Source: a virus | Strand: one strand, 5' to 3' | Virus record (IMG/VR): IMGVR_UViG_3300017971_000553 | Location: 1 to 35,065 of that record | DNA: 35,065 nucleotides | Part shown: positions 1 to 35,065 of the stretch, piece by piece | How the letters are laid out: each line of letters begins with the position of its first letter | Position numbering within the stretch: position 1 is the stretch's first letter | Notes under the pieces: generated by a model | What the model was told of the DNA's origin: nothing | What the model saw: only the letters and a program-made list of their open reading frames with translations | The model's database searches: none | Translations under genes and position numbers: made by a program

Positions 1-98
1 ACTTCATCCTCAATCTGAGAAAGTAAATTCTCTGCACTGTCTAGAATTTCATCCGAACGAAGCTCACTCTTTGTTTTTAGAATTGCCACCTTGCTCAT
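1..98 (-). CDS. Partial hypothetical protein, 3' end beyond left edge
   Basis: An open frame starts with ATG at 98 and runs off the left edge, giving 32 complete codons (MSKVAILKTK...). A GAGGAG ribosome binding site lies about 10 bases upstream of the start. The start lies inside the 3' end of the SleB-like hydrolase gene, an overlap of 35 bases in another frame. The visible residues are charged and look helical. I do not recognise the family, and too little is visible to assign a role. Confidence 0.6.
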   Translation of the reverse strand, partial: MSKVAILKTKSELRSDEILDSAENLLSQIEDE

Positions 99-693
99 GG
101 GTCTCTGTTCTCCTCGGTATCATCATAGTCCACCGCCATCTTTTCGCGTGATTGGCGCTGACTAATCTCCTGCTGTCAAAAAATCTGTTTCTTGTTCTTA
201 CCATGCATTTAACTGGTCTCCACCTCAGCCTCCGAATCCTACTCGTATCATGATATCCGCCGAAATGGTTCGCACCGGGACAAGGATTATCCCACTCCCC
301 GTTCGCCCATTCATCGACCATTGACAATAGTTTTTGCCAAGCTGGCTTATAAACTCCCTCCCAATCCGGTCCTTCCGGCCAATCCTCTGGCTTATCCGCC
401 GCCAAGTTCAATCCTCTTATCCATGTCCTGTGATTCTTCGACTTTTGAACTGCAGCCGAATACCTCTTTACCATGCCCAAAAAGTCAAACTTATCGGAAT
501 ACGAAGACCTCTCTGCATACACCCATGCGATAGCTAAACACTCGCCTCTAGCGTGAAAGCCCGCTTCGCCTACACACGAACGAGCCAGCCATACCTTGGA
601 TTCGTCCGTCCACTCCTCCTCGGTTATCGGTCGCTCGCCTGCACTCGCAACCATTGGAATCAATAGCATAATGCCAACAATCAAAAATCTCAT
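64..693 (-). CDS. Secreted SleB-like cell wall hydrolase (probable endolysin or muralytic enzyme)
   Basis: This 209-residue protein has a signal peptide (residues 1-18, hydrophobic LIVGIMLLIPMV, then ASA-G), so it should act outside the cytoplasm on peptidoglycan. Residues 36-62 match the core of SleB-type hydrolases: LARSCVGEAG followed by ECLAIAWVYAER. Glu43 of the GEA motif is the expected catalytic acid. The CPGANHFGGYHD stretch (138-149) and RTRNRFF near the C-terminus fit the later conserved positions of that family. Cys40, Cys52 and Cys138 could form a disulfide outside the cell. I chose ATG 693 because GGAGGG lies 5 bases upstream and the signal peptide begins there; a further 30 codons are open upstream. 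The gene sits after the primase rather than with the tail genes. The family call rests on recalled motifs. Confidence 0.72.
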   Translation of the reverse strand: MRFLIVGIMLLIPMVASAGERPITEEEWTDESKVWLARSCVGEAGFHARGECLAIAWVYAERSSYSDKFDFLGMVKRYSAAVQKSKNHRTWIRGLNLAADKPEDWPEGPDWEGVYKPAWQKLLSMVDEWANGEWDNPCPGANHFGGYHDTSRIRRLRWRPVKCMVRTRNRFFDSRRLVSANHAKRWRWTMMIPRRTETHEQGGNSKNKE

Positions 694-718
694 TGTTCCC
701 TCCGAGCCCCGGAATATA

Positions 719-838
719 TCACACCACACCGTTGAAGCAATGCCCGCTCGGTTTGCTCCGATTGCTGTAACGTTGCGTCTCAATCAAACTCCTCAACTTG
801 TCAATTAGTACTTGACCACTGTCGTTCATTTCACTCAT
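719..838 (-). CDS. Small hypothetical protein, 39 aa
   Basis: The ATG at 838 overlaps the TGA of the primase gene as ATGA, so translation is probably coupled. The frame encodes 39 residues (MSEMNDSGQVLIDKL...VV) and ends about 25 bases before the hydrolase start, which fills an otherwise empty gap. Its N-terminal half could form a short amphipathic helix. No family is recognised. It could be non-coding, since the only support is the overlap and the fit to the gap. Confidence 0.45.
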   Translation of the reverse strand: MSEMNDSGQVLIDKLRSLIETQRYSNRSKPSGHCFNGVV

Positions 839-1818
839 CCTATAAGCAGTGTCGCTCCCTGTATGAGCGAAACCACATCTACTCCCGACCGCACCAACAT
901 ATCGGGATCGCCCTCTGCATACATCAAAGGATAATCCACTCTCTTCTGAACAATACCCGTACGATATAACTTCTTTGACGTCTGAAACATGCCGTCCTTT
1001 CCCGCGATATCGTTATCAAGAAAGTAGATAACCTCATCGGTAAACTCTAGAATCTTCTTCGCCTGATCTCGAGTTGCCAGCGCACCCAGCAGAGCCACGA
1101 CAGAAAACTGTTGCAACAACTTCGCTTCCTTTAGCGCAGCCCACACTTGCAATGCATCAACCACACCCTCAACAACCACCAACGAAGCGCCCTCCTCTAC
1201 AAGATTCTCGCCGTAAAGATACTTTCCTTTTCTGAACCCTTCGTTTGCGTATTTGGGAAAAGAACCGTCCACCGATCCTCTTACATACCCGACCAGCTCT
1301 CCCCTGTAGTTGCGCACGGGGAAAATAAGCTTCCTGTAGGGCCTATCATACCCGCACTCCCATATCCGAAGAGTATCTACACTTACACCTCTTCCCAGTA
1401 ATGACTTATGCGTCCTTTTCATCCACGGACGAATCACTCTCTCGTCCATCACATCTTCCTCTTCCTCTACCGTCTCCTCATACTCTCCGATCTGCTCCGC
1501 TAGATATTCAATATCCTCCTCTTCCCTCTTTTCTATCTCGTCCAATAATTTGAGATAGAAATTTCTATCCACATCCTCTTTCAGCATCCTGTGCATTAGA
1601 TGCGAAAGGGTGCCACCAAACCCGCAGGCAAAACAATGAACCGAGCTCACACCGCGCTCTCTGACTTCAATGCCCATCGAGGGCTTTCTATCAATCAATG
1701 ATTTATGACTAGTCGAATAAGGACTTAGCGGACAAGAAACATGGATATTCCCTGCATTCGGAGTGACTACCTGTAAATTAAGTCTTTCCGCAAACCACAG
1801 AATACCTTCCCTGTTCAT
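835..1818 (-). CDS. DnaG-like DNA primase (CHC2 zinc finger + TOPRIM)
   Basis: This 327-residue protein has the domain order of phage primases. An N-terminal zinc finger carries Cys29, His38, Cys62 and Cys65 (the CFACGFGG knuckle). A very acidic linker covers residues 85-128. A TOPRIM domain carries VVVEGVVDALQ (Glu217, Asp221) and FLDNDIAGKDG (Asp268, Asp270), the metal-binding positions for primer synthesis. It would make RNA primers at the fork with the DnaB-like helicase encoded just upstream in the same transcript. It is much shorter than bacterial DnaG (about 580 residues) and lacks a clear helicase-interaction domain. The ATG directly follows the TGA of the previous gene and has only a weak ribosome binding site, so coupling is likely. 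Confidence 0.9.
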   Translation of the reverse strand: MNREGILWFAERLNLQVVTPNAGNIHVSCPLSPYSTSHKSLIDRKPSMGIEVRERGVSSVHCFACGFGGTLSHLMHRMLKEDVDRNFYLKLLDEIEKREEEDIEYLAEQIGEYEETVEEEEDVMDERVIRPWMKRTHKSLLGRGVSVDTLRIWECGYDRPYRKLIFPVRNYRGELVGYVRGSVDGSFPKYANEGFRKGKYLYGENLVEEGASLVVVEGVVDALQVWAALKEAKLLQQFSVVALLGALATRDQAKKILEFTDEVIYFLDNDIAGKDGMFQTSKKLYRTGIVQKRVDYPLMYAEGDPDMLVRSGVDVVSLIQGATLLIG

Positions 1819-2220
1819 TCAATCACGCAGTCTCTGAAGCACAGCAATACACTGCTCCTGTGGGTTCTCACCGAAAATCCACCTTTCATCCGGAAATTCG
1901 GGATAAACATCGGAACCTTCTTCGTGATCAAAACCGAACAACACACACAACCTCCATACCACCAAAGGCGACGGAAGCCCTATCCTGTTTGACACCGTCA
2001 AATGACGAAATAGCTCAAACCCGCCACTGCTATGAGTCGGCACCTTAGTCAGGGAAAAAACCGCTCGTATTGTTCCTACCTCCAAGATATATTCCGATCT
2101 TGCTCCCGGAATCGTCGCCGGAAGACTTGGCAAATACCAATGAAGGGGATTCTCAGCATACGCCCTGATTTCATCTATTCTTTCTCTTGTCGTGTCATCT
2201 TCCACAAAAATAGTAGTCAT
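1819..2220 (-). CDS. Hypothetical protein, 133 aa
   Basis: I chose ATG 2220 (MTTIFVEDD...) over an upstream in-frame TTG at 2259 because it lies 4 bases after the stop of a small upstream reading frame. The protein is mixed and soluble, with a WYLPSLPATIPG stretch and an acidic C-terminal half (FGFDHEEGSDVYPEFPDERW). It sits between helicase and primase in the replication operon, and its stop abuts the primase start. No motif identifies it. A role as a small replisome accessory is only inferred from position. Confidence 0.7.
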   Translation of the reverse strand: MTTIFVEDDTTRERIDEIRAYAENPLHWYLPSLPATIPGARSEYILEVGTIRAVFSLTKVPTHSSGGFELFRHLTVSNRIGLPSPLVVWRLCVLFGFDHEEGSDVYPEFPDERWIFGENPQEQCIAVLQRLRD

Positions 2221-2224
2221 TCCC

Positions 2225-2302
2225 TTATCCCAGATCCTCTGGGGATACCAGAGTATCAACCAAGCTAGACAGCCCTTCCTTCCACTTCTTACTCCCTACC
2301 AT
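2225..2302 (-). CDS. Possible 25-aa small protein
   Basis: The ATG at 2302 has GGGGAG nine bases upstream and encodes 25 residues (MVGSKKWKEGLSSLVDTLV...) that look like an amphipathic helix. It ends with TAA 4 bases before the next gene. The frame stays open about 14 codons upstream without a start codon and continues in the same helical, charged style. The coding stretch may therefore once have been longer, or belong to a decayed gene. No family is recognised. Confidence 0.35.
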   Translation of the reverse strand: MVGSKKWKEGLSSLVDTLVSPEDLG

Positions 2303-2328
2303 CTGAAGTTTCTCCCCAATCCTCTCCT

Positions 2329-2529
2329 TTACTTCTGTCTCGAAATCCTTCCGTCAATCAATATTGTCCGATTTCTCGGATACCTCGACTCCACCTTTAT
2401 CTGAAGTCTGTTGTTCGTTTTCTCGGAATACTCCACACCTATGTTCACTTTCTCAGTCGACCCTAAAATCCGAGCTTTTACGGTGAACCATATGGAATCC
2501 CCTTCCTCTAAATGAATAACCCAATCCAT
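2329..2529 (-). CDS. Small hypothetical protein, 66 aa
   Basis: The ATG at 2529 is preceded by GAGGAG at about 9 bases. The 66 residues alternate hydrophobic and charged positions (SIWFTVKARILGS, NRLQIKVESRY), suggesting a small beta-rich fold such as an OB-like or SH3-like barrel. It ends in a basic tail. It lies in the replication operon between the 107-residue protein and the 133-residue protein. No family can be assigned. Confidence 0.65.
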   Translation of the reverse strand: MDWVIHLEEGDSIWFTVKARILGSTEKVNIGVEYSEKTNNRLQIKVESRYPRNRTILIDGRISRQK

Positions 2530-2543
2530 TGCAGTTTCTCTCC

Positions 2544-2867
2544 TCAGCTCTCCTGCTGTTCCTTCTCATTAAGTCTTTCATACTCTTTTTTGCATCGCTC
2601 TAGTAAGGTATAGGGATGTACTCCTTTAGAACTGGCTAACGTCATGACTGGAGATAGACCCAATAGAGGAATCACATAAGCCGTCCAAAACAGATCCTCA
2701 AGCAATAATACAACATGGCTTCTGTCCCTACAAAACAACACCGATACCCACTGTTTCACATAATCGGATGGTCCGAGAACAACAAACCTCTTCGTCTCTC
2801 CGCCCAGAAATCCAGAAGAAGAAGGTCCACCGCCGCCCTCAATATCACTGCCATATCCTCGCTCCAC
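2544..2867 (-). CDS. Hypothetical protein, 107 aa, GTG start
   Basis: The start is GTG at 2867 with AAGGGGG upstream. The N-terminus is glycine and serine rich (GGGGPSSSGFLGG). A hydrophobic central part (HVVLLLEDLFWTAYVIPLLGL) could be a buried core or a weak membrane segment, and the C-terminal tail is charged and helical. It directly follows the DnaB-like helicase gene. A loose resemblance to a nucleotide-sensing or NYN/HAD-type sheet is not enough to call a function. Confidence 0.6.
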   Translation of the reverse strand: MERGYGSDIEGGGGPSSSGFLGGETKRFVVLGPSDYVKQWVSVLFCRDRSHVVLLLEDLFWTAYVIPLLGLSPVMTLASSKGVHPYTLLERCKKEYERLNEKEQQES

Positions 2868-2885
2868 CTGGGCCCCCTTATTTCA

Positions 2886-4124
2886 CTAGAAGTCAATCGC
2901 ACTTTCTTCAACATCAATACTTGCCCCCTCTTCTCTTGCGCTGAAATCCATCGAATCCAAATCCCATCCCGTCACAAAGTCAATGGTTTCACCTTCTCGG
3001 TGTTTTAACAACTTCATATACATCTCCCTGCTCTTTTTCAGATTATCATCTCGATACATCCCAATGATCCCATCAAACCACTTTTGAATGTCACCATAAG
3101 CCAATGTATCGGCGCTTCCTTTGTCTTCAACGCCTGCGAGGTTAAATTGATGACTGGCTATCGTGAGCACTTCTCGACGTTTTGTCATTGCCTGCAAATC
3201 TTCCGATACATTATTGATTCTTTCTGAGATTGATTTCCCCTTCCGTTCGTCGGGAATCATATACAATCCATCGATCAACACTATTTGGGGCCTATGTTTA
3301 TCGATCTTCGCCTCTATCGAAGAAACACCACCCACGCCATCACTTCCGCCGACGATGTGAATCATCGGCCTACTTCTCATCTCCTCCCAGACCGAAAATA
3401 ATCTACTCTCTTCGGTCTGCGTTAAATTCCCCTCCCTAAATCTTCGGTAAGAGATACCCGCATGAATTGCGTCGAATCTTTGACCCAACTGCCACGGCTC
3501 CATCTCCTTAGTCATGGCAAGAACGCGATACTCCTGAAACCAAAAATGTCGCGCAAGAACCACTATACACCAGCTTTTGCCTACGCTCGAACGCGCAGCA
3601 ATGAGCCAAAACTCCCCAGACTTCAAACCTAACGTTGCTCGATCCAATACTGACCATGGAGTCGTAAACCCTATGATGCCTCCACACTTCTTTGCCTCTA
3701 AGTATCTAAGCTTTCTCTCCTCTGTCGACTGAGTCAGCTCCAAGTCTCTCGACTCCACCACACTAAGCTCAGCCTTATGTATCATCTTCTTGAAAGAATC
3801 TAATGCCCTCATTGGTTCCTTCTTTTTCAGATGATCCACCGAGTCCTTAACTGTCTGAGAAATCAACTTGTGCGTATATCTCTTCTTCATTTCCTCGAGA
3901 AGAACAGAATAAGGAAGAGAAAGCTTTCGTAACTCATATCCTTTGAATCGATTACAAAAGATATTCTCAGGGGGAGAAACACCGTGTTTTAAGTAGTATC
4001 CTTGAATATACTCCCATTGCTCTTTGTGCGTAGAGAATAAGTCTAGAGTCACCCCTAAATCCAACACCGCCACTATGTCGCCGTCAAGCACCACACCGGA
4101 GATCAGCCCTCCCTCATAATCCAC
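2886..4124 (-). CDS. DnaB-like replicative helicase
   Basis: This 412-residue RecA-fold ATPase has its Walker A at residues 177-185 (ARSSVGKSW), preceded by the DnaB-family lead-in FTTPWSVLDRATLGLKSGEFWLIAA. The Walker B is IVLIDG (281-286), and SHQFNLAG at 324-331 corresponds to the motif after Walker B in DnaB proteins. The N-terminal 130 residues are helical and would be the primase-interacting and hexamer-forming part. It should unwind the fork 5'-3', loaded by the DnaC-like protein at 7659-8264 and working with the primase at 835-1818. It is shorter than bacterial DnaB (about 470 residues). The start is GTG at 4124, with GGAGGG 9 bases upstream, just after the previous stop. Confidence 0.9.
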   Translation of the reverse strand: MDYEGGLISGVVLDGDIVAVLDLGVTLDLFSTHKEQWEYIQGYYLKHGVSPPENIFCNRFKGYELRKLSLPYSVLLEEMKKRYTHKLISQTVKDSVDHLKKKEPMRALDSFKKMIHKAELSVVESRDLELTQSTEERKLRYLEAKKCGGIIGFTTPWSVLDRATLGLKSGEFWLIAARSSVGKSWCIVVLARHFWFQEYRVLAMTKEMEPWQLGQRFDAIHAGISYRRFREGNLTQTEESRLFSVWEEMRSRPMIHIVGGSDGVGGVSSIEAKIDKHRPQIVLIDGLYMIPDERKGKSISERINNVSEDLQAMTKRREVLTIASHQFNLAGVEDKGSADTLAYGDIQKWFDGIIGMYRDDNLKKSREMYMKLLKHREGETIDFVTGWDLDSMDFSAREEGASIDVEESAIDF

Positions 4125-4127
4125 CGA

Positions 4128-4493
4128 CTATCCCTCCCCCCATCCGCTGAATACTACCACCCTCGTGTCCATCGGAAAAAGGCTCCGATCCTCTTTCCGG
4201 ACATACACCTTTGCGATGTTCTCGTCCCGGTCCAGTTTTCGGGCAAGCATGACACTATCCTCCCCTACAACGTCAATATGTTCGATTAGTGCAGTTCTTA
4301 TATGAGTTTCTTTTTTCATGTCAAGCGTCACTGCCAACAACCGGAATTTCTTGGATAACCGAACCAGCCAATCAATCGCCGACGGATTACACCGATATTT
4401 CGATCCCAATATCTTTCCGGTTTTTTCGATAAGAAGCTCAGCCTGAACCCAGATTTCCGGGGCCGTTACGTTAGAAATATCCCCTCGTTGCAT
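4128..4493 (-). CDS. Hypothetical protein, 121 aa (possible HAD-like fold)
   Basis: I chose ATG 4493 because it overlaps the stop of the HEXXH membrane protein gene as TGATG. The frame is open 47 codons further upstream, but that part is shadowed by the neighbour's coding sequence. The segment WLVRLSKKFRLLAVTLDM, then HIDVVGEDSVMLARKLDRDENIAKVYV, reads like an alternating alpha/beta sheet. It loosely recalls the second half of a HAD-type phosphatase, but the N-terminal DxD motif of that family is absent. The HAD suggestion is weak and the role is unknown. Confidence 0.6.
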   Translation of the reverse strand: MQRGDISNVTAPEIWVQAELLIEKTGKILGSKYRCNPSAIDWLVRLSKKFRLLAVTLDMKKETHIRTALIEHIDVVGEDSVMLARKLDRDENIAKVYVRKEDRSLFPMDTRVVVFSGWGEG

Positions 4494-5083
4494 CACTTTT
4501 TCTCGAGAAAGTTTCGCACCGCTACAATTGCATTCGCGTGTTCCTCGCTTATCGATCCGGAATATGCCCCTTCTCCTCTCAGATAGCCCACTATGCCTGC
4601 CGGAATCCAAAAGTGAAACTTTCCGGTTAACCATATTCCGGAGCCTAACGCTACGGCTACCAAAGGAGACAAGTGATACACCACACCAAAAACTATGAGC
4701 CCCAGAACAAATGAGCTCAACATCGAGACCTCATACTGTTCTACATGAACATGTTCGTGAAACTCTGTCGGAGTATCCAGCCGCCTACCACCCGAGACCC
4801 CTGGACCGTAAAATCCACCGTGCCCCAAACACGTTCCTGCCCAGGTCATCCACTTACCCCTCCTCTCCTGTTTTATGCCTCGATTGAGTACTGGCTTCCC
4901 TTTTATTTTATATCGGTACCATGTCCTCGTAGGCCAGCTGTTAGGGGTTAGCTCCGTCCACAACCCATAATTCCACCAAAGTTTATTCCCCCAAAAAGTG
5001 TAGATATTCACCACCAAAAACCAACAAACCAAATCCCACGGCAACGTCACAGCCCACAATATCGATCGCTTGAACCACTTCAT
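4493..5083 (-). CDS. Membrane protein with HEXXH metalloprotease-like motif
   Basis: This 196-residue protein has a hydrophobic N-terminal segment (residues 7-31) and two further membrane segments (about 121-136 and 139-168). Between them sits TPTEFHEHVHVEQYE, in which HEHVH (109-113) fits the zinc-protease consensus HEXXH. The SEEHANA stretch (179-185) could supply a third ligand. I recall phage and bacterial membrane proteins with this HE.VHVEQ pattern and unknown substrate. AGGAG lies 7 bases before ATG 5083. The product may be an inner-membrane protease or a metal-dependent enzyme acting on host envelope proteins. That role is inferred from the motif alone. Confidence 0.72.
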   Translation of the reverse strand: MKWFKRSILWAVTLPWDLVCWFLVVNIYTFWGNKLWWNYGLWTELTPNSWPTRTWYRYKIKGKPVLNRGIKQERRGKWMTWAGTCLGHGGFYGPGVSGGRRLDTPTEFHEHVHVEQYEVSMLSSFVLGLIVFGVVYHLSPLVAVALGSGIWLTGKFHFWIPAGIVGYLRGEGAYSGSISEEHANAIVAVRNFLEKK

Positions 5084-5134
5084 CGCGTCTCCTTTTTACT
5101 CTCACTTAGCGGAATAGTGACTTTTTCATCCTCA

Positions 5135-5374
5135 TCAACCCATCTTTTCCCCCTCGGTTGTGTGCCAGACTTCTAATCCTATACTCCCTTTTTTCTTTAA
5201 AATTTCTCCTCCTCTCCATAGACTATCCAGGATTCTCTGGGCCTTGTAACTTCGCTCTCCCATTCTAAACTTCAACAACGCTCCCATCTCATAACTGGTC
5301 ACTGGCCCATCAATCAATGCAAGATAATACCTTGCCCTATCCTGATACTTCGTTGGATTAAATGTCTCCTCCAC
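5135..5374 (-). CDS. Small winged-helix-like protein, 79 aa
   Basis: The start is GTG at 5374, with AAGGAGA upstream. The residues YYLALIDGPVTSYEMGALLKF, then KAQRILDSLWRGGEILKKKGSIGLEVWHTT, have the layout of a winged helix: helices, a recognition-type helix, then a beta wing ending in a tyrosine- or tryptophan-containing strand. It could be a small DNA-binding regulator of early genes. No specific family is recognised, and the fold call rests on pattern only. Confidence 0.6.
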   Translation of the reverse strand: MEETFNPTKYQDRARYYLALIDGPVTSYEMGALLKFRMGERSYKAQRILDSLWRGGEILKKKGSIGLEVWHTTEGEKMG

Positions 5375-5392
5375 TCTACTTCTCCTTTGTAG

Positions 5393-6379
5393 CTACCCCG
5401 GAAGGTTCATCGGCATTATTCCGTCTTTCTCGAAAAAGCTCTCAGGCCAATACCCTAACTTCTTCGCCGCACGCCTTACTCTCCTATATCTCCCGTTTTC
5501 TATGTCGTCATCCCACCGAGCAAAACTTGTGTTTCCCAGCCCATTAATTAGAGCGGTACTGAATCTCGTGTGAGGTACTTTTCGGCACTTCCGAATCACT
5601 GCCATTGCCTTTCCTGGAGCATTCACGTAATTACACCAGAAAAAACACATAGCTAAATCCTTCTTTGGCGGCAAATCTCTGACCTCCAAGATGTCTTTTT
5701 TGTAGAAATACTTCTCGAATGTAACCTTACCCTCGAAATACCGCGCAGCCCTCAAAGCTATGTTGTGCGACAGCTCGAACAACACCTGTGTTTGAAACGT
5801 GGACGGATCCGAGAATACCTCATGAAAAGTCTGAATCCACTCAACAGCCCGCTCTCTCTGCTTTCCCTCGGGCTCTAACTTCCCCGTCGGGCTAATAATT
5901 CGACTCTTTAACGTCTCACCATGAACCACTTCCCCCGCTGGCAACCTCAAAGGTCGGTGGCCTACGATGACTTCAACGTCCTTTCTCCATCGTATCTTCC
6001 CGTCACCTGACAAGTACCACCCCTCCTCGTGAAACATCTCAAACAGCCTGCGCAGTGGCCGAAGGTGTGGACACGACCTCTCAATGGCAACAAGAAGGAA
6101 AGGAAGAGAACCCTGATCATCACTGGACTGGAAATCCTCTTTCCGCAACTCCCGAGGATACACAAGAATGTTCTGACAGGCTCCTGCTGTCATCACTGTC
6201 CCATCATAATTCATCACGCTACCAAAAACACCACCACTTTCGACCAAAAACGTCAACATAAATGCCCGACTCACATGGAGCTTTTCGTTTACGTATTGAA
6301 TTCGATTTTCCTTGGAAAGAATACTTGTTTTACCCTTTATCCGAAATCCCTCGTTGCCTCTGAATTGTATCTTTCGCAT
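5393..6379 (-). CDS. Putative lysozyme-fold glycosidase, 328 aa
   Basis: Residues 40-70 read AFMLTFLVESGGVFGSV, then MNYDGTVMTAGACQN. This matches the chitosanase/lysozyme-superfamily layout, in which a Glu (here Glu47) is followed by a glycine-rich loop, N(F/Y)DG and S-x-G-x-xQ. The later RWDDDIENGRYRRVRRAAKKLGYW would be the C-terminal helical part. It would cleave peptidoglycan or a related glycan. No signal peptide is present, so export would need a holin or another route, or the enzyme may be a virion protein. I preferred ATG 6379 over the in-frame TTG at 6388, which overlaps the previous stop. Its position in the early module is unusual for a lysin. The fold call is from recalled motifs. 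Confidence 0.55.
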   Translation of the reverse strand: MRKIQFRGNEGFRIKGKTSILSKENRIQYVNEKLHVSRAFMLTFLVESGGVFGSVMNYDGTVMTAGACQNILVYPRELRKEDFQSSDDQGSLPFLLVAIERSCPHLRPLRRLFEMFHEEGWYLSGDGKIRWRKDVEVIVGHRPLRLPAGEVVHGETLKSRIISPTGKLEPEGKQRERAVEWIQTFHEVFSDPSTFQTQVLFELSHNIALRAARYFEGKVTFEKYFYKKDILEVRDLPPKKDLAMCFFWCNYVNAPGKAMAVIRKCRKVPHTRFSTALINGLGNTSFARWDDDIENGRYRRVRRAAKKLGYWPESFFEKDGIMPMNLPG

Positions 6380-6384
6380 TCTCG

Positions 6385-6684
6385 TCAATCCCCATACTGC
6401 ACTCTCAATTTATGCTTCAATAGCGCTATCCCCAGCGCTATCACTTCTTTCTCCTCTAACTCCTTTACTTCCGTCAGAAGATCGATGTAATCCTTATCCC
6501 CTATGGTTATGTCGTAACATCTACCACTAGGATCATTAACTTTCGCTCCTATATGCGCCGACAATAAAAGGCACACCAACAGAATCAATGCGCCATCCCT
6601 CCCCTCACATATCTCATATGAATCTAAGGACTGACAACACCTAGAAATCAACTCCGAATACTCCTTCTGTTTTCTTCTCTTCAT
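6385..6684 (-). CDS. Hypothetical protein, 99 aa
   Basis: ATG 6684 overlaps the stop of the upstream gene as ATGA; a second in-frame ATG at 6696 is possible. The basic N-terminus (MKRRKQKEY) is followed by helices including a hydrophobic run, GALILLVCLLLSAHIGAKV, which may be a buried helix or a membrane segment. The C-terminal half is acidic and helical. No family is recognised. Confidence 0.65.
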   Translation of the reverse strand: MKRRKQKEYSELISRCCQSLDSYEICEGRDGALILLVCLLLSAHIGAKVNDPSGRCYDITIGDKDYIDLLTEVKELEEKEVIALGIALLKHKLRVQYGD

Positions 6685-7367
6685 GTGTTTTCGCATTTCT
6701 CACTATATTCTCTTTTCTCCTGCTCAAAATATTCAACTATATTCATAACCACCTCTATCATTCCAGCAGGACAATCCATTGTCAGGCCTGGTGCTTTCAC
6801 TTTTACTTCCTCGTCCTTCACCACTACCGACCAAGAAAACCCATCGTCAAAAACATCGATCTTTGACTTTGTCTCCTTTACCCTCAATCCTCTGAGAGAT
6901 AATGCACGAGTAACCTCCTTGTGCGTTTTCTCGGTAAGAAACTCCGATATTTCCCTTTCTTTTACTTTCTTATCGACTCTCTGAATATACCTCCTCCATG
7001 CCTCCACTAACCTATCCCATGAAGGCAAAATACGCCTATCAAAGTCATATCGATACGTTCGATTTATTGCGGGAATATAGTCAGCCAGACTCTTATAATC
7101 GGGAAAGTGCCCCCCCGCGCCGTATAGCTGAACGCCATGGACTTTTTTGTCTCTATTGCGAGCCTTCTCATAAACAAATCTAATGTATGAATCATAATTC
7201 CCGATTATGTGCCAATAATTCGTTGATAACTGCAGCGCTAGCTCACACGGAAAATCTTCAGGAACACACGACAAAAGAACGCTCAACCTGTCCTTCTCGT
7301 ACGTCAAACACTTCTCGAGCTTTTCACCATACCTCGAATCATTCCACGCCGGTCTCGTCCATATCAT
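6681..7367 (-). CDS. Hypothetical protein, 228 aa
   Basis: ATG 7367 is preceded by GGGAGAGG. The protein is soluble and mixed helix and strand. Its N-terminal part is aromatic (LALQLSTNYWHIIGNYDSYIRFVYEKA), its central part basic and helical, and a C-terminal beta-rich segment (KIDVFDDGFSWSVVVKDEEVKVKAPG) precedes a final helix. It lies between the helicase loader and the lysozyme-like gene. I do not recognise it. Confidence 0.7.
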   Translation of the reverse strand: MIWTRPAWNDSRYGEKLEKCLTYEKDRLSVLLSCVPEDFPCELALQLSTNYWHIIGNYDSYIRFVYEKARNRDKKVHGVQLYGAGGHFPDYKSLADYIPAINRTYRYDFDRRILPSWDRLVEAWRRYIQRVDKKVKEREISEFLTEKTHKEVTRALSLRGLRVKETKSKIDVFDDGFSWSVVVKDEEVKVKAPGLTMDCPAGMIEVVMNIVEYFEQEKREYSEKCENT

Positions 7368-7406
7368 CCTCTCCCTCCCCTCCTCTCGATTTCATCTCCA
7401 CTCTGC

Positions 7407-7652
7407 TCATCGATCGAGAACGTCACCGCTAACGTTGACACTAGGTACTCTATACCGCGCCATCCAAGCTCTCAGCACTCGGAAGTAGTCATTGACTGAT
7501 CGAACTCTAATCGTCGCCTGGGCCGTGCTAGGCGCTCTAGCGTCGAATACCTCAAACGTGTAATCAATCGCCTTCGTTTTCTGTCCCTTGTTGTTGTTCA
7601 CGATTCTGAGAGAACGACATCGCGCCGTTGCTCTCGGGCTCATTTGCTCCAT
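7407..7652 (-). CDS. Small hypothetical basic protein, 81 aa
   Basis: ATG 7652 follows GAGG by about 5 bases and lies just after the stop of the helicase loader gene. The protein is rich in arginine, with beta-type repeats such as AIDYTFEVFDARAP and QATIRVRSVNDYFRVL. The composition would suit a small nucleic-acid-binding protein, but no motif confirms that. Confidence 0.65.
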   Translation of the reverse strand: MEQMSPRATARCRSLRIVNNNKGQKTKAIDYTFEVFDARAPSTAQATIRVRSVNDYFRVLRAWMARYRVPSVNVSGDVLDR

Positions 7653-7658
7653 TTTTCC

Positions 7659-8264
7659 TCACGCTCCCTTTTTCAGTTTTCTCGTGTCTGCCAGTTTGAC
7701 CTCAATAGGTCGAAGATATCCACCGAATAACGACCCCAACGTCTCACCGTAAATCTCAGAAAATTCCTTCGGCGTCATGTTCGAGGTAATCGTTGTCGGC
7801 CTCAAATAGTCATACCGATATCGAATCAATAACCGCAATACTGTCTGAACATATCCAGACATCCCTCGATACTCTTTCCCAATATCATCGATGATCAGAT
7901 GAGGAACATCATGAATCCTCTTATACATCGAAATGTTAGCCGTATCGTCCCACAGATTAGTTCTATCGACAAACGCCTCCTTGATTCGGTCAGGCGTTAT
8001 CCAGTGAGCCCTGTGATCATACGTCATCAATCCACACTTCAAAAGCATTGACGCCAGATAAGACTTCCCCGCTCCGTTAGGGCCGTACAAGTAATACCCT
8101 CGACAATCCGTAATATCCTGCTCCATTTCATCGATAACTCCCTCCATAGCCTCAATCTGCTCATCATATAAGGCAGCAAACTTTGCATGCCAATAACGAG
8201 GAGGAACTCCCATTACCTGAAGATAACCTACCGTTAATTCTATATTCTTTCCCATTTTATCCAT
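7659..8264 (-). CDS. DnaC/IstB-like helicase loader ATPase
   Basis: This 201-residue AAA+ ATPase has Walker A GPNGAGKS at residues 61-68, Walker B LIIDDI at 123-128, and the ITSNMTPKEF motif (159-168) typical of DnaC/IstB/DnaI loaders. Arg185 is in the right region for an arginine finger. It would load the DnaB-like helicase onto the origin after the initiator has melted it. The gene follows the initiator gene directly, the same order as lambda O then P, or DnaC-type loaders in other phages. The N-terminal 55 residues would contact the helicase. ATG 8264 is preceded by AAGGACAGGG. Confidence 0.88.
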   Translation of the reverse strand: MDKMGKNIELTVGYLQVMGVPPRYWHAKFAALYDEQIEAMEGVIDEMEQDITDCRGYYLYGPNGAGKSYLASMLLKCGLMTYDHRAHWITPDRIKEAFVDRTNLWDDTANISMYKRIHDVPHLIIDDIGKEYRGMSGYVQTVLRLLIRYRYDYLRPTTITSNMTPKEFSEIYGETLGSLFGGYLRPIEVKLADTRKLKKGA

Positions 8265-8295
8265 CCCTGTCCTTATGACCGTATCGCGTTCGCGA

Positions 8296-9927
8296 TCACT
8301 GGTCTTTCGTCAACTCTGCCGCCCGTAACTTTCCATCAGTCACGAACCGATCCCTATGCCAACCTAGTTCTTTTATCTTTCGCAATCCCGCGATTACTGC
8401 GTCCCCCGAAAAATCGAATTCCTCGTATGAAATCACGTCCACACCCCCCGGTGCACGAAGCTCTAATCGAGCTTTCATCCCCTTTTTTGTCGCCGCCACC
8501 ACCCACAGAGATTCCTGACTCGTATCTATAATTTGCTTTCTCAGTTTCTCTGGTTGGTCCCCTGTCCACTCCCCTTGTAAATGCGCAGGCTTCTTTTCTT
8601 TCGCTATTTTCGGCGCAGCTCCCTTCTCATACTCCAAGGCGAATGAATTATAAAAACCCAATAGACATCCAACGGTTATCGATCCTGTTACGCCATATTT
8701 CGCCTGTAGCTGTGGCCAATACTTTACGCAATAATCGAGATACCCCTTTAAGTTTTCAGGCGTATCATCGGCCATCAATGACAACATTTGAGTCCCTGCT
8801 TTTCCCCATTCTTTGAATGACTTCGGCGCATACCCCCGCTGAGAAGCTTCATCCTGAAGATAACGTACCCAATCCTTGGCGTTATAGTCTGAGATAGGCT
8901 TTGTTTTGTATCCATCCGCTGCCTCTGGTGGCGTAGTCTTCGATTTACTCCTTGCTTTTTTCTTGGGTTTCTTCTCCGCTTTCTTCTCCGCTTTCGGCCT
9001 AAGATGTCGCCGTCCGATTGACGGCTCAGAACGAACTTCTTCCAACATTAACGGTAGTTGCTCAGGAGAACCGCTTACCTGCGGCTTTTCACTCGGAACA
9101 ACCACTCTCTCCTGTGACTCTCCACTTGTCGATTCACTCTCTCGATTCAACCGAAGAAGTTCCTGCAATCCCTTCGGGCCGATAACTCTCATGATTCCCT
9201 CCTCTCCTAACACTCCAAAGGTCTCACTCAATAAGTCGAAAATGAGATCCAGACCCCCACTTCGCTGACAGTATTCTGAGAAATAATCAAGACTCTCCAC
9301 GTCGCGCGTCTTTTTTATATTAACGTCAGACGACGATGTTTGATCAATCGTGGATCTTATTTGATCGTTCTTATTTGTTGGACTTTGGATGTTGGTTTCG
9401 ACGTTGTCGAAACATCTCTCTTTTAGTTCTAATATTGTTTTTAGTGTTAAAGCTAATATATTCTTATATGTTTCCTCAGATATTAAATAAGATTTTAATA
9501 TATAATCATAACTATCATAGATAGGCGTTTCAGTGTCAGAAACCCGTTGAAATTTCTCAGTTTTTCGGTCGATAACCATTTGGGGTTTTTCAGGGTCAGG
9601 AGTTTCAGGGTCAGGAGTTTCAGGGTCAGGAGTTTCAGGGTCATTTTGTTGTTGACTTCCAGTGCCGGCTTGAAGGCCCCGATCAACAATCCCCTCAAAT
9701 TGATATACCCATTCTTTCCGTCCGGATCGCTGGCACGAAATAAGATTAGCCTGTCTGAGTTTCCGCAATCGATAGGATACAGTATCCCTCGATACACCGA
9801 TCAACTCCGCTACTCTGGCATGGGGAATAAACGCACCTGCCTCCTGATGCTCATAAATGAGATAGAGAATTTCTCTGTCTCGGTTGTCCAATAGTTGACA
9901 CCTTTTTATCGCGGATTTAATCGACAT
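8296..9927 (-). CDS. Replication initiator with N-terminal winged helix
   Basis: This 543-residue protein begins with a winged-helix domain (about residues 10-80; the recognition helix region is ELIGVSRDTVSYRLRKLRQANLI). A DPETP pentapeptide repeat (four units) follows, encoded by 15-bp DNA iterons, then a long polar linker, a lysine-rich patch (RPKAEKKAEKKPKKKARSKSK), and a helical C-terminal domain with NAKDWVRYLQDEA and LKGYLDYCVKYWPQL. This layout fits a phage replisome organizer: origin binding at the N-terminus, loader/helicase contacts at the C-terminus. The DnaC-like gene lies directly downstream. I chose ATG 9927 because AAGGAGAG lies 5 bases before it. The frame is open 22 codons further upstream but overlaps the neighbour there. 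The gene also appears to contain the origin itself. Confidence 0.78.
   Translation of the reverse strand: MSIKSAIKRCQLLDNRDREILYLIYEHQEAGAFIPHARVAELIGVSRDTVSYRLRKLRQANLISCQRSGRKEWVYQFEGIVDRGLQAGTGSQQQNDPETPDPETPDPETPDPEKPQMVIDRKTEKFQRVSDTETPIYDSYDYILKSYLISEETYKNILALTLKTILELKERCFDNVETNIQSPTNKNDQIRSTIDQTSSSDVNIKKTRDVESLDYFSEYCQRSGGLDLIFDLLSETFGVLGEEGIMRVIGPKGLQELLRLNRESESTSGESQERVVVPSEKPQVSGSPEQLPLMLEEVRSEPSIGRRHLRPKAEKKAEKKPKKKARSKSKTTPPEAADGYKTKPISDYNAKDWVRYLQDEASQRGYAPKSFKEWGKAGTQMLSLMADDTPENLKGYLDYCVKYWPQLQAKYGVTGSITVGCLLGFYNSFALEYEKGAAPKIAKEKKPAHLQGEWTGDQPEKLRKQIIDTSQESLWVVAATKKGMKARLELRAPGGVDVISYEEFDFSGDAVIAGLRKIKELGWHRDRFVTDGKLRAAELTKDQ
9330..9535. other. AT-rich segment inside initiator gene, candidate origin unwinding region
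   Basis: By eye this stretch is far richer in A and T than the neighbouring DNA (for example around 9420-9525, with runs such as atattaaataag and taatatataatc). It follows the iterons on the coding side of the same gene. That is the arrangement of lambda ori inside gene O, where iterons are followed by an AT-rich melting region. The encoded protein segment is a low-complexity polar linker, which would tolerate such composition. Confidence 0.5.
9588..9643. repeat. Tandem 15-bp iterons within initiator gene (candidate origin)
   Basis: Three exact copies of TTTCAGGGTCAGGAG lie at 9588-9602, 9603-9617 and 9618-9632, followed by an 11-base partial copy at 9633-9643. A degenerate copy (TTTCAGTGTCAGA) sits at 9528-9540. 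The unit length of 15 keeps the reading frame and encodes the repeated DPETP motif. Iterons inside an initiator gene next to AT-rich DNA suggest binding sites for the initiator. A simple protein-level repeat is the alternative. Confidence 0.75.
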
Positions 9928-10648
9928 CTTTCTCTCCTTGTCGATTAAACTTTTGAGTTTCCGCTGAGACATGCACCGCCATAAATAGAGCACAAAGAAA
10001 GTAACTAGCCCTAGACACTGCCGACAGATGAGACAACGTCAATCGAGAATGCTCTCGTATAACCCCTGTCGGACTTGCCCAAAAAGACAAGACAGAGCCC
10101 CAGATATCCAAAATAGTAGCTATCCAACGAAAGCCTCGTAATACACGAACGCCTTCGATGATTCTCTCGAACTTATCGCGTACTGTTGCCTTCTCCCTCT
10201 CCTCTAGTTCAAGATAAACATAGTCCATATCCTTCAACTCTCCATCCTCATTGAATATGGGAACATACCAGCAATATCCCTCGATTTTATTCAAATCGAA
10301 TTGCTCAGCTAGGTCCGAAAAGTCAAATATGTACCTTCCTTCCTCGGTAATTTCATAGTCCAGTATTGCCATATCCCTCATCTCGGCTAAATGACGCAAA
10401 ACAACGCGCCCTTCTCCAGAAATATACTCCGGGGTATAGTCTTCCCTCTCGGGTTGAAGTACGCCGCAAAATTCACGGGGGTCAAAAGGATAATCATCGC
10501 CATACTCCAATTGCTGTATGTGGATATTGGCAATTATTGCCCGTCGTATTCCGTCTAGTTCAAAAGGATGGATAGGTCTTCCTTTATAGTAAGGAGTATA
10601 ACAAGGATGTCCTAACGGATACTTCTTGCCTTTAATGCAATCTCCCAT
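9917..10648 (-). CDS. Hypothetical membrane-associated protein, 243 aa
   Basis: ATG 10648 has GGGAGAG just upstream; an in-frame TTG at 10684 is less likely. The first 150 residues are soluble and acidic (CGVLQPEREDYTPEYISGEGR, HLAEMRDMAILDYEITEEGRYIFDF), with a winged-helix-like helix/wing pattern. The last third carries two hydrophobic stretches (WIATILDIWGSVLSFWASP and SYFLCALFMAVHV). It is the first gene of the replication transcript and its end overlaps the initiator start by 11 bases. Anchoring replication to the membrane is one possibility. The function is unknown. Confidence 0.68.
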   Translation of the reverse strand: MGDCIKGKKYPLGHPCYTPYYKGRPIHPFELDGIRRAIIANIHIQQLEYGDDYPFDPREFCGVLQPEREDYTPEYISGEGRVVLRHLAEMRDMAILDYEITEEGRYIFDFSDLAEQFDLNKIEGYCWYVPIFNEDGELKDMDYVYLELEEREKATVRDKFERIIEGVRVLRGFRWIATILDIWGSVLSFWASPTGVIREHSRLTLSHLSAVSRASYFLCALFMAVHVSAETQKFNRQGEKDVD

Positions 10649-10701
10649 TTCTCTCCCTTTGTTTTCCGGGCTATTTCTAGACAATGTGATTAGACTTTAG
10701 C

Positions 10702-10726
10702 GATCATTGTCCGCCAAACAATGATC
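10702..10726. promoter_or_regulatory. Perfect 9+9 inverted repeat, candidate operator
   Basis: GATCATTGT (10702-10710) and ACAATGATC (10718-10726) are perfect inverted copies separated by 7 bases. No T-tract follows on either strand, so it does not look like a terminator. It lies just downstream of a TTGACA-type promoter candidate and upstream of the first replication-module gene, where a repressor dimer would block transcription. Confidence 0.55.
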
Positions 10727-10738
10727 ACAAGGAGCATT

Positions 10739-10766
10739 ACGCTAGTTGAAACATTGGCATTGTCAA
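10739..10766 (-). promoter_or_regulatory. Candidate sigma70-type promoter for replication module
   Basis: On the minus strand a perfect TTGACA (-35, at 10761-10766) is followed after 16 bases by TAGCGT (10739-10744), a poor -10 that keeps only three consensus positions. The site is in one of the few gene-free gaps (10649-10843), in the right direction to drive the gene starting at 10648 and the genes beyond. The rest of that gap shows only A-rich and G-rich DNA without a reading frame I would support. Confidence 0.4.
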
Positions 10767-10843
10767 GAACTGAACAAAAAGAAAAAAGTTAGCCGAACGA
10801 AAACAAAAGGTTAGAGGTGGGTCTAATGAAAGAAGAAAAGAGG

Positions 10844-11320
10844 TCAATTGGCAAGGTATACAAACAGAAACACAGCGCCTATCTCGAGAACAAGAGTCAA
10901 CACCACCCCTGTTGCGATAAGAAAGCCAGGCCTTCGGTACCAAGTGTTTGACTTGGCCTCTGCCTCCTGAGCTTGAACAAGCGCCGATTCCAACTCCTGA
11001 GTCATCCTTCCGTGAATCTCTCTTTCTATCGTTAGCGCCTCCCTCATCCGATCAAGTTGCTCCATTCGAAGAGAAAGTTGCTGATCCAATAGCGAGACTT
11101 CCTGCCGCGCTAACGGGAGATCCTGAAGGTCACTAAGTATCTGAAGACCCCACTCTCGCTCAAACCAAAACCCAGGAATGCCGTTTCGTTCCATCGCGGC
11201 TTCCCTTTCCTCTACGAAAATTCCCTCACCAAGATCGTCGTATTCCTCTTCCTCTCTTGCTACGACTGCGCTCTCTGACATGAAAACAAAGAGTATAATC
11301 AATAACCAACTTCTTCGCAT
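10844..11320 (-). CDS. Exported coiled-coil protein with C-terminal TM (possible spanin-like)
   Basis: This 158-residue protein has an N-terminal signal sequence (residues 1-21, LLIILFVFM then SAVVA). An acidic segment follows, then a heptad-patterned coiled coil from about 65 to 120 (LARQEVSLLDQQLSLRMEQL...), and a C-terminal membrane helix (about 132-156). An exported coiled coil with a membrane anchor in a block of small membrane proteins suggests a lysis role such as a spanin. There is no lipobox cysteine after the signal sequence, so it is not a classical unimolecular spanin. A structural or envelope-interaction protein is the alternative. Confidence 0.65.
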   Translation of the reverse strand: MRRSWLLIILFVFMSESAVVAREEEEYDDLGEGIFVEEREAAMERNGIPGFWFEREWGLQILSDLQDLPLARQEVSLLDQQLSLRMEQLDRMREALTIEREIHGRMTQELESALVQAQEAEAKSNTWYRRPGFLIATGVVLTLVLEIGAVFLFVYLAN

Positions 11321-11323
11321 AAG

Positions 11324-11443
11324 CTAACCCCAAAACATGAAGTAGAGTATCACCACCACCGCCCCAATAAGTATCGCGTTATCCAGTCGAAACAGTACGG
11401 CTCTAGACGACAATACTTCCTTGAATTTCTGCCAAACACTCAC
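11324..11443 (-). CDS. Small single-TM protein, 39 aa (holin-like size)
   Basis: A GTG start at 11443 follows a perfect GGAGG by 5 bases and lies directly after the stop of the HicB-like gene. The 39 residues have a basic amphipathic N-terminus (MSVWQKFKEVLSSRAVLF) and one membrane helix (about 21-38). It ends 3 bases before the ATG of the signal/coiled-coil gene. Tight spacing and the strong ribosome binding site support it as a real gene. It could be a small holin or a membrane effector. Confidence 0.65.
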   Translation of the reverse strand: MSVWQKFKEVLSSRAVLFRLDNAILIGAVVVILYFMFWG

Positions 11444-11734
11444 TTAAACCTCCACCACTTCATTCGACAGTAAAGAACACAATAGTTTCTCCACTACAAC
11501 CCCTATTGGTTGCTTCTGTATTATGCACTCGTCCATCAATAACGTAATCAATGCCTCCGACAAACATAGCTCCAAACCCTCCCGCTCTGAGTTAAGACAT
11601 CGCGCCTGAATCTCTTGAATCATTTCCTTCAATCCAGTCATCGCCTCCGCTCTTGTCTCACCACAGAACCTTATCGAAGGGTACGCCTTAGAGTAGGCAA
11701 TAAATCCATCCCTATACATTAACGTTTCGATCAT
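11444..11734 (-). CDS. HicB-like small protein, 96 aa
   Basis: The N-terminal half (DGFIAYSKAYPSIRFCGETR, then AEAMTGLKEMIQEI) follows the HicB pattern of a substrate-mimic beta sheet followed by G-E-T-xx-E-A and a helix. The C-terminal half is helical and hydrophobic (LSEALITLLMDEC, VVEKLLCSLL). The start overlaps the upstream stop as ATGA. No HicA-type toxin (small basic double-stranded-RNA-binding-like protein) is next to it. It may therefore be a solitary regulator or an antidote to a host toxin. Fold similarity is inferred from pattern. Confidence 0.55.
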   Translation of the reverse strand: MIETLMYRDGFIAYSKAYPSIRFCGETRAEAMTGLKEMIQEIQARCLNSEREGLELCLSEALITLLMDECIIQKQPIGVVVEKLLCSLLSNEVVEV

Positions 11735-11934
11735 AATTCCCCTCTTAGTTTCGAGACTACCAACTTCTCCACCGAGACATCACTAGCCACCGCCTCTACC
11801 TCTAGCAAAAAGAACAAACTTGAGGGAATCTCCACCGCCACCCTCTCACCCGTACTCTCGAGAGTCGTAGCCTTATTAACGATAGCGTTCATTGCCTGGG
11901 TAATGGTATCATCTCCTCGATTCTCTCCACACAT
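11731..11934 (-). CDS. Small ribbon-helix-helix-like protein, 67 aa
   Basis: The C-terminal 37 residues (RVAVEIPSSLFFLLEVEAVA, then SDVSVEKLVVSKLRGEL) have the strand-helix-helix pattern of Arc/MetJ-type regulators: an alternating strand (VAVEIP) followed by two helices with S-V-E-x-L-V. The ATG has GGGGAGAAAC upstream, and the stop overlaps the next start as ATGA, so the two proteins are probably made together. A role in regulating this transcript is inferred. Confidence 0.6.
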   Translation of the reverse strand: MCGENRGDDTITQAMNAIVNKATTLESTGERVAVEIPSSLFFLLEVEAVASDVSVEKLVVSKLRGEL

Positions 11935-11946
11935 GTTTCTCCCCTT

Positions 11947-12042
11947 TCACGACTGATTTAAATAGTAGGCGAGAAGTATCAAAAGAACGACAACAATAAC
12001 CTCCACCGCATCCCACACTACCGCACTATGTCGTGAATTCAT
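11947..12042 (-). CDS. Small single-TM protein, 31 aa
   Basis: ATG 12042 lies one base after the stop of the previous gene. It encodes 31 residues, with a strong hydrophobic helix at 12-27 (AVEVIVVVLLILLAYY) and a short polar tail ending QS. It fills the gap between two supported genes, and its composition is that of a membrane peptide. The ribosome binding site is weak, so translation would be coupled. The role is unknown, possibly lysis or membrane modulation. Confidence 0.5.
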   Translation of the reverse strand: MNSRHSAVVWDAVEVIVVVLLILLAYYLNQS

Positions 12043-12043
12043 C

Positions 12044-12412
12044 TCAACGCTTACCCTTTCTTATCCGACGAAATAACTCTAGTGCCTCCTCATCGGTCAT
12101 GTTTACCGTGCTACGTATTCCTTCCCTCTCCTTGGTGATCTGTTTCAACTTCTCATCTATCTCTTTGGCCTGATTCTCCCGCAACCAATCGTATCGAAGC
12201 GCCTCCTCGATCTCGTTCTGTCTGCCCGTCATCTCACCGATGACTCTGTTCGTTTCCCTTCTTGTCTCATCGTTGACTCTCGCTTTATACCCTCTCCGAT
12301 CTAAGAGATACGACAGCCCTATGGGAACTAAAATCATCGAAGCAATAACCGACGCAATAAAAACAAACTCTTCCTTCACCCACTTGGCTATTCTTTTGAC
12401 TTTCTGCTTCAT
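12044..12412 (-). CDS. TM-anchored coiled-coil protein, 122 aa
   Basis: ATG 12412 overlaps the previous stop as ATGA and has GGGAGA 5 bases upstream; an in-frame ATG 18 bases earlier is less favoured. A basic N-terminus is followed by a membrane helix (about 15-37, FVFIASVIASMILVPIGLSYLL) and then about 80 residues of charged helix with coiled-coil character (ETRRETNRVIGEMTGRQNEI). The layout of N-terminal TM then coiled coil resembles inner-membrane spanin subunits (Rz type), which makes it a second lysis candidate. No outer-membrane lipoprotein partner is seen nested or adjacent. Confidence 0.62.
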   Translation of the reverse strand: MKQKVKRIAKWVKEEFVFIASVIASMILVPIGLSYLLDRRGYKARVNDETRRETNRVIGEMTGRQNEIEEALRYDWLRENQAKEIDEKLKQITKEREGIRSTVNMTDEEALELFRRIRKGKR

Positions 12413-12639
12413 ATATTCTCCCACAAACAATCACTTCCCGGAACATACGCGGTTTCAGGTATTTCAACAGGGGGCAATCCCCTTTCTGTGCGATGAATTC
12501 GATTCCACTCCCTCGCACACAACAAACACAACGGCTCTCTCTTCCCTCTCACTCGGATAGAAGGCACGGTGTCGGGATTGAAAATAACGAGCCCATCGCA
12601 AGCCGCACACATCCCTATACAGTAACTAACTCCGGACAT
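12409..12639 (-). CDS. Zinc-ribbon-like small protein, 76 aa
   Basis: Two CxxC-type pairs are present: CAAC (residues 11-14) and CLLC (38-41). The spacing of about 23 residues is typical of small treble-clef or ribbon zinc-binding proteins. A further CIGMC overlaps the first pair. The C-terminal part is proline rich without clear secondary structure. It lies between a three-TM protein and a TM coiled-coil protein. The metal binding is inferred; the role is unknown. Confidence 0.65.
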   Translation of the reverse strand: MSGVSYCIGMCAACDGLVIFNPDTVPSIRVRGKREPLCLLCAREWNRIHRTERGLPPVEIPETAYVPGSDCLWENI

Positions 12640-12649
12640 TTATCTCTCC

Positions 12650-13036
12650 TCAGTATGGTTTTAGTCGTATTTGATCCTTCGGCGGAAGATCCACCAATAC
12701 ATCAATTTCCCGAGATTCCATTCCCTGTTTTACGCCCTTCCATATCTTCTCGTAAAACAACCCAGAAGCAACTCCGAGTCCTACCATCAAAACAGTGGAA
12801 TACTGAGAATCTGAGAAAAGCGCAGGCTTCTCCCAGAAAGAAAAAGAGCCATATACACCACCGAGACAAATCGGAACCCAGGGAGTTATCGCGTATATTC
12901 CAACGAGAATCTTTCTCAGCCTGGGTATTCTCCACAATGTCTTGAAAATCCTCATAATGAGAATCATGGAAATGCCTACTGATACGCCTATCCCGATAAA
13001 GGCTGAACCAATAAACAATGAGATCACTTCAGTCAT
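12650..13036 (-). CDS. Three-TM membrane protein, holin candidate
   Basis: This 128-residue protein has hydrophobic segments at about 4-28, 44-64 and 80-95, with a charged C-terminal tail (MESREIDVLVDLPPKDQ). Size, number of helices and polar tail fit holins, but no family motif is recognised. ATG 13036 has GGGAGGGGG upstream. It is the first gene after the two terminators that end the tail module, so it probably has its own promoter in the gap at 13037-13100. No strong promoter consensus is visible there, only a 10-base palindrome TTGACGTCAA at 13067-13076. Confidence 0.62.
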   Translation of the reverse strand: MTEVISLFIGSAFIGIGVSVGISMILIMRIFKTLWRIPRLRKILVGIYAITPWVPICLGGVYGSFSFWEKPALFSDSQYSTVLMVGLGVASGLFYEKIWKGVKQGMESREIDVLVDLPPKDQIRLKPY

Positions 13037-13103
13037 GGGTCACCCCCTCCCTTGTATCGGCAACTTTTGACGTCAATCAAGAATACTAGGAGTAAAGCCC
13101 AAC

Positions 13104-13140
13104 AAAAACGGGCGATTCGTTAGGTGGAAACGAATCGCCC
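13104..13140 (-). terminator. Rho-independent terminator, minus strand (second of two)
   Basis: A perfect 12-bp stem pairs 13110-13121 (GGGCGATTCGTT) with 13129-13140 and closes a 7-base loop. On the minus strand the hairpin is followed by GTTTTTG, giving a standard GC-rich-stem plus U-tract terminator for leftward transcription leaving the tail module. Confidence 0.82.
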
Positions 13141-13201
13141 TGAGCACAAAATCCAGAGAAAAATCAACGCTAATTATGATGAGCTACCCTGAAAAAACAA
13201 G

Positions 13202-13264
13202 AAAAAAAGAGAGAGCGAAAAGAGGCGGATCTGGGGGGATGGTCAACCTTTTCGCCCTCTCTTT
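13202..13264 (-). terminator. Rho-independent terminator, minus strand (first of two)
   Basis: AGAGAGGGCGAAAAG on the minus strand (from 13262 leftward) pairs with CTTTTCGCTCTCT near 13210-13223, with a two-base bulge. The loop of about 24 bases is G/C-rich. The stem is followed on the minus strand by seven T residues (13202-13208). It lies about 50 bases beyond the last tail-module gene. The large loop makes it weaker on paper than the second hairpin. Confidence 0.65.
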
Positions 13265-13315
13265 ACCGCTACTATGCAAGGACAATTCTAAAAAGGAGCA
13301 ATAGCAGAGTCAAGA

Positions 13316-13696
13316 CTACAAAGCAAATGCCATTTGAATGTATTCGGAGGGAGCGTCGCCCGTTTTATAAACCCAAATCTTTACGCCCGCCGCGGTCAAT
13401 CCGTCGAGAATATCCTGCGGGAGTTTCATCGCTAATCGACGCACTGCGGCATAAGTGCCTCGTCCGCTGTCGGGATATGAACCCTCGAAGTCTCCATCCT
13501 CACCCTCAGCCGTAAGACCAGCTTGCCATGCCTCAGCAACCCAGTCCCAGTATTGGTTATCACTGAGTCGTTGAACTTTGACCTTGTGCTTCCCTTTTTG
13601 GGAAGTCTCTGCAATAAGGTTCCCTGGAACACTGGAATCGGTTCCTGCCTGGGAAGAGCCTGCGAAAATGTCGTATCCTATCTTCAAATTTGCCAT
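13316..13696 (-). CDS. Hypothetical late protein, 126 aa
   Basis: This is the last gene of the tail module before the terminators. The protein starts MANLKIGYDIFAGSS and has a small mixed fold, with an acidic Gly-rich segment (EGEDGDFEGSYPDSGRGTY) and a helix (AAVRRLAMKLPQDILDGL). Its place after the repeat protein and at the end of the structural operon suggests a virion component, such as a fibre accessory or decoration protein. No family is recognised. Confidence 0.7.
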   Translation of the reverse strand: MANLKIGYDIFAGSSQAGTDSSVPGNLIAETSQKGKHKVKVQRLSDNQYWDWVAEAWQAGLTAEGEDGDFEGSYPDSGRGTYAAVRRLAMKLPQDILDGLTAAGVKIWVYKTGDAPSEYIQMAFAL

Positions 13697-13759
13697 TGTT
13701 ATTATCCTTTATTCCTTCTCTTCTGTCAGTACTTCACCACTATGTCAACTCACTCCGAG

Positions 13760-15560
13760 TTATACCTCTTCAATTGCGGGAGTGCTTATTGCCGCCGCTA
13801 CGTGAGCGTTATAGTCGGTTTTAATTTCGTTCAACAAGACCCATAGTTGGGCGCTCGTTGTAACGTCGGCGGCGGCGGTGACGTTCGTTGCGTCATTCAC
13901 TGCGTGAATTGTCGCCTGGGTTCTGTGGGCGTTATAGTCCGCCTTGATTTCGTTCGCGAGCGCTATGGCGGTGTCGATGTCGGTCGCGGCGGCGGCAGCT
14001 ACTGCGTTCGTAGTGTCGGGGTTTTCGTGCATTCCCGTGGTGGCCCGGTGAAGATTATAATCGGTCTTTATCTCGTTCGCGAGAACATAGGCACTAGCAA
14101 GATCCGTTGCGTCGGGCGCTGCTATCCCGTTAGAGGTGTCGTTTGTTGTATGAACTCCTGTCTCGATCAAGTGAGCGACATAATCAGTTTTTATCTCGTT
14201 GAGTATGGCGAAAAGTCCTGCCGTTGTCGTTATATCTGGCGCTGTCGTGGGATTTGCAGCGTCGTTGCTGACATGAACACCAGCCTCGACCCGGTGAAGA
14301 TTGAAGTCAGCTTTTAGCTCCGTTATCAGAGTGATCGCGGTGTCGATATCGCTGGCATTGGCTGCAGCAATGGCGTTTGTGGCGTCAGCCTCAAGATGTG
14401 TACCCGTAACGGCAATGTGAAGGTTATAGTCCGCCTTGATTTCATTGGCTAAGGTTTCCGCTGAGGCTAGATCGGTGGCGTCGGGAGATGTAACAGCATT
14501 GCCCGCGTCGTCCAAGTTGTGAACGTTGGCCTGACTTCTGTGTGCGTTATAGTCAGCCTTGATCTCATTGACTAGGGTTTGCGCGGAGGGAAGATCTGTC
14601 GCGTTCGCGGAAGCGATAACATTCGTGGTGTCATTTCCTTCGTGGACACCCGCCTCTACACGGTGCGCGTTGAAATCAGCCTTGATTTCATTGACTAGCG
14701 TTTGAAGTGAAGCGAGATCGGTTGCGTCTGCGGATGTTACATCATTGGCCGTGTCCGCTGTATCATGAACGACCTCTTCCGCTCGATGTGCCTCGTACTG
14801 TGTTTTGATGTCGTTCAACAGAGTGTAGGTTGTAGCCAAATCTGACGCGTTTGCCGCAGTTACCACGTTTACAGTGTCATTCGCTCGGTGAACGCCACCC
14901 TCTATTCGGTGCGCGTTATAATCCACCTTTAGCTCATTGGCTAAGGCGAAAAGCTCAGTCTCCCCATTCGCATCGGTCGACGTGACGATGTTTGTGGTGT
15001 CATCAACAGCATGAACTGTCGCCTGTGTTCTGTGTGCGTTATATTGTGCTTTCTCATCATTGAGAAGAGTAATAAGAGTCTCTCGAGTCGTAGCATCAGC
15101 CGAAGCAACTACGTTGACGGCATCGGCCACATCATGAATGTCCGCGGTGACTCTATGAGCCTCATACTGTGTTTTGATGTCGTTCAGCAAAGTCAACGCC
15201 GTCGCTAAACTGGTGGCATTGGCGGCGGTGACTATGTTTGTCGTGTCGTTTGTTTTGTGGACTGTTGCCTGCGTCCTGTGTGCGTTGAAATCTGTTTTGA
15301 GTTCGTTCGCCAAAACATACAGCTCGGCTTCGGCGTTCGCGTTTCCTGCAGCGATGGTATTCGTGCTGTCGTTGCTAAGATGGACACCACCCTCGGTCAA
15401 GTGAGTCGTGTAATCGGCCTTTAGCTCATTGGCCAGAGTGATAAGGGTTTCCCTTGTGGTAGCATCAGCAGAGGCCACACTAGCAGCCGACGCCGCCATG
15501 TGATCGCCGTTGGTTCCCGTAGAGGCAAGATGTGTATTCAGCTTGCCCTTCAGTGCATTC
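13760..15560 (-). repeat. 123-bp-period degenerate tandem repeat array within coding sequence
   Basis: The DNA encoding the 41-residue units repeats with a 123-base period, about 14-15 times. Phrases such as the one encoding NEIKADYNAHR recur with synonymous changes. Copies differ in codon use, which indicates older duplication followed by divergence. Unequal recombination could change copy number in frame. Confidence 0.75.
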
Positions 15561-15766
15561 GCAAGAGAGATCCCTGTGGCTAAGTCGGAAGCATTGGCAA
15601 TGCTCTCTCCTTGTCCTACTTTTTTGTGAAAAAGAGTAGCGTCACCTCCTGCCACTCCTTTGATCGCATCCTCTCGAAGACCGACCAAAAAAGCATGCAA
15701 TTCCTCTGCAGCCTTGCCGCTTGCAGAGAGATTAATTAGATCCCGTTTCGTTAGTGTTTGACCCAT
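13760..15766 (-). CDS. Repeat protein with about fifteen 41-residue repeats, probable virion fibre
   Basis: This 668-residue protein has a unique N-terminus of about 65 residues (MGQTLTKRDLINLSASGKAA...). About fifteen tandem repeats follow, each near 41 residues. The unit reads roughly DATDLASAxTLANEIKADYN, AHRxxxxVHxxxDTTNxVxA, with an L-x-N-E-I/L-K-x-D-Y/F-N-x-H core and a conserved later VH and D-x-T/A-N. Each repeat would give one long helix and a polar loop with two histidines, suggesting an extended rod or a metal-binding bundle. GGGAGGG lies about 8 bases before ATG 15766. Position after the tail spike and glycosyltransferase suggests a virion fibre or neck/whisker protein. Similar repeats occur in other phage proteins of unknown role, as I recall them. 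Confidence 0.8.
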   Translation of the reverse strand: MGQTLTKRDLINLSASGKAAEELHAFLVGLREDAIKGVAGGDATLFHKKVGQGESIANASDLATGISLANALKGKLNTHLASTGTNGDHMAASAASVASADATTRETLITLANELKADYTTHLTEGGVHLSNDSTNTIAAGNANAEAELYVLANELKTDFNAHRTQATVHKTNDTTNIVTAANATSLATALTLLNDIKTQYEAHRVTADIHDVADAVNVVASADATTRETLITLLNDEKAQYNAHRTQATVHAVDDTTNIVTSTDANGETELFALANELKVDYNAHRIEGGVHRANDTVNVVTAANASDLATTYTLLNDIKTQYEAHRAEEVVHDTADTANDVTSADATDLASLQTLVNEIKADFNAHRVEAGVHEGNDTTNVIASANATDLPSAQTLVNEIKADYNAHRSQANVHNLDDAGNAVTSPDATDLASAETLANEIKADYNLHIAVTGTHLEADATNAIAAANASDIDTAITLITELKADFNLHRVEAGVHVSNDAANPTTAPDITTTAGLFAILNEIKTDYVAHLIETGVHTTNDTSNGIAAPDATDLASAYVLANEIKTDYNLHRATTGMHENPDTTNAVAAAAATDIDTAIALANEIKADYNAHRTQATIHAVNDATNVTAAADVTTSAQLWVLLNEIKTDYNAHVAAAISTPAIEEV

Positions 15767-15857
15767 CAGGGTCCCTCCCTTCCTCGAGTCTCGTCCTCGA
15801 GATAACGATCGTCTGAACTACTGGAAAAATGACAAGAGACGAAAGGCCTGTCGAGAA

Positions 15858-15866
15858 AAGTATACC
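15858..15866 (-). promoter_or_regulatory. Candidate promoter -10 element GGTATACTT
   Basis: The minus strand reads GGGTATACTT, with TATACT (15859-15864) one base off the -10 consensus, just after the stop of the 86-residue gene and about 93 bases before the repeat-protein start. The same GGTATACTT occurs at 17325-17333 upstream of the glycosyltransferase. No convincing -35 is present. The rest of this gap (15767-15857) holds an imperfect CTCGAG inverted repeat at 15783-15801 and no gene. Confidence 0.3.
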
Positions 15867-16127
15867 CTAATACTTTCGACAATCGGAGACTAATTTCTTT
15901 CTTAAGGTGTTTCCATCTGAGTCTGTTATGTCTTCGATCTTCACCCCAGGAACAAAAATCATAGACTCTGAGAGAGAAAGTTCTTCTCCCTTAGAGCGAA
16001 ACCAAAGTCTACTCCTCACAAGACACCCTCTTTTTGGGATTCTCAATGCGTCTAGAATTTCACGCGTTCCTTTGACTGCGTCGTCTACAACCCACAACAC
16101 GTCAAACGGTGACTCAATTTTCTCCAT
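15867..16127 (-). CDS. Hypothetical protein, 86 aa
   Basis: ATG 16127 has GAGGAG 8 bases upstream. The protein has alternating strands (FDVLWVVDDAV, SESMIFVPGVKIEDI) and a helix (GTREILDALRIPKRG), suggesting a small alpha/beta fold. It lies directly after the glycosyltransferase gene. Because it sits between a glycosyltransferase and a fibre-like protein, it might be an accessory to glycan modification or fibre assembly, but nothing in the sequence proves this. Confidence 0.6.
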   Translation of the reverse strand: MEKIESPFDVLWVVDDAVKGTREILDALRIPKRGCLVRSRLWFRSKGEELSLSESMIFVPGVKIEDITDSDGNTLRKKLVSDCRKY

Positions 16128-16148
16128 ATTCTCTCCTCTATGGATTCC

Positions 16149-17303
16149 CTATCCACCAAATCGCTCATTCCATCGTTTCTCGTGACGAACCATCGCAAGA
16201 TTGAACAGTTCCTCGTATCTCTCGACAAGGTTTGACCACAGCAACCCTCGAGCAAAGGAAAGTCTAGTTTTCTCAGAAGAAGAGAAAAAACCTCGTCCAA
16301 ACACTCGTCTCAAGTCTGAGAAAGAATCGTCCCCTTCCCACTCACAAAAGTCAATCGGCCATTTAGTGTTTTTGACGACATCCTTTTGACGGAAAGCAAC
16401 AACAGGCTTCCCTCGCGCCAATGGCTCTAAAAAGACATAACCGAAACTTTCGCTCCTTGATGGAACCAGAACACAATGAGCGGAGTCAATCAGATACAAA
16501 AGTGACTCCCTTGAGAGTCTAGACTGCACCTTGACATTTCGAGCCGTAACTCGAGAAAGGAATCGAGTAATCTCCTCCTGATTCGCCTCGGCAACGACAA
16601 CGATCTCCTTCCACATCCCGGTATCAATAGCATTGATAAGATTAGGAAGAAAATCTCCTCCCTTTCTCGAGTCACTCAGTCTCCCCACGAATATCAATAA
16701 AAGTGATTCACCCCCCGCCGCCGACTCCACAACATAATCAATACCCAAAGGCAACGACTCAGAAGAAATGCCCAGACGCGCTAACCGTTGTTGCTGAACA
16801 CTACCCGCACAGAACACCACAGCAGACCGTCTCGCCTGCTCCAGTCCACCACATAAATGCGATCGACCCGACTGACGAAAAGAATCGCCTACGGGTGAAG
16901 GTAACCAATCAAAACGATAGGAATCATATAATTCATCGATGAGATCAGAAGCGTACCTCGTCACTGTCGGAGTATCTCCCAACACCTGTTCCAGCAACAA
17001 CGGATAATCGATATGATGAGCCTCGATCACATCCTGGCGATAGGTAGAAACATAGCGATGCACTCCCTCAGCAAATCCACCAAAAGACGAATAAGAGAGA
17101 CCCACCACCCGGACACCGTCAATCGTCCAAATATCCATTGAACTCTTGGCAGAAACTCGACTGATAACCGTAACGTTATGGCCTCGATCGCTCAAGGCCT
17201 TCGCCTCTCCTCTAACGTACGTCACAACGCCGTTAGGAATGACTTCGCTCTCATATCGGGGATATCTCCCTGATATCACTAATCCTATTCTCATTCCAGA
17301 CAT
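16149..17303 (-). CDS. GT-B glycosyltransferase, family 4-like
   Basis: This 384-residue protein has the two-domain GT-B layout. The N-terminal acceptor domain starts MRIGLVISGRYPRYESEVIPN, then GVVTYVRGEAKALSDRGHNV, with the glycine-rich loop seen in GT4 enzymes. The donor domain has VGRLSDSRKG (206-215) and PSRSESFGYVFLEPLARGKP (281-300), holding the E-x7-E motif (Glu285, Glu293) that binds the nucleotide sugar. It would transfer a sugar from a nucleotide donor. Lying between the tail spike and the repeat protein, it could glycosylate a virion protein or modify the host surface glycan. ATG 17303 and ATG 17294 are both possible, each with a GGAGG or GGGAG site in range. Confidence 0.85.
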   Translation of the reverse strand: MSGMRIGLVISGRYPRYESEVIPNGVVTYVRGEAKALSDRGHNVTVISRVSAKSSMDIWTIDGVRVVGLSYSSFGGFAEGVHRYVSTYRQDVIEAHHIDYPLLLEQVLGDTPTVTRYASDLIDELYDSYRFDWLPSPVGDSFRQSGRSHLCGGLEQARRSAVVFCAGSVQQQRLARLGISSESLPLGIDYVVESAAGGESLLLIFVGRLSDSRKGGDFLPNLINAIDTGMWKEIVVVAEANQEEITRFLSRVTARNVKVQSRLSRESLLYLIDSAHCVLVPSRSESFGYVFLEPLARGKPVVAFRQKDVVKNTKWPIDFCEWEGDDSFSDLRRVFGRGFFSSSEKTRLSFARGLLWSNLVERYEELFNLAMVRHEKRWNERFGG

Positions 17304-17324
17304 CTCCCTGAACCTCCTCTAAAG

Positions 17325-17334
17325 AAGTATACCG
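17325..17334 (-). promoter_or_regulatory. Candidate promoter -10 element CGGTATACTT
   Basis: In the short gap between tail spike and glycosyltransferase genes the minus strand reads CGGTATACTT (TATACT at 17326-17331), followed by the ribosome binding site GAGGAGG and ATG 17303. The upstream T-rich run (about 17344-17356) offers no good -35. The match to the 15858 site suggests a phage-specific or extended -10 promoter. Confidence 0.3.
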
Positions 17335-17360
17335 ATAGCCTGGAAAAAAAGAAACTGACA

Positions 17361-20300
17361 TCAAGTAGCGCTGCTTAGATATACGTCGTCCCCTGTAACA
17401 GAAGTGATATCTGAATTTGTAATAGAGGGAGTTGTCCCGGACGTTGACATAAAGACATTGCTGTCACTCAAACAACCCCTTCCGGCCATAATTAGAGCCT
17501 TACCACTGGAGACATTCGCCCAATATCGATTATTAGTGAAACGACACTGATCGGTTAGACCTAAGCTAACCTCAGTCACTGTTCTCGCTACCGCGGAATC
17601 GATCTTGAAATCACATCGATCAATTACAAGATTCGACGGCATCCCTACCACGGTTATCAGCGCCGTCGCCGCGTTCGGCGTAACTCGAACTAAAAAGTCA
17701 TGTAACGACGCAAAATCCGCCATCTCTATGATAAAAAACTTGCCTGCGTTGTTATATATACTCCTGATTTGTCCGGAATACACATGACAATCTGAACCAA
17801 TATGGATATCAGATCCCACCGTCGGAACATACCCATTAGGCGAAAACTCCAACTCATATGCCTCAACTCCCTCCTCGAGCCACACACCGCCAATATAAAG
17901 AGTGGACGTTAACGGTGCCGCCGCGCAGTCAATAGAAACTCTCCTCAATGACGCAAACTCTGCCGCTAGAATATTCCCTAAGGTGGTAACAGAGCTCGAT
18001 GCACCGTCACAGTTTACAATTGCCAACCCGTTTATCGACGGTCTAGCAAAACCAGAATCCCCTACAATATCCACCCATGAACCATAGTTATTAACCTTAC
18101 CCTTTAGCAGCCTAGTAGCACTCGGTTCATTGTTATTGGTATCAAACACCATATCGTTAACTGATAAGCGCGATTCCTCAACGGCAGGCCCATACATCAC
18201 TATTGGCGTATTTCCCGGAAGATTGGGAATACTGGGATCTAACACCACCAACAACCCATCAATGATGGATTGACAGGGATTGCCTGTTCCTGTACCGGCC
18301 CTTGCGCCGAATTCTATCCAAGGACTAGTACCAGGCTGTTTAACAATACTGTCGCCTATGCTGATCTCACAGTCTCGCATCACAAAAGGAGTACACCCGT
18401 AATACGTTAGGGCCTGTAATGTCGATCCCGTAGTCACGTCACCGCACCGGAAGAAGCACCCCATAAACACCACGCCCGAATTCCGAACATCGAGCAACGC
18501 TCCGCTAGCGTTGTTAAACTGACAATTGACGAACCTTACGTTAGTCGCCGCGCTGAGGTATATCAATACCCTGTCGCTGTCTGAATCAAAAGAACAATTA
18601 TCAAAGGTCACCTGCATATCAAAAACATTAACAATCTGAACAGCATAGGTATCGCCCACAGCAGAAAACCGACAATCCTTGAAGTACAACCCCTCTTCAT
18701 ACTCCGCCGTTGCGCTTATGTTCTGGATATAAATTAACGCCTCCGGAGTTATAGCGGACGACGATGGACCGGAAAAGTGACAGTTCTCAAAATACCCTCT
18801 AGGAGGATATGTTGGATTGTAATCGATAATCTCCAACCCATAATCCTCCGTAGATATTGACGTCGAATTCATGGTTACGTTTCGCATCGTGGTGTTTCCG
18901 CCCACTATCCGAAATGCACCGGAGTCAAAAGCTACATCCTCTAGAATAACCTCCGAAATGTAATCCACTTTCCACTTATAAGATGAATGCAAGCTTTTGA
19001 GCGTAACCCTTGACCATTTACCGTCAAACTCAAAGTCAGACGACGTTCCTACCGGTAGATAGACGGAACACGAATCCTTAGACTCGCCACAAACCCACAC
19101 GTCCTTCGCTAGCGCTGCTATGGCGTTCCAAGTATACGAGCCTCTCCGGAGAAAAAACACACCATTAGTGAAGTCGTTCATGTGATCGACGGAATCCGTA
19201 GAGTCGTAGTCACCCCCCACAGACGTTGCTCCGTGCGTCAATACGGCGGTAAACGCCCGACGCCGGACAACCGTTTCGTCGATCCGGGCAATCGCATCCT
19301 GTAACGTTCCGGGGTCCAAGTCGCCTAAACCGCCAGCTCCTGTGTCGGTTAGCGTTCCGTTCGCGAAGTCGGTGTTGATTCCTATGTCCTGACCGGCCCT
19401 GTTCCCTAGATCGGTGAGTAACTCCGAAAATGCGCTTTGAACATTCGTTGACGAGAGAATACCCACCGGAGTAAAGGCCACCTGTGACGCCGTAATAGAG
19501 TGAGGATCGCCTGCGTCATTGATATGGTCTATCAGTGACTTTCCGGTGTTATAGTACGCGACGGAATGACCGTATAGTCCGTCAACGAGCGGACCCGCTG
19601 ACCCTCGAGTAAACTCGAAGCTTTTTAGGTATCGAACACCAAACCCGAACGACGTCGGAGTTGACGGGATAGTTGTTGTGTTTTCTATCACCCGAACCGT
19701 CCACCTTAGCTTGCTCCGGTGCGCCGTCTCTATCCCCGAAAACGGGTCGGTAATCGCAGAATCCTCTTCTTCCGCAATATCCTCCCACCACGCCATGATG
19801 TAACCGGTGTCTGTTTGGGGAAAAGCACCGGGGACAGTAAGCACGGGCGGTTTGACTATAAATGTATCTCCCACGCCGATGGCACCGATTCCCGCGCCGA
19901 GCGTCAACGTCGTAGATGTATATCCTGTAATGTCAAAAGTGTTTCCACTCTCAGCGCCTGACGTCATGAGAACATAACAAGCGCCATGGTTTGCCGTCGC
20001 CACTAAATCCATGAATGCCTGAAATTTCTGCTGAACATCTGTTATCTTATTGGTGGCGCCGTCAATTCCGGTAACCGTCCCTTCAACAATATAATTTTCG
20101 TCGTCAATATATTCGACGTCAGCCGGTGGATCGGCCTTGGTGGTCGATATCATAGCTCCTTCGACCATGGCCCATCCCGCGCCGATATTGAAATTCTGAT
20201 TTGTAGGAACGGCAGCCGACCCAAATCCAAAACCGGTGCCTACCCTAAATGTTCCAATGAAATATTCGGAAAGAAGTTGTATCCATATCCTCAAATTATC

Positions 20301-20417
20301 CTGGAGTTCATTCAAATCGGCATCCATAACGGGAACACCCTGCTGAATGGAAACTCTTTGATACTCCTTGGTGACATCAAAAGTATTTCGACTGACATTA
20401 GGGGTATTCCCTGGCAT
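17361..20417 (-). CDS. Tail spike/fibre with DUF6519-like N-terminus and right-handed beta-helix
   Basis: This 1018-residue protein starts with a virion-attachment domain. Residues 10-40 (RNTFDVTKEYQRVSIQQGVP, then VMDADLNELQD) match the FDxxKxYxRVxxQQGxxxxDADxNE signature of baseplate-associated proteins known as DUF6519 in injection-system clusters. From about 380 on it has serial beta-helix rungs (MRNVTMNSTSIS, YFENCHFSG, LYFKDCRFSAV, VTFDNCSFDS, VRFVNCQFNN). The repeated CxF steps are typical of pectate-lyase-like spikes that bind or cut surface polysaccharide. It is the likely receptor-binding protein. It follows the gpI-like gene, the usual place for fibres. GGAG precedes ATG 20417. Catalytic residues cannot be assigned by eye. 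Confidence 0.85.
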   Translation of the reverse strand: MPGNTPNVSRNTFDVTKEYQRVSIQQGVPVMDADLNELQDNLRIWIQLLSEYFIGTFRVGTGFGFGSAAVPTNQNFNIGAGWAMVEGAMISTTKADPPADVEYIDDENYIVEGTVTGIDGATNKITDVQQKFQAFMDLVATANHGACYVLMTSGAESGNTFDITGYTSTTLTLGAGIGAIGVGDTFIVKPPVLTVPGAFPQTDTGYIMAWWEDIAEEEDSAITDPFSGIETAHRSKLRWTVRVIENTTTIPSTPTSFGFGVRYLKSFEFTRGSAGPLVDGLYGHSVAYYNTGKSLIDHINDAGDPHSITASQVAFTPVGILSSTNVQSAFSELLTDLGNRAGQDIGINTDFANGTLTDTGAGGLGDLDPGTLQDAIARIDETVVRRRAFTAVLTHGATSVGGDYDSTDSVDHMNDFTNGVFFLRRGSYTWNAIAALAKDVWVCGESKDSCSVYLPVGTSSDFEFDGKWSRVTLKSLHSSYKWKVDYISEVILEDVAFDSGAFRIVGGNTTMRNVTMNSTSISTEDYGLEIIDYNPTYPPRGYFENCHFSGPSSSAITPEALIYIQNISATAEYEEGLYFKDCRFSAVGDTYAVQIVNVFDMQVTFDNCSFDSDSDRVLIYLSAATNVRFVNCQFNNASGALLDVRNSGVVFMGCFFRCGDVTTGSTLQALTYYGCTPFVMRDCEISIGDSIVKQPGTSPWIEFGARAGTGTGNPCQSIIDGLLVVLDPSIPNLPGNTPIVMYGPAVEESRLSVNDMVFDTNNNEPSATRLLKGKVNNYGSWVDIVGDSGFARPSINGLAIVNCDGASSSVTTLGNILAAEFASLRRVSIDCAAAPLTSTLYIGGVWLEEGVEAYELEFSPNGYVPTVGSDIHIGSDCHVYSGQIRSIYNNAGKFFIIEMADFASLHDFLVRVTPNAATALITVVGMPSNLVIDRCDFKIDSAVARTVTEVSLGLTDQCRFTNNRYWANVSSGKALIMAGRGCLSDSNVFMSTSGTTPSITNSDITSVTGDDVYLSSAT

Positions 20418-20429
20418 GCTTTATCTCCT

Positions 20430-21461
20430 CTAGATGATTTCTATTGTGACAAAAGAAGCTTTTCCCCACTCGATAAGAAAATCAAGCCTATCCTCTTGTT
20501 CGGTAGTCAAAGGCTGAGAAACTGCGGGGATCGATACAAGGAAAAATCCCAGACCCACACAAGAATGCCAGCCCAATGAGTCGGGAGTATATCTCAGTTT
20601 GTCTGTCTGCGTTCCTATTAATGGTGGAATAGTCACGTCAGTCGTGTCTACTGTTCCTGTGCTGAACCTTCCATTCGTCCAGCAAACAAACTTCCACCCC
20701 TCTTGAATCTGCAGATCCCAATCAGAGGGACCCTCAATCAGTTCTTCGTAGGCGCCCTTGGTTCCTTTTGTTCTAAACCAATCCGCCGCCGCCAATGTTT
20801 CTTCCCGTTGCCGCAATCCCCCTGCGGCTTTCCACGTCGGCCACCCTATCCAGGAATCGATGAGCCACAGTAAATCCTGATGAATAGATTCTATCGAAAA
20901 CAAGGAAAGAAGGTTTTCACAGTCAGTTTTCAGTGCGTCAACGTTCGCAAGCACCGCACCGAGAAACTGATACAAGTGATTTGTCGATGTGTCGTCTGTT
21001 CGATACCCGCGAGGCAAGGACTTATAGCCATAATCGACAGCTCCCCATCTATCGTAAGGGTAAGCGCTATCTCGGTTTAGAGTGGTGTCATTTATCCACT
21101 GCCCATCGTTTCGTAGCGCAAACAATGCGTAATAGTAGATAGCGCCTGGTGTTTTATTTGAGTCGTCAAAGAAATAATCACCTACAGTCAACGCGGGAAA
21201 AGTATCATCAAGCAGCAACTCGGCATCGCCATCGTCATACGCCTGAGGCCATTCTCCCCACTTTCTCAGAATTCTTATTCGTCTCGTCCAGGTCGGAGAG
21301 TCGGCCACAGAAGGAACGCTATAAAAAACACGAACAGTTGACCCCACAAGTTTTGACTCTACATAGAAATTAAATTCCCCCAATTCCATGAGAACATCGG
21401 GAGCGGGATATATAATCGAACCATAGATTGCAATCCCATATCCTGATAATCCAAAACTCAT
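20430..21461 (-). CDS. Tail protein I-like baseplate component
   Basis: This 343-residue protein's first 100 residues are beta-rich and fibronectin-like (ELGEFNFYVESKLVGSTVRV...WTRRIRILRKWGEWP). The second part (YQFLGAVLANVDALKTDCEN, then SIHQDLLWLIDSWIGWPTW, then FRTKGTKGAYEELIEG) follows the phage tail protein I family (P2 gpI type), whose members link the wedge to the fibres. Its position between baseplate J and the tail spike fits. The start overlaps the previous stop as ATGA. Confidence 0.85.
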   Translation of the reverse strand: MSFGLSGYGIAIYGSIIYPAPDVLMELGEFNFYVESKLVGSTVRVFYSVPSVADSPTWTRRIRILRKWGEWPQAYDDGDAELLLDDTFPALTVGDYFFDDSNKTPGAIYYYALFALRNDGQWINDTTLNRDSAYPYDRWGAVDYGYKSLPRGYRTDDTSTNHLYQFLGAVLANVDALKTDCENLLSLFSIESIHQDLLWLIDSWIGWPTWKAAGGLRQREETLAAADWFRTKGTKGAYEELIEGPSDWDLQIQEGWKFVCWTNGRFSTGTVDTTDVTIPPLIGTQTDKLRYTPDSLGWHSCVGLGFFLVSIPAVSQPLTTEQEDRLDFLIEWGKASFVTIEII

Positions 21462-21694
21462 GTCTTCTCCCCTTGTATCACTTCACAGGCCTCAATATGA
21501 GCCCATGGTTGCGTATCTACACCAAAAACTCCCGGACCAGGAAAGTACACTCCCGTAGGATCAGGGTTATTCCGCGACTCCCACATGATATATCGTCGAC
21601 TCAAATGACTCCACACAGCCATCCGATACAGAACGCCATTTCCTACCGCTAACCCAGAAAGTCTCTCCTCATATGTCCTATCAGAATATGTCAT
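21458..21694 (-). CDS. Small late protein, 78 aa
   Basis: I chose ATG 21694 because GGTGG lies about 6 bases upstream; an in-frame GTG at 21703 is possible. The protein (MTYSDRTYEERLSGLAVGNG...) is rich in aromatic residues and glycine, with a GVYFPGPGVFGVDTQPWAHI stretch, suggesting a small beta domain. It overlaps the tail protein I start by 4 bases, so the two are probably co-translated and may interact in the baseplate. No family is recognised. Confidence 0.68.
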   Translation of the reverse strand: MTYSDRTYEERLSGLAVGNGVLYRMAVWSHLSRRYIMWESRNNPDPTGVYFPGPGVFGVDTQPWAHIEACEVIQGEKT

Positions 21695-21747
21695 TTGTTC
21701 CACCGAAACCCATCACTTAGAGATCCACTCTGCGTCAAGATCTTACT

Positions 21748-22407
21748 TCATTTCTCCTGTTTTGACCTGGCTTTTCTCAGTATACTCCTCAGTGTTTCTT
21801 TCTCTCGACGATTCAACTCCGTTCCTCTAAACACTACCTCAACATCGTCTACCGACATCTCCTGCTGAGAAATTGTCCGAGGTAAACTCTTCACTTCTCG
21901 AATGAACAATTGACGATCAGATGCCTGTTGACGACCAAGTTCTTTTATCACTGTGCTATTCTCCTGAATTTTTTCCGCGTTATGGCTAACATCGGCGCTC
22001 GTCTTCGATGTGATGGAATAAGTCGAACCATAGAACCCTACCGCCGCACCCGCAAATACAACGACCACAGACGTCAAAATACCCACAGCCCACTTCACTG
22101 TCCCTGCAAATCGATAGTATTGCGGCTTTAATTCGGCAATGTCAGTATCCTGTCTCGCCTGTCTCTCTCGTTCAGAACACACATGCCCATTCGTCTCTAA
22201 ATTCTCGACTCGCACGCCCAGCCTAAGAACACCATCTCTCGCCTCCGCCGCGGCCTTGGTTACTGGAGGTAACATCTCGTCCTTCATCGTCCTGGTGTTT
22301 TCTTCTATCCGAATCATAGCGTCAGATAATCGAGTCATGTTCCGAACGAGACTCCCCCAATCCCCTGTAGGAATAGGAGTTAATGTATCCTTTCGCCTAT
22401 CTGTCAT
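21748..22407 (-). CDS. Membrane protein with flanking coiled coils, 219 aa
   Basis: One clear membrane helix lies at about 104-127 (VKWAVGILTSVVVVFAGAAVGF), flanked by helical regions: residues 20-95 before it, and residues 135-215 after it (SADVSHNAEKIQENSTVIKE...). A CSERER segment precedes the TM. The layout resembles XhlA-type holin partners, with a cytoplasmic coiled coil then a TM, but with a long second domain. ATG 22407 has GGGG six bases upstream and overlaps the previous gene by 11 bases. A membrane protein inside a baseplate operon is unexpected. It may act in lysis or at the membrane during injection. Confidence 0.65.
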   Translation of the reverse strand: MTDRRKDTLTPIPTGDWGSLVRNMTRLSDAMIRIEENTRTMKDEMLPPVTKAAAEARDGVLRLGVRVENLETNGHVCSERERQARQDTDIAELKPQYYRFAGTVKWAVGILTSVVVVFAGAAVGFYGSTYSITSKTSADVSHNAEKIQENSTVIKELGRQQASDRQLFIREVKSLPRTISQQEMSVDDVEVVFRGTELNRREKETLRSILRKARSKQEK

Positions 22408-22693
22408 GTTTTACCCCATCGGCGTTGCCGCAGGGATAGCGAGTTGACACAAATCGGGATTTCATCTCGGCCAAACACACGCCCGTCAATTGTTGAGCAT
22501 GCTGAATCAACCTGACATTCGTCTCTATTCTATGAACTTTATCATTAAGCCCCTTGACCTGTTGCCGTAACTCGTCCATCGAGTCATTTGTGACTTCCCT
22601 CAGTCGCTGTACTTCGCTCAATATAAGAGCCAGTGTGTCAATCTCCTCTGTGTCTTCACTATCCATCTGGTTGCCATTAATTCGATCGACCAT
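22397..22693 (-). CDS. Coiled-coil protein, 98 aa
   Basis: Residues 15-70 form a predicted coiled coil with heptads (LALILSEVQRLREVTNDSMD, then ELRQQVKGLNDKVHRIETNV). The C-terminal 25 residues include two cysteines. No membrane segment is present. GAGGG lies before ATG 22693. It overlaps the TM coiled-coil gene and likely pairs with its product. No family is recognised. Confidence 0.65.
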   Translation of the reverse strand: MVDRINGNQMDSEDTEEIDTLALILSEVQRLREVTNDSMDELRQQVKGLNDKVHRIETNVRLIQHAQQLTGVCLAEMKSRFVSTRYPCGNADGVKHDR

Positions 22694-22718
22694 TTCGGCC
22701 CTCTTCTTGACGAAGCGC

Positions 22719-24491
22719 TTAGCCTAATCCACCCACCAAAGTCAGGTCATAGGTATTGCCTAAGAGTTTTCCGAGCTCAAAGTATTGACTGTCAATGTTT
22801 GCGATGTATCCCGTGGTCTGAATCTCAAAAGTATCTCCCGCACTTGGAGCGATAGCTCCTGCCACCGACTGAATGGTCAACCCCCCATCGTCTGTTGTGT
22901 AGTCGACACCGACTGTCCCTGTCGCAACCTGGATTCCATAATTCAACCCCTCGACCGTGAAGGTGGTCGCAGACGTAAAAATTAACGTCCAATAATCGGT
23001 GAGAGTGCTCAGACCTACAACGGGCGTGAGTGCTATGTCGGTCGTTGCGCCTTCAGTGAGAAGTCTCGCATAAGCTCTCCTCTGAAAACGATTGATGTCG
23101 ACATAATCCACTCCCTCGATATCCTCAATCGTCTTATTCACAAGAGACAATGGAACCTGAGCGCCCAATGATAACGTTTGGGGATGGAGGATTCCTGGGG
23201 CATCGATTGTCCCCTGAACTTCGTCCTCAATTGCTCGCGTTACGTCAATTCTGCGATAATTAGCGAGCATATAAACGGTTATATCCAAGTAAATTTCAAC
23301 AATAGTTACAGCCTCTAACTGCAATATAACCGGGGTCGTTCTTTTGGTATTTAGTAACGCCCCCACTGTGCCAATAAGACCTGATCCTGTTTCAGTGTAG
23401 GGATTCCACGACCCTGTCGGTACTGGATCTGTCCCCTCCTTGGCGAGAATGACTCTCTCAAAAATAGCCCCATCTCCATTCAACGCCTTGGCCTTTGATA
23501 TACCAGAAACACTCTTGGCTATTGCCTCATAATCGGCGTGAGTTACTGCTCTGTCATTTGTGGGATAAGTTGCGGGAGCGTTTATCTTCGCCTCGGCAAT
23601 TGATTCTTTCTCGGCCCCTCCTGAAGGTTGCGCGGGATTGGTCACACTGGTGACAAAAGGATAACTCCCATTCAATCGAGTCAATTTATTGGCGCCGACT
23701 TTGTTTCCATCCCTTCCACCGCCGACCCTGTAACTCGCTGTTACATTATTCGTTCCTGACGCTGGTATCTTTCCATTGGTACCATCTCCGAAAATCACCT
23801 TAGTCTGATCGTACTCGTCGATCTCGGCGAGATAATGCTTATCGAGCGGCCCGCTCGAATTGAAATTGTTCACCTTCGTCCAAGCAACCGCAGGGCCGCC
23901 TTCTGCCACATAAACAACAAGACTCCACGCTCCCGTAGGGTCCGCTGTTATGGGGGATCGTTCCAAAGAAAATTCCTGACCCGCACTCCCGTCACTTGAC
24001 CCCAACGTCTCGTCAATCGTTGTTCCGTGATACGCAGTCTCCCCCGTATACGTTCCCGCACCAACCGCCACAAAGTCGCTAACAAGCTCGAACGTTTCGG
24101 GGTCGCTCCCGTCTGAAGTATCAACCCGAATCTTTTCGCCAGCCGGCACCGTGCCTGCGCCCGATGTAACGAAAGTGAGATCAACTTGGGCGCTCGTCCT
24201 GGGAGACAACGCATAACCCAACCACTTAGCATGTTCGATCACTGACCGACGTTGAACAGCGCTCGGAGGCAACGCCTCGTTCGCACACCTGTCCTGGTAA
24301 TACGAAATATTCCCGGCCATGAATGCAAACAATTCGGTAAGAACCACGCCGAGATCTGCCTCTGACCTGTCCGTCCACTCTGGCGCCGTAACCTCTGCTA
24401 ATTCCAGAGCGTCAGAACGAAACCCCTCAAAATCTCGTGTTCCGAGATCCACCGATAAGGTATCTCCCGACAACGTCGTAATTGAAACCAT
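22719..24491 (-). CDS. Baseplate wedge protein J/gp6-like
   Basis: This 590-residue protein follows the putative baseplate assembly family of gp6/J proteins. The N-terminus LTELFAFMAGNISYYQDRCA, then NEALPPSAVQRRSVIEHAKW is the typical entry helix region. The middle carries a beta domain with EIDEYDQTKVIFGDGTNGKI and ASYRVGGGRDGNKVGANKLT. The later part has AKINAPATYPTNDRAVTHAD, then YEAIAKSVSGISKAKAL. In such baseplates J/gp6 forms the wedge ring joining gp25 to the periphery. GGAGAAAA precedes ATG 24491, ten bases after the gp25-like gene. Confidence 0.9.
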   Translation of the reverse strand: MVSITTLSGDTLSVDLGTRDFEGFRSDALELAEVTAPEWTDRSEADLGVVLTELFAFMAGNISYYQDRCANEALPPSAVQRRSVIEHAKWLGYALSPRTSAQVDLTFVTSGAGTVPAGEKIRVDTSDGSDPETFELVSDFVAVGAGTYTGETAYHGTTIDETLGSSDGSAGQEFSLERSPITADPTGAWSLVVYVAEGGPAVAWTKVNNFNSSGPLDKHYLAEIDEYDQTKVIFGDGTNGKIPASGTNNVTASYRVGGGRDGNKVGANKLTRLNGSYPFVTSVTNPAQPSGGAEKESIAEAKINAPATYPTNDRAVTHADYEAIAKSVSGISKAKALNGDGAIFERVILAKEGTDPVPTGSWNPYTETGSGLIGTVGALLNTKRTTPVILQLEAVTIVEIYLDITVYMLANYRRIDVTRAIEDEVQGTIDAPGILHPQTLSLGAQVPLSLVNKTIEDIEGVDYVDINRFQRRAYARLLTEGATTDIALTPVVGLSTLTDYWTLIFTSATTFTVEGLNYGIQVATGTVGVDYTTDDGGLTIQSVAGAIAPSAGDTFEIQTTGYIANIDSQYFELGKLLGNTYDLTLVGGLG

Positions 24492-24500
24492 AATTTTCTC

Positions 24501-24884
24501 CTACTGAATCCTTAGTTCGAGGTCACTATCCTGGCCTGTAGTCTTATAGAGAAATTTTACCTGAATAAAAGTTGCGCTCCCTGATACTATCTCTTTCGAA
24601 TAGACCCTCACAGTGAGCACAAACGCCCTGGGCTCATACCGAGCCAGTGCCTCCTTTACGAGATTCTCGATTGCGCTTCTGGTTGCGTCAGAATTGTTAT
24701 TTCTCAGAACCCGAGTATAACCTACGGTACCGACTTGCTTCCTGATAAGTCTCTCATTGACAGCTGTCTTGACAATAGAATGATAATTCGACTCAATCTT
24801 AGCTATACCCTCGGTTGTTCTGATACTGCCCTGACTACTAAAAGAAAAAGGATATCTTATTCCTCTGGGGTATTCTTGCGACAT
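24501..24884 (-). CDS. Baseplate wedge protein gp25/GpW-like
   Basis: This 127-residue protein is the usual size for gp25/W. It has IRYPFSFSSQGSIRTTEGIA at the N-terminus, VNERLIRKQVGTVGYTRVLR, then ATRSAIENLVKEALARYEPR and a beta-strand C-terminus (LTVRVYSKEIVSGSATFIQV). In T4 this protein initiates sheath polymerisation at the wedge. It sits immediately before baseplate J, as in P2 and injection systems. The ribosome binding site (GTGGGA) is weak. Confidence 0.85.
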   Translation of the reverse strand: MSQEYPRGIRYPFSFSSQGSIRTTEGIAKIESNYHSIVKTAVNERLIRKQVGTVGYTRVLRNNNSDATRSAIENLVKEALARYEPRAFVLTVRVYSKEIVSGSATFIQVKFLYKTTGQDSDLELRIQ

Positions 24885-24914
24885 ATCCCACTATACCACG
24901 CAACACTGACGAAA

Positions 24915-25820
24915 CTATTTTCCTAAAATATACGTGCTGAGTGAATTTGAGAGTTGAGCTATTAACGCTGAGAAAGACGCTGCCTGCGTTGTGACGTTGC
25001 TCTCCCCCACCAGTGTGGTGTGAGTATGCGTTGCAATAAGAGTCAACAGAGTCGTCATGAGAGTCTGCCATTGATTTCCTTTTAAGTAGGGTTCGGTTGC
25101 TGCTACGCCTCCGAGTTGAATCCCGGGCGCTCCCCCTGTGTTCAGTACGATTTCTCCACCTGCGGATTTCAGGCTGAAACTTGTTCCTGCCTCTATCGAA
25201 GCGCTTTGGACTGCTTTCCAATCAATATCTGCAGCGCAATCAATTCTGTGATTCGCGCCGATATAATGACGAAGTTCATCCTTGACCACATACTCCGCTG
25301 ACCCATCGGCTAAAAACTCAAAACGAGACCCGTTATTGTGAGCAAGTTGAACCCTCTCTTCTCCCTCAGTGTCGTCGAACTCGAGTAAATGCTTACTCCC
25401 AGACTGAAACAACCTCACATTGGGATAAGTTCCAGCAAAAGTCGAACTACCAATAATCCCCACACTGCGAAGAGTGGTATCAATATCGTCAGTCTCTCCT
25501 TGGATATGTTTTGGAACCATGCTCTCATCGTCTCGAATCCCCCAAACGCCACCGGTCCAAATAGGCTTTTGGGGGTCTCCCTCCTCGAACTCAATCCAAA
25601 CAATATCGTTAACACTTGGGGGAGCAACAAACCCCCAACCACTTCCACCGATTCCCGTAGCTGGCCAAGCAAAACCGATAAGGTCATTCCCAAGGATAAT
25701 GGGAACCCTGACCTTTATTCGAAGGAGCTTCTTTTCATCCGTATCCACCTCAGCAATAACACCGCGATACTTTCCGAAGTAGCGACCAGCATATCGTTGA
25801 CTAAATTCGTTACCTATCAT
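24915..25820 (-). CDS. Baseplate spike protein gpV/gp5-like (OB-fold)
   Basis: This 301-residue protein begins with YAGRYFGKYRGVIAEVDTDE, then KLLRIKVRVPIILGNDL, then PPSVNDIVWIEFEEGDPQKP. This is the OB-fold signature of gpV/gp5/VgrG-type spikes, including the G-D-P-x-x-P-x-W motif near residues 80-90. The later residues are beta-rich and lead to a helical tail with a THTHTT patch. It should form a trimer below the hub and pierce the envelope. No lysozyme domain as in T4 gp5 is present. Its ATG overlaps the hub gene stop as ATGA. Confidence 0.9.
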   Translation of the reverse strand: MIGNEFSQRYAGRYFGKYRGVIAEVDTDEKKLLRIKVRVPIILGNDLIGFAWPATGIGGSGWGFVAPPSVNDIVWIEFEEGDPQKPIWTGGVWGIRDDESMVPKHIQGETDDIDTTLRSVGIIGSSTFAGTYPNVRLFQSGSKHLLEFDDTEGEERVQLAHNNGSRFEFLADGSAEYVVKDELRHYIGANHRIDCAADIDWKAVQSASIEAGTSFSLKSAGGEIVLNTGGAPGIQLGGVAATEPYLKGNQWQTLMTTLLTLIATHTHTTLVGESNVTTQAASFSALIAQLSNSLSTYILGK

Positions 25821-27265
25821 CGTTGTTGCCCGTCTACCACAATCGTTGTCCCAAACTGTTGTGATACTGCGTTAACCTCGGTTCGCGATTCCTGTTGATT
25901 GGTTATCGCTGGCTGCCCTGTAGCCGACGTCATCCCATCCGCTTCTGTCTCGTTCGCCGTGCTCGCTTCATCTATCGCCTGTTGCGATTGTCTCGAGGGA
26001 TAAAACGTCTGACGTTTAAGTGATAACGTGGTTGAAAATGTCTGGTCCGATATCGACTGAGTGATGCCTGTTATTCGATATCTTCCCACATGTAACTCGC
26101 TGAGCCCCGCCAAAGTCACCGCCTGAGAAATTCGATATCGCATGGAGGCAATCGTAGGAACCGCGTTTCCTTCTATCACTTCCGATGCCCTCGCAACTCT
26201 CCCTGCGTTTCTTCTTTCAGCTTCCTCGTCCGAGTCGGGAGTTGCCGCCCCGCTCGAGTCACCTGGTTGTGACTCCACATTACCTGCAGATTCGTTTTGT
26301 GTGTTCGGGATAACCTGACCGAAGGCCTGTCTCACCGAATCAACCACAGTTCTCGTTGTTGTTCTTTCTGTCCTTTGATTCGGAGTTGCGGCCTGTGTGT
26401 CAGTCGTTCGAGTTGAATCGCCGCTTTCCTCATCATCGTCTGAATCCTGACCTGCATCCAATCCAAACGCTTCGGCGATTCGTTGCCCTGCCTGCGCCAC
26501 CGTGTCCCTGGTAGACGCTATCGAAAACATATTGTTATTCTGAGAAGATCCTTGGAGTAGATTGACGTTAGTAGTGACTTGCGCTGATCCCCTTCTGCGT
26601 CGTCCCGAAAGAAATTTCATCTCAGGAGAGAAACTTCGCAACGAATGATCATTGATTCGATACGAAAGAGTTTTTACTTCGATCTGTTGACCCAAAACGT
26701 CAAGGTCAACGGGGCGCCTAAAGTAAATGGTATTCCCATCCATACCCCATACATAGCCATACCTCTCAGATAACTGTTGGATCAATCGCGCATCGGTAGC
26801 ATTCGCTTGAATGAGAGGATTATCCTCAGTAAAAGTCACCCCCTCGATAGATTCAGCGTCAAGTGAGTACCCGTATTCGTTCGCGAGTTGCTCCAGTATT
26901 TGATCGGGAGTCAAACCCGAGAATCGACGTTGCCTCTGCGTTCGATTCATTTGATGGGATTTGTCCTGGAATTGAACGGTAAAAGTAGATTCACCATCCT
27001 CAGGATAATCCTTCTTGTGACTCTTTACGACAAAGGGCCCTCGAGCCTCCATCTCATGGGTCCACCCCATCACAAGAACCAATTCCGCTCCCTTTCGGAA
27101 AACACGAGAGTCATAAATTTGATGGTCAGTATCTCGGAAAACTATCTCACCTGAATCGGCTTTTTTCTCTTCCTGTCGAAGAGACACCCTCAATATTTGT
27201 CGCGTTCGTTCTGTGGTGATTTCTTCTTCACCAACCCTTATTGCAATAATAGGAGTCCTTATCAT
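25817..27265 (-). CDS. Baseplate hub protein gpD/gp27-like
   Basis: I chose ATG 27265 (MIRTPIIAIRVGEEEITTER) because it overlaps the LysM gene stop as ATGA; the open frame extends 22 codons further but there overlaps coding DNA. The 482-residue protein matches phage late control D: FTVQFQDKSHQMNRTQRQRR, FSGLTPDQILEQLANEYGYS and SERYGYVWGMDGNTIYFRRP. A low-complexity polar insertion (around residues 265-370, rich in S, T, Q, D, E) separates two structural parts and is unusual for the family. It forms the hub joining tube to spike. Confidence 0.88.
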   Translation of the reverse strand: MIRTPIIAIRVGEEEITTERTRQILRVSLRQEEKKADSGEIVFRDTDHQIYDSRVFRKGAELVLVMGWTHEMEARGPFVVKSHKKDYPEDGESTFTVQFQDKSHQMNRTQRQRRFSGLTPDQILEQLANEYGYSLDAESIEGVTFTEDNPLIQANATDARLIQQLSERYGYVWGMDGNTIYFRRPVDLDVLGQQIEVKTLSYRINDHSLRSFSPEMKFLSGRRRRGSAQVTTNVNLLQGSSQNNNMFSIASTRDTVAQAGQRIAEAFGLDAGQDSDDDEESGDSTRTTDTQAATPNQRTERTTTRTVVDSVRQAFGQVIPNTQNESAGNVESQPGDSSGAATPDSDEEAERRNAGRVARASEVIEGNAVPTIASMRYRISQAVTLAGLSELHVGRYRITGITQSISDQTFSTTLSLKRQTFYPSRQSQQAIDEASTANETEADGMTSATGQPAITNQQESRTEVNAVSQQFGTTIVVDGQQR

Positions 27266-27561
27266 GATATTGCCGCGTAAGTTCGAGGAGGAATATAAAT
27301 CAATGCGCCCGACTGAAGATCGAACGGCCAAAAGATTTGAGGATTAACATCCGCGATAATATACCATTTATTTGCGTCGTCATAGTATCGATAAGCCAAG
27401 CTCTCAAACGTATCGCCCGCTCTCGTCTTATAGGGCACTGACCCCCGTGGTATGTCTGCGGGAAACTTCCGCAAAGTGTAGACAGAACTAATTTCGCCGT
27501 CGTTATCCTCAATCTGTATTCTATCGACAAGTCGATAACGAGAGCCTCGAAAGATAGGCAT
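27262..27561 (-). CDS. LysM-domain baseplate protein, 99 aa
   Basis: Residues 40-99 form a LysM-like domain (SVPYKTRAGDTFESLAYRYY, then DDANKWYIIADVNPQIFWPF, then GALIYIPP). In contractile tails, LysM proteins of this size (the gp53 / Afp7 / gpX type) link hub and wedge and need not bind peptidoglycan. It starts at ATG 27561, overlapping the previous stop as TGATG; a GTG one codon earlier is possible. It overlaps the hub gene by 4 bases at its end. Confidence 0.85.
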   Translation of the reverse strand: MPIFRGSRYRLVDRIQIEDNDGEISSVYTLRKFPADIPRGSVPYKTRAGDTFESLAYRYYDDANKWYIIADVNPQIFWPFDLQSGALIYIPPRTYAAIS

Positions 27562-28127
27562 CACAAACCTCGCTGTAACGTGCTTGGACTGACTTCAACC
27601 ATCTGGCGCAATGATTCCAAATGATGGAGCCATGCTCTCAACTCATACTGACTCCTCCAATACTGCGAAAGATTCAACTGAGCCCTCATTCGAGTTACGT
27701 CACCGTTCGGTGCCCTCCGAGTTTCACGAAACTGAACGTCGTTGACTACTACGTGAAAAGAATCTTTACCCAATCCATACAACGCCTGTGGGGGAGGAAT
27801 AAACTGCCCTAAATCCGTGGAATAATCCTCAACATCGGGAAGACAGAACGATTCGAGAAAAGCCCGATAAGCTCCAACCCCCTCCTTGTTATCATCGTAG
27901 TCTTCCGCTGCATCAAACATCAGCTCGAGAGTAATTTGACTTCCTGTCCCGCTTTTGAAGGAAGCCGTCGGAATAGGTGATCCTGCCGCCGAAATATAAT
28001 TGTAAGCCGCAGTAACCCGTCTCGTTGTCTCTGTCGGGTTGTATTGGAATGGAAGAACAGCAACAAGCTCTCCTTGGGCTACTCGACCAATAAATCCCTT
28101 ATTAATCTTCACACCGGAAACAGTCAT
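27561..28127 (-). CDS. Tail/baseplate protein, Afp7- or gp53-like N-terminal part
   Basis: This 188-residue protein has VLPFQYNPTETTRRVTAAYN near the N-terminus, the F-x-Y-N-P motif typical of injection-system tube-initiator or hub-adjacent proteins that usually carry a LysM domain. Later segments are QITLELMFDAAEDYDD, LESFCLPDVEDY and VNDVQFRETRRAPNGDVTRM. Here the LysM part is a separate gene immediately downstream, so a protein that is one chain in injection systems may be split in two. The start overlaps the tape measure stop as ATGA. Confidence 0.75.
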   Translation of the reverse strand: MTVSGVKINKGFIGRVAQGELVAVLPFQYNPTETTRRVTAAYNYISAAGSPIPTASFKSGTGSQITLELMFDAAEDYDDNKEGVGAYRAFLESFCLPDVEDYSTDLGQFIPPPQALYGLGKDSFHVVVNDVQFRETRRAPNGDVTRMRAQLNLSQYWRSQYELRAWLHHLESLRQMVEVSPSTLQRGL

Positions 28128-31120
28128 GAAAACGTGACCTCCTCCTGCTGTTCTAACTGGCGAGATATTCGCTCAATGATCATTCCGGCCAACTTCTCAG
28201 CCTCTTCCGGTGTAGATTCTCCTGCGGTCACGGTAATCTCGCCAATGTTCACAGTGACCGATCGAGACCCACTGCCTGAGCCTGTAGCTCCTTCAACGGC
28301 TGCCCCTAGCGGTGACGACTGTTGTATAGGAGAATCCCCAGAAACAATCTGAGAAATTCGACCTGTCATATCGGCAATTCCCGTTATCGTCTCGGGGAAT
28401 GCCTCGCTCACTCCGCCTAGCCACGTCCGCCATAGTGAGCTCCCGCTCTCGGTAAGTGTGGACAATGGACCTGCCACCGCGTCAGAATGAGGGAGCAAAT
28501 CCCGTATCTCTGCGATGTTCTCAGAGAACGACACCACCAATGAACTCCATACTGATCGAATACCACTCTTGAACGCCTCAACGAGAGCCTTTCCCGCGTT
28601 AAACGCTTTCGTGACTAACCCCGAGAAAAAAGAAAAAATCGTTGTCCCTACCGCTACAAGGATCGTGCCCACTGTCGTCAACAGATTTAGAATAACGGAA
28701 TAGATCGGAGCCATTACCTGCAATATAGCCCCGACCGCTGTACTGAAAATCCCCGAGATAGTCATCCACGTCTCGAGAAGAAAGTTAGTCAGCTCATTGA
28801 ATGCCCTCATCAATGGTCGAACAATCGGGGAATAGATATATTGTTCGACCCAGGGCATTACGTGCGCCCTCCAAGGCGCATCAGCCGCCGTCATCTTCGC
28901 CCATAATATTTGGAAAAACTCGATCAAAGCCCCAAAAGGTTTGATGACTTCACTCACCCAAGAAACAAGAGCGTCTTTTGCTCGACCGAGCCATGAAACC
29001 AACTCGATAACCCCTATGACGAGTAACGCAATCAGAGCGCCTATTGCAATAAACGCAATAATTGGCGCAGCCAAGGCGAGACCAATAACACCCAGAACAA
29101 CCGCAAGGTTCCCAAGAGCGAAGCCCAAAAGAGCAACTCCAGCAACAAGAACCACACCGAGAACCTTTCCTGCGTTTCTCCAAAAGTCCATATTCTCGTC
29201 AAACTTGATGCCCACTGACGCAAGCGTTTCTTCCAACCAATCGATGCCCGAGATAACGGTTTCCAGTGCGAATGAAAACACAGCAACAAATATTTCCCAA
29301 GCACCTCCCATAACCTCTGATGCACTCTTCCACATCTCCTGAACTCTAACGATGAATCCCGTAAGAAACAGAAATCCCTTAGCCAGTCCCCTGTCTTCTA
29401 ACTGTTCTTTCAATGCCGTCGCGATAGACGTTTGACCCGAACCGAACCAATCAACCAACGCCGTCCAAATAAGTTGAATGTCTGACACCCAATCATCGAT
29501 GAAATCTTTTAAACCACCTAAGTTCTTCTCATAGGCTATTGCGAGAAGAACAATACCACCGACAAACGCCAACATTCCGCCCGCAAGTGCGCCCACTACC
29601 AGAAGCAAAGGAAGAACCAAAGTTTCAAGAACAGCGATCACACCAGCTAAAGTCACCCCTGCGGTAGCAGCCGAGGCAAACGATCCGGCTACCATAGACA
29701 ACGCCAACACCAACCCACTGAGTGTAACGATAAACCCACCAACGGCTAGGCTTGTGAGAGTGAATCCCAAGACAAGGAAAGCAATAACCTGCGCAATTTT
29801 GGGGTGAGCCCTGACAAAACCGAGAAACCCATTAACGAACTCCCGAGTAACGTTTATTGCAAAACGAATAGCGGGAGCCAGCGCCTGACCCAACACCACA
29901 GCTATTGTTTGCAAAGAACCCACCACGAATACTTTCATTCCCGCAATCGTAGTTTCAAACGATGCCGCCGCTTGCCGAGAAGCTCCTTCTCCGTCGCCTA
30001 TTCTCCGAATCAACTCGCGAACCGCGTCAGAACCTTCCATTCCATAGCGCTGATATGACGCACCAGCAGAAACAAGCTGTGATGCCTGTTGACCCAACAA
30101 CGTATTCAATAGCGTAATCTTTTCCTCGTCCGTTCCAAAGTCCTTGTAATTATCGATAAGATCCGTAATAACATCGGTCAACCTACGAACCTGTCGAGTC
30201 TGCGGGTCAAATATATCCACACCAAAACGCCGGAAAGACTCCACCAATACGCGGGCTCGACGGGTACCTCTTCCTCCCATCTGTTCTGCTGCCCGAACCT
30301 GTCTCATTATAATGGCAAACCTTCGACCCATTCCGGTGAGAGCCTGGGTGGCATCCGCCGCTTGAAGCCCTGACGACCGAAGCATGCCAGCTAGACCGAA
30401 CACCTCCTGAGAGTTCACGCGCCACACATTGGCCATACCCCGCAAACTTCGCATAACCTCAGGAATCTCCGAAATATCAAACGCCGTCTCTCTTGCAGCC
30501 TGAGCCCAGTGATCCATGATCACTCGACCCGCCTGGACGTCTTCGCCTGCCCCTCTAAACTGATGTCGAAACTGAGCAATTGCCGCCGCGGTGGAAAGAG
30601 TCGCCTGATCCAACGACAACGTGCCAGCCGACGCCGTCGCAAGGTCGAGAGCAGACCTCAACTCTCTCATGGCTTCATTTGTCTCGAGACCTGCCGCACG
30701 AAGACGACGAAGCCCCCCAATTGCCTGGGTGGGAGAGAATTGAGTTTCAACCCCTGTCGTCAATGCCAGTTCTCGAAGTATCTCCAACTCCTGACCTACG
30801 GCTCCGCTCACAAATTGGAGGCGGGAAAGTTCGACACCAAAATCCTCAGCATTCGACATCATAGGATCGAGAACTAATCGACGCATTGCCTCTCCTGCGC
30901 CGGTAGCACCAAGACCCACCATCAAGGCACCCCCAGCCGCCTGAGCCGAGGCCTGCATTGTTCGCTGAAGTGTGCGGGAGAAATCCTCAGCCTGTCTCTC
31001 TGTTTTTTGTTTCAGTCTACCGAGAGACTGATCAACCAATTGAACGCCACGAATCGCGCCCGAAGGATCGAAGTCTAACGCAATGCCCAATAATAGAGTT
31101 TCTCCCGCACCGCCTTGCAT
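28124..31120 (-). CDS. Tail tape measure protein
   Basis: This 998-residue protein has the family's N-terminal pattern (MMSNAEDFGVELSRLQFVSG, ATGVETQFSPTQAIGGLRRL, SLDQATLSTAAAIAQFRHQF) and glycine-rich helices. Several hydrophobic stretches (about 425-560 and 655-710) can pass through the membrane during injection. Using the usual rule of about 0.15 nm per residue, the tail would be near 150 nm. GGGGAG lies 8 bases before ATG 31120. The start directly follows the stop of the -1 frame extension of the upstream chaperone gene, the canonical position for a tape measure gene. Its presence shows that this is a phage tail rather than a short injection system. Confidence 0.93.
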   Translation of the reverse strand: MQGGAGETLLLGIALDFDPSGAIRGVQLVDQSLGRLKQKTERQAEDFSRTLQRTMQASAQAAGGALMVGLGATGAGEAMRRLVLDPMMSNAEDFGVELSRLQFVSGAVGQELEILRELALTTGVETQFSPTQAIGGLRRLRAAGLETNEAMRELRSALDLATASAGTLSLDQATLSTAAAIAQFRHQFRGAGEDVQAGRVIMDHWAQAARETAFDISEIPEVMRSLRGMANVWRVNSQEVFGLAGMLRSSGLQAADATQALTGMGRRFAIIMRQVRAAEQMGGRGTRRARVLVESFRRFGVDIFDPQTRQVRRLTDVITDLIDNYKDFGTDEEKITLLNTLLGQQASQLVSAGASYQRYGMEGSDAVRELIRRIGDGEGASRQAAASFETTIAGMKVFVVGSLQTIAVVLGQALAPAIRFAINVTREFVNGFLGFVRAHPKIAQVIAFLVLGFTLTSLAVGGFIVTLSGLVLALSMVAGSFASAATAGVTLAGVIAVLETLVLPLLLVVGALAGGMLAFVGGIVLLAIAYEKNLGGLKDFIDDWVSDIQLIWTALVDWFGSGQTSIATALKEQLEDRGLAKGFLFLTGFIVRVQEMWKSASEVMGGAWEIFVAVFSFALETVISGIDWLEETLASVGIKFDENMDFWRNAGKVLGVVLVAGVALLGFALGNLAVVLGVIGLALAAPIIAFIAIGALIALLVIGVIELVSWLGRAKDALVSWVSEVIKPFGALIEFFQILWAKMTAADAPWRAHVMPWVEQYIYSPIVRPLMRAFNELTNFLLETWMTISGIFSTAVGAILQVMAPIYSVILNLLTTVGTILVAVGTTIFSFFSGLVTKAFNAGKALVEAFKSGIRSVWSSLVVSFSENIAEIRDLLPHSDAVAGPLSTLTESGSSLWRTWLGGVSEAFPETITGIADMTGRISQIVSGDSPIQQSSPLGAAVEGATGSGSGSRSVTVNIGEITVTAGESTPEEAEKLAGMIIERISRQLEQQEEVTFS

Positions 31121-31318
31121 TTATCGTCTCCCCAGAAGCGCTTTCCACTTCTTATTTTCTTCTCTCTTCAGCCCATTTATTCTTTCACAATACTCGTGCC
31201 TTTTCCATCGAGGCAAGTTCAATATATCCTGTTCGGTCCAACCATATACGTGCGCGATCCAGTGAACCTCATCGAGTAGATTTCGACGAATCGCCTCTGC
31301 GTCTTCGTCGCTTAGGCT
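31121..31318 (-). CDS. -1 frame extension of tail chaperone (DUF6760-like), expressed by frameshift
   Basis: This frame encodes 65 residues (SLSDEDAEAIRRNLLDEVHW, IAHVYGWTEQDILNLPRWKR, ...LLGRR). It resembles the short helical DUF6760-type proteins found next to tape measure or spike genes in injection systems (L-x-E-V-x-x-I-A-x-x-x-x-W, D-I-L-x-L-P). There is no ATG, GTG or TTG in this frame before that conserved part. The first candidate, a TTG at L33, lies within it and has no ribosome binding site. The frame joins the upstream chaperone gene in the -1 frame exactly at a T TTT TTA slip site. The predicted product is a fusion of about 326 residues (261 + 65). It ends with TAA directly before the tape measure ATG. 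Confidence 0.75.
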   Translation of the reverse strand, partial: SLSDEDAEAIRRNLLDEVHWIAHVYGWTEQDILNLPRWKRHEYCERINGLKREENKKWKALLGRR

Positions 31319-31324
31319 AAAAAA
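31284..31324 (-). promoter_or_regulatory. Programmed -1 ribosomal frameshift signal
   Basis: The slippery heptamer T TTT TTA covers 31318-31324, in the correct phase of the chaperone gene (codons GCT TTT TTA). A 7-base spacer follows, then a stem of CGACGAA (31304-31310) pairing with TTCGTCG (31284-31290) around a 13-base loop. The zero frame stops two codons later (GCC TAA). Heptamer, spacer and stem match the standard layout; P2 E/E' uses a closely related T TTT TTG. Confidence 0.75.
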
Positions 31325-32100
31325 GCAGTAAGATTCAACACTGCCTCAACATCGGAATAAAAACACGAATGACACGAGAGCTTAGACCACATCTTAAGTC
31401 CTGGCGTCTTGTCCCTAACTGTGTTGAGAAGTAGAAGCCTATCTCGACTCTTCAACCGCGACGCCTGACTTTGATCCAATCCATCCATATCGCCCAATTT
31501 TGTAACACATGCCGCAATCATAGCCGTCACCGCCTGAGCGCGATTCTGTTGAGCGATAATTGCAACTTGTTCCTGATCCGAACCTCGAGCAAACCGAATC
31601 TTTCCCTCCTTGTGCCATTTCCCTTCGTAGTAAAAACCACGATTCAACGTGAACTCAATTTCTGTCGCCTGATCAGTAGGCCAAGGAACAACCTGTTGTT
31701 CTGAGAGAAGAACCTGCTCCTCAACGAGCTCCCCGCACTTCGGACAAGTACCACTCAACACCGTCTCATCCTTTTCAGCGAGAAGTAGAACCCTCGAATA
31801 AAGAAAGTCTCGATCTATCTGGTACATATTCCTGATGAGATTGTAGTCGAGTAACGCATCGGGGTTTTTCTTCCGAGGAACCAGCCCCTCGATCTCTTGA
31901 ATAGCTCGAGACAACACCAAAGTCATACCCTTGGCGCTGTTATTCCCGACCCGTTTCTTGTCAGACATCAACTGTTCGTCCACTCCCGAAAATTCATCGA
32001 GAACGATAGTTCTATAGCGCGTTCCTTCGCTCTCGATTCCAATAGGCAATTCAATGCGATCAGACATTCCCTCTTGGATAGAGGTATCCTGGTTTGACAT
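31312..32100 (-). CDS. Tail/baseplate assembly chaperone with four-cysteine motif
   Basis: This 262-residue protein lies between tube and tape measure, the place of tail assembly chaperones. The N-terminal half (RYRTIVLDEFSGVDEQLMSD, ALLDYNLIRNMYQIDRDFLY) resembles the T4-type baseplate hub assembly chaperone family seen in injection systems. Cys119 and Cys122 (CPKC), with Cys243 and Cys246 (CHSC), could bind one zinc. AGGAG lies 7 bases before ATG 32100. The frame ends just past a -1 slip site, so both a 262-residue and a roughly 326-residue form are predicted. In lambda and P2 the ratio of such forms is needed to load the tape measure. The gap at 32101-32165 is A-rich without further features. 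Confidence 0.82.
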   Translation of the reverse strand: MSNQDTSIQEGMSDRIELPIGIESEGTRYRTIVLDEFSGVDEQLMSDKKRVGNNSAKGMTLVLSRAIQEIEGLVPRKKNPDALLDYNLIRNMYQIDRDFLYSRVLLLAEKDETVLSGTCPKCGELVEEQVLLSEQQVVPWPTDQATEIEFTLNRGFYYEGKWHKEGKIRFARGSDQEQVAIIAQQNRAQAVTAMIAACVTKLGDMDGLDQSQASRLKSRDRLLLLNTVRDKTPGLKMWSKLSCHSCFYSDVEAVLNLTAFLA

Positions 32101-32165
32101 GAGTTTTCTCCTGAGTTTCTTCGTTTCTACGTTTTTCTACTAAAAAGTGAGTATGTAAGTGATTG

Positions 32166-32633
32166 TTAGATCAATGTCTCTTCTTTGATTCCTTCATTCG
32201 CGAGAACCAAAGTCGAGATGAGAACTTCATTTCCTGACGCGTCAAGATCCGCCGCCGATTGCTCCATGGGCCATGCCCTATAAATAGTCCATTTCTTGCG
32301 ACGAAGCCCTGCCTTGTCCTTCAAGTACACAATAACTTTTCGGCGAAAGATTCGATCGTCGGCAAGACCTGCTCCTTGAAATCCGTTGACGCTATCGAGA
32401 TTAAAAATCTGCCTCATCCACGTAATGAAGTCGGAATCGTTTGACATCCCTCGCTCGAGAGTCACGTTTTCGAATGTCGACTGTCCTGGAAGTTTTTTGG
32501 GTGTTTCGTTATCGCCACCCTCTCGGTATTCAACCACTTCCACCGTGTGGCTAAGACCCGACACCTTCGAGAATCCAGCACGAATGAAGCCCAAAATCTC
32601 GACCTCAAATTTCATGTTTCTGAAAGGATCCAT
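32166..32633 (-). CDS. Tail tube protein (gp19-like)
   Basis: This 155-residue protein has the size and layout of T4-type gp19 tube proteins: DPFRNMKFEVEILGFIRAGF, then SKVSGLSHTVEVVEYREGGD at the N-terminus, then KLPGQSTFENVTLERGMSND. These are the PFRNxxF and FxxVSGL, EYREGG, LPGxxxxxxVTLxRG signatures. The C-terminal IYRAWPMEQSAADLDASGNE, then VLISTLVLANEGI is also typical. It forms stacked hexamers inside the sheath. AAGGAGG precedes ATG 32633. The stop is 65 bases before the chaperone start. Confidence 0.94.
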   Translation of the reverse strand: MDPFRNMKFEVEILGFIRAGFSKVSGLSHTVEVVEYREGGDNETPKKLPGQSTFENVTLERGMSNDSDFITWMRQIFNLDSVNGFQGAGLADDRIFRRKVIVYLKDKAGLRRKKWTIYRAWPMEQSAADLDASGNEVLISTLVLANEGIKEETLI

Positions 32634-32658
32634 CTACTTTTTCCTCCTTGAGATTTTA

Positions 32659-35065
32659 CTAGGCCTCAGAAATTGTTGTCCCGCTTTCCATCTGGGTGAA
32701 TCTCCAAATAATAAACTCACCTGGTTTCTGCGGTGCTATTCCAACTTCACCAATGACTCGCCCTGCATCGATGTCAGCTTGAACCATTGTTCCATCATCT
32801 GTTCCCATCTTCACGAAATATGAATCGCTCGCAGTCTCCGAAGGGAACGCATTTTGCGGAGCCAATGACTCAAGAAATTCCTCGACTCTATCTTTCAACT
32901 TAGCCCAAAGCCTGAAATCATTATTTCTCAGAATAGCCCATCTGGTGTTATCTGCTATCGATTTCTCGATAAACTGGAACATTCGCCTGACATTAATATA
33001 ACGCCATTTCTGAGAAACCGAGCTGTCCAAAGTTCTGGCACCCATGACGAGAACGGGACCGACATTCCCATACTGTCGAATGGTATTGATATGCGCGTCG
33101 TTCAATAGCGCGTGAGCTGCATCGTCATATTCGGTGACTGCATTGAGAGCATAATTGATTCGGCCATAGCTCCCTTCACCTGCCGGGGATTGCCACGGTC
33201 CACCGTTAGGTGACGCAAGATTATCAACGCGAGCCCTCAGTCCCATAACCGCGCCGACACCGGCAATTGAACGTTTCGGGGATGACCCTGCACCTGCGAC
33301 ATCAAACACCTTGATGCCGCCAGCGTAAAGAGATACATAACTGGAATCAATACCCAGTGTTGTCTCTCGATAAGCTACCGCCTGAGCAGCCGTCAACCCT
33401 GCTGTGCAATAAGTGATAAACTCCAAATAAATCTTTGATGCCGCATAATTAGCGGCGGCGTGAACCACTGCGGCATTATTATTCCCCACAATAGCGAACG
33501 GCATGAATTCAATATTGTTGTTCAGAGCATACAGGCCTGTTCCACCTGTCTCCGATCCAATCCAATCCACATCCGTCATGCCTGTGGCTTCATTTGCCCC
33601 ACTGGTGAGAGCTACCCCTGCCGTATCCGTTGCCGGCAAGTCAGCGCCAAGACCTATCGCGGCGTCAAGATCGGTTACTTTGATGTAAAACGACCCTGTG
33701 GATTCATCGTTCATCAATGTCTCGACATAATTGTCTGCGGTATCGAGCATTGACATTTGCACCCATCGATCAACCTCCACCTCTACGTCGTTCTCGTAGA
33801 TATGCAGATCGAATTCCTGAGTTTGAAGCGTGGTTACACCCACCACATACGAGTTACTGAACGAACCCGAAATATCGACGAAGAAAGTCGCCGCGCCTGC
33901 CGCGATAACCGTTCGCACCGCAGTGACCTGCTTATATTCCGTATTTGTTCCGTCCGTAACCTTTATCACTGAATCAACATTGATGCCTGCAAGAGACACC
34001 ACTTGAACACTAGTGTCCGCCGCCGTGATATCAACCGCGATATCCGACCCCGCTCCTGCCGATGCGTGTCGCGGATTTTGAGTGATCTTTGTTTTGAGAT
34101 TATTTCCCCAAGTTCCTGGTGAGACCTGACCTAAATATCCGGCTTCCATCTTCAGTGTGCTGTAAGTTGCACCTGCCGCCGTTCCGGTGATAGTTTCAAC
34201 AGAAAGACCCAGCGCGGTCAACGCGGTTCCGGATTGGAAGTCTAACTCTGAAGTCAACCCGGTGGTCGGAGACGTTATCGTAAAGTTTCCTGCGGGATTA
34301 ACCGTCACAAGAGCAGTGGTATCCGCCTCAATAATTGTTTTGATCTCTGTCGCTGTTACCCTATCGATATCCGCGACATCTCCTGTTCCTATGACCGCAG
34401 CACCTGGACTGTGACCGATATGCGCTGCCCCACCCGATCCACCGGTCTCTGATACCACTTGAAGCGTCGAGTCGGTGCCGTACGTATCAGAATAGAGATC
34501 GATGTTTCCGGCGTTGTCTACCGCGGTTATGCCTGACGTTTGTGCGTGAATGGCGGCAATGGCAAGAGCGACGGTGTTCTCCGTTCCCGCCCAGGTTACC
34601 GTCTGATTGTCGGGGTCTTTATCGCATTTGAGAACAACGGTATCGCCAGCATCGGGCGGAAGCGCCGGAGCCCCGCCGGCGATAACAGCTCTCGCCGCAT
34701 CCCATGTCGCGGTTGCTACACCTACGTTGTCAACATCCAGATCGACATCCCAACCTGGTTCCAGGTTGTAATTCTGAGCCCCACCCGTCTTTGTGGCCGG
34801 AGTAGCAGCAACCCCATCGGTTATCGATGTCCTGTTGGCTGCAACGCCCGAATAGGATGTTGAATCGTCGATATTGGTATAATTCCCCAAACGAACAGTA
34901 AGAAGCTCGACTCCACCTTCCCTAAAGAATGCCTCGGCCTCGTACGCCATGTCAGACCGAGATTCTCGATTCCCGAAGACCTTCTTCCATTCTTCGAATG
35001 AGTTTGTTCTCACCACAGTACGAAGAGGCCCTCGCTCGGTGATGCCCATCAATGCACCGTAGCCA
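32659..35065 (-). CDS. Tail sheath protein, 5' end beyond right edge
   Basis: The frame is open to the right edge (GYGALMGITERGPLRTVVRT), matching the sheath N-terminal FVGxxxxGP entry, so the gene starts outside the window and at least 801 residues are visible. The C-terminal 120 residues (VSQKWRYINVRRMFQFIEKS, then RWAILRNNDFRLWAKLKDRV, then ESGTTISEA) are the conserved sheath core that contacts the tube and the neighbouring sheath strands. Residues about 90-300 (counted from a TTG at 35052) form a large insertion containing two related beta domains. The sheath contracts to drive the tube into the host. An upstream TTG or ATG near 35052 is not the true start. Confidence 0.95.
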   Translation of the reverse strand, partial: GYGALMGITERGPLRTVVRTNSFEEWKKVFGNRESRSDMAYEAEAFFREGGVELLTVRLGNYTNIDDSTSYSGVAANRTSITDGVAATPATKTGGAQNYNLEPGWDVDLDVDNVGVATATWDAARAVIAGGAPALPPDAGDTVVLKCDKDPDNQTVTWAGTENTVALAIAAIHAQTSGITAVDNAGNIDLYSDTYGTDSTLQVVSETGGSGGAAHIGHSPGAAVIGTGDVADIDRVTATEIKTIIEADTTALVTVNPAGNFTITSPTTGLTSELDFQSGTALTALGLSVETITGTAAGATYSTLKMEAGYLGQVSPGTWGNNLKTKITQNPRHASAGAGSDIAVDITAADTSVQVVSLAGINVDSVIKVTDGTNTEYKQVTAVRTVIAAGAATFFVDISGSFSNSYVVGVTTLQTQEFDLHIYENDVEVEVDRWVQMSMLDTADNYVETLMNDESTGSFYIKVTDLDAAIGLGADLPATDTAGVALTSGANEATGMTDVDWIGSETGGTGLYALNNNIEFMPFAIVGNNNAAVVHAAANYAASKIYLEFITYCTAGLTAAQAVAYRETTLGIDSSYVSLYAGGIKVFDVAGAGSSPKRSIAGVGAVMGLRARVDNLASPNGGPWQSPAGEGSYGRINYALNAVTEYDDAAHALLNDAHINTIRQYGNVGPVLVMGARTLDSSVSQKWRYINVRRMFQFIEKSIADNTRWAILRNNDFRLWAKLKDRVEEFLESLAPQNAFPSETASDSYFVKMGTDDGTMVQADIDAGRVIGEVGIAPQKPGEFIIWRFTQMESGTTISEA
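34198..34590 (-). repeat. Two related beta domains inside sheath insertion
   Basis: Within the sheath, residues about 155-213 (VALAIAAIHAQTSGITAVDN, then AGNIDLYSDTYGTDSTLQVV) and about 228-285 (EIKTIIEADTTALVTVNPAG, then NFTITSPTTGLTSELDF) share the layout helix, strand, AGN, strand, S-x-T-x-G, strand, and end in a GLS-like or IGH-like motif. They look like a tandem domain duplication. Numbering counts the TTG codon at 35052 as 1. Confidence 0.5.

Follow-up and report, generated by a model that had tools for sequence, protein, structure and literature searches.

The initiator gene and its replication module

The window analysed here covers positions 1 to 35,065 of the IMG/VR virus record IMGVR_UViG_3300017971_000553, 35,065 bases in all, which carries tail sheath, tape measure and baseplate genes as marks of a myovirus and has all of its main genes on the minus strand. 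Because it shows no end repeats, it is possibly a fragment. The gene at 8296–9927 (minus strand) codes for a replisome-organizer-like initiator of 543 amino acids, starting with an ATG at 9927 behind an AAGGAG motif, and hosts the candidate origin described below. A reading made from the sequence only had taken it for a winged-helix protein gene, and this was borne out: the N-terminal DNA-binding domain (about residues 1–80; 9688–9927, minus strand) matches Pfam HTH_24 at 3.9e-6, and AlphaFold predicts a winged-helix fold for residues 11–80 with a pLDDT of about 90 and the element order H-H-H-H-E-E. The nearest folds retrieved by Foldseek were MarR/ArsR-type winged helices in the PDB and phage HTH or replication-initiator proteins in BFVD. 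The C-terminal part of the initiator is predicted with a pLDDT of 39, and the lysine-rich linker ahead of it contains an in-frame tandem repeat of its own (8968–8995, 12 bp × 2.3, coding for AEKKAEKK), which is the second one in this gene.

The family assignment of the initiator was analysed by profile comparisons. It matched phrog_678 ("replication initiation O-like") at 1.1e-6 and, weakly, phrog_345; both families are also matched by the O protein of phage lambda, and these common matches may rest on the winged helix alone. No match to Phage_rep_O (PF04492) was obtained at E ≤ 0.1, while lambda O as a positive control scored 5.7e-36, and Rep_Org_C (PF06926) did not match either (2e-44 for the Tuc2009 control). 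HTH_36 gave an E value of only 0.015, which does not pass the cutoff, and hhalign detected no homology to the aligned family of TP901-1-type (HTH_36) proteins (probability of 0.6%). Judged by these comparisons, the initiator appears to behave as the carrier of an in-gene origin, yet to stand outside the Phage_rep_O, HTH_36 and Rep_Org_C families.

The next gene downstream, at 7659–8264, codes for a DnaC-like AAA+ helicase loader, as had been read from the sequence (phrog_50 at 3.9e-20, together with NCBIfam matches of the DnaI/DnaC type). It is followed on the same minus strand by genes for a DnaB-like replicative helicase (2886–4124; Pfam DnaB_C at 2.3e-24, phrog_19 at 1.5e-44) and a DnaG-like primase with a Toprim domain (835–1818; Pfam Toprim_2 at 2.4e-11, phrog_47 at 2.4e-34). 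An alignment-guided search with the helicase reached distant phages that keep the loader, helicase and primase genes together in the same order, and none of these has a homologous initiator or the array. One of them has, immediately ahead of the loader gene, a gene for a protein with an N-terminus that resembles a winged helix, and no homology between this protein and the initiator of the window was detected.

Searches of IMG/VR with the initiator, the loader and the helicase returned just one record, 3300017963_000580, which is 99.98% identical over the overlap and was the sole relative found in the viral collection; searches of phages, genome contigs and plasmids with the initiator gave no match. 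The initiator gene is free of differences between the two records. The only four differences in the compared stretch lie in the helicase gene at 3279, 3285, 3291 and 3297, exactly 6 bp apart, a pattern that suggests either an artefact of the assembly or some unusual local event.

The repeat array and the AT-rich stretch

The initiator gene contains a direct-repeat array with a period of 15 bp and 3.7 exact copies at 9588–9643 (minus strand); the coding-strand unit is TGACCCTGAAACTCC. This is the top tandem array of the window, with a TRF score of 112 vs. 56 for the next one, and its copies are 100% identical, contiguous and without dyad symmetry. A diverged fifth copy (12 of 15 positions) lies at 9528–9542 on the same strand, where it falls in the SDTETP codons bordering the AT-rich stretch, so that the previously reported 3.7 tandem copies plus one degenerate copy were recovered. 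The core TCAGGGTCAG, allowing up to one mismatch, occurs in the window only at this site and on one strand only. When we scanned for the repeat core elsewhere, the one match besides the near-identical record was a 15-bp array in an unrelated gene for a MoxR-like ATPase. The copies represent candidate binding sites of the initiator.

Read on the minus strand, the unit GAC CCT GAA ACT CCT codes for the pentapeptide DPETP. All copies use the same synonymous codons, which has a probability of about 5e-7 given the peptide and the codon usage of the window, although recent duplication would explain the codon identity as well and this value alone does not prove a role at the DNA level. The data suggest, as proposed earlier, that DNA and protein roles are superimposed in this unit.

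The AT-rich stretch at 9403–9546 is a candidate DNA unwinding element. Its core at 9419–9518 consists of 82% AT, the maximum of the window (next best 68%), and by nearest-neighbour calculation no other stretch of the window is less stable (z of −5.4, next −2.7). We tested for AT excess beyond that expected from the encoded amino acids and the codon usage of the window, using 34-codon segments (n = 4364). The observed AT content was 82% vs. 68% expected, and the best segment reached a z of 5.0 (rank 1 of 4364); the excess is therefore carried by synonymous codons too and is not a mere by-product of the protein. The synonymous excess spans about 9403–9546, whereas 9330–9410 is neutral. Because the effect ends at about 9403, the positions 9330–9402 are probably not part of the element. 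The earlier description of a strongly AT-rich stretch inside the gene is correct in substance, while its left boundary at 9330 was about 70 bp too generous. The gap between the array and the start of the AT peak is also about 70 bp, which is larger than in most of the controls.

Further elements were found nearby. A perfect 8-bp inverted repeat, GTTTCGAC-GTT-GTCGAAAC, lies at 9395–9413, on the side of the AT-rich stretch remote from the array. It is a possible extra origin element, or it may be due to chance; six hairpins of this kind occur in the window vs. zero to five in simulated sequence. An AT-rich inverted repeat, ATATTAAA-TAAGAT-TTTAATAT, inside the stretch at 9480–9501 may likewise have arisen by chance. 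There is no DnaA box near the candidate origin, and the window contains a single TTATNCACA, at 23134. The GC-skew and AT-profile check suggested in the sequence-only reading was run on the window: the AT extreme falls on the site, but with the main genes all on the same strand, gene orientation confounds the skew, which shows no clear sign of an origin.

Comparison with known in-gene origins

The site had been described as a lambda-like origin within the initiator gene. In lambda, four 18-bp inverted-repeat iterons and a 40-bp AT-rich region lie inside gene O (PMC5043065), and the two sites resemble each other in the N-terminal DNA-binding domain, the iterons followed by an AT-rich region in the middle of the gene, and the loader gene (P in lambda) coming next (PMC5043065). 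The lambda iterons, however, are inverted repeats bound by O dimers at a spacing of 20–24 bp, whereas the array described here consists of contiguous 15-bp direct repeats without dyad. Moreover, lambda O belongs to the Phage_rep_O family, which the initiator does not match, and lambda uses the DnaB of its host, whereas this phage has its own gene for a DnaB-like helicase. The in-gene position and the order of repeats and AT-rich DNA are supported, but lambda as the closest model is not. The AT-excess test applied to lambda O placed the within-gene peak on the known AT-rich region (39121–39180; z of about 2.8, not a genome-wide extreme), so the signal of the window, at 5.0, is stronger than that of the control.

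The closest format is that of the 15-bp pentapeptide-coding arrays in the genes of TP901-1, Tuc2009, r1t and similar replisome organizers. ORF13 of TP901-1 and Rep2009 of Tuc2009 bind to direct repeats located within the genes that encode them, and these repeats act as origins (PMC8965321); the Tuc2009 record itself annotates the origin within the rep gene. These lactococcal P335 organizers (TP901-1 ORF13, Tuc2009 Rep2009, r1t ORF11 and ul36 ORF260) likewise carry 15-bp arrays for pentapeptides such as GKDSI or DKNRL, about 100–150 residues into the protein. In TP901-1, the arrays at gene nucleotides 301–340 are followed directly by the AT peak at 353–412, and in r1t (15 bp × 2.7), the next gene is DnaC-like; an AT peak after the array and a DnaC-like next gene are also found here. 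The array of Tuc2009 (15 bp × 3.8) is identical to that of ul36, and in Tuc2009, ul36 and r1t the AT maximum of the gene does not adjoin the array. The P335 organizers differ from the initiator of the window in their C-terminal domains (DnaB_2, Rep_Org_C) and have half its length, and the phage studied here, a myovirus, encodes a DnaB and a primase of its own.

A similar layout is seen in HTH_36-type initiators, which are a different protein family from the initiator described here. In phages 88, CNPH82, LR1 and C1_85S2P, a 15-bp array at gene nucleotides of about 306–395 is accompanied by an AT peak at about 358–459, and in phage 88, as here, a DnaC-like gene comes next. A 15-bp array and then an AT peak come after the N-terminal domain in the window as in initiators of the TP901-1 or phage 88 type. 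The 15-bp arrays of phages 88, CNPH82, C1_85S2P, LR1, Matzah and VanLee, which have very different hosts, lie at or just before the AT peak of the gene and carry no origin annotation in the feature tables consulted. In SPP1, the initiator gene 38 contains oriL, in which direct repeats are combined with an AT-rich unwinding element (PMC6316719). According to the published description, its module of gp38 as binder, gp39 as loader and gp40 as DnaB-type helicase resembles that of the window (PMC6316719); SPP1 differs in having a second origin, oriR, and in relying on the host primase, while the phage described here has its own primase gene. That unrelated initiators have this layout in common is already known (PMC6316719, PMC8965321).

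We further surveyed 12 records chosen by homology to the Rep protein of TP901-1, for which an in-gene origin is already known. All ten full-length initiator genes contained arrays, six of them with a period of 15; the other two records have short annotated HTH-only genes without arrays. In most of the full-length genes, the AT peak overlaps the array or comes directly after it. Across the replisome-organizer genes surveyed, from Lactococcus to Bacteroides phages, most have arrays, mostly of 15 bp, while only one of 38 other genes of lactococcal phages contained an array with a score of at least 46. The array density amounts to 1.68 per kb in initiator genes vs. 0.05 per kb elsewhere (374 kb). 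Because this sample was selected by homology to a known case and is not unbiased, it indicates that the format is common, but not how common.

A period of 15 was observed in 15 of 25 in-gene arrays vs. 4 of 18 elsewhere (Fisher p 0.03, calculated over cases that are not independent). Fifteen base pairs correspond to one pentapeptide and about 1.4 helical turns. An objection that repeats of this length fall out of phase with the helix and hence do not resemble iterons was dropped, since established lactococcal origins have a period of 15. Our tentative proposal, which we consider doubtful rather than probable, is that in-gene iterons have converged repeatedly on a 15-bp format in initiators without detectable homology, including that of this phage, and that this format is set jointly by the reading frame and the spacing of the winged helices. 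The frequency of the 15-bp unit may be less widely recognised than the layout itself, and such a recurring five-residue unit would provide a testable design rule.

A candidate origin within its own initiator gene

The site is very probably a phage replication origin embedded in its own initiator gene. The best array and the least stable DNA of 35 kb lie close together inside an initiator-like gene, so that tandem repeats in the gene of a DNA-binding initiator adjoin an easily melted stretch, and the genes for the loader, the replicative helicase and the primase complete the module, an association that is usual, not universal, for such origins. The literature behind this reading (PMC8965321, PMC6316719, PMC5043065, PMC7466680) makes the site a new example of a design long known from lambda, SPP1 and the lactococcal phages, rather than a surprise. 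The N-terminal winged helix would bind the four to five 15-bp repeats, and the resulting nucleoprotein complex would destabilise the adjoining AT-rich stretch of about 140 bp on the C-terminal-coding side. The C-terminal part of the initiator may then recruit the DnaC-like loader, which would load the DnaB-like helicase of the phage onto the separated strands before the phage primase begins synthesis. The repeats and the AT-rich DNA lie where the protein probably needs just a linker, which allows one stretch to be both site and coding sequence.

The main rival, which we regard as improbable, is that the array is a slippage-made, low-complexity DPETP linker without a role at the DNA level, that the AT-rich stretch reflects a segment rich in K, N, I and Y or foreign codon usage, and that the true origin lies elsewhere, possibly outside the fragment. 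Exact repeats may indeed be a recent slippage product in such a linker and count against an origin, as do the distance from the array to the AT peak, the AT maxima of Tuc2009, ul36 and r1t that lie away from their arrays, and the confounded GC skew. The AEKKAEKK repeat in the same gene, the similar 15-bp repeat in the MoxR-like ATPase gene and the fact that the window is probably a fragment all fit the rival reading. It is opposed by the AT excess in synonymous codons, the strongest of the window, and by the recurrence of array and AT-rich stretch at the corresponding place in initiator genes known to carry an origin, while arrays are rare elsewhere. Less probable still, and quite unlikely, is an internal regulatory site serving autoregulation of the initiator or as an internal promoter for the loader and helicase genes: promoter-like matches occur on the coding strand at 9539–9511 and 9533–9505, at the edge of or in the AT-rich stretch, but they are not commoner than in shuffled sequence (6 found vs. 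8.8 expected), and an array with unstable DNA beside a loader gene suits an origin better, although both roles could coexist. That the initiator is truly homologous to lambda O and its origin of the lambda type is very hard to sustain, since the weak phrog_678 and phrog_345 matches and the same order of iterons and AT-rich DNA are set against the missing Phage_rep_O match and the 15-bp direct repeats in place of 18-bp inverted ones.

With the in-gene origin as the preferred reading, a likely replication origin has been located in a myovirus that is uncultured and of which hardly any relatives are recorded. This reading also suggests a simple flag for origins of metagenomic phages, namely an in-frame array with synonymous AT excess in a winged-helix gene beside a helicase loader gene.

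The window contained no Rfam families or tRNAs. The gene at 13760–15766 (668 aa), which has no clear family, contains diverged internal DNA repeats (14423–14943 and others) and shows a reversed GC skew compared to the rest of the window. The protein encoded at 17361–20417 (1018 aa) matches right-handed beta-helix proteins, which makes it a probable tail spike or fibre. A perfect 12-bp stem with a following T run at 13110–13140 on the minus strand is a likely terminator downstream of the gene at 13316–13696, and a perfect 9-bp inverted repeat, GATCATTGTCCGCCAAACAATGATC, in the intergenic region at 10702–10726 represents a possible operator.

Follow-up and report, generated by a model that had tools for sequence, protein, structure and literature searches.

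The window, i.e., the whole stretch of 35,065 nucleotides analyzed here, corresponds to positions 1-35,065 of the virus record IMGVR_UViG_3300017971_000553 and carries a contractile-tail module with the gene order sheath, tube, chaperone, DUF6760, and tape measure. The following features are located there:

32659..35052, minus strand: tail sheath protein, 797 aa (Phage_sheath_1C, 5.9e-8)
32166..32633, minus strand: tail tube protein of the T4 gp19 family, 155 aa (PF06841, 2.2e-37)
31312..32100, minus strand: tail-assembly chaperone of 262 aa, the "G-like" product of the zero frame; two CxxC zinc motifs and a two-repeat T4 gp26-type fold
31318..31324, minus strand: slippery heptamer T_TTT_TTA, -1 site, phase X_XXY_YYZ
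31311..31317, minus strand: 7-nt spacer (gcctaag) including the zero-frame TAA stop at 31314-31312
31284..31310, minus strand: hairpin, putative stimulator (arms 31310-31304 and 31290-31284, 7 bp, 13-nt loop)
31121..31321, minus strand: start-less DUF6760 -1 frame, 66 residues when counted from the second Phe codon, ended by TAA (PF20546 match)
31128..31133, minus strand: GGGGAG, likely Shine-Dalgarno sequence of the tape-measure gene, within the DUF6760 frame
28124..31120, minus strand: tape-measure protein, 998 aa (PhageMin_Tail, 5.8e-21; PHROG tape measure, 6e-29)
28127-27561, minus strand: CIS_tube-family protein, part of the tail module

Genes for a hub protein (GPD-like), a gpV-type spike base, and baseplate J also belong to the tail module, and outside of it the window encodes a DnaB-type helicase, a Toprim primase, a DnaC-like loader, a beta-helix protein, and a glycosyltransferase. 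The latter (16149-17303, GT4-like) adjoins the gene for the 1018-aa beta-helix, tailspike-like protein (17361-20417). Scanning the window for Rfam families and tRNAs gives no matches. If eCIS are defined as stand-alone clusters with a Pvc15-type ATPase and a Pvc16 terminator and without phage replication genes, neither Pvc16 nor a Pvc15-type AAA-ATPase is encountered among the scanned ORFs of the window. As helicase, primase, loader, and others are present, the window represents a phage with an injection-system-like tail and not an eCIS. An earlier interpretation made from the letters of this DNA (the sequence-only reading) had assigned the locus to an injection-system-like tail lineage, which is appropriate for the tail, but the window itself is a phage and its chaperone is T4 gp26-like.

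The chaperone ORF (32100-31312, minus strand) ends with GCT TTT TTA GCC TAA, and re-reading of positions 31324-31318 places T_TTT_TTA in the X_XXY_YYZ phase, as the sequence-only reading had claimed. The other details that it had given are also found: the 7-base spacer gcctaag between heptamer and stem, a 7-bp stem (CGACGAA/TTCGTCG) with a 13-nt loop, a zero-frame TAA as second codon past the heptamer, and a -1 frame comprising 65 residues after the slip, the TAA of which (31123-31121) abuts the tape-measure ATG at 31120. From its upstream stop to the core of the domain, this -1 frame is devoid of ATG, GTG, or TTG. Its product matches DUF6760 (PF20546; E 7.7e-9, 35.9 bits at a Pfam gathering cut-off of 27), and protein conservation starts immediately past the slip site. 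The tape-measure gene has its own ribosome-binding sequence, GGGGAG, sited in the DUF6760 frame, and no comparable sequence precedes DUF6760 in the window. As in G/GT-type loci, two overlapping frames lie between the tube gene and the tape-measure gene, and the second one is start-less and protein-coding. The predicted hairpin is modest (-13.7 kcal/mol, z = -1.55). One other in-phase X_XXY_YYZ heptamer exists in the chaperone gene, GGGAAAG at 31606; the -1 frame entered there is soon closed by a stop.

Very probably, both the chaperone and a chaperone-DUF6760 protein arise from the chaperone gene through programmed -1 ribosomal frameshifting. Most ribosomes would terminate after FLA*, releasing the chaperone alone, whereas a minority would slip back one base on T_TTT_TTA and continue in the start-less frame. 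In the lineage of the window, the hairpin located 7 nt downstream might assist this slip. We infer the ribosomal nature of the slippage, its efficiency, and the partners of both domains.

Direct tblastn searches with chaperone and DUF6760 against 50,697 phage records give no matches and, therefore, the tube protein was taken as search anchor. Tube-anchored scans identify about 20 more viral contigs with tube identities of 56-68%, and in all readable contigs the chaperone ends with [GCT/TCT/AGT] TTT TTC and DUF6760 follows in the -1 frame. One contig, IMGVR_UViG_3300028840_004199 (L002/L007/L087), encodes a chaperone 100% identical to that of the window with the same slip site, and a search for tape-measure relatives returns the near-identical contig only. 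When lineages are defined as clusters at 80% protein identity, the window and its close viral relatives comprise 11 lineages, all of which possess a U6 slip site T_TTT_TTY (TTA in the window) at the 3' end of the chaperone gene, while none of 55 fifteen-codon spans elsewhere in the same genes contains one. Conservation of the heptamer at the chaperone end is well beyond chance. The first Phe codon of the site is always TTT; in L009 the six other Phe codons are all TTC. In close relatives the -1 frame is under purifying selection with dN/dS values of 0.10-0.15 (L009/L023: dN 0.14, dS 0.97, substitutions by codon position 11/5/27; L012/L016: dN 0.056, dS 0.55, substitutions 4/2/17), and changes concentrate at the third codon positions of the -1 frame.

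The viral lineages form two sub-types. In the window-like one (window, L009, L023, and L097), the zero-frame stop follows 0-1 codons past the slip site and a stem is placed as in the window (z of -2.4, -1.1, and -3.4 for L009, L023, and L097, respectively). In the other sub-type, the stop is encountered 8-10 codons past the slip site and no clear stem follows. Spacing, the conservation of which the sequence-only reading had proposed to check, and stem are kept in window-like lineages, but the stem is not common to sister viral lineages. A role of the hairpin as universal stimulator is ruled out, as it is found only in the four window-like lineages; its modest stability and its absence outside of them count against the explanation that we favor. 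In L021/L022 the conserved T_TTT_TTC is accompanied at the chaperone end by AGGAGGAG...TAATG (AGGAGG upstream), and there re-initiation could possibly supply additional free DUF6760.

A second version of the junction exists in the Streptomyces phages GiJojo, BRock, pSt2308, and LuckySocke, which show a window-like gene order with the small frame in +1; deposited starts of this frame are late and differ, or the frame is not annotated. The sequence NTG_TTT_C is invariant in 13 of 13 lineages (background 0/65), including Actinomadura and Saccharothrix genomes. The distance from this site to the stop varies between 4 and 7 codons, and so does the identity of the codon preceding the stop. A +1 shift at the stop itself (CTC_TGA, RF2-like) is ruled out, as last sense codon (CTG, CTC, GTC, TAC, or GCC) and stop vary whereas NTG_TTT_C does not. 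The +1 event is likely a slip of tRNA-Phe from UUU to UUC. Bacillus phage SP-15 shows the same layout (...GAA TTT TTT CAC...), with TTT_C where expected and a +1 frame that stays open past the end of the chaperone and reaches the tape-measure-like gene. The 39-aa ORF annotated in the SP-15 locus (L288, 3100-3390) probably represents the last part of an extension that the baseplate hub (gp26-like) gene gains by +1 at TTT_TTT_C.

Among whole genomes, PF20546 is encoded by 19 of 297 in the phylum of Kribbella, 24 of 244 in that of Crocosphaera, and 22 of 251 in that of a Chloroflexi genome. In eCIS, the gene upstream of DUF6760 codes for a zinc tail assembly protein of 120 aa, equivalent to a single repeat of the phage chaperone by profile comparison (E 3e-15 and 3e-17), and its end enters an in-phase G-run, for example CTG GGG GAA TCG TGA. 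The -1 frame of this example reads CCT GGG GGA ATC GTG ..., i.e., GG(I/V)xxY...LYEEVAYVAYHFHW. All 43 eCIS lineages carry an in-phase G|GGG site (background 20/215), and 42 of them carry G|GGG|G (background 6/215). A start codon between slip site and DUF6760 core is absent from 22 of the 43 lineages and present in 21. Annotated starts of DUF6760 are an ATA in Nostoc (L284) and a domain-trimming TTG in Rhodococcus (L285), and in Brasilonema (L287) DUF6760 is absent from the deposited annotation. The evidence says that most of the "separate" DUF6760 genes of eCIS are presumably frameshift extensions.

Seven loci that had appeared as fused (L195, L214, L223, L234, L235, L267, and L275) were rejected as long open frames by chance; a G-run is present in all except L234. 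Outside the statistics are L240 and L256, with broken chaperone frames, as well as the edge cases L152, L163, and L188. In the cyanobacterial L240 and L256, a second chaperone-like ORF is located upstream in the locus of the broken frame beside DUF6760. Several eCIS loci (e.g., L193, L200, L241, and L263) display a fixed nucleotide element, (N)GC TAC CCC, 15 nt past the G-run (TAC in 28/30 vs. 39% background, CCC in 25/30 vs. 26%), which is absent in most Actinobacteria. The TAC CCC element could pair with the G-run to form a G5:C5 hairpin enclosing the slip site, which is not the usual layout of a stimulator.

As the sites of the viral -1 and the eCIS classes are homopolymer runs, one might think of transcriptional slippage: gain or loss of a base by RNA polymerase within T6 (or G5-7) would give some mRNAs with fused frames and an identical protein outcome. 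However, runs such as T6 and G5 offer little length for bacterial RNA polymerase to slip on efficiently. Also, the phase of the heptamer is fixed, the TTT_C of the +1 class is not a long run, and no "fivetwo" motif of annotated phage frameshifts is more common than GGGGGAA (PMC10885494). Slippage of the polymerase thus seems highly improbable.

In some lineages DUF6760 is encoded by a gene of its own. The sequence-only reading had named homologs with an own start and no slip site as the case that would speak against it; such genes occur, but they are confined to the Actinomycetota L231-L234, L236, and L237 and to Haloferax L286. They start with ATG (GTG in L234), usually overlapping the chaperone stop, with ATGA or GTGA stop-start overlaps in the G-run-less actinobacterial L231, L233, L236, and L237 and in Haloferax L286. 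The chaperone is kept in these lineages (110-168 bits for those scored; the L232 copy was not recovered), and a linker tail either takes the place of its zinc-motif region or comes after it. Since DUF6760 is also a separate protein in some lineages, covalent linkage is common, though not the only solution. These overlaps, together with the start codons in 21 of 43 eCIS lineages and the AGGAGG...TAATG of L021/L022, speak for translational coupling, by which a separate DUF6760 is made through re-initiation past the chaperone stop at a non-standard or weak start. Coupling, however, finds no ATG, GTG, or TTG before the core in the window and its three nearest lineages, nor in 22 of 43 eCIS lineages, and leaves unexplained why the slip site is kept in one phase and why +1 and fused versions share the same junction. 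As a general explanation we consider it very unlikely. Conservation of the slip site and of the missing start in homologous phages and injection clusters, as the sequence-only reading had asked for, is thus seen with the exceptions noted.

The same junction is also bridged without any recoding. A single open frame, mostly of about 290-310 aa, spans chaperone and DUF6760 at about 35 loci (Nitrosomonas, Desulfoluna, Brocadia, Nitrospirota, and others). Nitrosomonas marina L162 is an eCIS, with Pvc16 and an AAA ATPase adjoining, and its single chain matches both PF12322 (71.7 bits) and PF20546 (29.6 bits). When aligned with the fusions, the profile of the viral chaperones matches from end to end and breaks off exactly at the FF/FFF junction (E 1.5e-27). 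No conserved slip site is found at the junction of the fused genes, and a hidden dnaX-like truncation site is ruled out there, as the junction Phe codons vary freely. Fused loci have no short product and, therefore, a fixed ratio of two forms is not universal; only the long form would be expected from them, so that the ratio may matter less there. The idea that chaperone and DUF6760 constitute one frameshift-controlled unit is consequently supported by slip sites, start-less frames, and same-junction fusions, but it does not apply universally.

The chaperone of the window scores 19.8 bits with PF12322 (T4_baseplate/gp26), below the cut-off of 24.5, and all 12 of 12 members of the chaperone family match PF12322. 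In profile-profile comparison, its family reaches E 1.5e-27 with proteins that score 71.7 bits for PF12322. The AlphaFold model of the window chaperone (pLDDT 85.8) has T4-like baseplate hub assembly proteins as nearest folds. The model of the Nitrosomonas fusion (pLDDT 95.5, pTM 0.90) consists of two similar repeats and a helical DUF6760 region past the junction, and its nearest viral folds are also T4-like baseplate hub assembly proteins (E down to 1e-19). Family members, profiles, and fold support, at the family level, that the window chaperone belongs to the T4 gp26-type family. Among solved structures no fold match is significant, the HK97 tail assembly chaperone 2ob9_B being weakly similar (TM 0.56 by target length, probability 0.47, E 2.6), and in a sequence search of solved structures no chain convincingly matches chaperone or DUF6760. 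Such a result is as expected for assembly factors absent from the finished particle.

In phage lambda, G coats the tape measure and T recruits the tube protein, at a ratio of about 30:1 (PMC5009743). The analogy with G/GT would assign coating of the tape-measure protein to the chaperone moiety that both products share and recruitment of tube subunits or of the initiation complex to DUF6760, with neither remaining in the particle. Recoding is strongly indicated by the sequences, and T-domain function of DUF6760 is suggested by this analogy. We lean towards a joint reading in which DUF6760 would be the "T domain" of T4-type contractile machines, joined interchangeably by phages and eCIS (by -1 on U6, -1 on G5-7, +1 on UUU_C, plain fusion, or rarely coupling), and in which eCIS would depend on frameshifting. 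Alternatively, frameshifting is real and DUF6760 is not T-like but serves baseplate/hub assembly or folding of the tape measure. The chaperone part is of the family of T4 gp26, a baseplate hub assembly protein, its nearest named folds are alike, and a review counts T4 gp26 and gp51 among the hub assembly chaperones (PMC3004832). However, the roles of gp26 and gp51 in T4 are themselves unresolved in the same review (PMC3004832), the genes lie between tube and tape measure, just where G/GT is located, and in an eCIS plasmid the pair is flanked by two "phage tail protein" (tube-type) genes. A hub or folding function is possible and seems to us the less probable of the two.

Chaperone-DUF6760 joining appears to be an overlooked common step in building contractile tails. 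If the joint reading is true, the eCIS would be a widespread, cell-encoded injection machine dependent on programmed frameshifting across bacterial phyla. DUF6760, an unnamed domain that genome annotation mis-starts or drops, gains a testable role, and the tail-length and tube-initiation step of contractile machines becomes directly testable. Nature has performed an experiment here, in which three or more kinds of recoding site, and also plain fusion, lead to one and the same protein junction. Codon optimization of such clusters could silently remove the long product. Our literature search, which covered few subscription papers, retrieved no paper naming DUF6760 and nothing relevant on frameshifting in injection systems or eCIS.

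Similarities to G/GT of lambda and E/E' of P2 consist in a gene just upstream of the tape measure, a start-less second frame, and a classic slippery heptamer; P2 also uses a U-rich heptamer. In contrast to lambda G, the window chaperone is T4 gp26-type with zinc motifs, and sequence homology between them is undetectable. The extension is DUF6760 here, and in relatives the junction is reached through +1 sites, G-runs, or plain fusion. A review of the field describes G-T frameshifting as a conserved trait of long-tailed phages, with T4 as the exception (PMC5009743). T4 gp26/gp51 (PF12322) share fold and family with the chaperone part of the window but differ from it in that no frameshift extension is known in T4 (PMC5009743). 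The tail chaperone of the haloarchaeal myovirus HSTV-2, which has a contractile tail and is likened here by description only, very likely employs a +1 frameshift (PMC5009743). DUF6760 proteins of eCIS (PF20546) have the same domain and adjoin a tail assembly protein as well, but they are annotated as stand-alone, mis-started, or missing. In the best reading, what is new is the extension of the known G/GT recoding, and with it the same G-T logic, to the T4 gp26-type chaperone lineage and to eCIS.
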